64,000 nucleotides of DNA from Rhizobium sp. CIAT894 (GTDB taxonomy: Bacteria > Pseudomonadota > Alphaproteobacteria > Rhizobiales > Rhizobiaceae): positions 1,677,001 through 1,741,000 of the forward strand of contig NZ_CP020947.1 of NCBI RefSeq assembly GCF_000172795.2, read 5' to 3'. The position numbers and the translations under genes are program-made. Positions within the stretch are counted from its first letter, which is position 1. Each line of letters opens with the position of its first letter. This document shows, piece by piece, positions 1 to 64,000 of this stretch. The notes beneath the pieces were generated by a model. The model was given only the letters and a program-made list of their open reading frames with translations. It was not told the origin of the DNA and searched no databases.

Positions 1-737
1 TCGAAGTTCGCGAACTTCTGTCGTCCTACGACTTCCCGGGCGACGATATCCCGGTCGTCAAGGGTTCGGCGCTTGCCGCTCTCGAAGACAGCGACAAGAA
101 GATCGGCGAAGACGCGATCCGCGAGCTGATGGCAGCGGTTGACGCCTACATCCCGACGCCTGAGCGCCCGATCGACCAGCCGTTCCTGATGCCGATCGAA
201 GACGTGTTCTCGATCTCCGGCCGTGGTACGGTTGTGACCGGCCGCGTTGAGCGTGGCATTGTCAAGGTTGGCGAAGAAGTCGAGATCGTCGGCATCCGCG
301 CGACCTCGAAGACGACGGTGACCGGCGTTGAAATGTTCCGCAAGCTGCTCGATCAGGGCCAGGCCGGCGACAACATCGGCGCACTGGTTCGCGGTGTGAA
401 CCGTGACGGCGTCGAGCGTGGCCAGATCCTGTGCAAGCCGGGCTCTGTCAAGCCGCACAAGAAGTTCATGGCTGAAGCCTACATCCTGACGAAGGAAGAG
501 GGTGGCCGTCATACGCCGTTCTTCACCAACTACCGTCCGCAGTTCTACTTCCGCACGACCGACGTGACGGGCATCGTGACGCTGCCGGAAGGCACGGAGA
601 TGGTCATGCCTGGCGACAACGTCACGGTTGCCGTCGAGCTGATCGTTCCGATCGCGATGGAAGAAAAGCTGCGCTTCGCAATCCGCGAAGGCGGCCGCAC
701 CGTCGGCGCCGGTATCGTGGCTTCGATCGTCGAGTAA
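1..737 (+). CDS. tuf: Elongation factor Tu, 3' part (5' end outside window)
   Basis: The open frame is already running at base 3 and ends at TAA 735-737. It encodes EF-Tu from the late G domain onward; the GTP-binding motifs lie upstream of the window. Domain 2 ([27 protein letters not shown]) and domain 3 ([28 protein letters not shown]) are intact, as is the C-terminal [11 protein letters not shown]-Tu delivers aminoacyl-tRNA to the ribosome as a GTP complex. It lies just upstream of rpsJ, the usual str-S10 junction. Rhizobia often carry a second tuf copy, which cannot be judged here. Confidence 0.98.
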
Positions 738-1041
738 TTCATTCGGCCGCTCCGGTGGGGCGGCTGATTCGATGACATTATTATGATGCAGGCGGCGCAA
801 GCCGCTTGCTTATTACACAGAAATGTAGCAAATGGCGCGCGAGCGCGATTTGCGCACTGCTTTGGATGACAAAGCGGCGAGTAAACAAGCAATAAGGTGG
901 GCTAGAAGGCCCTGAAGACTGGATAGGGTTCCGCTATCGGCGCCCTCTCGATCTTTGAAACCGGTGGTCCGCCTTAGGAAGAAAGAACAACCCGTGTCTT
1001 GTCCAGAGATACGTGGAAAACAAACACAAGGATAACGTCGA
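738..1041. other. tuf-rpsJ intergenic region, 304 bp
   Basis: No gene is supported here. Just after tuf, GCCGCTCC (746-753) and GGGGCGGC (757-764) can form an 8-bp stem without a U-run, a weak terminator or attenuator. The rest presumably holds the S10 promoter and leader, but I see no convincing -35/-10 pair. A short stretch before the rpsJ start (cacaaggataac) supplies a modest ribosome-binding site. Confidence 0.5.
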
Positions 1042-1350
1042 ATGAACGGCCAAAATATCCGCATTCGCCTGAAGGCGTTCGATCACCGGATTCTCGATGC
1101 TTCTACGCGCGAGATCGTGTCGACGGCGAAGCGCACCGGTGCAAGCGTCCGGGGCCCCGTTCCGCTTCCGACCCGCATCGAGAAGTTTACGGTCAACCGG
1201 TCCCCGCACATCGACAAGAAGAGCCGCGAACAGTTCGAGATGCGCACGCATAAGCGCCTTCTCGACATCGTAGACCCGACCCCGCAGACGGTGGACGCGC
1301 TGATGAAGCTCGATCTCGCCGCCGGTGTCGATGTTGAGATCAAGCTCTGA
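1042..1350 (+). CDS. rpsJ: 30S ribosomal protein S10
   Basis: A 102-residue protein of normal S10 length, first gene of the S10 operon. S10 sits in the head of the 30S subunit and, through NusE activity, also takes part in transcription antitermination. The family signatures are clear: an N-terminal [14 protein letters not shown] strand, the central [20 protein letters not shown] block and the C-terminal [19 protein letters not shown]. The ATG at 1042 matches the family start. rplC follows after a 33-bp gap with a GGAAGG-type ribosome-binding site. Confidence 0.99.
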
Positions 1351-1383
1351 GCTTGCTCGAGCTGAGTTGGAAGGATTGAACCG

Positions 1384-2025
1384 ATGCGTTCAGGTGTGAT
1401 TGCACAGAAGGTGGGAATGACCCGCGTCTATAACGACGCCGGCGAGCATGTCCCGGTAACGGTATTGCGCATGGAGGCCGTCCAGGTCGTTGCCACGCGT
1501 ACTGTCGAAAAGAATGGCTATACCGCAGTTCAGCTCGGTGCCGGCCAGGCGAAGGTGAAGAACACGTCGAAGGCGATGCGCGGCAACTTTGCTGTTGCCA
1601 ACGTCGAGCCGAAGGCGAAGCTTCAGGAATTCCGTGTCTCGGAAGACAATCTTCTCGAGATCGGCACGGAGCTTAAAGCCGGTCACTTTGCCGCCGGTCA
1701 GCTCGTCGACGTGACGGGCACGACGATCGGTAAGGGTTTTGCCGGCGCCATGAAGCGCCACGGTTTCGGCGGTCTCCGCGCCACGCACGGTGTGTCGGTT
1801 TCGCACCGCTCGCACGGTTCGACCGGCTCGCGCCAGGATCCGGGCAAGGTTTTCAAGAACAAGAAGATGGCTGGTCACATGGGCCAGACGCGCGTAACGA
1901 CTCAGAACCTGGAAGTGGTTTCGACCGATGAAGATCGCGGTCTGATCCTGATCAAGGGTGCAGTACCCGGTTCCAAGGGTGCCTGGATCATCGTGCGCGA
2001 TGCCGTCAAGTCGGCAGCGAAGTAA
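1384..2025 (+). CDS. rplC: 50S ribosomal protein L3
   Basis: A 213-residue L3, one of the first proteins to bind 23S rRNA and important for the peptidyl-transferase centre. It begins with [15 protein letters not shown]. The characteristic loop ([38 protein letters not shown]) is present around residues 115-165. The ATG at 1384 follows a GGAAGGATTGAACC leader. Gene order and spacing are standard for the S10 operon, with rplD starting 13 bp downstream. Confidence 0.99.
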
Positions 2026-2038
2026 GGGAGCCGGACCA

Positions 2039-2659
2039 ATGGAATTCAACGTCAAGACCCTCGAGGGAAAAGACGCAGGGAAGGTTTCTCTTTCTGATGC
2101 GATTTTCGGCCTCGAGCCCCGCGAAGACATTCTCGCCCGCGTCATCCGCTGGCAGCTTGCCAAGAAGCAGCAGGGCACCCACAAGGCAAAGGGCCGCGCT
2201 GAAGTTTCGCGCACCGGCGCCAAGATGTACAAGCAGAAGGGTACGGGCCGCGCCCGCCACCATTCGGCTCGCGCTCCGCAGTTCCGCGGCGGCGGCAAGG
2301 CTCACGGCCCGGTCGTTCGCAGCCATGAGCACGACCTTCCGAAGAAGGTTCGCGCACTCGGCCTTCGCCACGCCCTTTCGGCCAAGATCAAGGCCGATGA
2401 CGTCATCGTCATCGACAACCTGGTTGCTGCTGAAGCCAAGACCAAGGCTCTCGCGTCCGCTTTCGAGACGCTCGGCCTGACCAACGCCCTCTTCATCGGT
2501 GGCGCAGAACTTGATGGCAACTTCAAGCTCGCAGCTCAGAACATCCCGAACATCGATGTTCTGCCGATCCAGGGCATCAACGTTTACGACATCGTGCGCC
2601 GCGGCAAGCTCGTGCTTTCCAAGGCTGCGGTTGAAGCGCTAGAGGAGCGATTCAAGTGA
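2039..2659 (+). CDS. rplD: 50S ribosomal protein L4
   Basis: A 206-residue L4. In some bacteria it also autoregulates the S10 operon, which is not shown here. The frame stays open upstream to 1958, but the family N-terminus ([14 protein letters not shown]) begins at the ATG at 2039, preceded by GGGAG, so that start is used. The conserved Arg/Gly-rich extended loop ([29 protein letters not shown]) lies around residues 62-95. The last codons overlap the rplW start by 4 nt, indicating translational coupling. Confidence 0.98.
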
Positions 2660-2949
2660 CCGATCTTCGCCACTACGATGTGATCGTCTCTCCGGCGATC
2701 ACCGAAAAGTCCACGCTGGTCTCCGAAAACAACCAGGTTGTTTTCAATGTCGCCAAGCAGGCGACGAAGCCGGAAATCAAGGCTGCTGTCGAGGCGCTGT
2801 TCGGCGTCAAGGTCACGGCTGTCAACACTCTGCTGCGCAAGGGCAAGACCAAGCGGTTCCGCGGTTTCGTCGGCAAGCAGAAGGACGTGAAGAAGGCTGT
2901 TGTGACCCTGGCTGAAGGCCAGACGATCGACGTCTCCACCGGTCTCTGA
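2656..2949 (+). CDS. rplW: 50S ribosomal protein L23
   Basis: A 97-residue L23, located at the polypeptide exit tunnel where trigger factor and SRP dock. Family features are [19 protein letters not shown] at the N-terminus and [14 protein letters not shown] near residue 60. The start is GTG at 2656, inside the rplD stop (GTGA overlap of 4 nt), so it probably depends on re-initiation by ribosomes finishing rplD. rplB follows 11 bp downstream. Confidence 0.98.
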
Positions 2950-2960
2950 GGTATAAGAAA

Positions 2961-3797
2961 ATGGCATTGAAAACATTCAATCCGATCACCCCGAGCCAGC
3001 GCCAGCTGGTCATCGTCGACCGTTCGGCCCTCTACAAGGGCAAGCCGGTCAAGGCGCTGACGGAAGGCCTGACCAAGAGCGGCGGTCGTAACAACCTCGG
3101 CCGCATCACCGCCCGCTTCATCGGCGGCGGTCATAAGCGCACCTATCGTCTGATCGACTTCAAGCGCCGCAAGTTCGACGTCGAAGGCACGGTCGAGCGT
3201 ATCGAATACGACCCGAACCGCACCGCTTTCATCGCGCTGGTGAGCTATGCTGACGGCGAGAAGGCTTACATCCTCGCTCCTCAGCGCCTCGCGGCCGGTG
3301 ACAAGGTCATCGCTTCCGAGAAGGCTGTCGACGTCAAGCCCGGCAATACCATGCCGCTGCAGTTCATCCCGGTCGGCTCCATCATCCACAATGTGGAAAT
3401 GAAGCCGGGCAAGGGTGGTCAGATCGCTCGCTCCGCCGGTGGCTACGCACAGCTCGTCGGTCGCGACCAGGGCATGGCGATCCTTCGCCTGAACTCCGGT
3501 GAACAGCGTCTCGTGCATGGCTCCTGCCTTGCTTCGATCGGCGCCGTCTCCAACCCTGATCACGCCAACATCAACGACGGCAAGGCCGGTCGTACCGTTT
3601 GGCGCGGCAAGCGTCCGCACAACCGCGGTGTCGTCATGAACCCGGTCGACCACCCGCACGGCGGTGGTGAAGGCCGCACCTCCGGTGGTCGCCATCCGGT
3701 GACACCGTGGGGCAAGCCGACCAAGGGCAAGCGCACCCGGTCGAACAAGTCGACCGACAAGATGATCATGCGCTCGCGTCATCAGCGTAAGAAGTAA
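2961..3797 (+). CDS. rplB: 50S ribosomal protein L2
   Basis: A 278-residue L2, required for 50S assembly and subunit association near the peptidyl-transferase centre. It begins [20 protein letters not shown]. The family signature is intact: [18 protein letters not shown] near residue 220, including the conserved His, followed by the basic tail [15 protein letters not shown]. Start and length match the family. rpsS begins 15 bp downstream behind AGAGGAAG. Confidence 0.99.
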
Positions 3798-3812
3798 GAG
3801 AGGAAGTCTCCA

Positions 3813-4091
3813 ATGGCTCGTTCAGTATGGAAAGGTCCGTTCGTTGACGGCTATCTTCTCAAGAAGGCTGAGAAGGTTCGTGAAGGCGGACGTGCAGAAG
3901 TGATCAAGATCTGGAGCCGTCGCTCCACGATCCTGCCGCAGTTCGTCGGTCTTACCTTCGGCGTCTACAACGGCAGCAAGCATATCCCGGTCAGCGTCAA
4001 TGAAGACATGGTCGGTCACAAATTCGGTGAATTCTCTCCGACCCGCACCTACTACGGTCACGGCGCGGACAAGAAGGCGAAGAGGAAGTAA
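3813..4091 (+). CDS. rpsS: 30S ribosomal protein S19
   Basis: A 92-residue S19, which pairs with S13 in the 30S head near the A site. It begins [20 protein letters not shown] and contains the hallmark [19 protein letters not shown], then [19 protein letters not shown]. The basic C-terminus (KKAKRK) is typical. Only 2 bp separate its stop from the rplV start, so the two genes are likely translationally coupled within the S10 operon. Confidence 0.99.
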
Positions 4092-4093
4092 CA

Positions 4094-4482
4094 ATGGGCA
4101 AGGCAAAAGCCGAACGCCGGCTGAAGGACAACGAGGCGCAAGCAGTCGCCCGCACGCTCCGCGTCAGCCCCCAGAAGCTCAACCTGGTTGCTGCGGCTAT
4201 CCGCGGCAAGAAGGTCGAGCGTGCACTCGCTGAGCTGGAGTTCTCCCGCAAGCGTATCGCAGGCGCCGTCAAGAAGACGCTCGAATCTGCGATCGCCAAT
4301 GCCGAGAACAACCACGATCTCGACGTCGACGCGCTTGTCGTCGCCGAGGCCTATGTCGGCAAGTCGATCGTCATGAAGCGTTTCCACGCTCGTGGCCGCG
4401 GTCGCGCGTCGCGCATCGAAAAGCCCTTCGCGCACCTGACGATCGTCGTCCGTGAAGTGCAGGCAGTAGAGGAGGCCGCATA

Positions 4483-4483
<1 letters not shown>
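4094..4483 (+). CDS. rplV: 50S ribosomal protein L22
   Basis: A 129-residue L22, whose beta-hairpin lines the nascent-peptide exit tunnel with L4. The sequence shows [20 protein letters not shown] near residue 23 and the hairpin/C-terminal signature [20 protein letters not shown]. The N-terminal extension ([16 protein letters not shown]) is as expected for alphaproteobacteria. The stop shares one base with the rpsC start (TAATG), indicating tight coupling. Confidence 0.99.
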
Positions 4484-5217
<734 letters not shown>

Positions 5218-5255
5218 TTAGCGCTGGCGAAAGATAAGCTCGGAGAAGTAAGAAA

Positions 5256-5669
5256 ATGTTGCAGCCAAAGCGTACTAAGTACCGCAAGCAGTTCAAGGGC
5301 CGCATCAAGGGCGTAGCCAAGGGCGGTTCCGACCTTGCCTTCGGCGAATTCGGCCTGAAGGCCCAGGAGCCGAACCGCGTCAACGCACGTGAGATCGAAG
5401 CGGCACGCCGCGCGATCACGCGTTACATGAAGCGCGCCGGCCGTGTTTGGATCCGCGTGTTCCCGGACGTTCCGGTAACCGCAAAGCCTACCGAAGTCCG
5501 TATGGGTAAGGGTAAGGGTTCCGTGGAATACTGGGCATGCAAGGTCAAGCCCGGTCGTATGATGTTCGAGATCGACGGTGTCTCCGAGGAAATCGCGCGC
5601 GAAGCGCTTCGCCTCGGCTCGGCCAAGCTCTCGGTCAAGACGCGCTTTGTACAGCGCATCGCAGAGTAA
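5256..5669 (+). CDS. rplP: 50S ribosomal protein L16
   Basis: A 137-residue L16, which contacts the A-site tRNA region of the 50S subunit. It begins [15 protein letters not shown] and contains [31 protein letters not shown] and the [19 protein letters not shown] signature. The ATG at 5256 follows GGAGAAGTAAGAAA. The start is 38 bp after rpsC, a slightly longer gap than its neighbours, but still in the same transcription unit. Confidence 0.99.
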
Positions 5670-5681
5670 GGAGAAGGCACG

Positions 5682-5882
5682 ATGAAAGCCGAAGAAGTAC
5701 GCGGCCTCACGGCCGACCAGCTCAAGGACAAGCTTGCAGACCTGAAGAAGGAGCAGTTCAACCTGCGCTTCCAGAAGGCGACCGGCCAGCTCGAAAAGTC
5801 CTCGCGCATCAACGAAGTCCGCAAGGACATCGCCCGCGTGAAAACCATTGCCCGCCAGAAGGCGGCAGAAGTTAAGGCCTAA
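5682..5882 (+). CDS. rpmC: 50S ribosomal protein L29
   Basis: A 66-residue, two-helix L29, located near the exit tunnel next to L23. The sequence [18 protein letters not shown] followed by [18 protein letters not shown] and [15 protein letters not shown] matches the family end to end. It lies 12 bp after rplP with an AGGAGAAGG ribosome-binding site, and 12 bp before rpsQ. Confidence 0.99.
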
Positions 5883-5894
5883 AGGAAGAAAAAT

Positions 5895-6134
5895 ATGCCG
5901 AAGCGCATCCTGCAGGGCGTCGTCGTTGGCGACAAGAACGAGAAGACGGTAGTGGTTCGCGTCGAGCGTCGTTTCGCTCACCCGCTGCTCCAGAAGACCG
6001 TTCGTCGTTCCAAGAAGTACAAGGCCCACGACGAGAACAACCAGTACAAGATTGGCGATACCGTATCCATCGAGGAATGCGCGCCGATCTCCAAGGACAA
6101 GCGCTGGACGGTCATCGCCGCCCAGGGCAAGTAA
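5895..6134 (+). CDS. rpsQ: 30S ribosomal protein S17
   Basis: A 79-residue S17, an early 16S rRNA-binding protein with an OB-fold. Family blocks are [40 protein letters not shown] and [19 protein letters not shown]. It is the last gene before a 260-bp gap containing a terminator-like hairpin, so it may mark the end of the S10 transcription unit proper, with rplN starting the spc unit. Confidence 0.99.
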
Positions 6135-6190
6135 ACAGAATTTTGCGCGAGGCCTTGCGTCTCGCCGAAATATCTGTATGAAGCAGCGTC

Positions 6191-6218
6191 AGAACGCTCG
6201 AATGCCGGGCGTTCTTTT
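6191..6218 (+). terminator. Intrinsic-terminator-like hairpin between rpsQ and rplN
   Basis: AGAACGCTC (6191-6199) pairs with GGGCGTTCT (6207-6215) over 9 bp, one of them G-U, with a 7-nt loop and a run of four T. It separates the S10 and spc segments and could end or attenuate S10-operon transcription. The remaining spacer up to 6394 shows no gene. Confidence 0.7.
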
Positions 6219-6394
6219 GCTTTGAGCGCACGGAAGGTCCCGTTCGGGAAACCACCCTGGCACGATCGATCCCGCGCTATTCAGCTATTGCCGTGTCTGT
6301 GCTGCCGTTACGGCAGCTCGGCCGGCGAAAATTTTCATAAGCCGGAGTAGGGGGCTAGCCCAACCATTCCGGTAAACCAAGAAGGCGACCTGAT

Positions 6395-6763
6395 ATGATT
6401 CAGATGCAAACAAACCTCGACGTCGCGGATAATTCCGGCGCACGTCGTGTCATGTGCATCAAGGTGCTGGGCGGCTCGAAGCGCAAGTATGCCTCGATCG
6501 GCGACGTCATTGTCGTTTCGATCAAGGAAGCGATCCCGCGCGGCCGTGTGAAGAAGGGTGACGTGATGAAGGCGGTTGTCGTTCGCACCGCCAAGGACAT
6601 CCGTCGTCCGGATGGCTCCGTCATCCGCTTCGACACCAACGCAGCAGTCCTCATCGACAACAAGAAAGAGCCGATCGGCACCCGTATCTTCGGACCGGTT
6701 CCGCGCGAACTTCGCGCCAAGAACCACATGAAGATCATCTCGCTGGCTCCCGAAGTACTGTAA
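6395..6763 (+). CDS. rplN: 50S ribosomal protein L14
   Basis: A 122-residue L14, which forms part of an intersubunit bridge on the 50S. The start [20 protein letters not shown] and the signature [20 protein letters not shown] with [20 protein letters not shown] are unmistakable. It is the first gene after the rpsQ-rplN gap, and thus probably the first gene of the spc-type segment. rplX follows 11 bp later behind AAGGAG. Confidence 0.99.
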
Positions 6764-6774
6764 GGAGCGAAGCG

Positions 6775-7083
6775 ATGCAGAAGATTCGTAAGGGCGACAA
6801 GGTCGTCATGCTCGCCGGCAAGGACAAGGGCCGTACCGGCGAAGTTGTCCAGGTCATGCCGAAGGAAGATCGTGCCGTTGTTCGTGGCGTCAACGTCGTC
6901 AAGCGCCATCAGCGCCAGACGCAGACCCAGGAAGCCGGCATCATCAACAAGGAAGCCCCGGTTCACCTGTCCAACGTTGCAATCATCGACAAGGACGGCA
7001 AGCCCACCCGCGTCGGTTTCAAGGTTGTTGACGGCAAGAAGGTCCGTGTGGCCAAGCGTTCTGGAGAAGTGATCGATGGCTGA
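6775..7083 (+). CDS. rplX: 50S ribosomal protein L24
   Basis: A 102-residue L24 with the KOW motif at the N-terminus ([20 protein letters not shown]), an initiator of 50S assembly. The middle carries [18 protein letters not shown], and the C-terminus has the family [20 protein letters not shown]. Its 3' end overlaps the start of rplE by 8 nt, so rplE translation is probably coupled to it. Confidence 0.98.
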
Positions 7084-7633
7084 GGCAAAATACGAGCCGC
7101 GGCTCAAGAAGGAATATGTCGAGCGCATCCGCAAGGCGATGCAGGAGCAGTTCTCCTACGCCAACGAGATGATGATCCCGAAGCTCGACAAGATCGTGAT
7201 CAACATGGGTGTGGGCGAAGCCACCGCTGATTCGAAGAAGCCGACGGTTGCTGCCGCCGACCTCGCAGCGATCGCCGGCCAGAAGCCGGTCATCACCCGC
7301 GCACGCAACTCCATCGCAGGCTTCAAGGTCCGCGAACAGATGCCGATCGGCGCGAAGGTTACCCTGCGCGGCGCCCGCATGTACGAGTTCCTGGACCGTC
7401 TCGTGAACATCGCGCTGCCGCGCGTTCGCGACTTCCGCGGCCTGAACCCGAAGAGCTTTGACGGCCGTGGCAACTTCGCCATGGGCATCAAGGAGCACAT
7501 TGTGTTCCCTGAGATCAACTACGACAAGGTTGATCAGATGTGGGGCATGGACATCATCGTTTGCACGACGGCGACGACCGACGACGAAGCACGGGCTCTT
7601 CTGAAAGAGTTCAGCTTCCCGTTCCGTCAATAA
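7076..7633 (+). CDS. rplE: 50S ribosomal protein L5
   Basis: A 185-residue L5, which binds 5S rRNA and contacts the P-site tRNA. It shows [20 protein letters not shown], the family block [20 protein letters not shown] and the [20 protein letters not shown] region, ending in [11 protein letters not shown] as alphaproteobacterial L5 proteins do. The ATG at 7076 lies within the rplX 3' end. Confidence 0.99.
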
Positions 7634-7665
7634 CCGTAACGACGAGCGTAGAAAAGGAACCTGAC

Positions 7666-7971
7666 ATGGCGAAGACAAGCGCAGTTGAAAAGAACAAGCG
7701 CCGCCGTACTACGGTCGCAAACCAGGCCGCGAAGCGGGCTGCGTTGAAGGCGATCATCATGAACCAGGCTCTTCCGATCGAAGAGCGGTTCAAGGCCTCG
7801 ATCAAGCTGGCATCCCTGCCGCGTGATGGATCGAAGACCCGTATTCGCAACCGTTGCGAAGTTTCGGGGCGTCCGCGCGCATATTACCGCAAACTGCGCA
7901 TGTCGCGTATTGCGCTGCGTGAACTGGGCAATCTCGGCAAGGTGCCGGGTATCGTCAAGTCGAGCTGGTAA
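7666..7971 (+). CDS. rpsN: 30S ribosomal protein S14
   Basis: A 101-residue S14 of the long, zinc-independent type: the CxxC zinc pairs of the short form are absent. The frame is open further upstream, but [14 protein letters not shown] at ATG 7666, preceded by AAAAGGAACCTGAC, is the family start. The C-terminal signature [20 protein letters not shown] and [20 protein letters not shown] is intact. S14 is a head protein of the 30S subunit; rpsH follows 12 bp later. Confidence 0.98.
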
Positions 7972-7983
7972 GGAGCAGGTTAC

Positions 7984-8382
7984 ATGACAATGACTGATCC
8001 GTTGGGCGATATGCTCACCCGTATCCGTAACGGCGCTTCCCGCCGCAAGTCGTCGGTTTCGACGCCTGCGTCCAAGCTCCGTGCACGTGTTCTCGATGTC
8101 CTGCAGTCCGAAGGCTACATCCGTGGCTATTCCGTTGTCGATTTCGGCAATGGCAAGTCGGAACTCAGCATCGAGCTGAAATATTATGAAGGCGCATCGG
8201 TGATCCGCGAGATCGGCCGTGTGTCCAAGCCGGGCCGCCGGGTTTATGTCTCGGTCAAGTCCATTCCGCAGGTCGCGAACGGCCTCGGCATCACCATCCT
8301 TTCGACTCCGAAGGGTGTGATGGCCGATCACCAGGCTCGCGAACAGAACGTTGGTGGCGAGGTTCTTTGCTCGGTCTTCTAA
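7984..8382 (+). CDS. rpsH: 30S ribosomal protein S8
   Basis: A 132-residue S8, a primary binder of 16S rRNA helix 21. In E. coli it is also the translational repressor of the spc operon; no repressor site was analysed here. It begins [20 protein letters not shown] and ends with [20 protein letters not shown] followed by [11 protein letters not shown]. The ATG at 7984 follows AAGGAGCAGGTTAC. Confidence 0.99.
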
Positions 8383-8424
8383 GATCGGGCAAGGATCTCC
8401 ATAGCGAACAGACAGGATTGAAAC

Positions 8425-8958
8425 ATGTCTCGTATCGGTAAAAAGCCCGTTCAGGTGCCTGCTGGGATCACGGCTACGGTCGATGGCCAGAAGGTGACTG
8501 CTAAGGGCCCGAAGGGCGAGCTGTTTTTCGTCGCAAACGACGAAATCAGCCTCAAGCTCGAAAACAACGCGGTCGTCGTGACGCCCGTCAACCAGACCAA
8601 GGATGCACGTTCGAAGTGGGGCATGTCCCGCACGATGATCGAAGGCATCTTTAAGGGCGTCAAGGACGGCTTTGAGCGCAAGCTCGAAATCAACGGCGTC
8701 GGTTACCGCGCCTCGCTGCAGGGCAAGAACCTGCAGTTGGCTCTCGGTTTCAGCCATGACGTGATCTATGAACCGCCGGTCGGCATCACGATCGCCGTTC
8801 CGAAGCCGACTGAAATTGTTGTCTCCGGCATCAATAAGCAGCAGGTCGGTCAGGTTGCCGCTGAAATCCGCGAATATCGCGGTCCCGAGCCCTACAAGGG
8901 CAAGGGCGTCAAGTACGCTGACGAGCGGATCGTCCGCAAAGAAGGCAAGAAGAAGTAA
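8425..8958 (+). CDS. rplF: 50S ribosomal protein L6
   Basis: A 177-residue L6 with the two duplicated L6 domains, near the factor-binding site of the 50S. It starts [20 protein letters not shown]. The C-terminal domain ends in the family signature [20 protein letters not shown] followed by [15 protein letters not shown]. It lies 42 bp after rpsH and 12 bp before rplR. Confidence 0.99.
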
Positions 8959-8970
8959 GGATCACGCGAA

Positions 8971-9333
8971 ATGGCTAGCAGGAAAGAAGCACTTGCACGT
9001 CGTGCCAACCGCGTGCGCCGTCATCTCAAGTCGGTGGCCAATGGCCGTCCGCGCCTGTCGGTTCATCGCTCCTCGAAGAACATCTACGCCCAGGTCATCG
9101 ACGATGTGGCCGGCAAGACGCTCGCGTCTGCCTCCACCCTCGATAAGGATCTGCGCGGTTCTCTGAAGACCGGTGCCGATACCGCCGCCGCCGCCGTTGT
9201 CGGCAAGCTCGTTGCCGAGCGCGCCTCCAAGGCCGGTGTTACGGAAGTCGTATTCGACCGTGGCGCCTTCATCTATCACGGCCGCATCAAGGCTCTCGCC
9301 GAAGCGGCCCGCGAAGGCGGTCTCACCTTCTGA
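8971..9333 (+). CDS. rplR: 50S ribosomal protein L18
   Basis: A 120-residue L18, which binds 5S rRNA together with L5. It contains [20 protein letters not shown] and [20 protein letters not shown] near the N-terminus, and [20 protein letters not shown] near the C-terminus. A strong terminator-like hairpin lies just after the stop, in the 131-bp gap before rpsE. Confidence 0.99.
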
Positions 9334-9339
9334 TCAGTT

Positions 9340-9373
9340 TCCGGCCGGACGCTTTTGGCGCCGGCCGGATTTT
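9340..9373 (+). terminator. Terminator-like hairpin between rplR and rpsE
   Basis: TCCGGCCGG (9340-9348) pairs with CCGGCCGGA (9361-9369). Inside it, CGC (9350-9352) pairs with GCG (9358-9360) across a bulged A, and ATTTTC follows. This resembles an intrinsic terminator placed inside the spc segment, so it is either an attenuator or an mRNA-stabilising structure. Confidence 0.6.
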
Positions 9374-9464
9374 CGCCGGACCGCAGGCGCTCTCCGAAAG
9401 GGGAGGCTGATGCGGTCCACATTCGTTTGCCGATTGCACCCGGAAAAGAAAAAGGAAGAGGACA

Positions 9465-10034
9465 ATGGCACAGGAAAGAAGGCCGCAGCGGGAAGACCGC
9501 CAGGCCCGTGAAGAGCGCGATAGCGAATTCGTCGACAAGCTGGTCGCGATCAACCGCGTCGCCAAGGTCGTCAAGGGCGGCCGTCGTTTTGGTTTCGCGG
9601 CACTCGTCGTCGTTGGCGACCAGAAGGGCCGCGTCGGCTTCGGCCACGGCAAGGCACGCGAAGTGCCGGAAGCCATCCGTAAGGCAACCGAAGCCGCCAA
9701 GCGCGAACTGATCTTCGTACCGCTGCGTGACGGCCGTACGCTGCATCACGACGTTCATGGCCGCCACGGCGCCGGCAAGGTTCTGCTGCGCTCGGCCAAG
9801 GTCGGTACCGGCATCATCGCCGGCGGTCCGATGCGCGCCGTATTCGAAACGCTCGGCATGCATGACGTCGTCGCCAAGTCGACCGGTTCGTCGAACCCCT
9901 ACAACATGGTTCGCGCCACCTTCGACGCTCTCAAGCACCAGGTTCACCCGAAGGACATCGCAGCTCAGCGCGGCATCAAGTATGCAACGCTGCAGGCTCG
10001 TCGTAGCGCCTCCGGCAACGCCTCTGAAGAATAA
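9465..10034 (+). CDS. rpsE: 30S ribosomal protein S5
   Basis: A 189-residue S5 at the mRNA entry and decoding region. It carries the family signature [20 protein letters not shown], with [20 protein letters not shown] and [20 protein letters not shown] downstream. The N-terminal leader ([18 protein letters not shown]) is charged, as in other alphaproteobacteria. The ATG at 9465 follows AGGAAGAGGACA. It lies 131 bp after rplR, with a terminator-like stem between. Confidence 0.99.
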
Positions 10035-10048
10035 GAGGAGTTTGACAG

Positions 10049-10258
10049 ATGGCCAAGGCTACCAAGAAGGCTGAAGCGAAGACTGTCACGATCGAACAGA
10101 TCGGCAGCCCGATTCGCCGTCCGGATGTTCAGCAGCGCACGCTGATCGGTCTCGGACTGAACAAGATGCACCGTCGCCGCACGCTGGAGGATACGCCTTC
10201 GGTTCGTGGCATGATCCGTGCTGTCCAGCATCTCGTTCGCGTCGTCGACGAGAAGTGA
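10049..10258 (+). CDS. rpmD: 50S ribosomal protein L30
   Basis: A 69-residue L30, a small protein near the 5S rRNA region. After a short Lys/Ala-rich leader, it reads [40 protein letters not shown] and [17 protein letters not shown], the complete family. It follows rpsE by 14 bp with AGAGGAG upstream, and rplO starts 16 bp after its stop. Confidence 0.99.
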
Positions 10259-10274
10259 GACGGAGGAAACGCTC

Positions 10275-10751
10275 ATGAAACTCAATGAAATTAAAGACAA
10301 CGAAGGCTCGACTCACAGCCGCAAGCGCCTCGGCCGCGGTATCGGCTCGGGCTCGGGCAAGACTGCCGGTCGCGGTGTGAAGGGTCAGAAGTCCCGTTCG
10401 GGCGTCGCCATCAACGGCTTCGAAGGCGGCCAGATGCCGATCTATCGTCGCCTGCCGAAGCGCGGCTTCAACAACATTTTCGCTTCCGATTTTGTTGTCG
10501 TGTCGCTCGCCCGTATCCAGGCGGCAATCGACGCCGGCAAGCTCGACGCCAAGGCGACCGTTGACGCAGCTGCTCTCAAGGCAGCCGGCGTCATCCGCCG
10601 CCCGAAGGACGGCGTTCGCGTTCTTGCCGACGGCGAGCTCAAGGCCAAGATCACCATCGTCGTTGCAGGCGCTTCCAAGCCTGCCGTCGAAAAGATCGAA
10701 AAGGCCGGCGGCACCGTGACGCTGCTTTCGGCTCCGGCTGCAGCCGAATAA
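10275..10751 (+). CDS. rplO: 50S ribosomal protein L15
   Basis: A 158-residue L15, a late 50S assembly protein. The correct start is the ATG at 10275 ([20 protein letters not shown]) behind GACGGAGGAAACGCTC, although the frame is open further upstream into rpmD. It has the Gly-rich [20 protein letters not shown] block and the signature [21 protein letters not shown] terminator-like hairpin lies 15 bp after the stop. Confidence 0.98.
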
Positions 10752-10765
10752 TAATCTGATGATAT

Positions 10766-10798
10766 ATCGCCCGGGGTGCTTCACACCGGGCGATTTTG
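10766..10798 (+). terminator. Intrinsic terminator-like hairpin between rplO and secY
   Basis: ATCGCCCGGGGTG (10766-10778) and CACACCGGGCGAT (10782-10794) form a 13-bp stem with a single mismatch, a CTT loop and a TTTT tail. secY begins 185 bp downstream, so secY-adk may have a separate promoter in this gap, or read-through may set its level. No convincing promoter boxes were identified. Confidence 0.75.
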
Positions 10799-10982
10799 CT
10801 CCCATATGTGGGCCTCACAAAAACTTGGCTGGCGCGCCCGCGTCATGCCGGTAAGACTAAACGAGGGTGAGGCATGGGGTTGCACTGCAATCCGTTCTGA
10901 ACCCGGTTTTGAATAATTTTCATACTGATTCCGGGGCCGGCCTATCCCCAGAGACGCCGGAATTGGTAGCGCGGAGAATCGC

Positions 10983-12323
10983 ATGGCTTCTGCAGCGGAA
11001 CAATTGGCATCCAACCTCAATTTTTCGACCTTTGCCAAAGCCGAGGATTTGAAGAAGCGCTTGTGGTTCACACTGGCAGCTCTCCTCGTCTACAGGCTCG
11101 GCACCCATATTCCGCTTCCGGGCCTCAATCCTGAAGCTTATGCCCAGGCTTTCCGCGGCCAGGCAGGCGGCATTCTCGGCCTCTTCAACATGTTTTCGGG
11201 CGGCGCTGTCCAGCGCATGGCGATCTTCGCGCTCGGCATCATGCCCTATATCTCTGCTTCGATCATCGTGCAGCTCATGACCTCGGTCGTGCCGGCGCTC
11301 GAAAACCTCAAGAAAGAGGGCGAGCAGGGCCGCAAGATCATCAACCAGTATACCCGCTACGGCACGGTCATTCTCGGTGCGCTCCAGGCCTACGGCATTG
11401 CCGCCGGCCTTGAGAGTGGCCAGGGCCTCGTTGTCGAGCCGGGCTTGTTCTTCCGTGTTTCCACCGTTCTGACGCTGCTCGGCGGCACCATGTTCCTGAT
11501 GTGGCTCGGTGAGCAGATCACCTCGCGCGGCATCGGTAACGGCATCTCGCTGATCATCTTCGCCGGCATCGCCGCCGGTCTTCCGACAGCTCTTGCCGGC
11601 ACGCTGGAACTCGGCCGCACCGGTGCGCTGTCGACCTTCCTCATCCTGCTTGTCATCATCGTCGCGATCGGCGTCATCGGCGTCATCGTCTTTGTCGAGC
11701 GGGCGCAGCGCCGGCTGCTGATCCAGTATCCGAAGCGCCAGGTCGGCAACCGCATGTTCCAGGGCGATACCTCGCACCTGCCGCTGAAGCTCAACACCTC
11801 GGGCGTCATCCCGGCGATCTTCGCCTCGTCGCTGCTGCTGCTGCCGGCAACGCTTGCAGGCTTTGCCAGCAGCACGGCAATGCCCGCCTGGGCAACCTCG
11901 ATCGTCGCGGCGCTGGGCCATGGCCAGCCGCTCTACATGGTGCTCTATGCGGCGCTGATCGCCTTCTTCGCCTTCTTCTACACGGCCATCGTCTTCAATC
12001 CGAAGGACACGGCCGACAATCTGAAGAAGCATGGCGGCTTCATTCCCGGCATCCGCCCGGGCGAACGAACCGCCGAATATATCGACTACGTGCTGACCCG
12101 AATCACCGTGATCGGCGCGATCTATCTCGTCTTCGTCTGCATCCTTCCGGAGATCTTGGTGTCGCAAACCGGCATTCCATTATCCCTTGGTGGGACTTCG
12201 CTTTTGATCGTGGTTAGCGTAACTCTTGATACGGTTGCACAGATCCAGGGTCACCTGATCGCGCAGCAATACGAAGGCCTGATCAAGAAATCGAAGTTGC
12301 GTGGAGGAAAGAGGGGGAGATGA
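10983..12323 (+). CDS. secY: Protein translocase subunit SecY
   Basis: A 446-residue SecY, the central pore of the SecYEG translocon in the inner membrane. About ten hydrophobic segments are visible, starting with [20 protein letters not shown]. The family signatures are [20 protein letters not shown] and [20 protein letters not shown], with the conserved cytosolic loop [20 protein letters not shown] near residue 335. The ATG at 10983 follows GCGGAGAATCGC. The stop overlaps the adk start by 4 nt. Confidence 0.99.
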
Positions 12324-12970
12324 GACTTATCCTTTTGGGGCCGCCGGGCGCGGGTAAGGGAACCCAGGCCCAGCGGATCGTGGAAAAGCACGGCATTCCG
12401 CAGCTTTCCACCGGCGACATGCTGCGTGCGGCGGTTAACGCCGGCACCGATGTTGGCAAGCGCGCCAAGGCGGTCATGGACGCCGGCAAACTCGTCTCGG
12501 ACGAGATCGTTATCGCCATCGTCTCGGAGCGAATCGATCAGCCAGATTGCGCCAACGGCTTCATCCTCGACGGTTTCCCCCGGACGCTCGTCCAGGCGGA
12601 CGCCACCGAAGCGATGCTGAAGGCAAAGGGTCTCGGTCTGTCCGTCGTCATCGAATTCCGCGTCGATGATGAGGAACTGGTCCGTCGTGTTGCCGGTCGC
12701 TATTCCTGCGCACAGTGCGGCAGCGTCTATCACGACACCGACAAGGTTCCGGCTGCCGAAGGCGTGTGCGACAAGTGCGGTTCCACGCACTTCAAGCGCC
12801 GTCCGGATGACAACCCGGAGACCATGACGGCTCGGCTGCAGGTCTACTACAAGGAAACCTCGCCGCTGATCGGCTATTACCATGCCAAGGGCAAACTCAG
12901 GTCCGTGGACGGCATGGCGGAGATCGATCAGGTGACGGCCGAGGTCGAAAGTATTCTTTCCAAGCTTTAA
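12320..12970 (+). CDS. adk: Adenylate kinase
   Basis: A 216-residue adenylate kinase that converts ATP and AMP to two ADP in the cytosol. The P-loop [10 protein letters not shown] is at residues 7-16, the AMP-binding region includes [10 protein letters not shown], and FILDGFPRT is at residues 81-89. The LID domain carries four cysteines (C130, C133, C150, C153), the zinc-binding long form seen in many bacteria. The ATG overlaps the secY stop (ATGA), the conserved secY-adk arrangement. Confidence 0.98.
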
Positions 12971-13191
12971 GGCTTTGAAAATAAACTTGGCGGAACGGTT
13001 GCTTTTCAGCAGTGATTCCGCTAAACACCGCGCCAACTCGCGACATTCCATGCGATCGGCGCGGATTTCCCAGGGAAGTCCGGGTGCGGTCGTTTTGACA
13101 TGTTGCGGACGTAAATCTGAACGAGCGGTTCCAAAGACCGCATAACGAAGCCCACTTGCCGGATGGCAACTGGAATGCAAGGAGAACAGGC

Positions 13192-13560
13192 GTGGCACGT
13201 ATCGCTGGCGTCAACATCCCGACTGCAAAGCGCGTTGTTATCGCGCTGACCTACATTCACGGGATCGGTCCGAAATTCGCACAGGAAATCGTCGAGAAGG
13301 TCGGTATTCCGGCTGAACGTCGTGTGCATCAGCTGACGGACGCCGAAGTCCTTCAGATCCGCGAAGCAATCGACCGCGACTATCAGGTCGAGGGTGATCT
13401 TCGTCGCGATACCGCGATGAACATCAAGCGCCTGATGGATCTCGGCTGCTATCGCGGCCTGCGTCATCGTCGCGGCCTTCCGGTCCGTGGCCAGCGTACG
13501 CACACCAATGCCCGCACCCGCAAGGGCCCGGCAAAGGCAATCGCTGGTAAGAAGAAGTAA
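13192..13560 (+). CDS. rpsM: 30S ribosomal protein S13
   Basis: A 122-residue S13 in the 30S head, contacting S19 and the 50S. The start chosen is GTG at 13192 ([20 protein letters not shown]), which matches the family and follows AAGGAGAACAGGC; the frame also contains an upstream ATG at 13156. The signature [20 protein letters not shown] and basic tail [11 protein letters not shown] are present. A 221-bp gap separates it from adk, where the alpha-segment promoter would be expected. Confidence 0.97.
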
Positions 13561-13581
13561 TTTCCGGGAAACCGGGGTGGG

Positions 13582-13610
13582 GAGGCTGGCGGTCTGCGCC
13601 GGCCTCTTTT
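13582..13610 (+). terminator. Intrinsic-terminator-like hairpin between rpsM and rpsK
   Basis: GAGGCTGGCG (13582-13591) pairs with CGCCGGCCTC (13597-13606), 10 bp with one wobble and a 5-nt loop, followed directly by TTTT. Placed between two co-oriented ribosomal protein genes, it is likely an attenuator rather than an absolute stop. Confidence 0.7.
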
Positions 13611-13693
13611 GAGTTTGGAGCGGGACCATACAGGCGCCGTTCCGGTGTAGCCGCTGGCATTACGGCGGTGAAGAGATCAACGAAAGGAATACC

Positions 13694-14083
13694 ATGGCTA
13701 AGGAAGCCGTCCGCGTTCGCCGTCGCGAGCGCAAGAATATCTCGTCGGGTGTCGCTCACGTCAACTCGACCTTCAACAACACGATGATCACCATCACCGA
13801 CGCGCAGGGTAATGCGATCGCCTGGTCGTCGGCTGGCGCCAAGGGCTTCAAGGGCTCGCGCAAGTCGACCCCGTTCGCCGCCCAGATAGCTGCCGAAGAC
13901 TGCGCCAAGAAGGCCCAGGAGCACGGCATGAAGTCGCTGGAAGTCGAAGTTTGCGGTCCGGGTTCGGGTCGTGAATCGGCTCTGCGCGCGCTCCAGGCTG
14001 CAGGTTTCATGATCACGTCCATCCGCGACGTGACCCCGATCCCGCACAATGGCTGCCGTCCGCGCAAGAAGCGCCGCGTCTGA
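13694..14083 (+). CDS. rpsK: 30S ribosomal protein S11
   Basis: A 129-residue S11 of the 30S platform near the Shine-Dalgarno helix. It contains [20 protein letters not shown] at the N-terminus, [20 protein letters not shown] in the middle and the C-terminal signature [20 protein letters not shown]. The start at 13694 follows AACGAAAGGAATACC. It lies 133 bp after rpsM and 97 bp before rpoA, both gaps holding hairpins. Confidence 0.99.
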
Positions 14084-14096
14084 TCATCGCTCTCGT

Positions 14097-14130
14097 CACT
14101 GGTGAGCGCGCTCGCGCTCCCGGTGGTTTT
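14097..14130 (+). terminator. Terminator-like hairpin between rpsK and rpoA
   Basis: CACTGG (14097-14102) pairs with CCGGTG (14120-14125), and GAGCG (14104-14108) with CGCTC (14115-14119), leaving one bulged T, followed by GTTTT. This forms an 11-bp imperfect stem with a T-run upstream of rpoA. Confidence 0.6.
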
Positions 14131-14180
14131 CAAGCTCGGTTGCCACGATTGGATGGTGGCAACGAACGGAAGGCAAACTC

Positions 14181-15191
14181 ATGATTCAGAAGAACTGGCA
14201 GGAACTGATCAAGCCGAACAAGGTGGAGTTCTCTTCGAGCTCGCGCACCAGGGCGACGCTTGTTGCCGAACCGCTGGAGCGCGGCTTCGGCCTGACCCTC
14301 GGCAATGCGCTTCGCCGCGTTCTGCTCTCCTCGCTGCGCGGCGCTGCCGTCACGGCGGTGCAGATCGATGGCGTGCTGCATGAATTCTCCTCGATTCCGG
14401 GCGTCCGCGAAGACGTGACGGACATCGTGCTCAACATCAAGGAAATCGCCATCAAGATGGATGGCGACGACGCAAAGCGCATGGTCGTGCGCAAGCAGGG
14501 CCCGGGCGTTGTCACGGCTGGCGACATCCAGACGGTCGGCGATATCGAAATCCTCAACCCCGAGCATGTCATCTGCACGCTCGACGAGGGCGCCGAAATC
14601 CGCATGGAGTTCACCGTCAACAACGGCAAGGGCTACGTTCCGGCCGAACGCAATCGTGCGGAAGACGCTCCGATCGGTCTCATCCCGGTCGACAGCCTCT
14701 ATTCGCCGGTCAAGAAGGTGTCCTACAAGGTAGAAAATACCCGCGAAGGACAGGTTCTCGACTACGACAAGCTGAACATGACCATCGAAACCGATGGCTC
14801 GATCACCGGCGAAGACGCCGTCGCTTTTGCGGCGCGCATCCTCCAGGATCAGCTTGGCGTCTTCGTCAACTTCGACGAGCCGCAGAAGGAAACCGAAGAG
14901 GAAGCAGTTACCGAACTCGCTTTCAACCCGGCTCTCCTCAAGAAGGTGGACGAACTCGAACTGTCGGTCCGTTCGGCAAACTGCCTGAAGAACGACAACA
15001 TCGTCTACATCGGCGACCTCATTCAGAAGACCGAAGCAGAAATGCTCCGCACGCCGAATTTTGGTCGCAAGTCGCTGAACGAAATCAAGGAAGTTCTCGC
15101 TTCCATGGGCCTGCACCTCGGCATGGAAGTGCCGGCATGGCCGCCCGAGAACATCGAAGATCTCGCAAAGCGTTACGAAGACCAGTATTAA
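14181..15191 (+). CDS. rpoA: DNA-directed RNA polymerase alpha subunit
   Basis: A 336-residue alpha subunit. The N-terminal dimerisation and assembly domain (about 1-235) includes [20 protein letters not shown] and [20 protein letters not shown]. The C-terminal domain (about 255-330), which binds UP elements and activators, contains [20 protein letters not shown] and [20 protein letters not shown]. Start and length are standard. It lies in the usual alpha-operon order between rpsK and rplQ. Confidence 0.99.
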
Positions 15192-15198
15192 AAATCAA

Positions 15199-15225
15199 AA
15201 AGGCAGGCTCTTTACGACTGCCTTT
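15199..15225 (+). terminator. Hairpin between rpoA and rplQ
   Basis: AAAGGCAG (15199-15206) and CTGCCTTT (15218-15225) form a perfect 8-bp stem with an 11-nt loop and a short T-run. It lies just after the rpoA stop and 92 bp before rplQ. A weak terminator or attenuator is likely. Confidence 0.55.
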
Positions 15226-15316
15226 CCCCGTCAAACAGCAGGCCGATCGCCTGCATGTGCCAGGAAACGGCAGGCCCGGTAACGAAGTAAGGGCACTGCA
15301 TTAAAGGAGAATAGCA

Positions 15317-15739
15317 ATGCGCCACGCAAAGGCCGGCCGCAAGCTCAATAGAACTGCAAGCCACCGCAAGGCGATGTTCGCCAACATGGCGGCTTCGCTC
15401 ATTACCCACGAACAGATCGTCACGACCCTGCCGAAGGCCAAGGAAATCCGTCCGATCGTCGAGAAGCTCGTTACGCTCGGCAAGCGCGGCGACCTGCATG
15501 CTCGCCGTCAGGCGATCTCGCAGATCCGCGATGCCGCTGTCGTTTCGAAGCTGTTCGACACGATCGCAACGCGTTACGCCACCCGCAACGGCGGCTACCT
15601 GCGCATCATGAAGGCCGGCTTCCGCCAGGGCGACAATGCCGCTTTGGCCGTGATCGAATTCGTTGATCGCGACACCTTCGCCAAGGGCGCAGCCGACAAG
15701 GCCCGCGTCGCTGCCGAAGAGCAGGCTGTCGCCGCTTAA
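15317..15739 (+). CDS. rplQ: 50S ribosomal protein L17
   Basis: A 140-residue L17 at the base of the 50S exit-tunnel region. It starts [20 protein letters not shown], followed by [20 protein letters not shown] and [20 protein letters not shown], with a short Ala-rich tail. The ATG at 15317 follows AAAGGAGAATAGCA. It is the last gene of the ribosomal cluster and is followed by the strongest terminator in the window. Confidence 0.99.
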
Positions 15740-15760
15740 GTCTTCCGCTCCGGCGGATAG

Positions 15761-15793
15761 AAAACAGCCGGGCTCATAAAGCCCGGCTGTTTT
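15761..15793. terminator. Strong intrinsic terminator after rplQ
   Basis: AAAACAGCCGGGCT (15761-15774) and AGCCCGGCTGTTTT (15780-15793) are exact inverted repeats of 14 bp around a CATAA loop. The 3' arm supplies a T-run in the + direction. This ends the alpha operon. Confidence 0.93.
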
Positions 15794-15899
15794 CGTTTGT
15801 GCTTCGGCCGCGGCCGAATGTGGCGGCGACGGACGGCGCCTCGCCGGCAGTTCGATATCTCTACCGTTTTACGGGCTGATTGATAGGGGACAGGTCCCA

Positions 15900-16319
15900 T
15901 TGCGCGAAATCATGCAAACCCGCTCTCACGTGCAGCTCCTTCGTCTCGCAGCTCTGCTTGTGGTGATCGTGCTTGGGCTGGTGCTCAGACGGTTCGGCTA
16001 TGCGATCGATCTGCCCTTCGTCGTCGTCAAATATGGCGGATCCGCGCTCTGGGGGACGATGGTCTATCTGCTCGTGGCGCTTATCGCTGCACGGTCCCGG
16101 CCGGCCGGCATCGCCATCATCGCCCTGTCCATCGCGATCTTAGTGGAATTGTTCCGGCTGTATCACACGCCCTGGCTCGACGCGTTTCGGCTGACTACGG
16201 CAGGCGCGCTGCTGCTTGGCCGGATATTCTCGCTGTGGAATATGCTGGCTTATGCAATCGGCATCGCCGCAGCCTGGGTCGTCGATCCTGCCGGTCGGGC
16301 GGTCGTCTCACGAGGCTGA
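15900..16319 (+). CDS. DUF2809-family integral membrane protein
   Basis: A 139-residue, highly hydrophobic protein with about four membrane segments (LLRLAALLVVIVLGLVLRR, ALWGTMVYLLVALIAARS, GIAIIALSIAILVELFRL, LWNMLAYAIGIAAAWVVD). The LPFVVVKYGGSALWGTMVY block and VELFRLYHTPWLDAFRLT resemble DUF2809 proteins, whose function is unknown. The start is taken as TTG at 15900 because AGGGGA lies 9 nt before it; ATG at 15912 is the alternative. The 3' end overlaps msrQ by 12 nt on opposite strands. Confidence 0.75.
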   Translation: MREIMQTRSHVQLLRLAALLVVIVLGLVLRRFGYAIDLPFVVVKYGGSALWGTMVYLLVALIAARSRPAGIAIIALSIAILVELFRLYHTPWLDAFRLTTAGALLLGRIFSLWNMLAYAIGIAAAWVVDPAGRAVVSRG

Positions 16320-16964
16320 CGCTACCGCGCGATTGCGCGTCCGCCCCTGGCTCTGCTTCCGGCTGCGGGCAATCGGTCGCCAGGAGCGGTAGAGGATGAG
16401 CGCGATGATCAGCCCGACATAGATATGTTGCTCGAGATCGAGGATCTTGGTCGAGAGCGCGAAGTGCAGCGCTCCGCAGGCGGCGACAATGTAGACGAGA
16501 CGGTGCAGCCAGATCCAGTTTTTGCCGAGACGGCGGATCGAGACGTTGTTGGATGTCAGAGCCAATGGCGCGAGCATCGCAAGTCCCGCCATGCCGAACA
16601 TGATGAAGGGCCGCTTCAGCACGTCGTTGATCACCGCATTTATATCCATCGCCTGATCGAGCACCATGTAGACGGTGAAATGCATCAGTGCGTAATAGAA
16701 AGTCAGCAGGCCGAGAGCGCGGCGATAGCGTAAATAGTTCCAGCCGAAAAGCTCGCGGGCAGGGGAGACGGTAAGGGTTGCGATCAGGAAGCGGATCGTC
16801 CAGATGCCGAGAAACAGTTCGAAGGTCTTGACCGGATCGGCGCCGAGCTGATCGGTCGCACCGAGATAGAATGTCCAGGCCGCAGGCACCAGACCCACGA
16901 CATAAAGCAGCCAGACGGAAGCGGGCTGCCAGCGCTTGGGGATGGCGAGCGACAGTTGCGCCAT
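16308..16964 (-). CDS. msrQ: MsrQ, haem-binding membrane subunit of the MsrPQ methionine sulfoxide reductase
   Basis: A 218-residue protein with about six membrane segments that passes electrons from the quinone pool or cytosolic flavin to periplasmic MsrP. The conserved histidines expected as haem ligands are visible in TFYYALMHFTVYMVLD and NWIWLHRLVYIVAACGALHF. The ferric-reductase-like segment RFLIATLTVSPARELFGW is typical of the family. Its ATG shares one base with the msrP stop (TGATG on the minus strand), so the pair is translationally coupled. Confidence 0.95.
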   Translation of the reverse strand: MAQLSLAIPKRWQPASVWLLYVVGLVPAAWTFYLGATDQLGADPVKTFELFLGIWTIRFLIATLTVSPARELFGWNYLRYRRALGLLTFYYALMHFTVYMVLDQAMDINAVINDVLKRPFIMFGMAGLAMLAPLALTSNNVSIRRLGKNWIWLHRLVYIVAACGALHFALSTKILDLEQHIYVGLIIALILYRSWRPIARSRKQSQGRTRNRAVASAS

Positions 16965-17911
16965 CAGAAATTCGCCTTCAGATCCATGCCGGCATAGAGG
17001 CTCGCCACCTCATCCGCATAGCCGTTGAAGGGCAGGGTGGGGTGGCGGCTTGCGCCGAAGAAACCGCTTTCGCCGATGCGCCTTTCGCTCGCCTGGCTCC
17101 AGCGCGGATGGTCGACCGCGGGGTTGACGTTGGCGTAGAAGCCGTATTCCTGCGGATTGGTCACCTGCCAGGTATTCTTCGGCTGCTGGTCGGTAAGGGT
17201 GATCCTGACGATCGACTTGATGCCCTTGAAGCCGTATTTCCACGGCACGACGAGACGGATCGGCGCGCCGTTCTGGTTCGGCAGCGTTTCGCCATAGAGC
17301 CCGACGGCAAGCAGCGTCAGCGGATGGCGCGCCTCATCCAGGCGCAGACCCTCGACATAGGGCCAGTCGAGCGACTGGAAGAAGCCTTTCTGCCCCGGCA
17401 TCTCCTCCGGCCGCACCACGGTTTCGAAGGCGACATATTTGGCGCTGCCGAGTGGCTCAACCTTGTCGAGCAGCGATGCCAGCGGAAAGCCGTCCCAGGG
17501 GATGACCATCGACCAGGCCTCGACGCAGCGCATCCGATAGGTGCGCTCCTCGATCGGGAATTCCTTGATCAGCGCCTCGAGGTCGAAGGTGCCTGATTTG
17601 TTGACCATGCCGTCGACCTTGATCGTCCAGGGCAGCGGCTTGAAATCGCCGGAATTGGCCGCAGGATCGCCCTTGTCGAGGCCGAACTCATAAAAGTTGT
17701 TGTAAGTCGTGACGTCCTTGATCGGCGTCGGCTTCTCGTCGACCTTGTACTTGCTCTCGACGGCGGAAAGGGCGGCGGCACTCGCCTTGCCGGCACTGTA
17801 GAGCCCCATGGCGCCGAGCGCTGCCGCGCCTAGGAATTCCCGGCGGCGCAAATAGATCTGACGTGGCGTGATCTCAGATGACGCGATCTTCGATGGGCGA
17901 TAGCTTGGCAT
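16964..17911 (-). CDS. msrP: MsrP, periplasmic protein-methionine-sulfoxide reductase catalytic subunit
   Basis: A 315-residue molybdopterin enzyme that repairs oxidised methionines in periplasmic proteins. The N-terminus carries a twin-arginine signal ([19 protein letters not shown], residues 21-39), so it is exported folded by Tat. The Cys that ligates molybdenum is C129 in [20 protein letters not shown]. The C-terminus [20 protein letters not shown] is the family ending. It is transcribed with msrQ; the upstream 336-bp gap separates it from divergent ilvD. Confidence 0.96.
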
Positions 17912-18247
17912 GGCGAAACCTCCTGGGCGGATTTCTCACTATAGTTCTTAAACGCACCGCCCGCATGTACGGACCAGTGTCTAAGCCTTGAATATTGCAG
18001 ACGGGAAGCCAATTTTTTGTGTTCGGTCGTGATGGAATAGGCTGTAACGAAAACGCGCGCCGAACCGTATATCATCAATTGTCCTGAAGGCGCGTCTTCG
18101 GCAGCGTACCGGATTTGACCTTGCCGGTAGTGACAGCCCCCGTCGATTGGATTAGGACAATTCCAAAAGCCAGCGTTTGCCCGGCCGGCAGGCTCCATTG
18201 CCGCTCCGCTTCGCCTGATAATTTCCGACACGTCGAGGAAGACACCG
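17912..18247. other. msrP-ilvD divergent intergenic region, 336 bp
   Basis: This region should hold both divergent promoters, but no convincing box pair is visible. It contains a 9-bp inverted repeat, AATTGTCCT (18077-18085) and AGGACAATT (18154-18162), 68 bp apart, which could be chance. GAGGAAG just before 18248 is the ilvD ribosome-binding site. No gene is supported. Confidence 0.5.
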
Positions 18248-20086
18248 ATGCCAGCTTACCGTTCCAGAACCACGACCCACGGCCGCAACATGGCAGGCGC
18301 GCGCGGCCTTTGGCGCGCCACGGGCATGAAGGATTCGGATTTCGGCAAGCCGATCATCGCGGTGGTGAATTCCTTCACCCAGTTCGTGCCCGGCCACGTC
18401 CATCTGAAGGATCTCGGCCAGCTCGTCGCCCGCGAAATCGAGGCGGCCGGCGGTGTTGCGAAGGAATTCAACACCATCGCCGTTGATGACGGCATCGCCA
18501 TGGGCCATGACGGCATGCTCTATTCGCTGCCCTCGCGTGAGCTCATCGCCGACAGCGTCGAATACATGGTCAATGCCCATTGCGCCGACGCCATGGTCTG
18601 CATCTCCAACTGCGACAAGATCACCCCCGGCATGCTGATGGCATCGCTGCGCCTCAACATCCCCACCGTCTTCGTCTCCGGCGGCCCGATGGAAGCGGGC
18701 AAGGTCGTGCTGCACGGCAAGACGCATGCGCTCGACCTCGTCGATGCGATGGTCGCCGCGGCCGATGACAAGATCAGCGACGAGGACGTCCAGACCATCG
18801 AACGCTCGGCCTGTCCGACCTGCGGTTCGTGCTCCGGCATGTTTACCGCGAACTCCATGAACTGCCTGACCGAAGCGCTCGGCCTGTCGCTGCCCGGCAA
18901 CGGCTCGACGCTTGCCACCCACGCCGACCGCAAGCGCCTCTTCGTCGAGGCCGGCCATCTGATCGTCGATCTCGCCCGCCGTTATTACGAGCAGGACGAC
19001 GTCAAGGCGCTGCCGCGCACCATCGCCTCCAAGCAGGCCTTCGAGAATGCCATGGCGCTGGATATCGCCATGGGCGGTTCCACCAATACCGTCCTGCACA
19101 TCCTTGCCGCCGCCCATGAAGGCGAGGTCGATTTCACCATGACCGATATCGACGCGCTGTCGCGTCGCGTGCCGTGCCTGTCGAAGGTCGCACCCGCCAA
19201 GAGCGATGTTCATATGGAAGATGTCCACCGCGCCGGCGGCATCATGTCGATCCTCGGCGAGCTCGACAAGGGCGGTCTCTTGAACCGCGATTGCCCGACC
19301 GTGCATGCCGAGACGCTCGGCGACGCGATCGATCGCTGGGACATCACCCGCACCACCAGCGACACTGTCCGCAACTTTTATCGTGCTGCTCCCGGCGGCA
19401 TCCCGACCCAGGTCGCCTTCAGCCAGGAAGCCCGCTGGGACGAACTCGACACCGACCGCCAGAACGGCGTCATCCGCTCGGTCGAACATCCTTTCTCCAA
19501 GGACGGCGGCCTTGCCGTGCTCAAGGGCAACCTCGCGGTCGACGGCTGCATCGTCAAGACGGCCGGCGTCGATGAATCGATCCTGAAATTCTCCGGCCCG
19601 GCCCGCGTCTTCGAAAGCCAGGATGCTTCCGTCAAGGCGATCCTCGCCAACGAGGTCAAGGCCGGTGACGTCGTCGTCATCCGCTACGAAGGCCCGAAGG
19701 GTGGCCCCGGCATGCAGGAAATGCTCTATCCCACAAGCTATCTGAAGTCGAAGGGCCTGGGCAAAGCCTGTGCGCTGATCACCGACGGCCGCTTCTCCGG
19801 CGGCACCTCCGGCCTGTCGATCGGCCACGCCTCGCCGGAAGCGGCAAATGGCGGCACGATCGGCCTGGTGCGCGAAGGCGACATGATCGACATCGACATC
19901 CCGAACCGCACGATCAGCCTGCGCGTCAGCGAGACCGAACTTGCCGCCCGCCGCGCCGATCAGGACGCCAAGGGCTGGAAGCCCACGGAAGTGCGCAAGC
20001 GCAACGTCACGACCGCGCTGAAGGCCTATGCGGCCTTCGCCACGAGTGCCGATCGCGGCGCCGTGCGGGATCTGAACGCACGTTGA
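18248..20086 (+). CDS. ilvD: Dihydroxy-acid dehydratase
   Basis: A 612-residue enzyme of branched-chain amino acid synthesis that dehydrates 2,3-dihydroxy-isovalerate and -methylvalerate to the 2-keto acids. Iron-sulfur ligands are visible: C122 in [20 protein letters not shown], and C192/C195 in [20 protein letters not shown]. The C-terminal signature [20 protein letters not shown] is intact. The start [20 protein letters not shown] follows GAGGAAGACACCG and matches the family. It is monocistronic; a tRNA-like fragment follows its stop. Confidence 0.98.
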
Positions 20087-20088
20087 GT

Positions 20089-20140
20089 GGTTTCGAACCT
20101 ACGACCCGCTGATTAAGAGTTAGCTGCTCTGCCGACCGGT
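20089..20140 (-). pseudogene. Truncated tRNA-Lys(CUU)-like fragment
   Basis: Read on the minus strand, this stretch contains the D-loop 3' half (GGCAGAGC), an anticodon arm with loop CTCTTAA (20119-20113, anticodon CUU at 20117-20115), the variable-region block GCGGGTCGTAGG and the T-loop core GGTTCGAAACC. The acceptor stem, the 5' half of the D-stem and most T-stem pairing are missing, so it cannot fold as a tRNA. It is likely the residue of an integration event or of a decayed gene. Confidence 0.7.
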
Positions 20141-20145
20141 CGCTT

Positions 20146-20496
20146 TCAGAGCGGCCGGTTGATGTTTTTATAGGTCTCGCCGAGCTGCTTCAGCCGCTCG
20201 TCATAGGCGCCTTGGAGGCAGGCGGCATCCGCCCCGCACGCCTGCCGCTTCTTCAGCCAGGCTGTCTGCTCGTCCTGCAATGTGCCGCGCGAGCCCATGG
20301 CCAGCAGGCCGGAGAGCAGCTCGAAGGTGGTGGCCATCTTCACATCGGCATCGTTGAGCGCGCGGTTGTCGCAGATCGTCTTTTCATCCGGCTTCAATTC
20401 CTGCCCATCGCAGTCGAAGCTTGCAGACCATGCCGGACCGGATGTGGAAATCAGGATCGCCAAGCCGAGAGCGGCCGACATTCGCCGTATCATCAT
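20146..20496 (-). CDS. Secreted LprI/DUF1311-like protein (lysozyme-inhibitor family)
   Basis: A 116-residue protein with a clear signal peptide (IRRMSAALGLAILISTSGPA, cleavage near AWSA-SF). The mature part has four cysteines and the family pattern SFDCDGQELKPDEKTICDN, ADVKMATTFELL, and WLKKRQACGADAACLQGAYD followed by YDERLKQL. LprI-type proteins inhibit lysozyme in the envelope; for this member that role is inferred from the fold pattern only. It lies convergent with ilvD and is followed on the same strand by nothing obvious. Confidence 0.8.
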   Translation of the reverse strand: MMIRRMSAALGLAILISTSGPAWSASFDCDGQELKPDEKTICDNRALNDADVKMATTFELLSGLLAMGSRGTLQDEQTAWLKKRQACGADAACLQGAYDERLKQLGETYKNINRPL

Positions 20497-20518
20497 CTTC
20501 TTCCCTCTTTAGCGCCGG

Positions 20519-20905
20519 TCAAACCAGCTTCCGCAGTGCCAGAGCCAGGAAGATGATGCAGGTGAGCCAGACGGCAAGGATAAAAATCAGTCCGGCCCGG
20601 CCGGAAGGACGCTCGATGCGTCTTGCTGCCTCGGCACGAAGCTCGCTCATCACCTCAGCCGGCACAAGCCTTGTTGCCAGCAGGATACCGAGCGGCACGA
20701 TCAGCAGGTCGTCGAGATAGCCGAGCACGGGAATGAAATCGGGGATGAGATCGACGGGGGACAGCGCATAGGCCGCAACGGCGCCAGCTACCGCTTTCGC
20801 ATACCAGGGCACGCGGCGGTCTCGGGCTGAAAGCCACAGCGCAACGATGTCACGCTTCAGTGACCTTGCCCAGATTTTGGCTTTTGATATCAGCTGCATG
20901 GCCAA
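20519..20905 (-). CDS. YkvA-family (DUF1232) membrane protein
   Basis: A 128-residue protein with the DUF1232 core VPWYAKAVAGAVAAYALSPV and DLIPDFIPVLGYLDDLLIVP at about residues 35-75, and a C-terminal membrane segment (GLIFILAVWLTCIIFLALAL). The function of the family is unknown. It lies 22 bp upstream of the LprI-like gene on the same strand, so the two may be cotranscribed. The start at 20905 lacks a strong ribosome-binding site. Confidence 0.85.
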   Translation of the reverse strand: MAMQLISKAKIWARSLKRDIVALWLSARDRRVPWYAKAVAGAVAAYALSPVDLIPDFIPVLGYLDDLLIVPLGILLATRLVPAEVMSELRAEAARRIERPSGRAGLIFILAVWLTCIIFLALALRKLV

Positions 20906-20998
20906 TCTTTCTGATTCAAATTTACAATGACCTCAAGACTTTTCCCCGCCTTATTCTTCCATGCTTCCGCCCTCTTTCCTTTCTAGCGTCGGGTCACA

Positions 20999-21109
20999 GA
21001 ACAGGATGATTTTAGGCCGGTTCGGCCTAAAATCTGAATCCTGTTCGCAATTAAGAGTTGGAGCATGATGTCGTCCGAAAACCGCTCACACTTTTCGGCA
21101 TCATGCTCT
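20999..21109. repeat. Rhizobial intergenic palindromic repeat
   Basis: Two nested palindromes lie end to end. GAACAGGAT (20999-21007) and ATCCTGTTC (21038-21046) enclose GATTTTAGGCC/GGCCTAAAATC (21008-21018/21024-21034). Next, GAGCATGATG (21061-21070) pairs with CATCATGCTC (21099-21108) around CCGAAAA/TTTTCGG. I recall this second palindrome as very common in Rhizobium intergenic DNA. It ends 37 bp before the degP start, so it lies in the leader or promoter region. Confidence 0.8.
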
Positions 21110-21145
21110 AAAAACGTGCTCAAGAGGATTCAAAAAGGAATACCC

Positions 21146-22549
21146 ATGCAAGGCCTGTTCAAACGCGCCTCCGTCTCGCTACTTGCTCTGACGCTCCTTC
21201 TGCCGGCGGCTGCTTACGCGCAGACGGCAAAGACCGTGCCTGAGAGCCAGATGCAGATGCAGCTCTCCTTCGCGCCGCTCGTCAAGCAGACATCAGGCGC
21301 GGTCGTCAATGTCTATGCGGAAAAGACCGTCCAGCGGCAGTCACCCTTTGCCGGCGATCCCTTCTTCGAGCAGTTTTTCGGCCAGCAGATGCCGAATCGC
21401 TCGGAAAAGCAGTCCTCGCTCGGTTCCGGCGTCATCGTCGAGGCGAACGGCACTGTCGTGACCAACAATCACGTCGTCGAAGGCGCCGACGATATCAAGG
21501 TTGCGTTGCCTGATGGACGCGAGTTCCCCTGCAAAGTGGTGCTGCGCGACGACCGTGTCGATCTTGCCGTGTTGAAGATCGACACCAAGGAAAGTTTCCC
21601 GACATTGCCGATCGGCAATTCCGATGCCGTTGAGGTCGGCGATCTCGTGCTGGCGATCGGCAACCCCTTCGGCGTCGGCCAGACGGTGACGAGCGGCATC
21701 GTCTCGGCTCTTGCCCGCAACCAGGTGGTCAGGAACGAGTTCGGCTTCTTCATCCAGACCGATGCCTCGATCAATCCCGGCAATTCCGGCGGCGCTTTGA
21801 TGAACATGAAGGGCGAGTTGATCGGCATCAACACGGCGATCTTCTCACGCGGCGGCGGCTCGAACGGCATCGGCTTCGCCATTCCCGCCAATCTGGTCAA
21901 GGTCTTCCTTGCCTCGGCCGATGCCGGGGTCAAAACCTTCGAACGGCCCTATGTCGGCGCGAGCTTCGATGCCGTGACCTCGGAAGTCGCCGAAGCGCTT
22001 GGGCTCAACAAGGCGCGCGGCGCGCTGGTCGTCAAAGTTTCGGAAGGCGGACCGGCGGCCAAGGCCGGATTGAAGGCCGGCGAAATCGTCACGGCCGTCG
22101 ACGGCATATCCGTCGAACATCCGGATGCGCTGCTCTACCGCCTGACGACGGCTGGTCTCGGCAAATCGGTCAAACTCACCGTCGTCGAGAACGGCCGCGA
22201 GGAGCAACTGCCGCTGACGCTCGATCGCGCCCCGGAAACCTCGCCGCGCGACCAGCGCACGATTGGCGGGCGCACCCCCTTCAGCGGCGCGGTCGTCGAG
22301 AACCTGTCGCCGCGGGTCGCCGACGAGCTGCGCATGCCGCCGGAATCGTCAGGCGTCGTCGTATCCGAGGTGAAGGAGGATTCGCCTGCCGCCCGTCTCG
22401 GTTTCGAGCCGAAGGATATCATCGTCTCGATCAACGGCACCGATGTGAAGACCACCAGCGAACTCTCCGAAATCGCCGATAGCGACCCCGGCCTCTGGCG
22501 GGTAGAGATCGAGCGCGACGGTCAGCGCATCCGGCAGTTCTTCCGATGA
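21146..22549 (+). CDS. DegP/HtrA-type periplasmic serine endoprotease
   Basis: A 467-residue protease that degrades misfolded envelope proteins. A signal peptide (FKRASVSLLALTLLLPAAAYA) leads into the trypsin-like domain with triad H109 (TNNHVVEG), D139 (DRVDLAVLKI) and S214 (NPGNSGGALM). Two PDZ domains follow, at about residues 258-345 and 365-460. The ATG at 21146 follows AAAAAGGAATACCC; the open frame extends upstream into the palindromic repeat but lacks a ribosome-binding site there. The stop overlaps rarA by 4 nt. Confidence 0.95.
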   Translation: MQGLFKRASVSLLALTLLLPAAAYAQTAKTVPESQMQMQLSFAPLVKQTSGAVVNVYAEKTVQRQSPFAGDPFFEQFFGQQMPNRSEKQSSLGSGVIVEANGTVVTNNHVVEGADDIKVALPDGREFPCKVVLRDDRVDLAVLKIDTKESFPTLPIGNSDAVEVGDLVLAIGNPFGVGQTVTSGIVSALARNQVVRNEFGFFIQTDASINPGNSGGALMNMKGELIGINTAIFSRGGGSNGIGFAIPANLVKVFLASADAGVKTFERPYVGASFDAVTSEVAEALGLNKARGALVVKVSEGGPAAKAGLKAGEIVTAVDGISVEHPDALLYRLTTAGLGKSVKLTVVENGREEQLPLTLDRAPETSPRDQRTIGGRTPFSGAVVENLSPRVADELRMPPESSGVVVSEVKEDSPAARLGFEPKDIIVSINGTDVKTTSELSEIADSDPGLWRVEIERDGQRIRQFFR

Positions 22550-23862
22550 GCAACGATCTCTTCGCACCGCGTGTTCCGGAAGAGGTGGCCGCCAGGCGGC
22601 CGCTTGCCGACCGGCTGCGGCCGAAGACGCTTGCCGATGTCACCGGTCAGGAACATCTGACCGGTGAAGACGGCGTCTTGAAAAGAATGATCGAGAGCGG
22701 CTCGCTCGGCTCGATGATCTTCTGGGGGCCGCCCGGCACCGGCAAGACGACGGTGGCCCGGCTGCTGTCCGGCGAGGCGGGGCTGGCCTTCGAGCAGATA
22801 TCGGCGATTTTCTCAGGCGTCGCCGATCTGAAGAAGGTATTCGAGACGGCCCGCCTGCGCCGTATGGATGGCCGCCAGACGCTGCTCTTCGTCGATGAGA
22901 TCCACCGTTTCAATCGCGCCCAGCAGGATAGTTTCCTGCCTGTCATGGAGGACGGCACCGTCATCCTCGTCGGTGCCACCACCGAAAACCCGTCCTTCGA
23001 GCTTAACGCCGCCTTGCTGTCGCGCGCCCGCGTGCTGACCTTCAAGTCGCATGACGAGGAGAGCCTGGAGGAGTTGCTGAAGCGCGCCGAGGCGATCGAG
23101 CAGAAGCCATTGCCGCTGACCGAAGAGGCGCGCATCAGCCTGATCCGCATGGCCGATGGCGACGGCCGCGCGGTGCTGACACTGGCCGAAGAGGTCTGGC
23201 GCGCCGCGCGTCAGGGCGAGAGCTTCAATACCGAGGGCCTGACGCGTATCGTCCAGCGCCGCGCGCCCGTCTACGACAAGGCGCAGGACGGCCATTACAA
23301 TCTGATCTCGGCGCTGCATAAGTCCGTGCGCGGCTCGGATCCGGATGCGGCGCTCTATTATCTCGCCCGTATGTTCGATGCCGGCGAGGACCCGCTCTAT
23401 CTCGGCCGGCGCTTGGTGCGCATGGCGGTGGAGGATATCGGTCTTGCCGATCCGCAGGCGCTGGTGATCTGCAATGCCGCCAAGGATGCCTACGAGTATC
23501 TCGGCTCGCCGGAAGGCGAACTGGCGCTCGCCCAGGCCTGCGTCTATCTTGCCACCGCGCCGAAATCCAATGCCGTCTACACCGCGTTCAAGGCAGCCAC
23601 CCAGGCCGCCAAGCAGAACGGCTCGCTGCTGCCGCCGAAGCATATCCTCAATGCACCGACCAAGCTGATGAAGGGCGAGGGGTATGGCGACGGTTATCGC
23701 TACGACCATGACGAGCCGGACGCCTTTTCCGGCCAGGATTATTTCCCGGAGAAGATGGGCCGCCAGACCTTCTACGATCCGCCGGAGCGCGGCTTCGAGC
23801 GCGATATCCGCAAACGGTTGGAATGGTGGGACAAACTGCGCAAGGAACGCAATCCGCGCTGA
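22546..23862 (+). CDS. rarA: Replication-associated recombination protein RarA (MgsA-type AAA+ ATPase)
   Basis: A 438-residue AAA+ ATPase related to clamp-loader subunits that acts at stalled replication forks. The Walker A motif WGPPGTGKTT is at residues 60-69, Walker B LLFVDEIH at 113-120, and sensor 1 LVGATTENPSFELN follows. The C-terminal domain has AVEDIGLADPQALVICNAAK and NAPTKLMKGEGYGDGYRYDH, diagnostic for RarA. The ATG overlaps the degP stop (ATGA), linking envelope proteolysis and fork repair in one transcript. Confidence 0.96.
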   Translation: MSNDLFAPRVPEEVAARRPLADRLRPKTLADVTGQEHLTGEDGVLKRMIESGSLGSMIFWGPPGTGKTTVARLLSGEAGLAFEQISAIFSGVADLKKVFETARLRRMDGRQTLLFVDEIHRFNRAQQDSFLPVMEDGTVILVGATTENPSFELNAALLSRARVLTFKSHDEESLEELLKRAEAIEQKPLPLTEEARISLIRMADGDGRAVLTLAEEVWRAARQGESFNTEGLTRIVQRRAPVYDKAQDGHYNLISALHKSVRGSDPDAALYYLARMFDAGEDPLYLGRRLVRMAVEDIGLADPQALVICNAAKDAYEYLGSPEGELALAQACVYLATAPKSNAVYTAFKAATQAAKQNGSLLPPKHILNAPTKLMKGEGYGDGYRYDHDEPDAFSGQDYFPEKMGRQTFYDPPERGFERDIRKRLEWWDKLRKERNPR

Positions 23863-23889
23863 CGCGCCTGTTCGACTGGTGAACGCGGC

Positions 23890-24615
23890 TCAGCCGCCAA
23901 GCGCGATCGCGATTGCGACCAGAAGCAGTCCGAGACCCGTCATCGTCATCCCGGCATAAAAAGGCCTGCCTCCGGAAAATTTCGCCCACGCATAACCCGT
24001 CACAAACAGCAGCATGATGAGAAACAGGTTGCTGGTTCTCAGTGCAAGGTGTGCACTGTCGATGAAAACGAAAGGGATAACGGCCGGAATTGATGTCGCC
24101 GAGACCAGAGCGAAGACCGCGATTGCGGCAAACAGATCGCCTTTCGAGAGTGACGCCTTCACAGGATCTGCCCTGCGCGCGAGCGTCAGCAGTGATCGAT
24201 AGAGCGCGTCCGCATCGCCGGCCTTTGCAGAAAACGGTGCTTCTTCGATCGGAAATTCTTTTGCGAGCATCTTGAGCGCCGCAGTCTCGCTTCCCGCAGC
24301 TTTGATTTGCCGAAAGAGGCGCAGCCGCCTGCTCTTGTAAAACGTTGTTCCCAGAATGAACAAGACGGCATCAATGATCCCCCAGGCGACGTTGCATCCG
24401 ATTGTTGCGGCGATCAATTCCTGGGCATCTAAGCCCTCTTCTTTAACAACAAGCCTCGACCCGACCGTCAACGTCAGTGCCATGATCAATCCGAAAAGAA
24501 CTTCGCCGAGCGCATCGCCTGGATCGATGATATCGGTGATACGATCGATCGGGTTCGAAGTCATGGACTGCCCCAGGTGATGAAGATCATTGTCTGCTGC
24601 TCCTCCCTCCGCCAT
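23890..24615 (-). CDS. Membrane protein, possibly VIT/CCC1-like
   Basis: A 241-residue protein with about five membrane segments (EVLFGLIMALTLTVGSRL, AATIGCNVAWGIIDAVLFIL, AAIAVFALVSATSIPAVIPF, FLIMLLFVTGYAWAKFSG, TMTGLGLLLVAIAIALGG) split by a cytosolic loop. Gene position and helix layout recall the VIT1/CCC1 iron/manganese transporters, but the family's metal-binding Glu pattern is not obvious, so this is tentative. The start may be 24615 or, with TGGGGC upstream, ATG at 24564. A perfect FNR/FixK box lies about 100 bp upstream. Confidence 0.55.
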   Translation of the reverse strand: MAEGGAADNDLHHLGQSMTSNPIDRITDIIDPGDALGEVLFGLIMALTLTVGSRLVVKEEGLDAQELIAATIGCNVAWGIIDAVLFILGTTFYKSRRLRLFRQIKAAGSETAALKMLAKEFPIEEAPFSAKAGDADALYRSLLTLARRADPVKASLSKGDLFAAIAVFALVSATSIPAVIPFVFIDSAHLALRTSNLFLIMLLFVTGYAWAKFSGGRPFYAGMTMTGLGLLLVAIAIALGG

Positions 24616-24715
24616 CAGAGCATGAATGGTAAGCCGACCTGCAGCTGGCGGCGGGGGATAATCCTCACCACCGGAGAATCCTGACCGACGTCGCGGCCTG
24701 TTTCATTGATCGTGA

Positions 24716-24729
24716 TCAAGATCAACACG
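24716..24729. promoter_or_regulatory. FNR/FixK-type box
   Basis: TTGAT-CGTG-ATCAA is an exact match to the anaerobox consensus TTGAT-N4-ATCAA. The only gene starting nearby is the minus-strand VIT/CCC1-like gene (24615 or 24564). A site centred at 24722 would place a class II start near 24681, giving a 65-120 nt leader. Confidence 0.6.
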
Positions 24730-24791
24730 ATCGGGCGTCAGATGATCACGGTTTTTCCTCGCCCTTGAGCGTCGGAAAAGTGCTGCAAAGC

Positions 24792-25103
24792 TCAAGAAGG
24801 GCGCGGCGTCTTCTGATTGACAGGCGCGGCGGTCACCTTGACGGCGGATTCCGCCAGCCCGTGATGGCCTTCCATATCGACGACGACATGCCAGTGGCCG
24901 CTTTCGGGGACGGCGATCTTGACCGGTGATTTACGCGCCACGCCGCCGATATATTTGAAATCGAGAACCTCGGTGAAGCGCTGGAAATTCGGCGCCGTCA
25001 TCAGACGAACATTGTTCACCGCATTCAACGACACCTCGACGATCGTTCCGGCGCGCTGTTCCTTGAGATCGTAATGGGTGAAGCGGAAGTTCGGTTTCGG
25101 CAT
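24792..25103 (-). CDS. DUF1883-family protein
   Basis: A 103-residue soluble protein. The family pattern is recognisable: FRFTHYDLKEQRAGTIVEVS near the start, NVRLMTAPNFQRFTEVLDFK in the middle, and RKSPVKIAVPESGHWHVVVD followed by GHHGLAESAVKV. DUF1883 domains are small beta-rich modules of unknown function, sometimes attached to TIR domains; no TIR domain is present here. It appears to be a single-gene unit. Confidence 0.75.
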   Translation of the reverse strand: MPKPNFRFTHYDLKEQRAGTIVEVSLNAVNNVRLMTAPNFQRFTEVLDFKYIGGVARKSPVKIAVPESGHWHVVVDMEGHHGLAESAVKVTAAPVNQKTPRPS

Positions 25104-25205
25104 CGGTCTCGTGGTGTCTGAAGTCTTTGCGACCAGATTTTACCAGCATGCCGGTTAAGGAAAAGTTGGAGCCCGGTTTTCGGCTCGCCGCTTCACTCTC
25201 GCGCC

Positions 25206-25364
25206 TCAGAGCGCGGCGTAGACGATGTAGACTTCGACGCAGGCGAGCACCACGCCGAAGACGATCAGCGCCAAGGCGGTGCGCTTCTCGCGTACCTGCT
25301 GGCTGTTGCGTGTGATCTTATGGGGACGACGGGGCTGGAAGCCGGAGGACATGACATTTCGCAT
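25206..25364 (-). CDS. Small single-pass membrane protein (52 aa)
   Basis: A 52-residue protein: a basic N-terminal half (FQPRRPHKITRNSQQVREKR) followed by one membrane helix (TALALIVFGVVLACVEVYIV) and a three-residue tail. The ATG at 25364 has GCAAAGGTC upstream at suitable spacing; the frame remains open upstream but without features. I recognise no family beyond a rhizobial small membrane protein. It lies between DUF1883 and a hydrolase remnant. Confidence 0.6.
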   Translation of the reverse strand: MRNVMSSGFQPRRPHKITRNSQQVREKRTALALIVFGVVLACVEVYIVYAAL

Positions 25365-25519
25365 GGCATTTGACCTTTGCAATGACGACAAGAGTCTACT
25401 GCCGACCGCGATAGGAAATCCATTCGGGTGAGCGGGCGAAAATATAGGAATGGCATAAAGGCCGACGGGAAATTTCGAAGCGCACTGTCGGGAAGCCATG
25501 ACCGCCATCATCCTTGAGT

Positions 25520-25660
25520 ATGTCGAAGAACCGGCTGGCGATCCTGCCCGATCTCACCCATTACGAGACCTTCGCCTCGCCGCTGATGGCGAACATGGCG
25601 ATGACCTTTCTCGACGGCGGCGGCAAGGCGCCGAGCTGGGCCGAGCAGGTCGGAAAATAA
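25520..25660 (+). pseudogene. C-terminal remnant of an alpha/beta hydrolase
   Basis: The 46 codons read MSKNRLAILPDLTHYETFAS followed by a hydrophobic helix, a glycine turn and APSWAEQVGK. This matches the last strand, catalytic-His turn (DLTHYE) and last helix of alpha/beta-fold hydrolases. An in-frame TGA lies 7 codons upstream, and no nucleophile elbow is found, so only the tail of a larger gene survives. A good intrinsic terminator follows 5 bp after its stop, supporting descent from a once-functional gene. Confidence 0.7.
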
Positions 25661-25665
25661 GCGAG

Positions 25666-25694
25666 GGCGGCCGGGGTTTTCCCTGCCGCCTTTT
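25666..25694 (+). terminator. Intrinsic terminator of the hydrolase remnant
   Basis: GGCGGCCGGG (25666-25675) pairs with CCCTGCCGCC (25681-25690) with one mismatch, a GTTTT loop and a TTTT tail. It is oriented to end transcription of the remnant at 25520-25660. Confidence 0.75.
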
Positions 25695-25823
25695 CCACTC
25701 ATCAACTGCCGCGCCGGTTTTCCCGATCGAGCTGCGTGACCAGAGCCAGGATCGTTTCCGATACAGGGGTTCGGCCCAGGACGAGTGCCGATTTTGCCCT
25801 ATCGGTATCTTCCCGAAATGGGT

Positions 25824-26402
25824 TCAGGCATGGCCGCCATCGGCCCGCATGCCGGCGATCGCCTGAAGCGCCGCAAAATAGACCGCCAGGTCGCGGGCAG
25901 GATCCGCCGGGAGCGCGGCTGCACGAAACATCCTGCCTCCCGTCGCCTCGATCCCACCGTCGATCATCAGATTGTCGGCCATGCCATGATTTTCGATCGC
26001 GATGCCATCCGGTCCGCGAGGGCGCCCGCTCGTCTCGTCGATCTCACGTCCCGCATACCAGATCGAGCGAACGCGCAGCCCATAGTCGTCGGGGTGGTTG
26101 GTGTAGGCAAAGACCGCTTTTCCGAGCGCAATCATGAAGCCGACCTCGTAGACGGTGCCCGGATCGGCACTGACGCCGCGAAAGGGAGTGACATTGGCAA
26201 GGCAGATCTCGGCTCGACGCATGGCGTCGTCATTGCGGGCGTAGATCTCGGCGGCCGTCCGCTTCACCGGCGTCTGGTTTTCGTCGCTGCCGGGACCGGT
26301 CGGCTCGAAGCCGAACTGGCGGGCCAATCGACGTTTTTCGGCCATGATGGACATGGCATCCGGAAGAAAGACTTCCGGGCCGGCAAGGTAAATGGTGGTC
26401 AT
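25824..26402 (-). CDS. Nucleoside 2-deoxyribosyltransferase
   Basis: A protein of about 192 residues that transfers 2-deoxyribose between nucleobases, or hydrolyses deoxynucleoside bonds. It starts TTIYLAGPEVFLPDAMSIMA, then has YARNDDAMRRAEICLANVTP with Asp residues typical of substrate binding, and GVSADPGTVYEVGFMIALGK, which carries the catalytic Glu (YEVGF). The frame has ATG codons at 26408 and 26402; AAGG directly abuts the first, so 26402 is preferred. It is a single gene with no salvage partners nearby. Confidence 0.88.
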   Translation of the reverse strand: MTTIYLAGPEVFLPDAMSIMAEKRRLARQFGFEPTGPGSDENQTPVKRTAAEIYARNDDAMRRAEICLANVTPFRGVSADPGTVYEVGFMIALGKAVFAYTNHPDDYGLRVRSIWYAGREIDETSGRPRGPDGIAIENHGMADNLMIDGGIEATGGRMFRAAALPADPARDLAVYFAALQAIAGMRADGGHA

Positions 26403-26689
26403 CGACATCCTTCACTCACGCGCGAGACGAAGCGCCGGGGTTGGGGGCAGGCAGGCGCTGAACCCATTTCCGACGGATCCGCCGCAAATGGCAAGCCGCG
26501 CCCGGCGGGCATTGTCGATTTTTTTCGAGGAGCAGGCTGATGAAGCCCATGGTGGACGGGCAGCAGCCGGCCTTCATTCCCGCCACAGCAGAGAGAATGA
26601 AAAAGCTCGAGTGTCTGGCTTGTCCCTTTTGACTCCGCTGGTCGAACCGGCCAAAGATGCCGCATGACCAGCATCGTCGGGAGAAGTTG

Positions 26690-27730
26690 ATGAGTGGTGG
26701 GATTTTGCCGGCCGGTATTCGAAGAACTCCAAAGCGGCTTGCTTGTCTGTGTGCCGTCCTGGCTGCGTCGATGCTCGCGGCATCGGCAGCGGTCGGAAAC
26801 GACATCGGACCGCAAAGCCAGGTCTCGCGCGAGCAGGTGGAAAAACTCATCGGCCTCTGGAAGGATCATTTTACCGGCGCCGACAGCCTGCAGCAGCAGC
26901 GGACGGCCTTTCGGACGCTGATGGAGACGATGCCGGGGCCGACACGCGTCCAGGTCCGGCAAATCGATGCCGACGGCGTCGATGCCGAGCTGATGTGGCC
27001 CGCCCGTCTGCATCACCCGATCGGCGAAAGGGTGATCCTCTATATTCATGGCGGCGGCTTTTCCGGCGGCTCCATCCGCACGCACAGCCTGCTTGCCGGC
27101 TCGCTCGCCAAGGCCGCATCCAGCGACGTTCTTCTGATCGAGTATCGGCTGACGCCTGAATATACCTATCCCGCGCAGATCAACGACGCGCTGACGGCCT
27201 ATCGCTGGCTTCTCGACAATGGCTATCGCAGCGATAACGTCGTCGTCGCCGGAGACGGCGCCGGCGGCAATATCGCGATCGAGACGGTGCTGCGTCAGAG
27301 GCAAGCGGCAAAGCCGTTGCCGGCGGCCGTGGTGGCGCTCAGTCCCATCACCGATCTTGCCGCAACCGGCGGATCGATGACAGCGAATGCCGATAGCGAT
27401 CCGTTGCTCGGCAAGGCCTCGATCGAGACCTTGCGCAAGGCCTATCTTGGCAGCCGATCTCCGACCGATCCTCAGGCATCGCCGCTTTATGCCGATATGG
27501 CGGGTTTTCCGCCGCTGCTGCTGCAGGTCGGCTCCGGCGAAGCCCTGCTCGACGATACGCTGCGGCTCGCCGATAAGGCGCGCCAGGCGGGTGTGGACGT
27601 CACCACTGAGGTCTGGCCGGGCATGCCGCATCAGTGGCAGCTGTTTCCATCGCTGCTCGACGATGCCGATCGTTCGAGTCAGAATATCGCCGAATTTGCG
27701 ATCCGGCATTTTGCCGACAAACCGGAATAG
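26690..27730 (+). CDS. Exported alpha/beta hydrolase (HSL-like) lacking the nucleophile serine
   Basis: A 346-residue protein of the hormone-sensitive-lipase/arylesterase type. A signal peptide (LACLCAVLAASMLAASAAVG) predicts export. The oxyanion motif HGGGFSGG starts at H120, and the acid and base candidates D288 and H314 (GMPHQWQLF) are present. The nucleophile elbow, normally GDSAGG, reads GDGAGG: Gly190 (GGC, 27257-27259) replaces Ser. It may therefore be inactive as an esterase, use another nucleophile, or bind ligand only. The ATG at 26690 follows GGGAGAAGTTG. Confidence 0.85.
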   Translation: MSGGILPAGIRRTPKRLACLCAVLAASMLAASAAVGNDIGPQSQVSREQVEKLIGLWKDHFTGADSLQQQRTAFRTLMETMPGPTRVQVRQIDADGVDAELMWPARLHHPIGERVILYIHGGGFSGGSIRTHSLLAGSLAKAASSDVLLIEYRLTPEYTYPAQINDALTAYRWLLDNGYRSDNVVVAGDGAGGNIAIETVLRQRQAAKPLPAAVVALSPITDLAATGGSMTANADSDPLLGKASIETLRKAYLGSRSPTDPQASPLYADMAGFPPLLLQVGSGEALLDDTLRLADKARQAGVDVTTEVWPGMPHQWQLFPSLLDDADRSSQNIAEFAIRHFADKPE

Positions 27731-27790
27731 GGGCGAGGAGGACCAAGGCCACAAAGGCGGCCGTCCGAACGTCCTGCCTTTACCCCATCA

Positions 27791-28414
27791 TCATTGCGAT
27801 GTGCCGCGCGATGACGAGGGCGCCAGAGGCCGTTCGACTTCCCGGCCGACGCTGAGCGCTTTGCGCACATTCGGCTCCAGCCGCTCGATATAGGCGTGGT
27901 CGGGTGCAGCCCCCAGCGCATCCAGCATTTTTGAGAAGAAGCAGCGGGCGGCCGCCGCAGCCGTGACGTCGAAAACCTCGGCATCGCTCAGCCCGTGTTT
28001 CTTCAGCCCGTCTATGTCTTGCTGAGTGACCGACGTCGCATCGCGCGCCACCTTGGCGGCAAAGGCCATGATGGCGCGTTCGCCGGCATCGATCGGCGCC
28101 TTCTCCGTCTCGTTGACGACAGCCGTCAGCCCGTCGCTGGTAAAACCCTCGCGCAGCAGCACCGAGCCATGCGCCAGCATGCAATAGGAGGATTTCAGCT
28201 CCTTGGCGGCCGCCAGCGTCACCAACTCATAGCGCCTGAGGCTCATATGGCCGCGAATGCTGGAAAGCAGCGCTGCCCAGTTCTCCATCACCTCCGGCCG
28301 GTGTCCGAAGGCCCGGTACATATTCGGCAGATAACCATAATTCGCTTCCGCCGACGCATACATCGACGTCGTCTTTTCGCTGGCGGATGCATTGGGGGTG
28401 TGAATGAAAGCCAT
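27791..28414 (-). CDS. Carboxymuconolactone-decarboxylase-family (AhpD-like) protein
   Basis: A 207-residue, largely helical protein. The AhpD/CMD core ELVTLAAAKELKSSYCMLAH holds one Cys and a His in the order seen in peroxidase-related members (E..SSYC...H). This is a single-Cys motif rather than the CxxC of true AhpD. It probably acts in peroxide or lactone chemistry, substrate unknown. The start MAFIHTPNASASEK follows AGGAGGACCATGCC, a strong ribosome-binding site. Confidence 0.8.
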   Translation of the reverse strand: MAFIHTPNASASEKTTSMYASAEANYGYLPNMYRAFGHRPEVMENWAALLSSIRGHMSLRRYELVTLAAAKELKSSYCMLAHGSVLLREGFTSDGLTAVVNETEKAPIDAGERAIMAFAAKVARDATSVTQQDIDGLKKHGLSDAEVFDVTAAAAARCFFSKMLDALGAAPDHAYIERLEPNVRKALSVGREVERPLAPSSSRGTSQ

Positions 28415-28477
28415 GGCATGGTCCTCCTCTATAGCGAGAAGGATAGGGTAGATATGCAGGACAGCAATCCTGAAATA

Positions 28478-30013
28478 TCAGGCAGCGTCACTGTTGTCGG
28501 AAGCATTATCGGTTCGCTTGATCGGAAGGGTAACGGTGAAGGTCGATCCGCATCCTCTTGCGCTTCGAACCTCTATGGAACCGTGGTGCAGTTCGACGAT
28601 CTGCTTCACCAGATTGAGACCGATGCCCGTTCCGGCAATCCCGGTCGACGTGCCGGCACGAAAATAGCGCTGGAACAGCCGGGGTATGTCTTCGGGATCG
28701 ATCCCCACGCCGTCATCGCTGATCGAGACTTTGACGTTTCCCGTCTCCTCCCATGCCGTGACGCGAATTTCCGAGGTTCCGGGCGCGTATTTGACGGCAT
28801 TGGACAGCAGGTTGGTAAAGACCTGCGCCAAAGTGCGGGGATCGGCGTCGATGAATTCCGGCAGCCCATCGATATCAAGCACAAAGGCGTGTGTCTTGGC
28901 GATCGTCGACTGCCGCTCGCAGCAGCTTCTGATCAGCGATCTCAACGCGCAGGCGTCATAGCTGATATCGATCTTGCCGGCGTCGAGGCGTCCGGCTGAC
29001 AGGATGCTCTCCATGAGATCGACGATCCGGTTTACCGATGCGCGGATCTGGTCGACCTTGTCGCCGAGAAATTCCGGCTCGACTGCTCCTCTTTTACGCA
29101 ACAGCCGCTGGGCGGCAGCGTCGATGATGGCGAGCGGGGTTCGGAACTCATGGGATGCCATTGCCACGAACTGCCGCTGCAATTCGTTGATGTTTCGCTC
29201 CTGCGCAAGCATTCGCTCGAGTTCCCGCGCCTGCCGCTCGACCTCGGCCGTGCGGCTCTGCACCGTCGTTTCGAGTTGATCGTGATGCCGGCGCAGTTCT
29301 TCGGCAAGCCGCACCGTCTTGGTGACGTCTTCGTGGGTGGCCACGTAACCACCGTTTTGCATCGGATTGTGGGTGATTTTGATGACGCGTTCATCGGTGA
29401 GCACGATATTCTGGCTGGCCACCGCACCGCGCGCCGTCGCTTCGAATACCACATCGAAATAGGTCGCGGTGTCGGCCGGTCCATTTCCCTCGCGGCTGCG
29501 ATAGGCCAGGATATCGACCAGTGGCGTCCCTGGTTGCGTCAGCAGATCCGGCAGATTGTACATCCGTGCATAGGATGGGTTGCACAGGATCAGGTTCTTT
29601 TTCGAATCGAACATGCACAGCCCATGCGGCATGTTGCTAAGGGCCGCGTCGAACCTGTGATGTTGTTCGGTCAGGCTGTCTTCGACGCGGATGAGGGTAG
29701 ATATGTCTTCATAGCTCAGGATCCAGCCTCCATCCTTCGATGGGGCGCAGGTCAATGAGACCATCCGTCCGTCGGAAAGCGCAAACTGAGACGTGTGCGG
29801 CCTGTCAGTCGTCGACTGCCGGCATGCGGCTGCGCGGCAATCGGCGGTGCCCGGCAATCCGTCGATAGTCATTCCTCTGCCGATGGCTCCATCGGGCAGT
29901 CCGAGAATATCCAGCGTGCGGGAGTTGAAAGCCCTCACCCTGTTGGCAGGATCAAGGAGAACGATACCCTGCGGCAGGTTCTCCAGAATGGACTCAAAAG
30001 AGTGTGGCATCAT
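28478..30013 (-). CDS. PAS-domain sensor histidine kinase (orphan)
   Basis: A protein of about 511 residues with no membrane segment. Two PAS-type domains are visible (FESILENLPQGIVLLDPANR near residue 6; FDAALSNMPHGLCMFDSKKN near 121). A coiled coil (about 235-275) follows, then the HisKA box FVAMASHEFRTPLAIIDAAA with phospho-acceptor H288, and the ATPase domain with DDGVGIDPED and GTGIGLNLVKQIVELH. The start may also be GTG at 30037. No response regulator is adjacent, so its partner lies elsewhere. Confidence 0.9.
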   Translation of the reverse strand: MMPHSFESILENLPQGIVLLDPANRVRAFNSRTLDILGLPDGAIGRGMTIDGLPGTADCRAAACRQSTTDRPHTSQFALSDGRMVSLTCAPSKDGGWILSYEDISTLIRVEDSLTEQHHRFDAALSNMPHGLCMFDSKKNLILCNPSYARMYNLPDLLTQPGTPLVDILAYRSREGNGPADTATYFDVVFEATARGAVASQNIVLTDERVIKITHNPMQNGGYVATHEDVTKTVRLAEELRRHHDQLETTVQSRTAEVERQARELERMLAQERNINELQRQFVAMASHEFRTPLAIIDAAAQRLLRKRGAVEPEFLGDKVDQIRASVNRIVDLMESILSAGRLDAGKIDISYDACALRSLIRSCCERQSTIAKTHAFVLDIDGLPEFIDADPRTLAQVFTNLLSNAVKYAPGTSEIRVTAWEETGNVKVSISDDGVGIDPEDIPRLFQRYFRAGTSTGIAGTGIGLNLVKQIVELHHGSIEVRSARGCGSTFTVTLPIKRTDNASDNSDAA

Positions 30014-30253
30014 CCGGCCCTGCTGCAGATCTGGCACGTTGCACGTATCCGTAGCATTCGTCAGAAACGATAAAGTTTCGCTAATGGCTATCGATTCGAC
30101 GTCTTCACGTGAAGAGAGGGCAATGTCACATCATTCAAAGCAACCACCGATGGCAGCGACACTCATCCTTTCTCCAGAGGATCCTGATCGCTTTTCTGTC
30201 GGTCGAGAATGTCGAGCGATGGCGCGGACACCAGAGGATGGGTGCCCTCAAGC

Positions 30254-31195
30254 CTATTGGATCCACGACGTCTGCCGCGATTTATCCTCGGAATTGAAAA
30301 GCACGATCGCTGCCTTTGCATATATGTTGTCATCTGGGACGAATCCCATATCGAAGCGGCTATCCAGGCTGTTGTCGCGATTGTCGCCCAGCACGAAATA
30401 ATACCCGTCGGGGACAGTGAATTCCCTGGTGTTGTCGCCACGGGCGTTGTCCACTTGCTCAACGATCATATAGCTGCGGCCAGATGGCAGCGTCTCTTTA
30501 AAAACTTGCACCGTCACTGATTGATAGGTCAAATCACCCGCCGGCTCGCGCTCGACTGCGGTGCCGTTCAAGTAGAGAATACCCGATTTCATCTGAATGC
30601 GGTCACCCGGCAGGCCGACGACGCGTTTCACGAAATCGACCCCGGGGTTCATCGACCACCGGAACACGACGACGTCTCCTCGCTCCGGTCCATGCCCAAA
30701 CATACGATGCGCCGGCCCAAACCCGTAGGGGAACGAATAGCGGCTGTACCCGTAGACGTATTTTTGCGCGAACATGTAGTCGCCGCTTCGCAAGTTTGGC
30801 AGCATGGAACTCGACGGGATCGTGAATGGCTGGAAGAGGAAGCTGCGAGCCAGCATCGCCAAGGTGAGCGGTACAATCGAAAAGATCAGAGCGAGACTGT
30901 ACCACCGCGAGTACCAGGGGAGCATGATGTTCGCGGGCATCTTCTTTGCCGTGCGATAACCATGCAGCAGGGCGATCAGACGCCAGGCAAAGATCAGCAA
31001 ATACCCAAAAACGCCGGTCGACGGAGTATCAAGCAACCAGAGTTGCGCGATAAAGAAGCCGACGCCGCCGATAGAGTAAGCGATGGCATTCCAGCCGCGC
31101 CCGAGATAGGCCATAACCAAATCCGGACCGAATAGAAATCCCAACGTGGCTGCGCAAATGGGGCGACGAGCACGAAAAGCTCTGAAAATTTTCAT
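30254..31195 (-). CDS. lepB: Signal peptidase I
   Basis: A protein of about 313 residues. The N-terminal part has several hydrophobic segments (ICAATLGFLFGPDLVMAYLG, AIAYSIGGVGFFIAQLWLLD, WYSLALIFSIVPLTLAMLAR) before the catalytic domain. The Ser-Lys dyad region is intact: FTIPSSSMLPNLRSGDY and GVDFVKRVVGLPGDRIQMKS, with the family box YYFVLGDNRDNSLDSRFDMG. The extra N-terminal membrane region exceeds the usual two helices. ATG 31195 is preferred over 31258, but neither has a clear ribosome-binding site. Surrounding DNA looks AT-richer than its neighbours. Confidence 0.88.
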   Translation of the reverse strand: MKIFRAFRARRPICAATLGFLFGPDLVMAYLGRGWNAIAYSIGGVGFFIAQLWLLDTPSTGVFGYLLIFAWRLIALLHGYRTAKKMPANIMLPWYSRWYSLALIFSIVPLTLAMLARSFLFQPFTIPSSSMLPNLRSGDYMFAQKYVYGYSRYSFPYGFGPAHRMFGHGPERGDVVVFRWSMNPGVDFVKRVVGLPGDRIQMKSGILYLNGTAVEREPAGDLTYQSVTVQVFKETLPSGRSYMIVEQVDNARGDNTREFTVPDGYYFVLGDNRDNSLDSRFDMGFVPDDNIYAKAAIVLFNSEDKSRQTSWIQ

Positions 31196-31381
31196 AAAAA
31201 AACTCAGTAGGTTTGACAATATACTCAGGTCACGATCGCTCTCTGACCGGCGCTTCATTTCGACTTGTAGTCGATGCAGTGAAAAATACCAGCCTCGGAT
31301 TGGCCTCGTGCTATCGCAGAAAAAACGCAGCTTTCTCGTGCTCGAGAATGTCGGCGGATGTCTCTTGCGTGCTTCCCACGT

Positions 31382-31395
31382 TTAGAACGTTCCAA
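31382..31395. promoter_or_regulatory. Secondary LacI-type operator
   Basis: TTAGAACGTTCCAA matches the core of the main operator at 31484-31505 with one asymmetric base. It lies 109 bp upstream, centre to centre, a spacing compatible with DNA looping by a tetrameric LacI-family protein. Confidence 0.55.
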
Positions 31396-31478
31396 TTTTC
31401 TGAATGCAGATTGCGATACAGGGAGTCAGGAAATCTGCTTTAAAACGTCGGAATGAAGGCGCCTGCGCAAATTTTTTC

Positions 31479-31508
31479 TTGACATATTTGGAACGTTCCA
31501 AATATTTA
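31479..31508 (+). promoter_or_regulatory. Promoter with overlapping 22-bp palindromic operator, catabolic operon
   Basis: TTGACA (31479-31484) and TATTTA (31503-31508) are spaced 18 bp as -35 and -10. The spacer is occupied by a perfect 22-bp palindrome, 31484-31505 (half-site ATATTTGGAAC). A repressor bound here would block RNA polymerase, so the LacI-family gene just downstream is probably autoregulated together with the operon. Confidence 0.8.
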
Positions 31509-31540
31509 TCCATCAGTTGACGTCGTGGTCGGGAGGAAGA

Positions 31541-32614
31541 ATGACAAAGGCGCGGGTCACCGTCATTGATATCGCAAAAGCCGCCGGCGTCTCCAAGTCG
31601 ACGGTGTCGCTGGTGCTGCAGGGCTCCTCCCTGGTCAATGAGGGGACGCGCTCCAAGGTCAATGCGGTGATGCGCGAACTCGGCTACGTCTACAATCGCG
31701 GCGCCGCCAATCTTCGCCAGGCCGGCGCCAAGTCGCGGATCGTCGGGGTCGTCGTCAACGATCTGACGAACAGCTTTTTTGCCGAGCTGGCGGTCGGTGT
31801 CGATATGGTCGTCCAGTCGGCCGGCTTCGTGCAGTTCCTGTCGAACACCGGCGAGAGCATCGACCGGCAGCGGGAGGTTGTCGCATCGATGCGGGAGCAC
31901 GGCATTTCCGGCCTCATCGTCTCGCCGGCGCGCGCCACCGATGCCGCCGACTTCAAGCCGCTTGTTGCGGCCGGCATTCCGGTCGTGGTCGTCGTGCGAA
32001 ACCTGCCCGGCGCCAAGGTCTCGTCGATCGTCTCCGACAACCGGGCCGGCATGATGTCGGCGGTCAGGCATCTCGCCGGGCTCGGCCACAAACGCATCGC
32101 TTTCCTCGGCGGCTTTCCCGACACCGCCGTCTTCGACGACAGGCTTGCCGGTTATCGCAGCGGCGTGGAGGCGGCTGGGCTCGATTATCACGAAGAACTC
32201 GTCATCGCGTCGGCGCCGTCGCGGGCCGGCGGGGTAGAGGCGATCGGAAAAGCAATTGCGCTCGGCCGGCGGCCGACCGCGGCCGTCTGCTTCAACGATG
32301 CCGTGGCCTTCGGCGTTTGCGACGGGTTGCGGGCGCGCCGCCTGGAGCCCGGCGCCGACTTCGCCGTGGTGGGCTTCGACGACGTCATCGAGGCGCAGGC
32401 AGCGGTTCCGGCGCTGACGACGGTCTCGGTCGATCCGCAGGGTATCGGGCGCCGCGGCGCACAGATGCTGCTCAAGCAGATCAATGCCGGCAAGGCCGAG
32501 GCGGAGACGGTGACGACAGCCGTTCGGCTGGTCGTTCGCGAAAGCTGCGGCGCCGGCAGGACCACGCCGGCAAAGGCCGGCAAGAGCGTAAAATCGAAAC
32601 AGGACGCCGAGTAA
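31541..32614 (+). CDS. LacI-family transcriptional regulator
   Basis: A 357-residue repressor. The N-terminal helix-turn-helix reads VTVIDIAKAAGVSKSTVSLV (residues 6-25) with the hinge ELGYVYNRGAANLRQ. The periplasmic-binding-protein-like effector domain starts at SRIVGVVVNDLTNSFFAELA. It should bind a sugar-like inducer. The ATG at 31541 lies behind GGGAGGAAGA; the frame is open to 31517 but without a better site. The stop shares a base with the CoA-transferase start (TAATG), so regulator and operon are coupled. Confidence 0.93.
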   Translation: MTKARVTVIDIAKAAGVSKSTVSLVLQGSSLVNEGTRSKVNAVMRELGYVYNRGAANLRQAGAKSRIVGVVVNDLTNSFFAELAVGVDMVVQSAGFVQFLSNTGESIDRQREVVASMREHGISGLIVSPARATDAADFKPLVAAGIPVVVVVRNLPGAKVSSIVSDNRAGMMSAVRHLAGLGHKRIAFLGGFPDTAVFDDRLAGYRSGVEAAGLDYHEELVIASAPSRAGGVEAIGKAIALGRRPTAAVCFNDAVAFGVCDGLRARRLEPGADFAVVGFDDVIEAQAAVPALTTVSVDPQGIGRRGAQMLLKQINAGKAEAETVTTAVRLVVRESCGAGRTTPAKAGKSVKSKQDAE

Positions 32615-34233
32615 TGCCCATGAAGAAGCATCTCACCCCAGCCGAAGCGGCCGCGCTCATCCCGGATGGCGCTGTCGTCACGGTATCGTCTTCGAGCGGT
32701 CTCGGTTGCCCGGACCTGATGCTGAAGGCGATCGGCGAGCGTTTCGAGGCGACCGGCCATCCCCGTGATTTGACGACTCTGCACCCGATCGCCGCCGGCG
32801 ACATGAGCGGCATCAAGGGCGTCGACTACATCGCGAGGAAAGGCCTGCTCAAGTGCATCATCGGCGGCTCCTATCCATCCGGGCCGTCATCGTCCGAGCC
32901 GCCGCTGATCTGGCAGATGATCACCAACAACGAGATCCCGGCCTACAATATTCCCTCCGGCATCCTGTTCGACATCCATCGCGAAGCCGCCGCCAAGCGG
33001 CCGGGCGTGCTGACCAAGGTCGGCGTCGACACCTTCGTCGACCCCCGGCGGCAGGGCTGCGCGATGAACGAACTGGCTTCGGAACAACAGGTGGTCAAGC
33101 GCGTCAGCTTCGAAGGCGACGACTGGCTGTTCTTCCCCTCGATCGTCCCTCAGGTCGCCATTATCCGCGCCACCACTGCCGATGAGCGCGGCAACCTGAC
33201 ATATGAACATGAAGGCGCCTATCTCGGCGGCCTCGATCAGGCGCTTGCCGTGCGCAACAATGGCGGCATCGTCATCGCCCAGGTCAAGCGGATCACCAAG
33301 GAAGGCTCGCTGAAGCCGCATGACGTCCGTGTGCCGGGAATGTTGGTCGACTATATCGTCGTCGATCCCGATCAGAAGCAGACGACGCAGACGGCGTACG
33401 ATCCGGCGATTTCGGGAGAGATCTTCCGCCCGCTCGATAGTTTCCACGTTCCGGAATTCAATGTTCAGAAGGTCATTGCGCGCCGCGTCGCGCAGGAGCT
33501 GCAAGCGGGAAGCTGCGTCAATCTCGGCTTCGGCATCTCGGCCAACGTGCCGCGCATCCTGCTGGAGGAGGGGCTCCACGGCGCCGTCACCTGGGTCATC
33601 GAGCAAGGCGCGGTCGGTGGGGTGCCGCTGCTCGATTTCGCCTTCGGCTGTGCCTCCAATGCCGACGCCTATATGCCGTCCCCCTATCAGTTCACTTACT
33701 TTCAGGGCGCGGGCTTCGATGCCTCGCTGCTCTCCTTCCTCGAAATCGGCAAGGATGGGTCGGTCAACGTCTCCAAACTTTCCTTCCGGCCGCATGTGAC
33801 GGCCGGCGCCGGCGGCTTCGTCGACATCACCGCGCGGGCAAAGAAGATCGTCTTCTCCGGCATGTTCAACGCCGGCGCGAAGCTTTCGATCGCCGATGGG
33901 GCTCTCGCCATCGAGAGGGAAGGCAAGCTGAAGAAGCTCGTCAATGAGGTCGAACACGTCACCTTCAGCGGCAGGCGGGCGATCGAACAGGGGCAGGATA
34001 TCATCTATGTCACTGAGCGGTGCGTGATGAAGCTGACGCCTGATGGTATCGTCCTCACCGAAATCGCGCCCGGCGTCGATCTTCAGTCCCAGATCCTCGA
34101 TCAGTCCGGATTTCCGCTGATCGTCGCGCCCGATCTGAAGGTCATGGATGCGGCACTCTTCGGCGAGGCCGGCATCGGCCTGTCGCTTCCAGCCAAAAGC
34201 GCAAGGACGCTGGAGGGTACTTTCCATGGCTAG
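32614..34233 (+). CDS. Acyl-CoA:acetate/3-ketoacid CoA-transferase, fused alpha-beta (YdiF-like)
   Basis: A 539-residue single-chain family I CoA-transferase, moving CoA between carboxylic acids through a glutamyl-CoA intermediate. The alpha half includes VTVSSSSGLGCPDLMLKAIG and GVDTFVDPRRQGCAMNELAS. The beta half has NLGFGISANVPRILLEEG and the catalytic Glu E330 in WVIEQGAVGGVPLLDF. It matches E. coli YdiF/propionate CoA-transferase in layout. ATG 32614 shares a base with the lacI stop, and the 3' end overlaps the crotonase gene by 8 nt. Confidence 0.92.
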   Translation: MPMKKHLTPAEAAALIPDGAVVTVSSSSGLGCPDLMLKAIGERFEATGHPRDLTTLHPIAAGDMSGIKGVDYIARKGLLKCIIGGSYPSGPSSSEPPLIWQMITNNEIPAYNIPSGILFDIHREAAAKRPGVLTKVGVDTFVDPRRQGCAMNELASEQQVVKRVSFEGDDWLFFPSIVPQVAIIRATTADERGNLTYEHEGAYLGGLDQALAVRNNGGIVIAQVKRITKEGSLKPHDVRVPGMLVDYIVVDPDQKQTTQTAYDPAISGEIFRPLDSFHVPEFNVQKVIARRVAQELQAGSCVNLGFGISANVPRILLEEGLHGAVTWVIEQGAVGGVPLLDFAFGCASNADAYMPSPYQFTYFQGAGFDASLLSFLEIGKDGSVNVSKLSFRPHVTAGAGGFVDITARAKKIVFSGMFNAGAKLSIADGALAIEREGKLKKLVNEVEHVTFSGRRAIEQGQDIIYVTERCVMKLTPDGIVLTEIAPGVDLQSQILDQSGFPLIVAPDLKVMDAALFGEAGIGLSLPAKSARTLEGTFHG

Positions 34234-35005
34234 CGGAACAGTCAGGATCGATATCGACGGACATGTTGCGACCTTGACGATTTCTCGTCCGGAGAAGCTG
34301 AACGCGCTCGATCTCGATATGCTGAAGGCATTGGCGGACGCCGCCGATGCAGTCGAGGCGAACCCGGATGTGCGCGCTGCGGTTCTGACGGGTGAAGGAA
34401 AGGGCTTTTCCGCCGGGGGCGATATCAAGGCCTGGGGCGGAATGCTGCCGCAGGAGTTCGGCCATGCCTGGGTGCGGCACGGCCACCGCATCTTCGAAAG
34501 GCTGGCGACGCTGAGGGTGCCACTGGTCGCGGCCCTGAACGGCCACGCTCTCGGAGGCGGGCTCGAGCTGGCGGGTGTTGCCGACATTCGCCTCGCAGAG
34601 GAACACATCAAGATTGGCCTGCCGGAGACCGGCCTTGGAATGGTGCCGGGCTGGTCGGGGACCCAGCGTCTCGTGCGCCGCTTCGGCGCACAGGCCGTCC
34701 GGCGCATGGCGCTCGGCGGCGAGATTTTTACTGCAGAAGAGGCCCGCCTGCTCGGGATCGTCGACGCGGTGGTTCCAACCGGAAACGCACTCGCCGCCGC
34801 CAGGGAATATGCCGAGCGGATTGCCGCGAGAGGTCCGGCCGCAATCGAGATCGTCAAGCTGATGATCGCATCGGCGAACGGCGAAGACAACGGAACGGCG
34901 GTCGAAGCCCTGGGCTCGATCCTCGCTGCCAAGACCGGCGATCTGAAGGAGGGCGTCGCATCGTTCAGCGAGAAGCGCCCGGCAACGTTCAAGGGAGAAT
35001 GGTAA
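34226..35005 (+). CDS. Enoyl-CoA hydratase/isomerase (crotonase family)
   Basis: A 259-residue crotonase. The fold's N-terminus (VATLTISRPEKLNALDLDML), oxyanion-hole region FSAGGDIKAWGG and NGHALGGGLELAG are present. Both acidic residues typical of hydratases are visible, E114 (GGLELAG) and E134 (LPETGLGMVPGWSGTQRL), 20 residues apart as in rat crotonase (E144/E164). It could hydrate an enoyl-CoA formed from the acid activated by the upstream CoA-transferase. The ATG at 34226 is inside the 3' end of that gene. Confidence 0.92.
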   Translation: MASGTVRIDIDGHVATLTISRPEKLNALDLDMLKALADAADAVEANPDVRAAVLTGEGKGFSAGGDIKAWGGMLPQEFGHAWVRHGHRIFERLATLRVPLVAALNGHALGGGLELAGVADIRLAEEHIKIGLPETGLGMVPGWSGTQRLVRRFGAQAVRRMALGGEIFTAEEARLLGIVDAVVPTGNALAAAREYAERIAARGPAAIEIVKLMIASANGEDNGTAVEALGSILAAKTGDLKEGVASFSEKRPATFKGEW

Positions 35006-36513
35006 TGACGGTTCTCGTCAACCCCACGGCGCTCAGCGACCACAAGGCGCGTGATTTCAAGATGCTGATCGACGGTAAATGGGAGGCCGGCGCCTCCGAT
35101 CCGATCGAACGTATCGCGCCGAGCCATGGCGTCGTGGTCAGCCGGTTTTCGACCGGCAGCCGGAAGGATGCCGAGCGCGCCATTGCTGCGGCACGCAAGG
35201 CCTTCGACCAAGGGCGGTGGCGGCGGATGACCGCATCCGAACGCTCCGCCATCCTGCTCAAGGCTGCCGATCTGATCGCCGCGCGGGCCGAAGAGCTGGC
35301 GTTTCTCGATGCCATCGAGGCGGGCAAGCCCATCACCCAGGTGCGGGGAGAAATTGCCGGCTCGGTCGACATCTGGCGTTATGCGGCGGCTCTCGCACGC
35401 GACCTCCATGGCGAAAGCTACAACACGCTCGGCGACGGCACGCTCGGCGTCGTCCTGCGCGAGGCGATCGGTGTGGTATCGATCATCACGCCCTGGAATT
35501 TTCCGTTCCTGATCGTCGGCCAGAAGCTGCCATTCGCTTTGGCCGCAGGCTGCACGACCGTCGTCAAGCCTTCTGAGCTGACGTCGGGATCGACGCTCGT
35601 CTTGGGCGAAATCCTGCAGCAGGCAGGCATTCCGGAGGGCGTCGTCAACATTGTCACCGGCGCGGGACCTGAGGTCGGCGCGGTCATGACGTCTCATCCA
35701 GACGTCGACATGGTCTCCTTCACCGGCTCGACCGGTGTCGGAAAACTGACGATGTCGAACGCGGCGCAGACGCTGAAGAAGGTTTCGCTGGAGCTGGGCG
35801 GCAAGAACCCGCAGATCGTTTTCCCCGATGCCGACCTCGATGCCTTCATCGATGCCGCCGTCTTCGGCGCCTATTTCAATGCCGGCGAGTGCTGCAACGC
35901 CGGCTCGCGGTTGATCCTGCACAAATCGGTCGCTGCCGATGTCGTCAAACGGATTGCCGAATTGTCGAAGGCGGTGAAGGTCGGCGATCCCCTCGATCCC
36001 TCGACGCAGGTCGGTGCGATCATCACGCCGCAGCATCTGGAGAAGATCTCGGGCTATGTCGCCGGCGCCAGGAGCAGCGGCGCCCGCGTCGCCCATGGCG
36101 GCGAGACGCTCGACCTTGGCATGGGGCAGTTCATGTCGCCAACGATCCTCGAAGCGGTCACCCCTGACATGGCGGTGGCGCGCGAGGAGGTCTTTGGACC
36201 GGTCCTGTCGGTCCTGACATTCGAGACGACTGCCGAAGCGGTCAGCATCGCCAATTCCATCGACTACGGCCTGTCGGCCGGTGTCTGGAGCCGCGATTTC
36301 GATACCTGCCTGACGATCGGCCGGTCGGTGCGGGCGGGCACGATCTGGATGAACACCTTCATGGACGGCGCCTCCGAGCTGCCCTTCGGCGGCTACAAGC
36401 AGAGCGGCCTCGGCCGCGAGCTCGGCCGCCATGCGGTCGAGGACTACACGGAGACCAAAACGCTGAACATGCATATCGGCAAGCGCACCAATTGGTGGAT
36501 GCCGAGAGCCTAA
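35005..36513 (+). CDS. NAD(P)-dependent aldehyde dehydrogenase
   Basis: A 502-residue aldehyde dehydrogenase oxidising an aldehyde to a carboxylate. The general base is E263 in KVSLELGGKNPQIVF and the nucleophile C297 in YFNAGECCNAGSRLIL. The cofactor loop FTGSTGVGK and ITPWNFPFLIVGQKLPFALA are intact. ATG 35005 shares a base with the crotonase stop and lies 6 nt after AGGGAGA; ATG 34999 is too close to that site. It may supply the acid substrate for the CoA-transferase encoded in the same operon. Confidence 0.93.
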   Translation: MTVLVNPTALSDHKARDFKMLIDGKWEAGASDPIERIAPSHGVVVSRFSTGSRKDAERAIAAARKAFDQGRWRRMTASERSAILLKAADLIAARAEELAFLDAIEAGKPITQVRGEIAGSVDIWRYAAALARDLHGESYNTLGDGTLGVVLREAIGVVSIITPWNFPFLIVGQKLPFALAAGCTTVVKPSELTSGSTLVLGEILQQAGIPEGVVNIVTGAGPEVGAVMTSHPDVDMVSFTGSTGVGKLTMSNAAQTLKKVSLELGGKNPQIVFPDADLDAFIDAAVFGAYFNAGECCNAGSRLILHKSVAADVVKRIAELSKAVKVGDPLDPSTQVGAIITPQHLEKISGYVAGARSSGARVAHGGETLDLGMGQFMSPTILEAVTPDMAVAREEVFGPVLSVLTFETTAEAVSIANSIDYGLSAGVWSRDFDTCLTIGRSVRAGTIWMNTFMDGASELPFGGYKQSGLGRELGRHAVEDYTETKTLNMHIGKRTNWWMPRA

Positions 36514-36562
36514 ATCCGGCTTAGCCGGCAATGAAACTACGCCTGAGGAGGGCGGGTGATCG

Positions 36563-36584
36563 GATGCGGGAATGGTTCCGCATC
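36563..36584 (+). promoter_or_regulatory. Hairpin upstream of the binding-protein gene
   Basis: GATGCGG (36563-36569) and CCGCATC (36578-36584) form a perfect 7-bp stem in the 99-bp gap between the aldehyde dehydrogenase and binding-protein genes. With the stem after the binding-protein gene, it may protect a processed mRNA segment. Confidence 0.4.
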
Positions 36585-36612
36585 TTCCAAACGGGAACTG
36601 GGAGGTTCTTTG

Positions 36613-37875
36613 ATGCGTAAGTTTCTGACAACGACTGCCGTGATCGCACTGGCTGTAGCTGGCGCTGGCGTGTCCGCTCGCGCAGCCGACGTGAAGGAAG
36701 TGCAGATGCTGCACTGGTGGACGTCGGGCGGCGAGGCGGCTGCTTTGAACGTCCTCAAGCAGGATCTGTCGAAGGAAGGTTTTGCCTGGAAGGACGTGCC
36801 GGTTGCCGGCGGCGGCGGTGACGCGGCGATGACGGCGCTGAAGGCGATGGTGGCGGCGGGCACCTATCCCACGGCCTCGCAGATGCTGGGTTATACCGTG
36901 CTCGATTATGCCCAGGCCGGCGTGATGGGCGATCTGACCGAGACGGCCAAGAAGGAAGGCTGGGACAAGTCGGTGCCGGCGGCCCTGCAGAAGTTCTCCG
37001 TCTATGACGGCAAGTGGGTCGCAGCCCCGGTCAACGTGCATTCGGTCAACTGGCTGTGGATCAACAAGGCTGTGATGGACAAGATCGGCGGCACCCAGCC
37101 GAAGAGCTTCGACGACCTGATCGCCCTGCTCGACAAGGCGAAAGCTGCAGGTGTCATCCCCTTGGCGCTCGGCGGCCAGAACTGGCAGGAAGCGACGATG
37201 TTCGATTCCATCGTGCTGTCGACCGGCGGCCCGGAATTCTACAAGAAGGCCTTCAACGACCTCGACGAGGCGTCGCTGAAGTCGGACACGATGAAGAAGT
37301 CCTTCGACAACCTGGCGAAGATCGTCAAATACGTCGATCCGAACTTCTCCGGCCGCGACTGGAACCTGGCGACCGCCATGGTCATCAAGGGTGATGCGCT
37401 GGTGCAGGTGATGGGCGACTGGGCCAAGGGCGAATTCGTCGCCGCCAAGAAGACCCCGGACAAGGACTTCCTGTGCTACCGCTTCCCCGGCACCGATGGC
37501 AGCGTCATCTATAACTCCGACATGTTCGGCATGTTCAACGTCCCCGACGACCGCAAGGCGGCCCAGGTGGCGCTGGCAACGGCAACGCTGTCGAAGAGCT
37601 TCCAGTCGGCCTTCAACGTCGTCAAGGGGTCGGTGCCGGCCCGTACCGACGTTCCCGACACCGACTTCGACGCCTGCGGCAAGAAGGGCATCGCCGACCT
37701 GAAGGCGGCCAACGAGGGCGGCACGCTGTTCGGTTCGCTCGCCCAGGGCTACGGCGCGCCTCCGGCGATCGCCAATGCCTATAAGGACGTCGTCTCGAAG
37801 TTCGTCCACGGCCAGATCAAGAGCTCCGACGAAGCCGTCAAGCAGCTCGTCCAGGCGATCGACGACGCCCGCTAA
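36613..37875 (+). CDS. Sugar ABC transporter substrate-binding protein (CUT1, GtsA-like)
   Basis: A 420-residue periplasmic binding protein. The signal peptide (MRKFLTTTAVIALAVAGAGV, cleavage near ARA-AD) precedes VQMLHWWTSGGEAAALNVLK and VAGGGGDAAMTALKAMVAAG, which resemble the Pseudomonas glucose/mannose binding protein GtsA. The true ligand is unknown. The ATG at 36613 follows GGGAGGTTCTTTG. It is the first of four consecutive transporter genes and is flanked by hairpins on both sides, suggesting higher expression than its partners. Confidence 0.93.
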   Translation: MRKFLTTTAVIALAVAGAGVSARAADVKEVQMLHWWTSGGEAAALNVLKQDLSKEGFAWKDVPVAGGGGDAAMTALKAMVAAGTYPTASQMLGYTVLDYAQAGVMGDLTETAKKEGWDKSVPAALQKFSVYDGKWVAAPVNVHSVNWLWINKAVMDKIGGTQPKSFDDLIALLDKAKAAGVIPLALGGQNWQEATMFDSIVLSTGGPEFYKKAFNDLDEASLKSDTMKKSFDNLAKIVKYVDPNFSGRDWNLATAMVIKGDALVQVMGDWAKGEFVAAKKTPDKDFLCYRFPGTDGSVIYNSDMFGMFNVPDDRKAAQVALATATLSKSFQSAFNVVKGSVPARTDVPDTDFDACGKKGIADLKAANEGGTLFGSLAQGYGAPPAIANAYKDVVSKFVHGQIKSSDEAVKQLVQAIDDAR

Positions 37876-37892
37876 GGGTCGTCGATGAATAT

Positions 37893-37920
37893 GCTTCCCC
37901 GCGTGACCTCGCGGGGAAGC
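37893..37920 (+). promoter_or_regulatory. Strong hairpin between binding-protein and permease genes
   Basis: GCTTCCCCGCG (37893-37903) pairs perfectly with CGCGGGGAAGC (37910-37920) around a TGACCT loop, and no T-run follows. Such stems 3' of binding-protein genes usually stabilise the upstream mRNA and lower downstream expression. Confidence 0.7.
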
Positions 37921-37976
37921 TCCAGGCTCCGCAGCGATAAATGCCGAGCGATCCTGCGGGAAGGGAGATGATATCC

Positions 37977-38930
37977 ATGAGCACAGTTGCGACCACCGAC
38001 CCGGTTCTGACACCCGGGCGATCGACGCGGGTCTCGCTGCGGGGCCGGCTGCAGGATGCGCTACCGAAGATCGTGTTGGCGCCGAGCTTCGTCATCACCC
38101 TCATCTTCGTCTACGGCTTCATCGTCTGGACGGCCTATCTGTCCTTCACCAATTCCAAGACCTTTCCCTCCTATGCGCTGACCGGCGCGCGCGCCTATCA
38201 GCGGCTGTGGCGCTGGACCTTCGAGAGCGATCCGCCGTCCTCCTGGTACACCTCGATCACCAACATGGCGATCTTCGGCTTTCTCTATGTCGGCATCTGT
38301 CTGGCGCTCGGCCTTTTCCTCGCCATCCTGCTCGACCAGAAGATCCGCGGCGAGGGGCTGTTGCGCCCGATCTTCCTTTATCCGATGGCGCTCTCCTTCA
38401 TCGTCACCGGCGTGGCCTGGAAGTGGTTCCTCGATCCCGGCCTCGGGCTGGAACAGACGCTGCACCATTTCGGCTGGACGAGCTTCCACTTCGACTGGAT
38501 CAAGAACAAGGACTTCGTCATCTACACCGTCGTCATCGCCGGCGTCTGGCAGGCCTCGGGCTTCGTCATGGCGATGTTTCTCGCCGGGCTTCGCGGCATC
38601 GACGGCGAGATCATGAAGGCGGCTGAGATCGACGGCGCCTCGCCCTTCCAGCTCTACCGCCGCATCGTCATTCCGCTGCTGCGGCCGATCTTTCTCTCCG
38701 CCTTCATCGTGCTCGCCCATATGGCGATCAAGTCCTACGATCTGGTGGTGGCGCTGACCTCGGGCGGGCCGGGCGGCTCGGCCTGGCTGCCGTCCAACTT
38801 CATGTATGAATACACCTTCAAGCGCAACGAGATGGCCGTCGGCTCGGCCAGCGCCATCATCATGCTGATGACGATCTCGGCGATCATCGTGCCCTATCTC
38901 TATTCCGAACTGAAGGAGAAGGCGCGATGA
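37977..38930 (+). CDS. Sugar ABC transporter permease (MalF-like)
   Basis: A 317-residue permease with six membrane helices, the first being IVLAPSFVITLIFVYGFIVW. The cytosolic EAA loop, which contacts the ATPase, reads EIMKAAEIDGASPFQLYRRI followed by VIPLLRPIF. ATG 37977 is 9 nt after AAGGGAG; ATG 37968 is too close to it. The stop overlaps the next permease by 4 nt. It forms one half of the transmembrane channel of the operon's sugar importer. Confidence 0.94.
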   Translation: MSTVATTDPVLTPGRSTRVSLRGRLQDALPKIVLAPSFVITLIFVYGFIVWTAYLSFTNSKTFPSYALTGARAYQRLWRWTFESDPPSSWYTSITNMAIFGFLYVGICLALGLFLAILLDQKIRGEGLLRPIFLYPMALSFIVTGVAWKWFLDPGLGLEQTLHHFGWTSFHFDWIKNKDFVIYTVVIAGVWQASGFVMAMFLAGLRGIDGEIMKAAEIDGASPFQLYRRIVIPLLRPIFLSAFIVLAHMAIKSYDLVVALTSGGPGGSAWLPSNFMYEYTFKRNEMAVGSASAIIMLMTISAIIVPYLYSELKEKAR

Positions 38931-39898
38931 GCAGCGTGACCTCTTCGATCGGCAGTTCGTCATCGGCATCGGCAGCCGAAGGAGCGGAGCGCGGCAACAG
39001 CGCCCGCTTGATCGGCCGCATCGTCATCTACGGCCTGCTGGTCATCTTCGCCATCCTCTACCTGATGCCGCTCTTCGTCATGCTGACGACCTCGTTCAAG
39101 ACCATGGACGAGATCCAGAACGGCAACATGCTGGCGCTGCCTGAGGCGCCGACCTTCGATCCCTGGATCAAGGCCTGGGGCGAGGCCTGCGTCGGGCTGA
39201 CCTGCGCCGGCATCAAGGGCTACTTCTGGAACTCGATCAAGATGGTGGTGCCGGCAGTCGCGATCTCCACCATCATGGGGGCGCTGAACGGCTATATCCT
39301 GACCAAATGGCGTTTCCCCGGCCATACGCTGGTGTTCGGGCTGATGCTGTTTGCCTGCTTCATCCCGTTCCAGTCGGTGCTGCTGCCGATGGCGACCATC
39401 CTCGGCTCGCTCGGCCGCTTCGGGGTGACGCTGCAGAACGCCACGGGCTGGAACTTCGGCTTCGGCAATTCGACCGTCAACCTGGTCTTCGTCCATGTCG
39501 TCTATGGCTTGGGCTTCACGACGCTGTTCTTCCGCAATTTCTACGAGGCCTTTCCGACCGAGCTGGTCAGGGCCGCCCAGGTCGACGGCGCCAGCTTCTT
39601 CCAGATCTTCCGCCGCATCATGCTGCCGAACTCGCTGCCGATCATCGTCGTCACCGTCATCTACCAGTTCACCAATATCTGGAACGACTTCCTGTTTGCC
39701 TCGGCCTATGCCGGCACCGGCGACTCCATGCCGATGACGGTGGCCTTGAACAATGTCGTCAACACCTCGACCGGGGTGGTCGAATACAATGTCAACATGG
39801 CGGCGGCGATGATCGCGGCCGTTCCGACGCTCATCGTCTATATCCTCGCCGGCCGCTACTTCGTGCGCGGTCTGATGGCGGGCGCAGTCAAAGGGTAA
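38927..39898 (+). CDS. Sugar ABC transporter permease (MalG-like)
   Basis: A 323-residue permease. After a Ser/Ala-rich cytosolic N-terminus come six membrane helices, beginning IVIYGLLVIFAILYLMPLFV. The EAA loop reads ELVRAAQVDGASFFQIFRRI followed by MLPNSLPIIVV. The segment FLFASAYAGTGDSMPMTVAL before the last helices is typical of CUT1 MalG-type permeases. ATG 38927 overlaps the preceding stop (ATGA). The ATPase gene begins 3 bp after its stop. Confidence 0.94.
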   Translation: MSSVTSSIGSSSSASAAEGAERGNSARLIGRIVIYGLLVIFAILYLMPLFVMLTTSFKTMDEIQNGNMLALPEAPTFDPWIKAWGEACVGLTCAGIKGYFWNSIKMVVPAVAISTIMGALNGYILTKWRFPGHTLVFGLMLFACFIPFQSVLLPMATILGSLGRFGVTLQNATGWNFGFGNSTVNLVFVHVVYGLGFTTLFFRNFYEAFPTELVRAAQVDGASFFQIFRRIMLPNSLPIIVVTVIYQFTNIWNDFLFASAYAGTGDSMPMTVALNNVVNTSTGVVEYNVNMAAAMIAAVPTLIVYILAGRYFVRGLMAGAVKG

Positions 39899-39901
39899 GT
39901 C

Positions 39902-41017
39902 ATGGCCTTCCTGGAAATCTCCGGTCTCAGAAAGCGCTTCGGCGCCGTCGACATCCTCAAGGGGATCGATCTCGAACTCGAAAAGGGCGGCTTTCTCGTG
40001 CTGGTCGGCCCCTCCGGCTGCGGCAAGTCGACCCTGCTCAACACCATTGCCGGGCTGGAGACGATCACCTCCGGCGATATCAGGATCGACGGGCGCGACA
40101 TTAGCGGTCTGCATCCGTCCAAGCGCGACATCGCCATGGTGTTCCAGTCCTATGCGCTCTATCCGAACATGACCGTTGCTGGAAATATCGCCTTCGGCAT
40201 GGAAATCCGCGGCGTTCCCAAGGAGGAGCGGGCCAAGGCGATCAAACAGGTCTCCGACATGCTGCAGATCGGCCATCTGCTCGACCGCAAGCCGTCGCAA
40301 TTGTCCGGCGGCCAGCGCCAGCGTGTCGCCATGGGCCGGGCGCTGGTGCGCAATCCGCAGGTCTTCCTGTTCGACGAGCCGCTCTCCAATCTCGACGCCA
40401 AGCTGCGTGTCGACATGCGCACCGAGATCAAGCGGCTGCACCAGCGCATGGGCACCACCTTCGTCTATGTCACCCACGACCAGATCGAGGCGATGACGCT
40501 GGCGACCAAGATCGCCGTGCTCAAGGACGGGGTGCTGCAGCAGTTCGGCACGCCGGCCGAGATCTATAACAGCCCGGCCAATCTCTTCGTCGCCGACTTC
40601 ATGGGATCGCCGGCGATGAACCTGCTCAACGCCACCGTCGAGAATGGCGCCTCCGGGCTTGCCGTCGCACTCGAACGGCCGAATGGCGCGCCGCTGAGAT
40701 TGCCGGTGGTCGCCGGCGCCAACGGGTTGTCGGCCTATGCCGGCAGGCAGGTGATCTTCGGCATCCGCCCGGAAGCCCTGACCGATCCCGACGGCGCCGA
40801 CCGCAAGGCGCGTTCGCTCACCGAGGACGATTGCCTGATCGAGGTCGTCGAACCCGCCGGCTCCGACACCTTCGCCGTCACCAAGCTCGGCGGAAAATCC
40901 GTCGTCGCCCGCCTGCGCGCCGATGCCGGCATCGCCCCAGGCCAGAACACTCGTCTTGCCTTCAATCTCGACAAGGCCGTGTTCTTCGATCCCGAAAGCC
41001 AGGTGCGGATCGTGTGA
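39902..41017 (+). CDS. Sugar ABC transporter ATP-binding protein (MalK/UgpC type)
   Basis: A 371-residue ATPase that energises the importer. Walker A GPSGCGKST is at about residues 38-46, the Q-loop is in MVFQSYALYPNMTV, the signature LSGGQRQRVAMGRALVRNPQ follows, and Walker B VFLFDEPLSNLDAKLRVDMR leads to the H-loop TFVYVTHDQIEAMTL. The C-terminal TOBE region (about 240-370) is the regulatory domain of MalK-type proteins. It completes the four-gene transporter and is followed 15 bp later by the first GMC gene. Confidence 0.96.
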   Translation: MAFLEISGLRKRFGAVDILKGIDLELEKGGFLVLVGPSGCGKSTLLNTIAGLETITSGDIRIDGRDISGLHPSKRDIAMVFQSYALYPNMTVAGNIAFGMEIRGVPKEERAKAIKQVSDMLQIGHLLDRKPSQLSGGQRQRVAMGRALVRNPQVFLFDEPLSNLDAKLRVDMRTEIKRLHQRMGTTFVYVTHDQIEAMTLATKIAVLKDGVLQQFGTPAEIYNSPANLFVADFMGSPAMNLLNATVENGASGLAVALERPNGAPLRLPVVAGANGLSAYAGRQVIFGIRPEALTDPDGADRKARSLTEDDCLIEVVEPAGSDTFAVTKLGGKSVVARLRADAGIAPGQNTRLAFNLDKAVFFDPESQVRIV

Positions 41018-41032
41018 CGGCCAGGTGCTGAT

Positions 41033-42571
41033 ATGAACAGTTCCCCAGACATCGTCATCATCGGCTCAGGCGTCGGAGGCTCCACTGTCGCCGCCGGCCT
41101 GGCCGCGACCGGCGCTGAGATATTGATCCTCGAAGCCGGCGATCATATCGCCGATCTTCCCGTCAATCGTGATCAGCGCGCGATCTTCCAGCGCGGGCAT
41201 TTTCGGCCGAAGGAAACCTGGTACGAGGCAGACGGCAAGGGTTTCAATCCCGGTAACTATTATAATGTCGGCGGCAATTCGAAATTCTACGGCGCCGTCT
41301 TGTCGCGCTACCGCAGGGAGGACTTCGACGTCATCCGGCATCGCGAGGGTGTGTCGCCGGCCTGGCCGTTTCCCTATGAGGAGCTGGAGCCGTGGTACTC
41401 GAAGGCGGAGCTGATGTACCAGGTTCGTGGCAGCCTGGGCGACGATCCGACCGAACCGTACCACTCGACTGATTACGCCTACCCGCCGGTGCCCGATGAG
41501 GCGCCGATCGCCGATATCAGGGCGCGCCTCAAGCAGAAAGGCCTGCACCCGTCTTCGTTGCCGCTTGGCCTCGACCTCGACGCCTGGCTCGCCAAGGCGC
41601 GCACACCCTGGGATGCGCATCCGAACGCACGCGACGGCAAGATGGACGCCGAGACAGCAGCGCTTGCGCTGGCGCTGAAGCATGAAAACGTCAGGCTCGA
41701 AACCAATGCGCGCGTGACGAGGCTCGACACGGGGGCGGGGAGCCGGATCGACCGCGTCACCTATGTCAAGAATGGGCAGACGCTGACGGTTTCGCCTGAG
41801 ATCGTCATCCTTTCGGCAGGCGCCGTCCAGTCGTCGGCGCTTCTGCTGTGCTCGAAGAACGACCGCTTCCCCAGGGGCCTGGCGAATTCCTCCGATCAGG
41901 TGGGCCGCAACTTCATGAACCACAATGCCTCCGCCGTCATCGGCGTCTCGCCGCGGTTCCGGAACACCGCCATCTACCAGAAGACGTTTGCCTTCAACGA
42001 CTTCTATCTCTCCGACGGGGAGGGAGGGCCGCCGCTCGGCAACGTGCAGCTCCTCGGCCGCATCTCAGAAAAAGTCCTCAAGGGTTCTCTGCCGCAGGCG
42101 CCGGAATGGCTGTTACGCTTCATCACCAGCCATGCCATCGACTTCTATGCGATGAGCGAGGACGTTCCCAATCCCGAAAGCCGCGTCATGGTCGATGGAG
42201 ACCGGATCATTCTCCAATGGCAGCGAACCAACTGGGATGCGCATCTGGCGCTGGTCGCCAGGCTGAAGGCGATCCTGAAGTCGATCGGATTTCCGCTCGT
42301 GCTGTCGCGGCCCTTCGACAAGCGCACGCCCTCTCATCAATGCGGAACGGTCCGCATCGGAAACGACCCCGCGACGGCGCCGCTCGATCCCTACTGCCGT
42401 TCCTATGATCACGAGAACCTCTTCGTCGTCGACGCCGGCTTCCTGCCGACATCGGCCGCGGTCAATCCCGCACTCACCGTCGCCAGCCAGGCGCTGAGGG
42501 TCGCGGACCACATCGCATCGAAAGATTTGCAGGCATCAACGGATCCATTGGCGTGCGCCGGACCCAAATAG
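41033..42571 (+). CDS. GMC-family FAD-dependent oxidoreductase 1
   Basis: A 512-residue flavoenzyme of the glucose-methanol-choline family. The FAD-binding Rossmann motif IVIIGSGVGGSTVAAGLAAT is at residues 8-27, followed by ILILEAGD. The central block FNPGNYYNVGGNSKFYGAVL is the GMC family's substrate and FAD loop. The C-terminal active site shows SHQCGTVRIGNDPATAPLD and the NPALT motif in SAAVNPALTVASQALRVAD. It lacks a signal peptide. It probably oxidises a hydroxyl group of the imported compound; the substrate is not deducible. Confidence 0.9.
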   Translation: MNSSPDIVIIGSGVGGSTVAAGLAATGAEILILEAGDHIADLPVNRDQRAIFQRGHFRPKETWYEADGKGFNPGNYYNVGGNSKFYGAVLSRYRREDFDVIRHREGVSPAWPFPYEELEPWYSKAELMYQVRGSLGDDPTEPYHSTDYAYPPVPDEAPIADIRARLKQKGLHPSSLPLGLDLDAWLAKARTPWDAHPNARDGKMDAETAALALALKHENVRLETNARVTRLDTGAGSRIDRVTYVKNGQTLTVSPEIVILSAGAVQSSALLLCSKNDRFPRGLANSSDQVGRNFMNHNASAVIGVSPRFRNTAIYQKTFAFNDFYLSDGEGGPPLGNVQLLGRISEKVLKGSLPQAPEWLLRFITSHAIDFYAMSEDVPNPESRVMVDGDRIILQWQRTNWDAHLALVARLKAILKSIGFPLVLSRPFDKRTPSHQCGTVRIGNDPATAPLDPYCRSYDHENLFVVDAGFLPTSAAVNPALTVASQALRVADHIASKDLQASTDPLACAGPK

Positions 42572-42580
42572 GACAGTAAG

Positions 42581-44236
42581 ATGGCATTCGACTATATCAT
42601 CACCGGTGCGGGTCCCGCGGGCTGCGTTTTGGCAAGCCGGCTGAGCGAGGATCCCGATATCAGCGTCCTCCTGCTCGAGGCGGGCGGTGGCGATTGGAAT
42701 CCTCTTTTTCACATGCCCGCCGGCTTTGCCAAGATGACCAAGGGCGTGGCCAGCTGGGGATGGCAAACCGTTCCCCAGAAACACATGAACGGCCGGGTGC
42801 TTCGTTATACCCAAGCGAAGGTCATCGGTGGCGGCTCGTCGATCAACGCTCAGCTCTATACGCGCGGAAATGCGGCCGATTATGACCTCTGGGCCAGGGA
42901 AGACGGCTGCGAAGGCTGGGATTATCGCTCGATCCTTCCCTATTTCAAACGCGCCGAGGACAACCAGCGCTTCGCCGACGACTATCACGCCTATGGCGGT
43001 CCGCTGGGAGTCTCGATGCCGGCGGCAGCGCTGCCGATCTGCGATGCCTATATCCGCGCAGGGCAGGAGCTCGGCATTCCCTATAATCATGATTTCAACG
43101 GTCGCCAGCAGGCGGGCGTCGGATTTTATCAGCTGACCCAGCGCAACCGCCGCCGGTCCTCGGCATCGCTCGCCTATCTCTCGCCGATCAGGGACCGGAA
43201 GAACTTGACCGTCCGGACCGGCGCGCGCGTCGCGCGGATCATCGTCGAAGGAGGCCGCGCTGTCGGCGTCGAGATCGCGACCGCTCGCGGCTTGGAAATC
43301 GTGCGCGCCGAACGTGAGGTCCTGGTGTCTTCGGGTGCGATCGGATCGCCGAAGCTTCTTCTGCAGTCCGGCATCGGGCCGGCCGATCATCTCAAATCGG
43401 TCGGCGTCAAGGTGCTCCACGATCTGCCCGGTGTCGGCGGCAACCTGCAGGATCACCTGGATCTGTTCGTCATCGCCGAGTGCACCGGCGATCACACCTA
43501 TGATGGCGTCGCCAAGCTGCACCGCACGCTTTGGGCGGGTCTTCAATATGTCCTGTTCCGCACCGGTCCTGTGGCGTCCTCGCTCTTCGAGACCGGTGGC
43601 TTCTGGTACGCCGATCCCGAGGCAAGCTCTCCTGATATCCAATTCCATCTCGGCCTGGGATCGGGTATCGAGGCCGGCGTCGAGCGGCTGAAAAATGCGG
43701 GCGTGACGCTCAACTCCGCCTATCTGCATCCGCGCTCCCGCGGAACTGTCCGCCTGGGATCGTCAGATCCGGCTGCCGCGCCCTTGATCGATCCCAATTA
43801 TTGGTCCGATCCGCACGATCGGAGGATGTCCCTGGAGGGGCTCAAGATCGCCCGCGAAATCATGCAGCAGGCGGCGCTGAAGCCCTATGTCATGGCCGAA
43901 AGGCTTCCCGGGCCTAAGGTCATGACTGACGAGCAGCTCTTCGACTACGGCTGCGCCAACGCCAAGACCGACCATCATCCTGTGGGCACCTGCAAGATGG
44001 GAACGGGGCCGGATGCGGTCGTCGGGCTCGATCTCAAGGTCCATGGCCTTGAAGGTCTCCGCGTCTGCGATTCCTCGGTCATGCCGCGCGTGCCGTCCTG
44101 CAATACCAACGCGCCGACGATCATGGTCGGCGAAAAAGGATCGGACCTCATCCGGGGCCTGCCGGCGCTGCCGTCGGCGATCTTTGCCTACGAACGCAAC
44201 GACACCAGGCCTCGGGCCCGCGCCGAAATCCGCTAA
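42581..44236 (+). CDS. GMC-family FAD-dependent oxidoreductase 2 (choline-dehydrogenase-like)
   Basis: A 551-residue GMC enzyme, clearly of the alcohol/choline dehydrogenase subgroup and different from its upstream neighbour. It has FDYIITGAGPAGCVLASRLS at the start, VIGGGSSINAQLYTRGNAAD (GMC signature 1) and GAIGSPKLLLQSGIGPADHL (signature 2). The active-site His is in AKTDHHPVGTCKMG, with the partner Asn in PSCNTNAPTIMVGEKG. It probably oxidises a primary alcohol to an aldehyde, feeding the aldehyde dehydrogenase of the operon. Confidence 0.93.
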   Translation: MAFDYIITGAGPAGCVLASRLSEDPDISVLLLEAGGGDWNPLFHMPAGFAKMTKGVASWGWQTVPQKHMNGRVLRYTQAKVIGGGSSINAQLYTRGNAADYDLWAREDGCEGWDYRSILPYFKRAEDNQRFADDYHAYGGPLGVSMPAAALPICDAYIRAGQELGIPYNHDFNGRQQAGVGFYQLTQRNRRRSSASLAYLSPIRDRKNLTVRTGARVARIIVEGGRAVGVEIATARGLEIVRAEREVLVSSGAIGSPKLLLQSGIGPADHLKSVGVKVLHDLPGVGGNLQDHLDLFVIAECTGDHTYDGVAKLHRTLWAGLQYVLFRTGPVASSLFETGGFWYADPEASSPDIQFHLGLGSGIEAGVERLKNAGVTLNSAYLHPRSRGTVRLGSSDPAAAPLIDPNYWSDPHDRRMSLEGLKIAREIMQQAALKPYVMAERLPGPKVMTDEQLFDYGCANAKTDHHPVGTCKMGTGPDAVVGLDLKVHGLEGLRVCDSSVMPRVPSCNTNAPTIMVGEKGSDLIRGLPALPSAIFAYERNDTRPRARAEIR

Positions 44237-44248
44237 GGAGTAACGACA

Positions 44249-45418
44249 ATGGTCGAAGTGAGAGTTGCAGTGCTTGGCGCCTCGGGCTGGATGGGAAAGA
44301 TCCACACGATGGCCTATCAGACCTTTGCGCATTTCTTCGGCGTTTCGGACGGAACGGCGCGGATCGTGGCGCTTGTCGATCGCAATCCTGACGCAGCCGA
44401 GGATATTGGCAACAGGGCGCCGGGCGCCAGGATCTATCAGGACTGGAAACTGGCGGTCGCCGATCCCGAGGTCGATCTGATCGATATCTGCCTGCCTGAC
44501 CACCTGCATTATCCTGTGGCCAAGGCGGCCTTGCTGGCCGGCAAGCATGTCTATTGCGAAAAGCCGCTGGCCAATACTGCCGACGAAGCGCGGGAACTGG
44601 CAGAGATCGCCAGAGAGAAGGGTGTGATTACCCGTGTCGGACATGCCTTTCCCCGAAACCCCGTCCATGATCTGGCCAAAGACATCATAGAATCCGGCGA
44701 AGTCGGCGAGATCAAGCTGTTTCGCGGCTGCCAGCACGTCGACATGTATGGCGATCCCACCGCGCCTTTCATGTGGCGCGCTGACGGCAAGCTGGCGCCG
44801 ACCGGGATCGTCGGCGATACCGGTTCGCACATCTTCAGCTTCATGGATTTCCTGGTCGGCCGGGTCAGTTCGCTGATCGCCGACAATCTCATCGTCACAC
44901 CGCGCCGGCCGGTCGTCGAGGGCCTTGCCTATGGCGAAGAGGTGAAACTGACGGGCAACGAATCCTGGGCTGATATCACCAACCCCGACGCCACGAACCT
45001 CTTATGCCGGTTCGAGAATGGTGCCGGCGGGATCGTCGATTTCAGCCGTGTCGCGACCGGCCGCAAGTTCATGCAGACCTACGAAGTCTATGGAACCAAA
45101 GGCAGCATCGCCTATACCTATGACGAGATAAACCGGCTGCGCTTCTACTCCAACGACGACCGCACGGGGCGGCGCGGCTTCCGGGAGATCGACGTGGGGC
45201 CGGAAAATCCCACCTTTCGGGCGTTCCTTCCCCTGCCGAATTTCGGCATAGGCTACAACGAAAGCAAGATCATCGAGGCGGCCGAGGTGATCCGCTCGAT
45301 CGTTGCAAACAGGCCGATGTGGCCTACATTCTATACGGGCCATCACATCTGCCAGATCGTCGACGCATGCATGGAGTCCTCCCGGCTGAAGCGCTGGGTC
45401 GACATCCCGCTGGACTGA
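44249..45418 (+). CDS. Gfo/Idh/MocA-family NAD(P)-dependent oxidoreductase
   Basis: A 389-residue dehydrogenase. The nucleotide-binding turn VAVLGASGWMGKIHTMAYQT is at residues 6-25, and the family's catalytic Lys is in GKHVYCEKPLANTADEAREL. The C-terminal beta-sheet domain includes GDTGSHIFSFMDFLVGRVSS with the Asp/His pair typical of sugar and inositol dehydrogenases. Members oxidise or isomerise hexoses, inositols or 3-keto sugars. It lies 12 bp after GMC 2 and 6 bp before the flavoprotein. Confidence 0.93.
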   Translation: MVEVRVAVLGASGWMGKIHTMAYQTFAHFFGVSDGTARIVALVDRNPDAAEDIGNRAPGARIYQDWKLAVADPEVDLIDICLPDHLHYPVAKAALLAGKHVYCEKPLANTADEARELAEIAREKGVITRVGHAFPRNPVHDLAKDIIESGEVGEIKLFRGCQHVDMYGDPTAPFMWRADGKLAPTGIVGDTGSHIFSFMDFLVGRVSSLIADNLIVTPRRPVVEGLAYGEEVKLTGNESWADITNPDATNLLCRFENGAGGIVDFSRVATGRKFMQTYEVYGTKGSIAYTYDEINRLRFYSNDDRTGRRGFREIDVGPENPTFRAFLPLPNFGIGYNESKIIEAAEVIRSIVANRPMWPTFYTGHHICQIVDACMESSRLKRWVDIPLD

Positions 45419-45424
45419 ACGTCG

Positions 45425-47509
45425 ATGACCACAGCTGTCCCGCAGGAAATTCTTGACGCACTGACCGATGTCGATATGCCCAAGCTTCCGCCCGAAGCTG
45501 ACCCTTCGGAAGCCGTGCGGCTTGCCGGCGTCGAGGTGCCGGTCTATCGCGCCGGTTGCGTCGTCGTCGGATCTGGTGCCGCGGGTCTGCGTGCGGCGGT
45601 GGAAATGAAGCGGCGCGGCGACGACATCGTCGTCATCAGCCAAAGCGCCTGGGGCGGAACCTCGGCCTGCTCGGGATCGGATAAGCAGACCCTGCACACC
45701 GCCAACACCGCCGATCAGGGCGACAATTACAAGGCGATGGCCCGCGCCATCCGCAGCGGCGGCGCGATGGATGAGGACACCGCCTATGTCGAAGCGGTCG
45801 GCTCGTCCCGGATGATGGCGTCGCTGCAGTTCCTCGGTCTGCCGCTGCCGCAGGATCCGCTCGGCGGAACGCTGAGATATCAGACCGACCATGACGAGGT
45901 CGGCCGCGCCACCAGCTGCGGTCCGCGCACCTCACGCCTGATGGTCAAGGTGCTGGCCGAAGAGGCGATCCGGCTCGCCGTGCCGTTCTACAACCAGACG
46001 ACCGCGGTCAAAATCCTTACCGAAGGCGAGGGGGCAGACCGCCATGTCGTCGGCATTCTCGCCATGCGCCCCGGCGGGCGTACGGATGAGAACCCGCTGG
46101 GCATCGCGCTGTACGTGACCGATGTGATGGTGCTCGCGGCCGGCGGGCCGGGCGAGCTTTATCGTGACAGCGTCTATCCCAACGGCTGCTTCGGCTCGCT
46201 TGGACTGGCGCTCGAGGCCGGCGTCGAACTGGTGAACCTGACGGAAAGCCAGTTCGGCATTGGAACGCGCAGGGAAGGCTTCCCGTGGAATCTGTCGGGC
46301 ACTTACGTCCAGGCGATCCCGCATATCTATTCGGTCGATGCCGATGGCGTCGAACACCACTTCCTGGGGCAATATTACCGCAGCACGCAGGAATTGGCCT
46401 CGAACGTCTTTCGCAAAGGCTATCAATGGCCGTTTCATGCGACCCGAATGCTGGATTTCGGTTCAAGCCTGGTAGATCTCGCCATATCGAGCGAGACCGC
46501 CGCCGGGCGGCGTGTCTTCATGGACTTCAATCGCAATCCGCTGCCGGTGCCGGGCGACCTGCCGTTCAGCCTGGAAAGGCTGGATGAAGACGTCCGCCTC
46601 TATCTCGGCAAGGCCGGTGCCGGCCAGGAGATGCCGGTGGACCGGTTGAAGCACATGAACCCGCTCGCGATCGAGCTCTATCGCCGCTACAAGATCGACA
46701 TTGCCGCCGACCCGCTGGAATTTGCCGTCAACAACCAGCACATGAACGGCGGCATCATGGTCGATACCTGGGGCCGCAGCAATCTTGTGGGCTGCTACGC
46801 GGTCGGCGAAGCGGCCGGCACACATGGCGTAACGAGGCCGGGTGGTGCGGCGCTCAATGCCGGGCAGGTGTTCGGAACCCGTGTGGCCGAGCACATCAGC
46901 GCAAGTGGCAGGGCGAAGCGGGCCGCCACGGGCGATATGTCAGGCATGGCAGAGGCAGGCATCGCCGCTCTTCTTTCTGCCCTTCGAGCCGAGAGCCCGC
47001 TCACCGTCAAAGCAGTTCGCTCGGAAATACAGGCGCGGATGAGCGAGAAGGCCGGTATCATTTGCGACCAGGAGAGTGTCGCCCAGGCTTTGATCGAAGC
47101 GCGCAAGCTGAATGCGGATATTCGCGCAGACGGCATCGCCTACGGCCGCGCGGCGGAGGCGGTCCGGGGTGTGCAATGGCGGCACATGGCGCTCGCCTCG
47201 GAAGCCGTGCTCAGTGCGCTCGACGTCTTCATTCGTGGCGGCGGCGGCAGCCGCGGGGCACGCGCGATATGCGATGCGGCGGGCGAATCCCTGCCGCTGG
47301 CGAGCACAGGTCCGTTGGAGGAATATCGTTTCCGCAGGGAACGCGAAGCCGATCGGGACGAGCAGATCGTCGTTCGGCTCGAGGGCGATGAGATTAGGCT
47401 GTCGAGGCGTAAAAATCGCACTTTCGATGAAAGCGCCAGATCCTTCTTCGAGCGTGATTGGCCGGCTTGGCTGACCGGCCGCATCTATGATCTCAATGCT
47501 GATGACTGA
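45425..47509 (+). CDS. FAD-binding flavoprotein (succinate dehydrogenase/fumarate reductase-like)
   Basis: A 694-residue protein. The FAD motif AGCVVVGSGAAGLRAAVEMK is at about residues 38-57, and AWGGTSACSGSDKQTLHTA follows. The cap domain and the C-terminal GTHGVTRPGGAALNAGQVFG match the FAD_binding_2 family (fumarate reductase, L-aspartate oxidase, 3-ketosteroid dehydrogenase). An alpha/beta oxidase role on a cyclic or CoA-linked substrate is possible. It is the last gene of the operon; a 16-bp palindrome follows its stop. Confidence 0.9.
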   Translation: MTTAVPQEILDALTDVDMPKLPPEADPSEAVRLAGVEVPVYRAGCVVVGSGAAGLRAAVEMKRRGDDIVVISQSAWGGTSACSGSDKQTLHTANTADQGDNYKAMARAIRSGGAMDEDTAYVEAVGSSRMMASLQFLGLPLPQDPLGGTLRYQTDHDEVGRATSCGPRTSRLMVKVLAEEAIRLAVPFYNQTTAVKILTEGEGADRHVVGILAMRPGGRTDENPLGIALYVTDVMVLAAGGPGELYRDSVYPNGCFGSLGLALEAGVELVNLTESQFGIGTRREGFPWNLSGTYVQAIPHIYSVDADGVEHHFLGQYYRSTQELASNVFRKGYQWPFHATRMLDFGSSLVDLAISSETAAGRRVFMDFNRNPLPVPGDLPFSLERLDEDVRLYLGKAGAGQEMPVDRLKHMNPLAIELYRRYKIDIAADPLEFAVNNQHMNGGIMVDTWGRSNLVGCYAVGEAAGTHGVTRPGGAALNAGQVFGTRVAEHISASGRAKRAATGDMSGMAEAGIAALLSALRAESPLTVKAVRSEIQARMSEKAGIICDQESVAQALIEARKLNADIRADGIAYGRAAEAVRGVQWRHMALASEAVLSALDVFIRGGGGSRGARAICDAAGESLPLASTGPLEEYRFRREREADRDEQIVVRLEGDEIRLSRRKNRTFDESARSFFERDWPAWLTGRIYDLNADD

Positions 47510-47513
47510 GGCC

Positions 47514-47529
47514 GCTACCCGCGGGTAGC
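47514..47529. terminator. Palindrome between convergent genes
   Basis: GCTACCCGCGGGTAGC is a perfect 16-bp palindrome 4 bp after the flavoprotein stop. It can form a 6-bp stem with a CGCG loop but lacks a T-run. It is a plausible weak bidirectional terminator for the operon and the convergent 60-aa gene. Confidence 0.45.
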
Positions 47530-47540
47530 AACTCTGCCGA

Positions 47541-47723
47541 TCAATCGGGATTGGCAACCGGCGGCGGAACCCGGATGCGCTCGGTATCGTCGGCGCCTTC
47601 GGCGATGGCTTCCTCGCTTTTCCGCACCCGCCTTGGCGGATCCTTTCCTTCGAGAAGCTTCGGCGACAACTGGTCGTCAGCCTGGATTTCGTCGGTGTTC
47701 AGGTAGTTCTTGCTCTCGTTCAT
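47541..47723 (-). CDS. Small hydrophilic protein (60 aa), unknown function
   Basis: A 60-residue, highly charged protein without membrane segments (NYLNTDEIQADDQLSPKLLE, PPRRVRKSEEAIAEGADDTE). I recognise no family. It is likely real because the ATG at 47723 follows AAAGGGAAGCGACCA, the reading frame is compact and no better frame overlaps it. It lies between the catabolic operon, which it converges with, and xthA on the same strand. Confidence 0.65.
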   Translation of the reverse strand: MNESKNYLNTDEIQADDQLSPKLLEGKDPPRRVRKSEEAIAEGADDTERIRVPPPVANPD

Positions 47724-47790
47724 TGGTCGCTTCCCTTTAACAGTAAACTCCCGGCGATATGGCGAGGTTCCCTCGCGCCTGGTCCCCGGC

Positions 47791-48585
47791 TCATAGCTCG
47801 GTTCCAGCTTCGGAAACGTCGAGTTCGATCATGACGGGCGCATGGTCGCTCGTATGCTCCCAGGTTCGCGGCTTTCTCCTGACGGTTGCCGATCGAAGCC
47901 AGGGTTCGACGGCCGGGCTGAGCAGGAAGTGGTCGATCCGCAGCCCCGCGTCACGCTCGAAGCTGTTTCGCCAGTATTTCCAGAAGGTGTAGACGCGTTC
48001 TCCCGGATGCAGATGTCTGACGGCGTCGGTCCAGCCCTGGGCGACGAGATCGGCATAGGCCTTGCGGACCTCAGGCCGGAAAAGGGCGTCGTCCAGCCAG
48101 CGCTCCGGCTTGTAGACGTCGATTTCCGTCGGCATGACGTTGAAGTCACCGGCCAGGATCGCCGGCACCTCGAGTTCGAGGAGTTCGGCGGCGTAGTCGT
48201 GCAGGCGGCGGAACCAGCGGAGCTTGTAGTCGAACTTGGTGCTTGGAAACGGATTGCCGTTCGGGAGATACAGACATCCGATGACGATGCCGTCGATGAC
48301 GGCTTCGATATACCGGCTATGGGTATCGTCAGGATCGCCGGGAAGACCGCGCCGCGTCAAGATCGGTGTCTTGCCCTTCGCCAGGATGGCAACCCCGTTC
48401 CAGGATTTCTGTCCGTGCCAGACGGCGCCGTAGCCGGCCCGCTCGATTTCCTTTAGCGGAAACCCGGCATCGTCGCTCTTCAGTTCCTGGAGGCAGGCCA
48501 CATCGGGGGCGTCCTCTTTCAGCCAGCGCAACAGGATGGCCAGTCGTCCATTGATCCCGTTGACGTTGTAGGTCGCGATTTTCAC
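47791..48585 (-). CDS. xthA: Exodeoxyribonuclease III / AP endonuclease
   Basis: A 264-residue ExoIII-type enzyme that cleaves abasic sites and removes blocked 3' ends in base excision repair. It starts KIATYNVNGINGRLAILLRW with the catalytic Asn. It then has DVACLQELKSDD (metal-binding Glu), PAILAGDFNVMPTEIDVYKP (Asp/Asn pair) and the C-terminal RIDHFLLSPAV and SDHAPVMIEL (catalytic His). GTG at 48585 matches the family start although no ribosome-binding site is clear; a second GTG at 48627 would overlap the upstream gene. Confidence 0.93.
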   Translation of the reverse strand: MKIATYNVNGINGRLAILLRWLKEDAPDVACLQELKSDDAGFPLKEIERAGYGAVWHGQKSWNGVAILAKGKTPILTRRGLPGDPDDTHSRYIEAVIDGIVIGCLYLPNGNPFPSTKFDYKLRWFRRLHDYAAELLELEVPAILAGDFNVMPTEIDVYKPERWLDDALFRPEVRKAYADLVAQGWTDAVRHLHPGERVYTFWKYWRNSFERDAGLRIDHFLLSPAVEPWLRSATVRRKPRTWEHTSDHAPVMIELDVSEAGTEL

Positions 48586-48613
48586 GGGGCTGCCGCAAGT
48601 CGAGGCTGGCTCC

Positions 48614-49111
48614 TCAACGCGTCGCACCGAAGACGAAGGCGATGGCGGCGACGATCGCGACTGAGGTCAGCGGCTGCCGGCGTATTCTGTCCTCGATCTC
48701 CTGGGCGAAACTGCGCGCTTCCGCCTTTGCCAGGCGGGCTGTTCCGGAGGCCAGCTCCGAAGCCGACTCCGCGATCCGGCCTGCGTCTTTCCGAAGTGCG
48801 CGCATGTCCTTGCGATCCCCATCCAATCCTTCTGAGGAGCCGGTGTTTTCGCCGGTCGAGCGCAGGGCCCGATCGGCGAGCGGAAACTCCTCGTCCAGCC
48901 TGGTCGGGTCGGGCTCACGCTGCACACGCTCAGCCGCCTCGATGTCGCTGCGGCCGGCAGGAATTGAGGTGTGGGTGGCCGACACCGGGTCGGAGGCCGG
49001 AAACGTATCCTCGATTGCTCGAGTGAGATCGCCTCTTCGCCCCCGCTTCCGCTGCTCTGCCTGCTCTTTTCGCAGGGACTGGACGGCGGGGGATTCGTTC
49101 GGGTTTGCCAT
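48614..49111 (-). CDS. DUF883/ElaB-like protein with C-terminal membrane anchor
   Basis: A 165-residue protein. The N-terminal half contains AIEDTFPASDPVSATHTSIP, a motif I recall from many small rhizobial stress proteins. A helical, probably coiled segment (MRALRKDAGRIAESASELAS) leads to a C-terminal membrane helix (QPLTSVAIVAAIAFVFGATR), the layout of ElaB/YqjD ribosome- or membrane-associated proteins. The ATG at 49111 follows GAGAGGAAACGGCA. It lies 28 bp upstream of xthA on the same strand. Confidence 0.75.
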   Translation of the reverse strand: MANPNESPAVQSLRKEQAEQRKRGRRGDLTRAIEDTFPASDPVSATHTSIPAGRSDIEAAERVQREPDPTRLDEEFPLADRALRSTGENTGSSEGLDGDRKDMRALRKDAGRIAESASELASGTARLAKAEARSFAQEIEDRIRRQPLTSVAIVAAIAFVFGATR

Positions 49112-49271
49112 TGCCGTTTCCTCTCGTTGCTCTTGGACAATCAAATCGGCGACAAGGAAAGAAGTTCCAGAAAAATGCGTCATCGCTCCATGCGGCAGCC
49201 TGTCGGCGAGGAGAGGCGAACCTTCCGAATGGCGCGCCGCGCTGGCGCCGGCGCCCGGCAATCCGCAGACC

Positions 49272-49306
49272 GGACCAAAGTCCTGCCTGAGCTAGTACCT
49301 AGGTCC
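49272..49306. promoter_or_regulatory. Paired GGAC-N4-GTCC sites, pair A
   Basis: GGACCAAAGTCC (49272-49283) and GTACCTAGGTCC (49295-49306) lie 23 bp apart. The same arrangement occurs at 52292-52325 and 56809-56842. The next gene on the + strand is the Gly/Asn-rich protein at 49394; the minus-strand DUF883-like gene starts 161 bp away on the other side. Confidence 0.65.
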
Positions 49307-49393
49307 CGTTGCATTCTGTCTTCGGAACAGCGAAAATTGTCTGGGGTCTATATTGCAGAGATACGGTGCAGAACAGGTGAACGAGGTTATGGC

Positions 49394-49915
49394 ATGAGTT
49401 TCTCGAAACGCGATTTTCTGAGATTGGGCGGCGGCGCAGCCGTTGCTCTCTTTGCTGTCGCATCACCGCTGACCTTGAACCTCGACGGCCCCCTTCCTGT
49501 TCTGGCGGCAGGATGCGCGCAGGCAAAAGACGGCAATAACGGCAATGGAAATGGTGGCGGTAACGGCAATGGGGGAGGGAACGGTAACGGCGGCGGGAGC
49601 GGAAACGGTGGCGGGAACGGTAATGGCGGCGGCAACGGTGGCGGCAATGGCAACGGTGGCGGCAACGGCAGTAGCAGTTCGGGAAATGGGAATTCCAGCA
49701 ACGGATCTTCCTCCTCTTCCAGGGAGTCGTCAGAAGGATCGGTGGCAAGCGCGACCGAAGCTTCCGACGGCTCGATCGACGTCCGGCACACGAACGGCAT
49801 TACCGAAACCCTGCGGAGTGGCCGCTACGTCATGAAGGACGGGAAGGGCCGGACGATCATCAGCAGGCAAGCGACGGCAAACGATGTCCGCCGCCTTAGC
49901 CGCTACCTCCGCTGA
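49394..49915 (+). CDS. Exported Gly/Asn-rich protein with Tat-like leader
   Basis: A 173-residue protein. The leader SFSKRDFLRLGGGAAVALFA resembles a twin-arginine signal in which the first Arg is Lys (KRDFLRL), followed by a hydrophobic stretch and a likely cleavage after VLAA. Residues 47-92 are an almost pure Gly/Asn tandem repeat (GNGGGNGNGGGN), then a Ser-rich linker. The last 60 residues (SIDVRHTNGITETLRSGRYV onward) form a short folded-looking module. No family is recognised; a surface or matrix role is possible. Confidence 0.8.
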   Translation: MSFSKRDFLRLGGGAAVALFAVASPLTLNLDGPLPVLAAGCAQAKDGNNGNGNGGGNGNGGGNGNGGGSGNGGGNGNGGGNGGGNGNGGGNGSSSSGNGNSSNGSSSSSRESSEGSVASATEASDGSIDVRHTNGITETLRSGRYVMKDGKGRTIISRQATANDVRRLSRYLR

Positions 49916-49980
49916 AACATCAGCCATACAGCCGACGATATCCTATTCCAAATGCCTGTCGCCGGGACATGTGAGCGGTT

Positions 49981-50604
49981 TTAGCGCCGTTCGCGCCATT
50001 GGAGAGCCGCTTCCGTCCTGTTCGAGACGCCGAGCTTGCTCAGAATCTGAGTCATATGGTGCTTCACGGTTTTTTCCTGCAGGTTGAGACGCAAGCCGAT
50101 ATGCTTGTTCGACAGACCTTGCGAGACGAGATCCATCACCTCGCGTTCCCGCGGCGTCAGACTGTTTTTGTCGGGCGCGCCGCCATTCAGCGAACTCTCC
50201 ATGACCTTCGTCGACATCGTCGGCGAGATATAGCGTGATCCGCTCAGTACCGTCTGAATGGCTTCGGCGAGGCCGCGCGAGCCGACACCTTTGAGAACAT
50301 AGCCCATCGCGCCCCGCTGCAGAGCCCCAAGCAGCGTGTCCACTTCCTCGGATACCGTCAACATGAGCACCTTTGTCGTCGGGCTGCGCGTCAGCACTTC
50401 GCCGATCGCCGACAGTCCGCCGCCGGGCATCGAGACATCGAGCAGCATGATGTCGGGGCGGCTGGTCGCAGCGATCATCGCCGCATCATCGCTGCTGGCG
50501 CCTTCGCCGACGACGGAAAAGCCAGTGATTTCCGACAGGCTGCGCGTTACGCCTTCGCGAAAAAGCGGGTGGTCGTCAATGACCCCGATGGTGATGGATG
50601 TCAT
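49981..50604 (-). CDS. NarL/FixJ-family response regulator
   Basis: A 207-residue response regulator. The receiver domain (1-120) has the acidic pocket D10/D11, phospho-acceptor D56 (IMLLDVSMPGGG) and K105 (YVLKGVG). The LuxR-type helix-turn-helix at 149-205 reads LTPREREVMDLVSQGLSNKH and KTVKHHMTQILSKLGVSNRT. It starts 2 bp after the histidine kinase stop and is surely its partner. It is a candidate for binding the paired GGAC-N4-GTCC sites in this region. Confidence 0.95.
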   Translation of the reverse strand: MTSITIGVIDDHPLFREGVTRSLSEITGFSVVGEGASSDDAAMIAATSRPDIMLLDVSMPGGGLSAIGEVLTRSPTTKVLMLTVSEEVDTLLGALQRGAMGYVLKGVGSRGLAEAIQTVLSGSRYISPTMSTKVMESSLNGGAPDKNSLTPREREVMDLVSQGLSNKHIGLRLNLQEKTVKHHMTQILSKLGVSNRTEAALQWRERR

Positions 50605-50606
50605 CT

Positions 50607-51995
50607 CTAGTCTCCCACGTCCATAGGCTCGAATGTCATGGTCACGGTCGTCCCTCCTTCGCCTGTCTTGACGTCGAACGAGCCTCCCAGGCTATCGACG
50701 CGTTCGCGAAGCCCCACCAGGCCGAGGCTCGTCGGCCTCACCTCGCTCGGATCGAAGCCATCGCCGCGGTCGCTGACCTCGACATGAACGTGACCATTGT
50801 GCGACACGGCTCTGACGGCCTGCTGAATGCCGCCGCCGTGACGATAGGCGTTGTTCAAGGCTTCCTGAACGAAGCGGTAAATACAGATCTTTACGGCAGG
50901 AGCGAGCTCCGGTCCATCATCGTCGATGAGCGTTTCGACACGGGTTTCGGTCTTGTGCTGATGCGCTTCGACCACCCGCATGACGATCTCGGTGATCGAG
51001 GACTTCTCGATCTGCGGGAGTACCAGCCCGCTGCAGATATTGCGGATCTCGGTCATCGCCTCGGCAAGGCTCGAGCGTATCCAGGCGAGCTCCTTTTCGC
51101 GCGCCTCGGGATGGGTCGAAGCATTGATCAACATATCACTGTCCAGCCGCAATGAGGCATAGGCAATGTGCTGGGCCGGACCATCGTGCAGATCGGCGCC
51201 GATGCTGCGCAGATATGTTTCGTTCAGCGCCGCTGCTCGCTGGGAGGCACGCTGCAACCGCCGCTGCAGCCCGCGGTTTTCAGCCAGCAGCGCAGACAGA
51301 TCGTCGACCCGTTCTTTGAGATCCCTGCGTTGTGCTTCTATCGTGCGGCTAACCCGGAACACCAGGACGGAGAGAACGAGGAAAAAGATTGCCGTCAGAG
51401 CGGCGACGGCGGCCCAGCTGCGGAGTCTGGCATGGGCCAGACTGTCGCTCAGTCCTTCCGCCGTCTCGTAGAATTCGATCACGGCGACCGCCTGTCCGGA
51501 CCATGGCTGGAGCACCGGATTGTAGATTTCCATCAGCGGCTTGCCGAGCGCCCGCTCCTTGTCGCTTTCCGGATCGCTGGCGATCTCATAGCGGGCGACG
51601 AGGGACCCTGCGAAGGCTTTCTGGAGCTTGTCGTTGACCGGAAACGTCCTGCCCATCAGCTCCTTCTCGTTCGAATAGAGGATGGTGCCGTCGCTTCGCC
51701 ACAGCTTGAACGAAACAAGGCGCCTGCCGAGCGCCCCTTGACCCAGCGTCTCGTCCAGAGCCTGAGCGCTGCCTTCGTCCAGCAATGACGCCTTTTGCAT
51801 GTCGGGAAGTAGCGGCGCTACGACGCTGTCCACATAGAGCGCCGTCGCAGCGCCGGAATTGTGGATCACCGCCTCCTCTATCAGGTGGGTTACGAGAATG
51901 CCCACCAGGAACATGGCGGCGATCGATATGAGCCCGCCCGCGATGAAGAATTGGGAGGCGAGCGAGCGGGCATTCCAGCGGCGAAGCCAATTCAT
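50607..51995 (-). CDS. NarL-type (HPK7) sensor histidine kinase
   Basis: A 462-residue membrane kinase. Two membrane helices (about 16-38 and 194-214) enclose a periplasmic sensor domain of about 155 residues. The HisKA_3 box carries H270 in SIGADLHDGPAQHIAYASLR. The ATPase domain shows NAYRHGGGIQQAV, SDRGDGFDPSEV and SLGLVGLRERVDSLGGSFDV. It is the second gene of a three-gene minus-strand unit: 58-aa membrane protein, kinase, response regulator. Confidence 0.94.
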   Translation of the reverse strand: MNWLRRWNARSLASQFFIAGGLISIAAMFLVGILVTHLIEEAVIHNSGAATALYVDSVVAPLLPDMQKASLLDEGSAQALDETLGQGALGRRLVSFKLWRSDGTILYSNEKELMGRTFPVNDKLQKAFAGSLVARYEIASDPESDKERALGKPLMEIYNPVLQPWSGQAVAVIEFYETAEGLSDSLAHARLRSWAAVAALTAIFFLVLSVLVFRVSRTIEAQRRDLKERVDDLSALLAENRGLQRRLQRASQRAAALNETYLRSIGADLHDGPAQHIAYASLRLDSDMLINASTHPEAREKELAWIRSSLAEAMTEIRNICSGLVLPQIEKSSITEIVMRVVEAHQHKTETRVETLIDDDGPELAPAVKICIYRFVQEALNNAYRHGGGIQQAVRAVSHNGHVHVEVSDRGDGFDPSEVRPTSLGLVGLRERVDSLGGSFDVKTGEGGTTVTMTFEPMDVGD

Positions 51996-52058
51996 TTTGA
52001 TACCGGTAAGAGTCTTGCCGAGTAACCTATCGCTTCCTCGAAATTTTTCCAGACAGCA

Positions 52059-52235
52059 TCAGGGCAGATCCCTGGTATCGAAGATTTCAGAGCCTCTTAT
52101 GCTTTTGGTCAACTGCAGCGTGTCGCCCGACATGGCTGCGCCGAAGACGTAGAGAAGGGCGGCAAGCACGGCGACAAGGGCGATGACGCACACGTTGCAG
52201 GCGTCATTCACTCGGGATCTGTTGCTCTGGGTCAT
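52059..52235 (-). CDS. Small membrane protein (58 aa) heading the two-component operon
   Basis: A 58-residue protein: MTQSNRSRVNDACNVCVIAL leads into a single membrane helix (VCVIALVAVLAALLYVFGAA) and a polar C-terminus (TLQLTKSIRGSEIFDTRDLP) that would be periplasmic. The ATG at 52235 follows GTGAAGGAGATCCTGAC, a strong ribosome-binding site. The kinase gene starts 63 bp downstream on the same strand. It might be an accessory or sensing partner of the kinase; this is inferred from position only. Confidence 0.7.
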   Translation of the reverse strand: MTQSNRSRVNDACNVCVIALVAVLAALLYVFGAAMSGDTLQLTKSIRGSEIFDTRDLP

Positions 52236-52291
52236 GTCAGGATCTCCTTCACCCCTTGAAACGGCACGCTCCGGTGCGCGTTCCACCCTCG

Positions 52292-52325
52292 GGACTTCGG
52301 TCCGATGCCTCTCGGACCTAGGTCC
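52292..52325. promoter_or_regulatory. Paired GGAC-N4-GTCC sites, pair B (includes a 16-bp perfect palindrome)
   Basis: GGACTTCGGTCC (52292-52303) and GGACCTAGGTCC (52314-52325) are 22 bp apart. The second extends to a perfect 16-bp palindrome, TCGGACCTAGGTCCGA (52312-52327). The pair sits 57-90 bp upstream of the 58-aa membrane protein/kinase/regulator unit, so it fits autoregulation by that two-component system. Confidence 0.7.
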
Positions 52326-52551
52326 GACCCCGTAGACGTCGGCGGTCGCAGCCGCCTTTTGCCGGGGTACGCTGCTCCGGGGAGAAATTGAATAGCGGGC
52401 GCCGGAGCGCATGTCCGAGATCGTCGAGGCGGTGGCCGAGCGCGTCGAAGCGCGCCACGGAGCTTGTCCCAGCGGCAGCATGAGCGCGCTGGTGGTTGCC
52501 GGTCGTGCTACATAATCGCCTTCGGCGAAAGCCGATGCGCCAATCGCGCAA

Positions 52552-52580
52552 TTCCTACAATCATCATACTATTTTATAAT
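52552..52580 (+). promoter_or_regulatory. Possible promoter of the FecR-like/GGDEF-EAL operon
   Basis: TATAAT at 52575-52580 is a perfect -10 box in an otherwise GC-rich region, 54 bp before the FecR-like ATG. The -35 candidate TTCCTA (52552-52557) is at 17-bp spacing but only a partial match. Confidence 0.4.
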
Positions 52581-52633
52581 CATTCTTAAGGTGAATGTGC
52601 TTCACTCGCACCAAGGCCGAGGGAATAGCATTC

Positions 52634-53665
52634 ATGTCGACAATATTTCGAATTCTGATCGCAGCACTGATCCTGCTGCCGACAGCCGCCTATGCGACTG
52701 CCGACGACTGGCGGGTCGTCAAGGCGACGGATCAAGTCAAGTATACCGTCGACAGGACGAACTGGGTGGACCTGCGCGCCGGCGAGGTGGTTCCCAACCG
52801 GGCATGGGTCTCGACTGGCCCGCGCGGGCGAGTTCAGCTTGCCAGAGGGGTGGAGAGCATCACCTTCCAGCCAAATACGCTTGCCGCCATCGCCACCAAC
52901 GAAGCCGCGGCCATGAAGACGCAGATCTACCAGCAGGTCGGCTCGCTGGACCTTGAAATCGAGAAGCGAAGCCAGCCTCATACGGCTGTACAGACGCCCT
53001 ATCTCGCGGCCGTCGTCAAAGGAACGATCTTTCACGTCACGGTCGGCAGGGCGAAAGCGTCCGTCTCAGTGGATCGCGGCCTGGTCGAGGTCACCTCCTT
53101 CGCCAGCGGCCAGCGATCGAACGTGGCGCCGGGGCAGAGCGCTGCTGTCGACAAGAAGGCCGGCATGACGGTGGCGGGCCGGCTGTCCAAGCCGGAGATC
53201 ACTTCCGTTGCACCGTCGGTCGCCCAGATCCCGGCCGTCGGCACCACGACACTCGCCGGCGCCACCGAAGCGGCCGAGACCAAGAACACCTCTTCGGCGA
53301 CAAGCAAGAGCACCAGTTCCAGCGCGAGCAGCGATGATGATGACAGCGCAAACACCAGGAGCAACGGCAATTCCGGAAACGGCAATAACGGCAATGGCAA
53401 CGGCAATTCCGGTGGCAACAGCGGCGGAAACGGCAATTCCGGTGGAAACGGCAACGGCAACAGCGGCGGAAACGGCAATGGCAACGGTCATTCCGATGAC
53501 AGCGGTAACAACGGGAACGGCCACGGTCATTCCAATGACAGCGGTAACAACGGAAATGGCAACGGCGGCGGCAATGGAAACGGAAACAGCGGCAAGGGCG
53601 ATAACAACGGCGGTGGCAACGGTCACGGCAATTCCGGCGATCACGGCAAGGGCAAGGATAAGTGA
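52634..53665 (+). CDS. FecR-domain exported protein with long Gly/Asn-rich tail
   Basis: A 343-residue protein. A signal peptide (STIFRILIAALILLPTAAYA) precedes a FecR-type beta domain at about residues 25-170 (VRLAGEV-like VDLRAGEVVPNRAWVSTG, TPYLAAVVKGTIFHVTVG). A Ser/Ala/Asp linker is followed by a 110-residue Gly/Asn/Ser repeat tail (GNGNGNSGGNSGG) with His-containing units, ending GDHGKGKDK. Here FecR is not next to a sigma factor but overlaps a c-di-GMP enzyme by 4 nt, as in FecR-CHASE2 gene pairs. The ATG at 52634 follows GAGGGAATAGCATTC. Confidence 0.85.
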   Translation: MSTIFRILIAALILLPTAAYATADDWRVVKATDQVKYTVDRTNWVDLRAGEVVPNRAWVSTGPRGRVQLARGVESITFQPNTLAAIATNEAAAMKTQIYQQVGSLDLEIEKRSQPHTAVQTPYLAAVVKGTIFHVTVGRAKASVSVDRGLVEVTSFASGQRSNVAPGQSAAVDKKAGMTVAGRLSKPEITSVAPSVAQIPAVGTTTLAGATEAAETKNTSSATSKSTSSSASSDDDDSANTRSNGNSGNGNNGNGNGNSGGNSGGNGNSGGNGNGNSGGNGNGNGHSDDSGNNGNGHGHSNDSGNNGNGNGGGNGNGNSGKGDNNGGGNGHGNSGDHGKGKDK

Positions 53666-56439
53666 GAGATAGCAAGGCGGCTGGAGATTATCTCTCCAAC
53701 GGCATCAGCACGATCACGGTTCGGCTTTTGCTGATCGCCGTGATGCTGGCGCTGCCGATATTCGGCTCCAGCCTCGGCCTCCTGCAGGCGATCGACAACA
53801 GCCTTTTCGCCAAGCGTTTCCAATGGGCGCCTCGCACCGCCACCGGCAATATTGTCTTCGTTGCGATCGACAAACATTCCCTGGACGCCGTTGGAACCTG
53901 GCCCTGGCCACGGAGCATCTACGCGACACTGCTCGACAAGCTGGTCGTCTCCGGCGTCAAGGACGTCTTTCTCGACGTCGATTTCAGCGCGTTCTCCAGC
54001 ACTGAGGAGGACGAGCGTCTTGCCGCGGCGCTTGCGAGATCCGGGGGAGGAGTTCTTTTGCCGGTGTTCCGGCAGCAGGAGAAGGCGTCATCGTCCGAGA
54101 CGGCGGTGACGAGGCCGATCCCGCAACTCCTTCAGAATGCCTGGCCCGCATTCGCCAATGTCGCGATGGATGCGGACGGGATCGTCCGCCGCTTCGATCT
54201 GGGAAGCCAACTCGACGGGAGCCCCACCCAGTCCGCCGCCTCGGCCCTTGGCGGGATCGGCAGCAGTTCCGGAGCCTTGCCGATCGATTTCTCGATAAGG
54301 CCCGACACCGTCCCGACATTCTCGTTGTCCGACGTGCTGAACGGGGCCGTGCCGGCCGAGGCGATCAGAGACCGCTCGGTCGTGGTCGGAGCATCGGCGG
54401 CGGAGCTCAAGGATATTTTCGCCGTTCCCGTCTACGGCGCTATTTCAGGCCCGCTCATTCACGTGCTTGCGGCAGAGACGCTGCTCCAGAACCGCTTCCT
54501 CAGGACGGTCGATCAGGCTCCGCTGGAACTCGTGTTTGCGATCTTGCTGATCATCGGCGTGATCCGCAGCCGTTCGGCCGGCATGATCACGATCATGGCA
54601 GTCGGACTGCTCATCGTTGTCATCGGCGAGATAGGCGCATTTCTGCTGCAGTCGCGGAACGGGATCCTTGCCGGAACGGCCGGGCCGTGGTTGACGCTGC
54701 TCTTCGCATGGATGCTCGCGTTCAACGAACGCGTCGACCTCGGCCGAATGCTTGTCGCCATCGCCAATACCGAGGCCCGAAACACCCGGCGCCTGATGAG
54801 ACGGATCATCGCCGACAGTTCGGACGGTGTCGTTGCATTCGATAGCAATCTGAGGATCGTCGAGGCGAGCGAATCCGCAAAGACCGTATTGCGAGCCGGG
54901 GTCGGCGCCTCGCTTCTCGGCGCCGCCGATACCGCCATCATCGACATCGTGCGCAGACTGGTTTCTGAGCACGATGCCGAGCCGGGCAAGGTGCACACAG
55001 CCCTCGTCGATTTCGCCGGCACCGGAGCTTCGAAGGCCACCCATTACGAAGCGTCCGTCACGATTTCGCCGATCGAACAGCCGGATGCGCGCCCGGCCGT
55101 GGCGCGGTCGCGGTTTGCGGGTTGCCTGATCATACGAGACATCACCGCACGTTATGACTACGAAGAGCGGCTCAAGAAGCTGTCCGAACTGGACGAACTC
55201 ACCGGGCTGCTCAATCGCCGGGAATTCGCGTCTCGGCTGGCAGCCCTCCAGGGCGGGGCCTTCGTCTCGGTGCTGGATATCGAGCGTTTCTCATCGCTTT
55301 GCGCCACGCTGGGACGCGACGTCGGCGACGAACTCCTGCAAGCCGTGGCGGCGAGGCTCGGGCATGCATTCGCCGGTGATCTGCTGGCAAAACTGGACGG
55401 TGACCATTTTGGCATCGCCATTGCCGCGACGGATGCAACGCCGATCGAAGATTTCGCCGATGGTCTTCTGGCGCTGTTCGAAGAGCCTGTACACCTCGGC
55501 GGTGCCGCCGTGCCGATCTCGGTCCACCTCGGAATAGCCCGCTCAAGTGATGCCGCCTCCGGTGCGATCCTGAATGCCGCTGAATCGGCGCTCGATGCTG
55601 CGAAGGCCGGGCAAGGCCGGCGATGGTGCTCCTTCGATCCGTCTACCGCCGTTCGCCAGGCGCGGTCGCGCCGGCTGGAGCGGGACATGCGCGACGCTCT
55701 TCAAAACCGGCAGTTCTTCCTGCTGTTCCAGCCGCAGATCGATTTTGCCAGCGGGCGCCTTGTCGGCGCGGAAGCCTTGATCCGATGGAGCCATCCCGAA
55801 TTCGGTCTGATATCTCCGGCCGAGTTCATCCCGATTGCCGAATCCTCTGGTTTGATCTGTGATATCGGCCGCTGGACGCTGTTTGAGGCTTGCACCGAGG
55901 CCGCCGCCTGGCCTGGTGAATTCGGCGTCGCCGTCAACGTCTCGGCACTCCAGTTCGAGCAGTCCGACATCGAGGCCGATGTGAGGGAGGCTTTGTCCAG
56001 CAGCGGGCTTCCTTCCTCCAGGCTGTGCCTCGAGTTGACGGAATCCGCCTTCCTCGACCAGGGCGGTGCCGTGATCGCAAAGATGCGCGCGCTTCGCCAA
56101 ACGGGAATCGTCATTGCCTTGGACGACTTCGGCACCGGCTACTCGTCGATGAGCTATCTTGCCGATCTTCCTCTCGACAAGCTCAAGATCGACCAGTCCT
56201 TCGTCCGGCGAATGTACGGAAATCCGGCGGTATTGGAAATCGTGCGGGCGATCATTTCACTTGCGCACGGCTTGAACCTGCAGGTGGTCGCCGAAGGTGT
56301 CGAGACCGAGCTGGAAGCCGAAGCGCTGCATCGGCTCGGATGCGAGACGGGGCAAGGCTATCTCTTCGGGAGGCCGCAAGAGGCTCCTCGCATGCTTTCC
56401 AGATGGAATGTCGAAAAACGTCTATCCGCTGAGGTCTGA
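53662..56439 (+). CDS. CHASE2-PAS-GGDEF-EAL protein, predicted c-di-GMP phosphodiesterase
   Basis: A 925-residue membrane protein. An N-terminal helix and an extracytoplasmic CHASE2 domain (about 40-280; VFVAIDKHSLDAVGTWPWPR, VFLDVDFSAF) lead to about three membrane helices (285-355), then a PAS-like segment, GGDEF and EAL domains. The GGDEF motif is degenerate, D579-G580-D581-H582-F583. The EAL domain is intact: E704-A705-L706, DDFGTGYSSM at 821-830 and EGVETE. It therefore probably hydrolyses c-di-GMP. The GTG start overlaps the FecR-like stop (GTGA). Confidence 0.92.
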   Translation: MRDSKAAGDYLSNGISTITVRLLLIAVMLALPIFGSSLGLLQAIDNSLFAKRFQWAPRTATGNIVFVAIDKHSLDAVGTWPWPRSIYATLLDKLVVSGVKDVFLDVDFSAFSSTEEDERLAAALARSGGGVLLPVFRQQEKASSSETAVTRPIPQLLQNAWPAFANVAMDADGIVRRFDLGSQLDGSPTQSAASALGGIGSSSGALPIDFSIRPDTVPTFSLSDVLNGAVPAEAIRDRSVVVGASAAELKDIFAVPVYGAISGPLIHVLAAETLLQNRFLRTVDQAPLELVFAILLIIGVIRSRSAGMITIMAVGLLIVVIGEIGAFLLQSRNGILAGTAGPWLTLLFAWMLAFNERVDLGRMLVAIANTEARNTRRLMRRIIADSSDGVVAFDSNLRIVEASESAKTVLRAGVGASLLGAADTAIIDIVRRLVSEHDAEPGKVHTALVDFAGTGASKATHYEASVTISPIEQPDARPAVARSRFAGCLIIRDITARYDYEERLKKLSELDELTGLLNRREFASRLAALQGGAFVSVLDIERFSSLCATLGRDVGDELLQAVAARLGHAFAGDLLAKLDGDHFGIAIAATDATPIEDFADGLLALFEEPVHLGGAAVPISVHLGIARSSDAASGAILNAAESALDAAKAGQGRRWCSFDPSTAVRQARSRRLERDMRDALQNRQFFLLFQPQIDFASGRLVGAEALIRWSHPEFGLISPAEFIPIAESSGLICDIGRWTLFEACTEAAAWPGEFGVAVNVSALQFEQSDIEADVREALSSSGLPSSRLCLELTESAFLDQGGAVIAKMRALRQTGIVIALDDFGTGYSSMSYLADLPLDKLKIDQSFVRRMYGNPAVLEIVRAIISLAHGLNLQVVAEGVETELEAEALHRLGCETGQGYLFGRPQEAPRMLSRWNVEKRLSAEV

Positions 56440-56724
56440 CGGCTTGCCGGATTTGCGCTGATGCGGCGCAGCTCCGATCGAAAGTTCGCGCATCGCACGG
56501 ATGACGTGCTGCTCTATTTCGCAACAGGTCTCATCATATTCCCGCACCATGTACGAATTGGGCCGCCGCCTTCGAAGAGCGTCGCGCGCTTCGACTGCCA
56601 TCTGGTAGGCCTCGAAGAGTTCGAGCTGCCACGGGTCGCGCGCTTCCATGATCAGCGTCCGCATCAGCGGCAGACGCATCGCCAGGCGCCTGCGTCCAGC
56701 TTCCCGGCGGTTGGATCGTGCCAT
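56422..56724 (-). CDS. Small helical protein (100 aa), unknown function
   Basis: A 100-residue Arg-rich, mostly helical protein (RREAGRRRLAMRLPLMRTLI, LFEAYQMAVEARDALRRRRP, YDETCCEIEQHVIRAMRELS). I recognise no family. The ATG at 56724 follows GCAGGAGACTGAATGG, supporting a real gene. Its 3' end overlaps the EAL protein's last 18 bp on the opposite strand. It lies divergent from the DUF1236 gene, with operator pair C between them. Confidence 0.65.
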   Translation of the reverse strand: MARSNRREAGRRRLAMRLPLMRTLIMEARDPWQLELFEAYQMAVEARDALRRRRPNSYMVREYDETCCEIEQHVIRAMRELSIGAAPHQRKSGKPSDLSG

Positions 56725-56808
56725 CCATTCAGTCTCCTGCCTGCGCCTGCTTATGCAGCGTCCTTCGATGCTGAAATAGCGCCGGCAACGGTGATTGAAA
56801 TGCGTTTA

Positions 56809-56842
56809 GGACCAAAGGCCGGGGTCCGTCGGACTGAGGTCT
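56809..56842. promoter_or_regulatory. Paired GGAC-N4-GTCC sites, pair C
   Basis: GGACCAAAGGCC (56809-56820) and GGACTGAGGTCT (56831-56842) are 22 bp apart, the spacing seen in pair B. They lie 82-115 bp upstream of the DUF1236 gene and 85 bp upstream of the divergent 100-aa gene. Each half-site carries one deviation from GGAC-N4-GTCC. Confidence 0.55.
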
Positions 56843-56923
56843 GGGGCGTGGAACGACCTTGCCTGTAGCCAGTTGGTTTGACAGCGGTCACCAAGGCCGC
56901 GCCTCAAACACAAGGAGGAGAAA

Positions 56924-57319
56924 ATGCTCTCTAGGCTTATCGTAAGCGCGGCAGCCGTGACGCTGATATCAGGCGTCGCGTTCGCCCAGTCCTCGACCGT
57001 CAATGGTGCGGCGGGTGGAGCGGTCACCGGGGCGATCGTCGGCGGGCCTGTTGGCGCTGCTGTCGGCGGCGTAGCCGGCGCAGTCGTCGGCACGGCAATC
57101 GATCCGCCGCCGCAAAAGGTCGTCACCTATGTCCGCGAGGCTCGGGCGCCGTCCGCCCGCGTGGTCGTGAAGGAAAAGATCGTTGTCGGCCAACCGCTGC
57201 CGGAAACGGTTGTCGTAACGCCTATTCCGGATGATCCGACCTATGCCTATGCAGTGGTCAACGATCAACGCGTCATCGTCGAACCGTCGTCACGCAAGGT
57301 GATCCAGGTCATCAAGTGA
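56924..57319 (+). CDS. DUF1236 exported protein with glycine-zipper segment
   Basis: A 131-residue protein. The signal peptide (RLIVSAAAVTLISGVAFAQS) is followed by a glycine-zipper-like segment (AAGGAVTGAIVGGPVGAAVG, residues 29-55) that could insert in or span a membrane. The C-terminal DUF1236 domain reads EKIVVGQPLPETVVVTPIPD and YAYAVVNDQRVIVEPSSRKV. These proteins are common and often stress-induced in rhizobia; function is unknown. The ATG at 56924 follows AAGGAGGAGAAA. Confidence 0.85.
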   Translation: MLSRLIVSAAAVTLISGVAFAQSSTVNGAAGGAVTGAIVGGPVGAAVGGVAGAVVGTAIDPPPQKVVTYVREARAPSARVVVKEKIVVGQPLPETVVVTPIPDDPTYAYAVVNDQRVIVEPSSRKVIQVIK

Positions 57320-57330
57320 CCTGATTCTCC

Positions 57331-57351
57331 ACGCGGCCCCTGCCGCGTTTT
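57331..57351 (+). terminator. Terminator after the DUF1236 gene
   Basis: ACGCGGC (57331-57337) pairs with GCCGCGT (57342-57348) around a CCCT loop, with a TTTT tail (57348-57351). It begins 11 bp after the stop codon. Confidence 0.65.
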
Positions 57352-57385
57352 CCTTCCTGAGATCATCGCTCAGAGTTTGATACCA

Positions 57386-57418
57386 GCCGCACGGCGGCCG
57401 GCAACGTCGCCGTGCGGC
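57386..57418. promoter_or_regulatory. Strong hairpin upstream of the small membrane/BA14K genes
   Basis: GCCGCACGGCG (57386-57396) and CGCCGTGCGGC (57408-57418) form a perfect 11-bp stem with an 11-nt loop and only TTAAGC after it. It could be a leader structure of the next mRNA or a back-up terminator. Confidence 0.5.
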
Positions 57419-57467
57419 TTAAGCAGAGATGATCATGAAAACCAGGACAAGCGCCGAGGAGAGGAAC

Positions 57468-57632
57468 ATGATCTATTCCGAAGAGAAATCCGGTGGACTG
57501 GCCGTGCCGGTGATCGCCATCCTGCTGGCCATCGCCGGCATTCTCGCCGCGCTCGTCGCCACCGCCGGCCAGCATGGCAGTGCCGGTCGCGTCTGGCTTC
57601 CCCCGGCTCGACAACAGGGGGCGGGAAAATGA
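57468..57632 (+). CDS. Small single-pass membrane protein (54 aa)
   Basis: A 54-residue protein: a short polar N-terminus (IYSEEKSGG), one membrane helix (LAVPVIAILLAIAGILAALV) and a polar tail (HGSAGRVWLPPARQQ). The ATG at 57468 is preferred because GAGGAGAGGAAC precedes it; in-frame ATGs at 57429 and 57435 lack a ribosome-binding site. Its stop overlaps the BA14K gene start (ATGA), so the two are translationally coupled. Confidence 0.7.
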   Translation: MIYSEEKSGGLAVPVIAILLAIAGILAALVATAGQHGSAGRVWLPPARQQGAGK

Positions 57633-58210
57633 ACGCGCTCGTATCCGCAGCCTTCGGCATCGTCAGTTCGGTCGGGGCCTGCATCGCCGCCGCCTCCGTT
57701 GCCTCCCACGTCGTGGCGGATTCCGAGCCTCATGGCCTCCGGGACCTTGCCGGCCCCGATCTCTGGACGACGGAGCCGGTGAAAGTCGATCCGCGGCAGC
57801 AGGATTATGAACGGATTGCGCCTCTCTATTCCAGCTATGTCACCGAGGCGCCGGCCATGGTGACGGCAAAGACGAAGCCGGAGCCCGCCGGCATATCGAC
57901 CGCACTTCAGACACCACAGCCGAAATTTTCGGCCGAACACCTTGCCTGGTGCACGCAGCACTATCGCTCCTTCGATCCCTCGACCAACAGCTATCGATCC
58001 TATAGCGGCGAAATCCGCGCCTGCTCTTCGCCATACGAGTCGGATCTCGCCGAGTTCGAAGGGGAGGCCGGCACGAAAGTGAATGCTCAGGCGGCAGCCT
58101 GGTGCGCCGCTCGCTACAGGTCGTATCGACCGGCAGACAACACTTATCAACCATGGGACGGGCCGCGGCGCAGCTGCGAAACACCGCTCGTCATCGCTGG
58201 GAATAATTGA
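57629..58210 (+). CDS. BA14K-family protein with two BA14K repeats
   Basis: A 193-residue protein with an N-terminal hydrophobic helix (ALVSAAFGIVSSVGACIAAA) that may be a signal or anchor. Two BA14K motifs are visible: WCTQHYRSFDPSTNSYRS at residues 107-124 (ending in C132), and WCAARYRSYRPADNTYQPWD at 158-177 (ending in C183). The motif usually occurs once, near the C-terminus, and is named for a Brucella 14-kDa immunogen with lectin-like properties. ATG 57629 overlaps the preceding stop by 4 nt. Confidence 0.85.
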   Translation: MNALVSAAFGIVSSVGACIAAASVASHVVADSEPHGLRDLAGPDLWTTEPVKVDPRQQDYERIAPLYSSYVTEAPAMVTAKTKPEPAGISTALQTPQPKFSAEHLAWCTQHYRSFDPSTNSYRSYSGEIRACSSPYESDLAEFEGEAGTKVNAQAAAWCAARYRSYRPADNTYQPWDGPRRSCETPLVIAGNN

Positions 58211-58246
58211 CTTAGCCGATGTCTGATATCGCGCTGAGTTGCAGTC

Positions 58247-58258
58247 AGACCAAAGTCC
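58247..58258. promoter_or_regulatory. Single GGAC-N4-GTCC-like site D
   Basis: AGACCAAAGTCC (58247-58258) matches the first member of pair A in 11 of 12 positions. No second site exists 22-23 bp to either side. It lies 55 bp upstream of the 104-aa gene at 58314. Confidence 0.45.
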
Positions 58259-58313
58259 GTATTACAAACGCTGCGGTTGTGATATTCGGTTGCATTGGGT
58301 CGGAGAGCAGGGG

Positions 58314-58628
58314 ATGGCGACGGCGCTGATAACCGAAATTCAACGGGCGCAGACAAGGCTGCGGTTCTTGAGCAGGACCGAGCGGGGAGTGCTGATCATT
58401 CGCATCCTCCGCGAGTTGAAGACGCATCGGCAGGAGGTTCTCGGCAACGTGCCGGCCGACCGCTGTGTCTGGATCGACAGGCTCATCGCATCCGTTTCCT
58501 CGACGATATCGGAAATCGCCAATATGCAGGACGTCGAGTTCAATCGTGTCCTGAGCGAATTCGAAAAGCTTATGGCGACGCTCCAGAACATCTCGCATCC
58601 GGAGAAGTCGACGAGAACCATTCACTGA
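58314..58628 (+). CDS. Small helical cytosolic protein (104 aa), unknown function
   Basis: A 104-residue protein predicted almost all-helical (TALITEIQRAQTRLRFLSRT, GVLIIRILRELKTHRQEVLG, ISEIANMQDVEFNRVLSEFE). No family is recognised and there is no signal or membrane segment. ATG 58314 follows GGAGAGCAGGGG. It carries site D upstream, so it may share regulation with the other genes of this cluster. Confidence 0.6.
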   Translation: MATALITEIQRAQTRLRFLSRTERGVLIIRILRELKTHRQEVLGNVPADRCVWIDRLIASVSSTISEIANMQDVEFNRVLSEFEKLMATLQNISHPEKSTRTIH

Positions 58629-58726
58629 GAAGCGTTTGCCCTGCGATCTTGTCGCGGCTGTGGCCTCCGCGATCGCATCGACTGCCGCAGTGGAAACCGT
58701 TTCCGTTGCGAGAGCGTTCTCCTTCG

Positions 58727-59611
58727 ATGATCGAAACGAAATCCCCGGCTGATCACGACGAGGCGTCGCCCGGCGAGGACGACGCAAAGCCCGGCGCCGA
58801 CATTGCCTTCCCTTACGACAGGATGACTGTCGAACAGTTCCGAAGGCGATTTCCCCGAGCCCGCTGGAACGACGACCGCAAGGCTTGGTTCGTTCCCGGC
58901 CGGACGGCGTCCCGCCGCATCGGACGATGGCTTGCCGAGCTGGAAGCCGAGGCCGATGCCCATGCGGATGCGAAGGGACGCGACGCCTTCGCCTTCGATC
59001 CGATCGACAGTCCCTATCTTCAACTCGGCAAGGCAGGCTTTCGAATCCGAACGCCCTATTCGAAGACGGTCGTCGACGAATTGCGCGAGGTGCCATTCTC
59101 CCGCTGGGACGGCGATCTCAGGATATGGCACGTTCCCTTCCGATCCTATGAGGATCTGAGACGCCGCTGGCCCGATATCGAAGCGGCCGCCCGCAGAAAC
59201 GAGCCGGAGGAGAGACGGCGGCGGGCCAAGGAGCGTAAGGGGAGCGAAGAGGACATTCGCAGCAGGCTCCGCTCCGCGGAACGAAAGCGCCGCCGTTACC
59301 CGCTTCTCGGCCACGATCTGCCGCCGATCGGGCGGCCGGTCGCCATTACCCATGGGATCGTCGTCTTCACCGAGATAACAGGCGAACTGGTCGCCCCGGA
59401 CGTCGTTGCCGACGTCTATCCTGATTTGACCGAGGATCACGTCTGGGGATATTGGCGGCTGCCGACGCACGAAGAACTGGTCCGCACCTGGCCTGCGAAG
59501 ATGTCTCCAGGTGGGGACGCGGCGTGGTGGCTGCCGACGATCGAGGAACTGAGGCCCGCTCGCCGAATGGCACGATCGCGTGAAGCCAGGAGGCGTGCAA
59601 AGACGCCGTGA
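58727..59611 (+). CDS. HARP-like protein, unknown function
   Basis: A 294-residue soluble protein. Two related units are visible: FRRRFPRARWNDDRKAWFVP near residue 38 and LREVPFSRWDGDLRIWHVPF near residue 117. The pattern (F/Y..ARWD...K.W..P) resembles the HARP domain of annealing helicases such as SMARCAL1, but no helicase domain is present. A basic region (EERRRRAKERKGSEEDIRSR) and a Trp-rich C-terminal part follow. The ATG at 58727 has no strong ribosome-binding site, so the start is uncertain. Confidence 0.6.
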   Translation: MIETKSPADHDEASPGEDDAKPGADIAFPYDRMTVEQFRRRFPRARWNDDRKAWFVPGRTASRRIGRWLAELEAEADAHADAKGRDAFAFDPIDSPYLQLGKAGFRIRTPYSKTVVDELREVPFSRWDGDLRIWHVPFRSYEDLRRRWPDIEAAARRNEPEERRRRAKERKGSEEDIRSRLRSAERKRRRYPLLGHDLPPIGRPVAITHGIVVFTEITGELVAPDVVADVYPDLTEDHVWGYWRLPTHEELVRTWPAKMSPGGDAAWWLPTIEELRPARRMARSREARRRAKTP

Positions 59612-59663
59612 CCGGGCACTCTTGCCCAGTGGAACAAGTTGCGTCGCCAGCCATTTGTCGTCC

Positions 59664-60656
59664 ATGAAAAAAGTCCTGCCGATGTCGCTGCTCGCTTTCA
59701 CCATTTCCGTTGGCGGTGCTGCCGCGCGGGAACTTCAACCGGATATCATCAACGCAGCTTCGATTGCCTCTATCGGGACAGAAAAGTCTGCGCCCGCAGA
59801 TCCGGATCCGGCGGTCGTCCGCCTTCAGGTCCTGCTCGATCGTGCCGGCGCATCTCCGGGCGTGATCGATGGCCTCTCCGGCGACAACGTCAATAAGGCG
59901 GTGGCCGGTTTCGAGGCGATGAACAAGCTTCCCGTCGATGGCAGGGTGGATCCGGACGTTGCCTCCCGCCTGGAAGATAATGCCCCGATCGTCGAGAGCT
60001 ACGTCGTCTCGGCAGAGGATGCCAAGGGTCTCGTCGACAGGATCCCCGAAGACTATGGCGACAAGGCAAAGATGCAGAGTCTCGGCTATACCAGCGTTGC
60101 CGAGAAGCTGTCCGAGCGCTTCCACATGGGTATCGATCTCGTCAATGCGCTCAACCCGGCTTCGCAGTTTTCTCCCGGCGATACGGTATGGGTGGTGAAC
60201 CCCGGTGTTGCGAGGCAAGGAAAGGTCAAGAGGATCGAGGCTGACCGAAAGGCGGGGCAGGTGCTGGCCTATGCCGGGGACGGAGCGCTGCTTGCCGTCT
60301 ATCCCGCGACGATCGGAAGCCAGGACAATCCGGCGCCGTCGGGAAAACACAAGGTCAAGGGCGTCGCGAAAATGCCGGTCTACCGATATGACCCGAAGCT
60401 GAACTTCAAGCAGGGAAAGAACGATCGCGTCCTGACCATTCCGAAAGGACCGAACGGCCCGGTCGGCACCGTCTGGATCGACCTGACCGAGCCGACCTAC
60501 GGAATCCACGGGACACCCGAGCCGAAGCTCATCGACAAGGTTGGCTCGCATGGTTGCGTGCGGCTGACCAACTGGGACGCCGAAGAGCTGGCCGGCATGG
60601 TCAAGCCGGGTGTGCTGGTGGATTTCGTCAATCGAAGTGCCGCCGCCCCGAAATAA
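59664..60656 (+). CDS. L,D-transpeptidase (YkuD family) with peptidoglycan-binding region
   Basis: A 330-residue exported enzyme. The signal peptide (KKVLPMSLLAFTISVGGAAA) is followed by a PG_binding_1-like segment (VVRLQVLLDRAGASPGVIDG, AGFEAMNKLPVDGRVDPDVA). The YkuD domain occupies about residues 185-325, with the catalytic His/Cys motif HGTPEP and GSHGCVRLTNWDAEELAGM. It forms 3-3 cross-links or attaches proteins to peptidoglycan. The start lacks a strong ribosome-binding site. Confidence 0.92.
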   Translation: MKKVLPMSLLAFTISVGGAAARELQPDIINAASIASIGTEKSAPADPDPAVVRLQVLLDRAGASPGVIDGLSGDNVNKAVAGFEAMNKLPVDGRVDPDVASRLEDNAPIVESYVVSAEDAKGLVDRIPEDYGDKAKMQSLGYTSVAEKLSERFHMGIDLVNALNPASQFSPGDTVWVVNPGVARQGKVKRIEADRKAGQVLAYAGDGALLAVYPATIGSQDNPAPSGKHKVKGVAKMPVYRYDPKLNFKQGKNDRVLTIPKGPNGPVGTVWIDLTEPTYGIHGTPEPKLIDKVGSHGCVRLTNWDAEELAGMVKPGVLVDFVNRSAAAPK

Positions 60657-60690
60657 GGGTTGCGGCTGGCGTTGCCTTCTCGTCAGCGGA

Positions 60691-61482
60691 TCACGACGCT
60701 TTGGCTTCGAAAGCAGGGGCGAAATCGCCGAGCGATTTCGCTTTGAGGATAGTGCCCTCGATATCCGTCTCCACGATCGCTTCCAGATCGGCGAAGCTGT
60801 CGATGACATAATAGATCGGCTGGAGGATATCGATCCGGTAAGGGGTTCTGAGCACGCTCAGCAGATCGAACGGGCGAAATTCGCAGGCAGTGCCCTCCAT
60901 GGCCGCCTTGGCTTCGCTGGGCGAGGAGACGATGCCGGCGCCGAAGCAGCGGCGGCCGTCAGGCGTGTTGATCAGCCCGAATTCGACGGTGAACCAGAAG
61001 ATCCGGAACAGGTGCCAGGAATAGCCCTTGCCGAGCCGAACGGCGGTTTCGCCGAAATGGCGGACGAAATTGGCATAGCTCTGGTTGGTCAACAGCGGGC
61101 AGTGGCCGAAGACCTCGTGGAACAGGTCCGGTTCCTCGATATAGTCGATATGCTCGCGGCGGCGCAGGAAGGTGGCGAGCGGGAATTTGCCTTGCGACAG
61201 AAGTTCATAAAAGCGTGAGGGCGGAATGAGCGCCGGCACGCCTTCGACGCCGAAGCCGGTGGTCTCGTTCAGGCGCCTGTTCACATCGAGAAGCTGAGGC
61301 ACCTTGTCCGGCCTGAGGCCCAGCAGTTTGACGCCGTCGAGATATTCGCGGCAGGCCGCATCGGCCAGGATCTTCATCTGCCGCCGATAGAGTTCGCCCC
61401 AAATCGCATCTTCATCAGGGCTATAATCATAGAGGCCGTCCGGGCCGGGCAGTTTGGCGGTGTAGCTGCTTTCCTTGACCAT
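60691..61482 (-). CDS. phhA: Phenylalanine 4-monooxygenase
   Basis: A 263-residue pterin- and Fe(II)-dependent hydroxylase converting phenylalanine to tyrosine. The iron ligands H122, H127 (DLFHEVFGHCPLL) and E167 (IFWFTVEFGLI) are visible, as is the pterin-binding GVEGVPALIPPSRFYELLSQ region. It is of the short bacterial type without a regulatory domain. It is divergent from an Lrp-type regulator, with an 18-bp inverted repeat in the 114-bp gap, and supplies tyrosine to the hppD branch. Confidence 0.97.
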   Translation of the reverse strand: MVKESSYTAKLPGPDGLYDYSPDEDAIWGELYRRQMKILADAACREYLDGVKLLGLRPDKVPQLLDVNRRLNETTGFGVEGVPALIPPSRFYELLSQGKFPLATFLRRREHIDYIEEPDLFHEVFGHCPLLTNQSYANFVRHFGETAVRLGKGYSWHLFRIFWFTVEFGLINTPDGRRCFGAGIVSSPSEAKAAMEGTACEFRPFDLLSVLRTPYRIDILQPIYYVIDSFADLEAIVETDIEGTILKAKSLGDFAPAFEAKAS

Positions 61483-61563
61483 CTGCTGATCCTCCCAGTC
61501 ATGGCTCTGTTTCTCCGATTATCCGCCATTTCAGGAGGATTTTCTTTTCTTTCGTGCCGGCTA

Positions 61564-61581
61564 TTGCCATAGTGATGGCAA
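61564..61581. promoter_or_regulatory. Candidate Lrp-type operator between phhA and its regulator
   Basis: TTGCCAT-AGTG-ATGGCAA is a perfect 7-bp inverted repeat with a 4-bp centre, located 15 bp before the regulator's ATG at 61597 and 81 bp before phhA. It is placed to repress the regulator and control phhA. Confidence 0.6.
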
Positions 61582-61596
61582 ATATTCCCGAATGTG

Positions 61597-62067
61597 ATGT
61601 CCAAAATGAAAGAATCTGGGAATTTCCAGCGCACCCTTCTGAAGCTCGTCCAGGCCGATGGCAGTCTGTCGCTGGCAGACCTGGCGGAAAAAGCGGGCAT
61701 GTCGCAGAGTTCTGCCTGGCGGAAGATCCAGGAACTGGAAGCCGACGGCGTCATCCGCAAGCGGGTGACGCTGCTCGATCCCGGCAAACTCGATCTCAAA
61801 CTCTGCGTGATCGCCCATGTGACGCTCGAGGATCACCACGAGGAGGCGGTCGCCTCTTTCGCTTCCGTTGTGCTGGCCCAGCCGGAGATCATGGAGTGCT
61901 ACGCCTTGTCAGGCGCCTTCGATTATATGCTGAAGATCCGGGCGAGGGACGTGGAAAGCTACGAAGCCTTCATGACCCGCTACCTCATGCGCAACCCGCA
62001 TGTGCGCACGGTCGTCTCGAGCTTCGTGCTGCGCGAGCTGAAATTCTCGACCGAACTGCCGCTCTAA
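61597..62067 (+). CDS. Lrp/AsnC-family regulator, probably of phhA
   Basis: A 156-residue regulator. The winged helix-turn-helix (about residues 9-50) reads LSLADLAEKAGMSQSSAWRK. The ligand-sensing RAM/AsnC domain covers 65-145 (LAQPEIMECYALSGAFDYML, VRTVVSSFVLRELKFSTELP). Starts at GTG 61594 or ATG 61606 are also possible. Divergence from phhA suggests it responds to phenylalanine or tyrosine, as PhhR does in other bacteria using a different protein family; this is inference. Confidence 0.9.
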   Translation: MSKMKESGNFQRTLLKLVQADGSLSLADLAEKAGMSQSSAWRKIQELEADGVIRKRVTLLDPGKLDLKLCVIAHVTLEDHHEEAVASFASVVLAQPEIMECYALSGAFDYMLKIRARDVESYEAFMTRYLMRNPHVRTVVSSFVLRELKFSTELPL

Positions 62068-62070
62068 AGC

Positions 62071-62166
62071 AATTCCAGGAAAAGTGCTAAGCGGTTTTCC
62101 GTCCGGAATGCGTAAAAACAAAAAGTTAGAGCGGTTCGGCGCTTCCGTGAAAATCTGAACCGCTCC
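62071..62166. repeat. Rhizobial intergenic repeat, two-hairpin type
   Basis: Just after the Lrp stop, ATTCC (62072-62076) with GGAAAA pairs with TTTTCC and GGAAT (ending 62109). A second stem follows, GAGCGGTTC (62129-62137) with GAACCGCTC (62157-62165). I recall this motif as a frequent noncoding repeat in Rhizobium genomes. It lies between the two convergent Lrp genes and may serve as a transcription barrier. Confidence 0.75.
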
Positions 62167-62195
62167 AATCCAGATGCCCGGCGATGCCGCCGGAA

Positions 62196-62693
62196 TCATC
62201 GTGTGTCGCCATGCCCGTGACCCGGCATGAGTACCGGAAAGCCTTCGAATGTCTTCAGCGTGTCGAGTACGATCGACGTTTTCACGTGCTGCACCGACTC
62301 GTGCGGCAACAACACGTCGTTGACGAACTTTGAAAGGTCGGCGAGCCCGCGGGTCGCGACCGTCAGGTGATAGTCCATTTCGCCGGTGAGAGCATAGGCC
62401 TCTAGAACTTCGGGCAGCCCATTGATCAATTGCGAAAATCGGCGGGCATTGTCTCTGTTGTGGGTGGCAAGCGTCACGGAAATGACCACCAGCATATCAA
62501 GCCCGAGTTTTTCCCGATCGAGGTGAGCGCGGTAGCTGCGGATATAGCCCTCGGTCTCCAGTCTCGTCCGCCGGCGCGAGCATTGCGACGGCGAAAGCGC
62601 GATCCGCTCGCCCAATTCGTTGTTCGTCAGCCGGCCGTCCTTCTGAAGTTCCTGGAGCAGACGCAAATCCAATTTATCAAGCGGTTCATCCAT
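62196..62693 (-). CDS. Lrp/AsnC-family regulator, probably of hppD
   Basis: A 165-residue regulator. The helix-turn-helix reads RLTNNELGERIALSPSQCSR (about 21-40), followed by the RAM domain (LPEVLEAYALTGEMDYHLTV, VQHVKTSIVLDTLKTFEGFP). The tail is His/Gly-rich (MPGHGHGDTR), which could bind a metal but is not a known feature. ATG 62693 follows TTGGAGATTTTGCGCA. It is divergent from hppD across a 130-bp gap containing four ATGCAA/TTGCAT half-sites. Confidence 0.92.
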   Translation of the reverse strand: MDEPLDKLDLRLLQELQKDGRLTNNELGERIALSPSQCSRRRTRLETEGYIRSYRAHLDREKLGLDMLVVISVTLATHNRDNARRFSQLINGLPEVLEAYALTGEMDYHLTVATRGLADLSKFVNDVLLPHESVQHVKTSIVLDTLKTFEGFPVLMPGHGHGDTR

Positions 62694-62752
62694 TGCGCAA
62701 AATCTCCAAAACACTCACGGATCGTGCGTAATCTCTTCCCTGGACATGAAGA

Positions 62753-62803
62753 ATGCAAGAACTTTGCATGCGTTTTGGGCCATAGTTTGCATAGAAAATG
62801 CAA
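62753..62803. promoter_or_regulatory. Four helically phased ATGCAA/TTGCAT half-sites before hppD
   Basis: ATGCAA (62753-62758) with TTGCAT (62764-62769), and TTGCAT (62787-62792) with ATGCAA (62798-62803), are two inverted pairs. The half-sites are 11 bp apart within each pair, and the pairs are about two turns apart. This is the pattern expected for an Lrp-type octamer. The last half-site is 20 bp before the hppD ATG. Confidence 0.65.
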
Positions 62804-62823
62804 TCTCCTCTGGAGGAAGGAAA

Positions 62824-63933
62824 ATGGGCCCGTTTCCGCATGATGCGCCGCCGTCGGAAATCACCGCCGACAATCCGGCTGGCACCGATGGCTTCGAATT
62901 CGTCGAATTCGCTCATCCCGAACCCGAGAAACTCGGCGAACTTTTCACACGCATGGGCTACCTCGCCGTCGCCAGGCACAAGACGAAGGACATCACCGTC
63001 TGGCGCCAGGGCGATATCAACTATGTCGTCAACGCCGAACCGGGCAGTCACGCCGCCCGCTTCGTCGAAAAGCACGGTCCCTGCGCTGCTTCGATGGCCT
63101 GGCGCGTCGTCGACGCCAAACACGCTTTCGACCACGCGGTGTCGAAAGGCGCTGTTCCCTATGAAGGCGACGACAAGATGCTCGATGCTCCGGCGATCGT
63201 CGGCATCGGCGGCTCGCTGCTTTATTTCGTCGAGACCTATGGCGCCAAGGGATCGGCCTACGATGCCGAGTTCGATTGGCTGGGCGAGCGCAACCCGCGT
63301 CCCCAAGGGATCGGCTTTTATTACCTCGACCATCTCACCCACAATGTCTTCCGCGGCAACATGGACAAGTGGTGGGATTTCTACCGCAACCTGTTCAATT
63401 TCAAGCAGATCCACTTCTTCGATATTGACGGGCGCATCACCGGTCTGGTGAGCCGCGCCATCACCTCGCCCTGCGGCAAGATCCGCATTCCGCTGAATGA
63501 ATCGAAGGACGACACCAGCCAGATCGAGGAATATCTGAAGAAGTACCGGGGCGAGGGCATCCAGCACATCGCCGTCGGAACGGAAGAGATCTACGAAGCG
63601 ACCGACAGGCTTGCCGACAACGGCTTGCGCTTCATGCCGGGGCCTCCCGCGACCTATTACGACATGTCCTATGAACGCGTGAACGGCCATAGCGAACCGG
63701 TCGAGCGCATGAAGAAGCACGGTATCCTCATCGACGGCGAAGGCGTGGTGAATGGCGGCATGACGAAAATCCTGCTGCAGATCTTCTCCAAGACCGTGAT
63801 CGGCCCGATCTTCTTCGAATTCATCCAGCGCAAGGGCGACGAGGGCTTCGGCGAGGGCAATTTCCGGGCTCTGTTCGAGTCGATCGAGGCCGATCAGATC
63901 AAGCGTGGTGTCATCGGCACGGCAGCGGAGTAA
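62824..63933 (+). CDS. hppD: 4-hydroxyphenylpyruvate dioxygenase
   Basis: A 369-residue non-haem iron enzyme converting 4-hydroxyphenylpyruvate to homogentisate in tyrosine breakdown. The 2-His-1-Glu facial triad is H170 (FYYLDHLTHNVF), H248 (GIQHIAVGT) and E332 (IFFEFIQRKG), matching the Pseudomonas spacing. The C-terminal GEGNFRALFESIEADQIKRG is the family ending. ATG 62824 follows GGAGGAAGGAAA; the frame extends to 62746 but through the operator region. It is followed by another gene. Confidence 0.97.
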   Translation: MGPFPHDAPPSEITADNPAGTDGFEFVEFAHPEPEKLGELFTRMGYLAVARHKTKDITVWRQGDINYVVNAEPGSHAARFVEKHGPCAASMAWRVVDAKHAFDHAVSKGAVPYEGDDKMLDAPAIVGIGGSLLYFVETYGAKGSAYDAEFDWLGERNPRPQGIGFYYLDHLTHNVFRGNMDKWWDFYRNLFNFKQIHFFDIDGRITGLVSRAITSPCGKIRIPLNESKDDTSQIEEYLKKYRGEGIQHIAVGTEEIYEATDRLADNGLRFMPGPPATYYDMSYERVNGHSEPVERMKKHGILIDGEGVVNGGMTKILLQIFSKTVIGPIFFEFIQRKGDEGFGEGNFRALFESIEADQIKRGVIGTAAE

Positions 63934-63935
63934 AC

Positions 63936-63953
63936 TCTGCGCGTTGCAGAGTT
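63936..63953 (+). terminator. Short hairpin after hppD
   Basis: CTCTGC and GCAGAG form a 6-bp stem around GCGTT directly after the hppD stop, followed by only TT. It is weak, and read-through into the next gene is likely. Confidence 0.35.
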
Positions 63954-63967
63954 CTGGGAGGAGTGAC

Positions 63968-64000
63968 ATGGACCAGACATCGATCCAGGCTGCCGACGCG
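63968..64000 (+). CDS. Start of the next gene, truncated by the window end
   Basis: ATG at 63968 follows GGGAGGAGTGAC, a strong ribosome-binding site, and reads MDQTSIQAADA before the window ends. The product cannot be identified from eleven residues. By position after hppD it could belong to homogentisate breakdown (for example homogentisate dioxygenase or fumarylacetoacetase), but this is only a guess from context. Confidence 0.6.
   Translation, partial: MDQTSIQAADA

Follow-up and report, generated by a model that had tools for sequence, protein, structure and literature searches.

Paired palindromes stacked on EcfG-type promoters beside a NarL-type response regulator in Rhizobium sp. CIAT894, a putative promoter-level layer of stress control

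The known layers of control over the alphaproteobacterial general stress sigma factor EcfG act on PhyR, NepR and their kinases, and to our knowledge the gene-by-gene tuning of this response is poorly understood. A 64,000-nucleotide stretch of the Rhizobium sp. CIAT894 genome, here called the window, raises the question of whether a two-component regulator could act at the stress promoters themselves. The original prediction for this DNA was that pairs of GGAC-N4-GTCC palindromes define a local regulon of the NarL-type regulator encoded among them (Table 1). That idea was largely right about the paired sites, the autoregulation and the neighboring regulator, but it failed for one target, a divergent 100-aa gene, and it missed the EcfG half of the architecture. 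We consider it probable, from the sequence comparisons described below, that the pairs serve a kinase-regulator system that activates EcfG-type promoters on which they are stacked. If so, EcfG promoters would be subject to a further layer of control, exerted at the promoter itself by a two-component activator bound to the DNA, and the rhizobial DUF1236 and Gly-rich exported proteins would gain a regulator and an operator. Among the genes that aluminium induces most strongly in a strain of Rhizobium phaseoli, a DUF1236 gene, which may not be the gene of this island, is reported to be one of the top three (PMC8909678).

Table 1. Features of the island, in window coordinates
Feature	Position	Strand	Remarks
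Operator pair 1	49272..49306	+	Boxes 49272-49283 and 49295-49306, starts 23 bp apart; precedes Gly/Asn-rich exported protein gene
GGAAC	49324..49328	+	Possible weak -35 of Gly/Asn-rich gene; 17 bp (7 + one helical turn) past pair 1
Gly/Asn-rich exported protein	49394..49915	+	173 aa; putative target
NarL/LuxR-type response regulator	49981..50604	-	207 aa; receiver and GerE HTH; putative binder of the pairs
Sensor histidine kinase	50607..51995	-	462 aa; HisKA_3 and HATPase_c; membrane location from reading the sequence
Small membrane protein (by reading)	52059..52235	-	58 aa; first gene of kinase/regulator operon
EcfG-type promoter of small-protein/kinase/regulator operon	52260..52284	-	GGAAC-N16-CGTT; 7 bp past proximal box
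Operator pair 2, putatively autoregulatory	52292..52325	-	Boxes 52292-52303 and 52314-52325, 22 bp apart; contains most of palindrome 52312-52327
Operator pair 3	56809..56842	+	Boxes 56809-56820 and 56831-56842, 22 bp apart; upstream of DUF1236 gene
EcfG-type promoter of DUF1236	56850..56874	+	GGAAC-N16-AGTT; 7 bp past proximal box
DUF1236 protein	56924..57319	+	131 aa; export judged from reading its start; putative target
Single box	58247..58258	+	Upstream of 104-aa gene; conserved block after box
104-aa protein	58314..58628	+	Putative target

All seven predicted sites were present at their positions, as was the perfect 16-bp palindrome TCGGACCTAGGTCCGA at 52312-52327. The pattern GGAC-N4-GTCC was exact at three of them (49272, 52292 and 52314), whereas 49295, 56809, 56831 and 58247 each carried one mismatch; a lone exact copy was also found at 12582. 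The nonrandomness in the window is limited to the spaced pairs, given that single sites with up to one mismatch were not enriched (27 found versus 32.9 expected). Three pairs were found when boxes 21-24 bp apart with at most two mismatches in total were counted, compared with a mean of 0.14 and a maximum of 2 in shuffled sequence. None of 200 shuffles reached three, which upholds the claim that the pairs exceed chance and led us to reject chance as their origin. Over start-to-start spacings of 12-79 bp, five pairs had no more than two mismatches, two of them at 22 bp and one each at 23, 53 and 75 bp. In the whole 6.66-Mb genome, exact sites separated by 9-13 bp occurred as a pair once, at 52292/52314. 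Pair 1 scored a genome-wide E value of 0.0011 with a pair model (R1, 33 sequences) whose training set includes all three pairs of the window, pair 1 itself among them.

Across Rhizobium, pairs are found again next to the NarL-type regulator, and the boxes and their spacing (period, 22-24 bp) are conserved upstream of the same genes while the spacers diverge. Pair 1 was present by threshold in 11 of 18 loci, window included, and the 58-aa small protein was matched in 14 of 17 orthologous loci. Conservation had been put forward as a check on the original prediction, and pairs, spacing and distances are indeed kept across species. The paired palindromes are thus real, nonrandom and conserved, and they are very probably docking sites of a two-component regulator.

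The new element, absent from the earlier regulon idea, is an EcfG-type promoter (GGAAC-N16/17-NGTT) at a fixed distance of 7 bp from the proximal box, both at the operon and at DUF1236. Across the window and 40 fetched loci, with both orientations pooled, 26 of 148 distinct pair sequences have a GGAAC that starts 7 bp past the proximal box, where 0.17 would be expected per offset. Smaller peaks occur at 6 bp (6 sequences), 17 bp (4) and 29 bp (6); the 29-bp peak lies another box period away. Measured against the EcfG regulon promoter GGAAC-N16/17-CGTT, the operon promoter is exact and that of DUF1236 has one mismatch; the Gly/Asn-rich gene promoter does not match, its -10 being poor in the window (GGTC) and CGTC in four relatives that also have the pair. 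The composite of pair and promoter was found in 54 of 80 named loci (L208-L287), including 30 of 30 at a regulator identity of at least 85%, and in none of the reversed controls; these loci share species with the orthologous-locus comparison, so the two sets of counts are not independent. Two loci at 72-74% regulator identity were without the composite. In the clade at 55-69% identity, pairs occurred in 18 of 24 loci and a composite near the regulator in 0 of 24, indicating that the EcfG coupling is not universal.

We hypothesize that the kinase phosphorylates the NarL-type regulator in response to a signal that is probably envelope related, and that the regulator, once phosphorylated, docks cooperatively on two neighboring palindromic boxes spaced by two helical turns. 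Because 7 bp separate the proximal box from the -35 of an EcfG promoter (ECF15, general stress sigma) at the operon and at DUF1236, the bound dimers would touch RNA polymerase carrying EcfG and recruit or stabilize it. The regulator would in this way activate the EcfG holoenzyme and autoregulate its own operon, and its regulon would consist of that operon, DUF1236 proteins, Gly-rich exported proteins and perhaps the 104-aa protein. With dimers placed at EcfG promoters, the regulon would comprise a portion of the stress-type promoters, gated in addition by a second signal; a set of cell-surface genes may thus depend on two simultaneous stress signals. Our judgment is evenly balanced on a stricter version, in which a specific group of general-stress promoters in alphaproteobacteria would operate as a two-key lock. 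There, EcfG holoenzyme alone would be insufficient, and two cooperatively bound DevR-like regulator dimers, on one helix face and at a fixed distance from the ECF-type -35, would be an obligate co-activator; DUF1236 and Gly-rich envelope genes would already have had EcfG promoters, which then acquired the paired boxes in step with the regulator. The same boxes could instead serve repression, with the dimers blocking EcfG holoenzyme and the kinase pathway setting or lifting the block. They lie very near the -35, and NarL can repress, as described for frdA (PMC4549865). However, the boxes lie upstream of the promoter and not within it, at a constant distance of 7 bp, and the peaks at 17 and 29 bp stay upstream, a position probably more usual for activators, and we consider repression unlikely.

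The neighboring regulator matched PF00072 and PF00196 (both 1.1e-19) as a receiver with a C-terminal GerE/LuxR helix-turn-helix and has the domain architecture, phospho-acceptor Asp and switch residues of NarL/FixJ-type response regulators. D10, D11, D56, T83 and K105 were present in all 43 aligned regulators, and the recognition helix EKT[VI]KHHMT was identical across all those of at least 55% identity. The kinase matched no sensor family in Pfam. The regulator family (E 1e-50) occurs in 38 of 161 family genomes, with up to 19 candidates scored per genome, and in 7 of the 7 of these 161 that bear a composite (P 2.6e-5, a value that ignores shared ancestry); the composite pattern was fixed at a box spacing of 22 and misses others, such as those of L062 and L323. 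Co-occurrence with this family and conserved position argue for the predicted regulon of paired sites and for autoregulation of the operon, and together with the invariant helix they point to the adjacent regulator as the putative binder. Could another LuxR/NarL-type protein of the cell bind the pairs, with the neighboring regulator incidental? At E 0.001 the genome gives at least 24 matches to the regulator, counting the regulator's own, among at most 51 candidates scored, and genome G032 has a composite before a DUF1236-type gene although its best regulator is only 46% identical. Set against this are the co-occurrence in all seven genomes, the pairs that adjoin this regulator in other genera too, and the identity of only 35% for the next match in this genome among the matches listed, and we find another binder quite improbable.

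The assignment of the promoters to EcfG would fail if another sigma factor used overlapping elements and GGAAC-N-GTT were part of an extended operator. The poor -10 of the Gly/Asn-rich gene and a DUF1236 -10 of AGTT or GGTT in many species would fit such a reading, but we regard it as very improbable, because the operon carries exactly the R. etli EcfG1 motif GGAAC-N16-CGTT, as given in PMC3892343, and DUF1236 genes keep GGAAC where the pair is missing. In genomes without a close regulator, all five trusted full-length DUF1236 genes (L318-L322) keep GGAAC at -59 to -70, three with a GTT -10, and none has a pair in the 250 bp upstream. The starts of the other distant hits (L323-L329) are extrapolated and unreliable; over these whole loci, the composite was present in L323 alone. 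The promoter elements thus match those of EcfG (ECF15) with PhyR/NepR (PMC3892343), and the genome appears to encode this system: NepR was identified by PF18557 (E 3.1e-14), next to a 185-aa sigma-like ORF and a PhyR-like ORF, both named by reading only. Taken by themselves, EcfG-like sites hardly exceed the background in this genome (132 versus 107). Loose composite patterns gave 6 versus 3 and 24 versus 26 matches relative to a backward control, and the two island promoters, as the matches with 0-1 mismatch, are the sole ones to stand out. These two were kept along with C1:3298028, the latter because a DUF1236 gene lies downstream and the composite model also finds it. Finally, the probability that the palindromes are chance occurrences or RNA hairpins without a regulatory role is negligible, despite the lack of single-site enrichment, as the conservation of pairs, spacing and distances across species is strongly against it and boxes upstream of the promoters would not be transcribed from them.

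The operator resembles the boxes of DevR and OsdR more than NarL 7-2-7 sites. DevR/DosR and OsdR are actinobacterial NarL-type regulators with closely packed boxes, as here, and their recognition helix shares EKTVK with our regulator. DevR promoters are reported to have at least two closely packed boxes that are bound cooperatively next to the -35, with autoregulation (PMC3029386). In a comparison by eye, the G and CC of the OsdR box AGGGCCGATCGGCCCT (PMC5069765) line up with those of GGAC-N4-GTCC, and 66 boxes oriented to best fit gave GGACC-N3-GTCC, which by eye also shares the DevR/OsdR-type register GG-(A/G)-C...G-(T/G)-CC. These systems differ from the island in phylum and targets, and the proximal box overlaps the -35 in the DevR promoters analyzed in that text (PMC3029386), whereas here the proximal box stops 7 bp short of an ECF-type -35. 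E. coli NarL is the best solved-structure match of the whole regulator by sequence (1a04, E 1.2e-35), with receiver and GerE shared. It prefers 7-2-7 sites, exemplified by the engineered site TACCCCTAAAGGGGTA (PMC4549865). We rejected a NarL orthologue with 7-2-7 TACC-type sites, as the operator GGAC-N4-GTCC differs and the regulator scored 147.4 bits, below the NCBIfam NarL equivalog cutoff of 250. The portions of the literature searched showed no case in which EcfG promoters are also bound by a second regulator. CenR/EssR-EssS of Brucella, in which CenR is an OmpR-type regulator, is like the island a case of alphaproteobacterial two-component control. It affects BA14K and genes that neighbor PhyR, and the part of the report available contained no paired GGAC boxes or EcfG-stacked operators (PMC10746171).

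Among the proposed targets, the Gly/Asn-rich and 104-aa proteins had no match in Pfam or NCBIfam. The predicted single site ahead of the 104-aa gene held up, with all 11 aligned loci, the window among them, keeping GAC-N4-GTC, and this promoter has no recognizable GGAAC. Control of the divergent 100-aa gene was rejected: the stress-type promoter at pair 3 is directed only toward DUF1236, and none of the 11 loci with the 100-aa gene, window included, had one in its direction. Control of FecR was also rejected, the window pair lying 342 bp before FecR and none of four relatives with FecR having a pair within 420 bp. In the cross-locus protein comparison, the queries for a tentative csbD, BA14K and LDT had approximate starts, and no claim draws on the 75-aa query, read in a wrong frame, or on a tentative BRCT query with 6 stops written as X.

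A composite model (R2) was built from 26 composites of relatives and none of this genome, including orthologues of the first three promoters found. With E values that are rough throughout, it recovered the regulator's own operon (3.3e-12) and DUF1236 (2.7e-11) and, far from the island, a Gly/Ser-rich exported protein (8.8e-8) and a second DUF1236 (7.9e-4). Given these two likely members elsewhere in the genome, the regulon is not purely local as first proposed. The genome-wide searches scored 150 of 1637 (R1) and 150 of 3442 (R2) first-look candidates, and further members may therefore be missed. Two weak genome-wide matches were also seen: at C1:2716022, a pair with no GGAAC at 7 bp is followed after about 130 bp by a gene that, by reading, encodes an exported Gly-rich protein, and the second is at C1:2222722.

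All seven box positions in the original prediction were confirmed, as was its one perfect 16-bp palindrome; the pattern GGAC-N4-GTCC was exact at three of these sites and carried one mismatch at the other four. Single sites with at most one mismatch were not enriched across the window (27 observed versus 32.9 expected). The claim that the spaced pairs exceed chance held: three pairs (at most two mismatches in total, 21 to 24 bp apart) were present, where shuffled sequences averaged 0.14 and not one in 200 reached three. Among spacings of 12 to 79, the window held pairs only at 22 (two), 23, 53 and 75 (one each).

Coordinates of the features (window positions unless a contig or locus is named)
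Feature	Position	Strand	Remark
Gly/Asn-rich exported protein		+	first in gene order
Its pair	49272/49295
NarL-type regulator	49981..50604	-	second in gene order, with kinase and 58-aa membrane protein (all -)
Operon promoter	52260..52284	-
Operon pair	52292/52314
16-bp palindrome	52312-52327
FecR-domain protein (Gly/Asn-rich tail), CHASE2-GGDEF-EAL protein	52634-56439	+	after 58-aa gene; overlap by a few bases
100-aa gene		-	between CHASE2-GGDEF-EAL gene and DUF1236
DUF1236 pair	56809/56831
DUF1236 promoter	56850..56874	+
DUF1236, BA14K, 104-aa gene		+	end of gene order, in that sequence
Single box	58247..58258		before 104-aa gene
Block past single box	58259-58300
Source-genome composite	C1:1014572		precedes 190-aa Gly/Ser-repeat protein, exported by sequence reading
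Source-genome composite	C1:3298027		precedes second DUF1236 gene
Weak source-genome pair (L162)	C1:2716022-2716049
Three-box arrays	L064:6144-6263; L066:6022-6142
Receiver composite, G005	L174:6688	-
Back-to-back composites, G201	L168:2904-2992

The proposed check of site conservation covered 17 loci of at most 20 kb (L052-L068) from 16 relatives with regulators at least 74% identical; in alignments, boxes are retained and spacers drift. At the 58-aa gene, 14 of 15 matched loci, the window included, have the pair and GGAAC-N16/17-CGTT exactly 7 bp past the proximal box, L067 being the sole miss. At DUF1236, a pair followed by GGAAC-N16-NGTT occurs in 16 of 18 matched loci, again counting the window (14 at 7 bp, two at 6 bp); L061 retains the promoter with a pair under threshold, and in L067 the pair, at 21 bp, is not accompanied by GGAAC in that place. 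The Gly/Asn-rich gene has a pair above threshold in 11 of 18 loci and GGAAC-N16-CGTC 17 bp past it in four relatives; in the window GGAAC is present there with a -10 of GGTC. Upstream of the 104-aa gene, all 11 aligned loci retain the single box and, after it, a well-conserved block (GTGTTGCAAACGCTACGGTTGTGATA then CGGTTG in relatives) with no clear GGAAC; the window's block likewise has no GGAAC-type promoter by the test applied to the relatives' loci. The FecR and CHASE2-GGDEF-EAL genes were both matched in L052, L053, L055 and L061 and neither in the other six of L052-L061, so the two are gained or lost together in the interval from the operon to the 100-aa/DUF1236 genes. The source genome is 6.66 Mb. 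Rhizobium chutanense C5 and R. esperanzae SEMIA 4089 have regulators 99% identical to the one in the window, which probably puts the source in the etli/leguminosarum group of Rhizobium.

PMC3892343 reports GGAAC-N16-CGTT as the motif of EcfG1 in R. etli. The source genome encodes NepR, adjoined by a sigma-like and a PhyR-like ORF, both assigned by sequence reading only. Another 23 loci, whose regulators are more distant (L032-L051, L069-L071), brought the set to 40. All pairs from these loci and the window, chosen regardless of GGAAC, gave 148 distinct pair sequences with both orientations counted; GGAAC lay at 7 bp in 26 and at 6 bp in six (expected 0.17 per offset). Further peaks lay at 17 bp (four) and 29 bp (six), the latter displaced outward by one more box period, the layout of three-box arrays. 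In L064 and L066, three boxes with a 22-bp period are common to the divergent operon and DUF1236 promoters, and the middle box could serve both.

The composite of pair and promoter occurred at least once in 54 of 80 regulator loci from named records (93 in total; reversed sequence, 0): all 30 at 85% identity or above, each with two or more, 24 of 26 at 70-84%, and none of 24 at 55-69%. In 18 of those 24, Ensifer species and Sinorhizobium meliloti 4H41 among them, pairs lie within 1.6 kb past the regulator 3' end, the place of the Gly/Asn-rich gene in other loci. Their commonest spacings were 21 (11 pairs), 22 (14) and 23 (23), with 0-6 at others from 12 to 44, and a further set of 28 regulator loci, all but one of them from other genera of the family, peaked at 22 (nine pairs; others 0-4). 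These pairs without composites, and the peak at 22 in other genera, show that the pair goes with the regulator family and that EcfG-type coupling of the operon is a trait of one branch. Among 161 family genomes, composites (at most two mismatches) occurred in seven, with 13 matches versus one control match; all seven were among the 38 with a regulator at E <= 1e-50 (P 2.6e-5, ignoring shared ancestry).

As a natural control, 16 genomes that lack a close regulator were searched for DUF1236: 11 without a match at E 1e-50 and five of the genus (best matches G003 48%, G028 47%, G032 46%, G025 39%, and G010 E 1.5e-21 only). Twelve loci were found in 11 genomes, and 11 lacked the composite. All five trusted full-length genes (L318-L322) had GGAAC at 59-70 bp upstream of the start; three of them also had a GTT -10, and no pair lay within 250 bp upstream of any. 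The twelfth, in G032, has a composite with 23-bp spacing, which is evidence against strict linkage unless the 46% identical regulator of this genome shares the specificity.

The regulator has receiver and GerE domains; the phospho-Asp is retained in 43 of 43 aligned regulators, and the recognition helix EKT[VI]KHHMT is invariant in all those at least 55% identical and slightly different at 44-49%. NarL is its best solved-structure match, yet the operator is unlike the 7-2-7 sites of NarL and its boxes resemble OsdR/DevR boxes in register, DevR binding closely packed boxes cooperatively beside a promoter. EKTVK is common to the DevR helix and the regulator's. Sequence evidence supports the site, the predicted binder family and the promoter type. 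The best reading is that two phosphorylated dimers would bind cooperatively upstream of the EcfG promoter and activate the EcfG holoenzyme, with the operon under positive autoregulation; we infer its sign, the phosphorylation and cooperativity, the use of the sigma factor and the signal. The putative targets are exported and of low complexity, which suggests a role in envelope protection. The component parts are of known kinds; we found no earlier description of pairs stacked on EcfG promoters in the accessible portions of the open-licence literature.

The proposed genome-wide pair search, with a model of 33 training sequences, returned only the three window pairs at E < 0.01 among the best 150 of 1637 first-look candidates, all three being in the training set. 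A composite model of 26 sequences from relatives, none from the source genome, gave rough E-values, among 150 of 3442 candidates scored, of 3.3e-12 (operon), 2.7e-11 (DUF1236), 8.8e-8 (C1:1014572) and 7.9e-4 (C1:3298027). Orthologues of the first three were in training (for the third, L139 of genome G007), which makes these hits conserved sites and not blind predictions. Looser fixed patterns did no better in the source genome than a backward control, the window's operon and DUF1236 promoters excepted. Across 40 genus genomes, composites with at most three mismatches gave 70 matches in 28 genomes, where the backward control gave 21; of the 70, 40 had 0 or 1 mismatch as counted from the match listing. 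In relatives, the downstream genes assigned by reading were for the most part those of DUF1236, of the 58-aa/kinase/regulator operon and of Gly-rich proteins, with a BA14K-like protein and a single-domain receiver protein among the others. The receiver-like protein, of 127 aa and assigned by reading, follows a composite in G005, which suggests that the regulon of some species may reach other signalling proteins. In G201, which belongs to a different genus, a DUF1236 gene and a 101-aa protein whose start is signal-like are preceded by two back-to-back composites. The weak source-genome pair (GGACCATAGTCC-N10-GGACCTCGGGCC) has no GGAAC at 7 bp; it lies roughly 130 bp before the start, by reading, of another exported Gly-rich protein, whose gene is a possible further regulon member.
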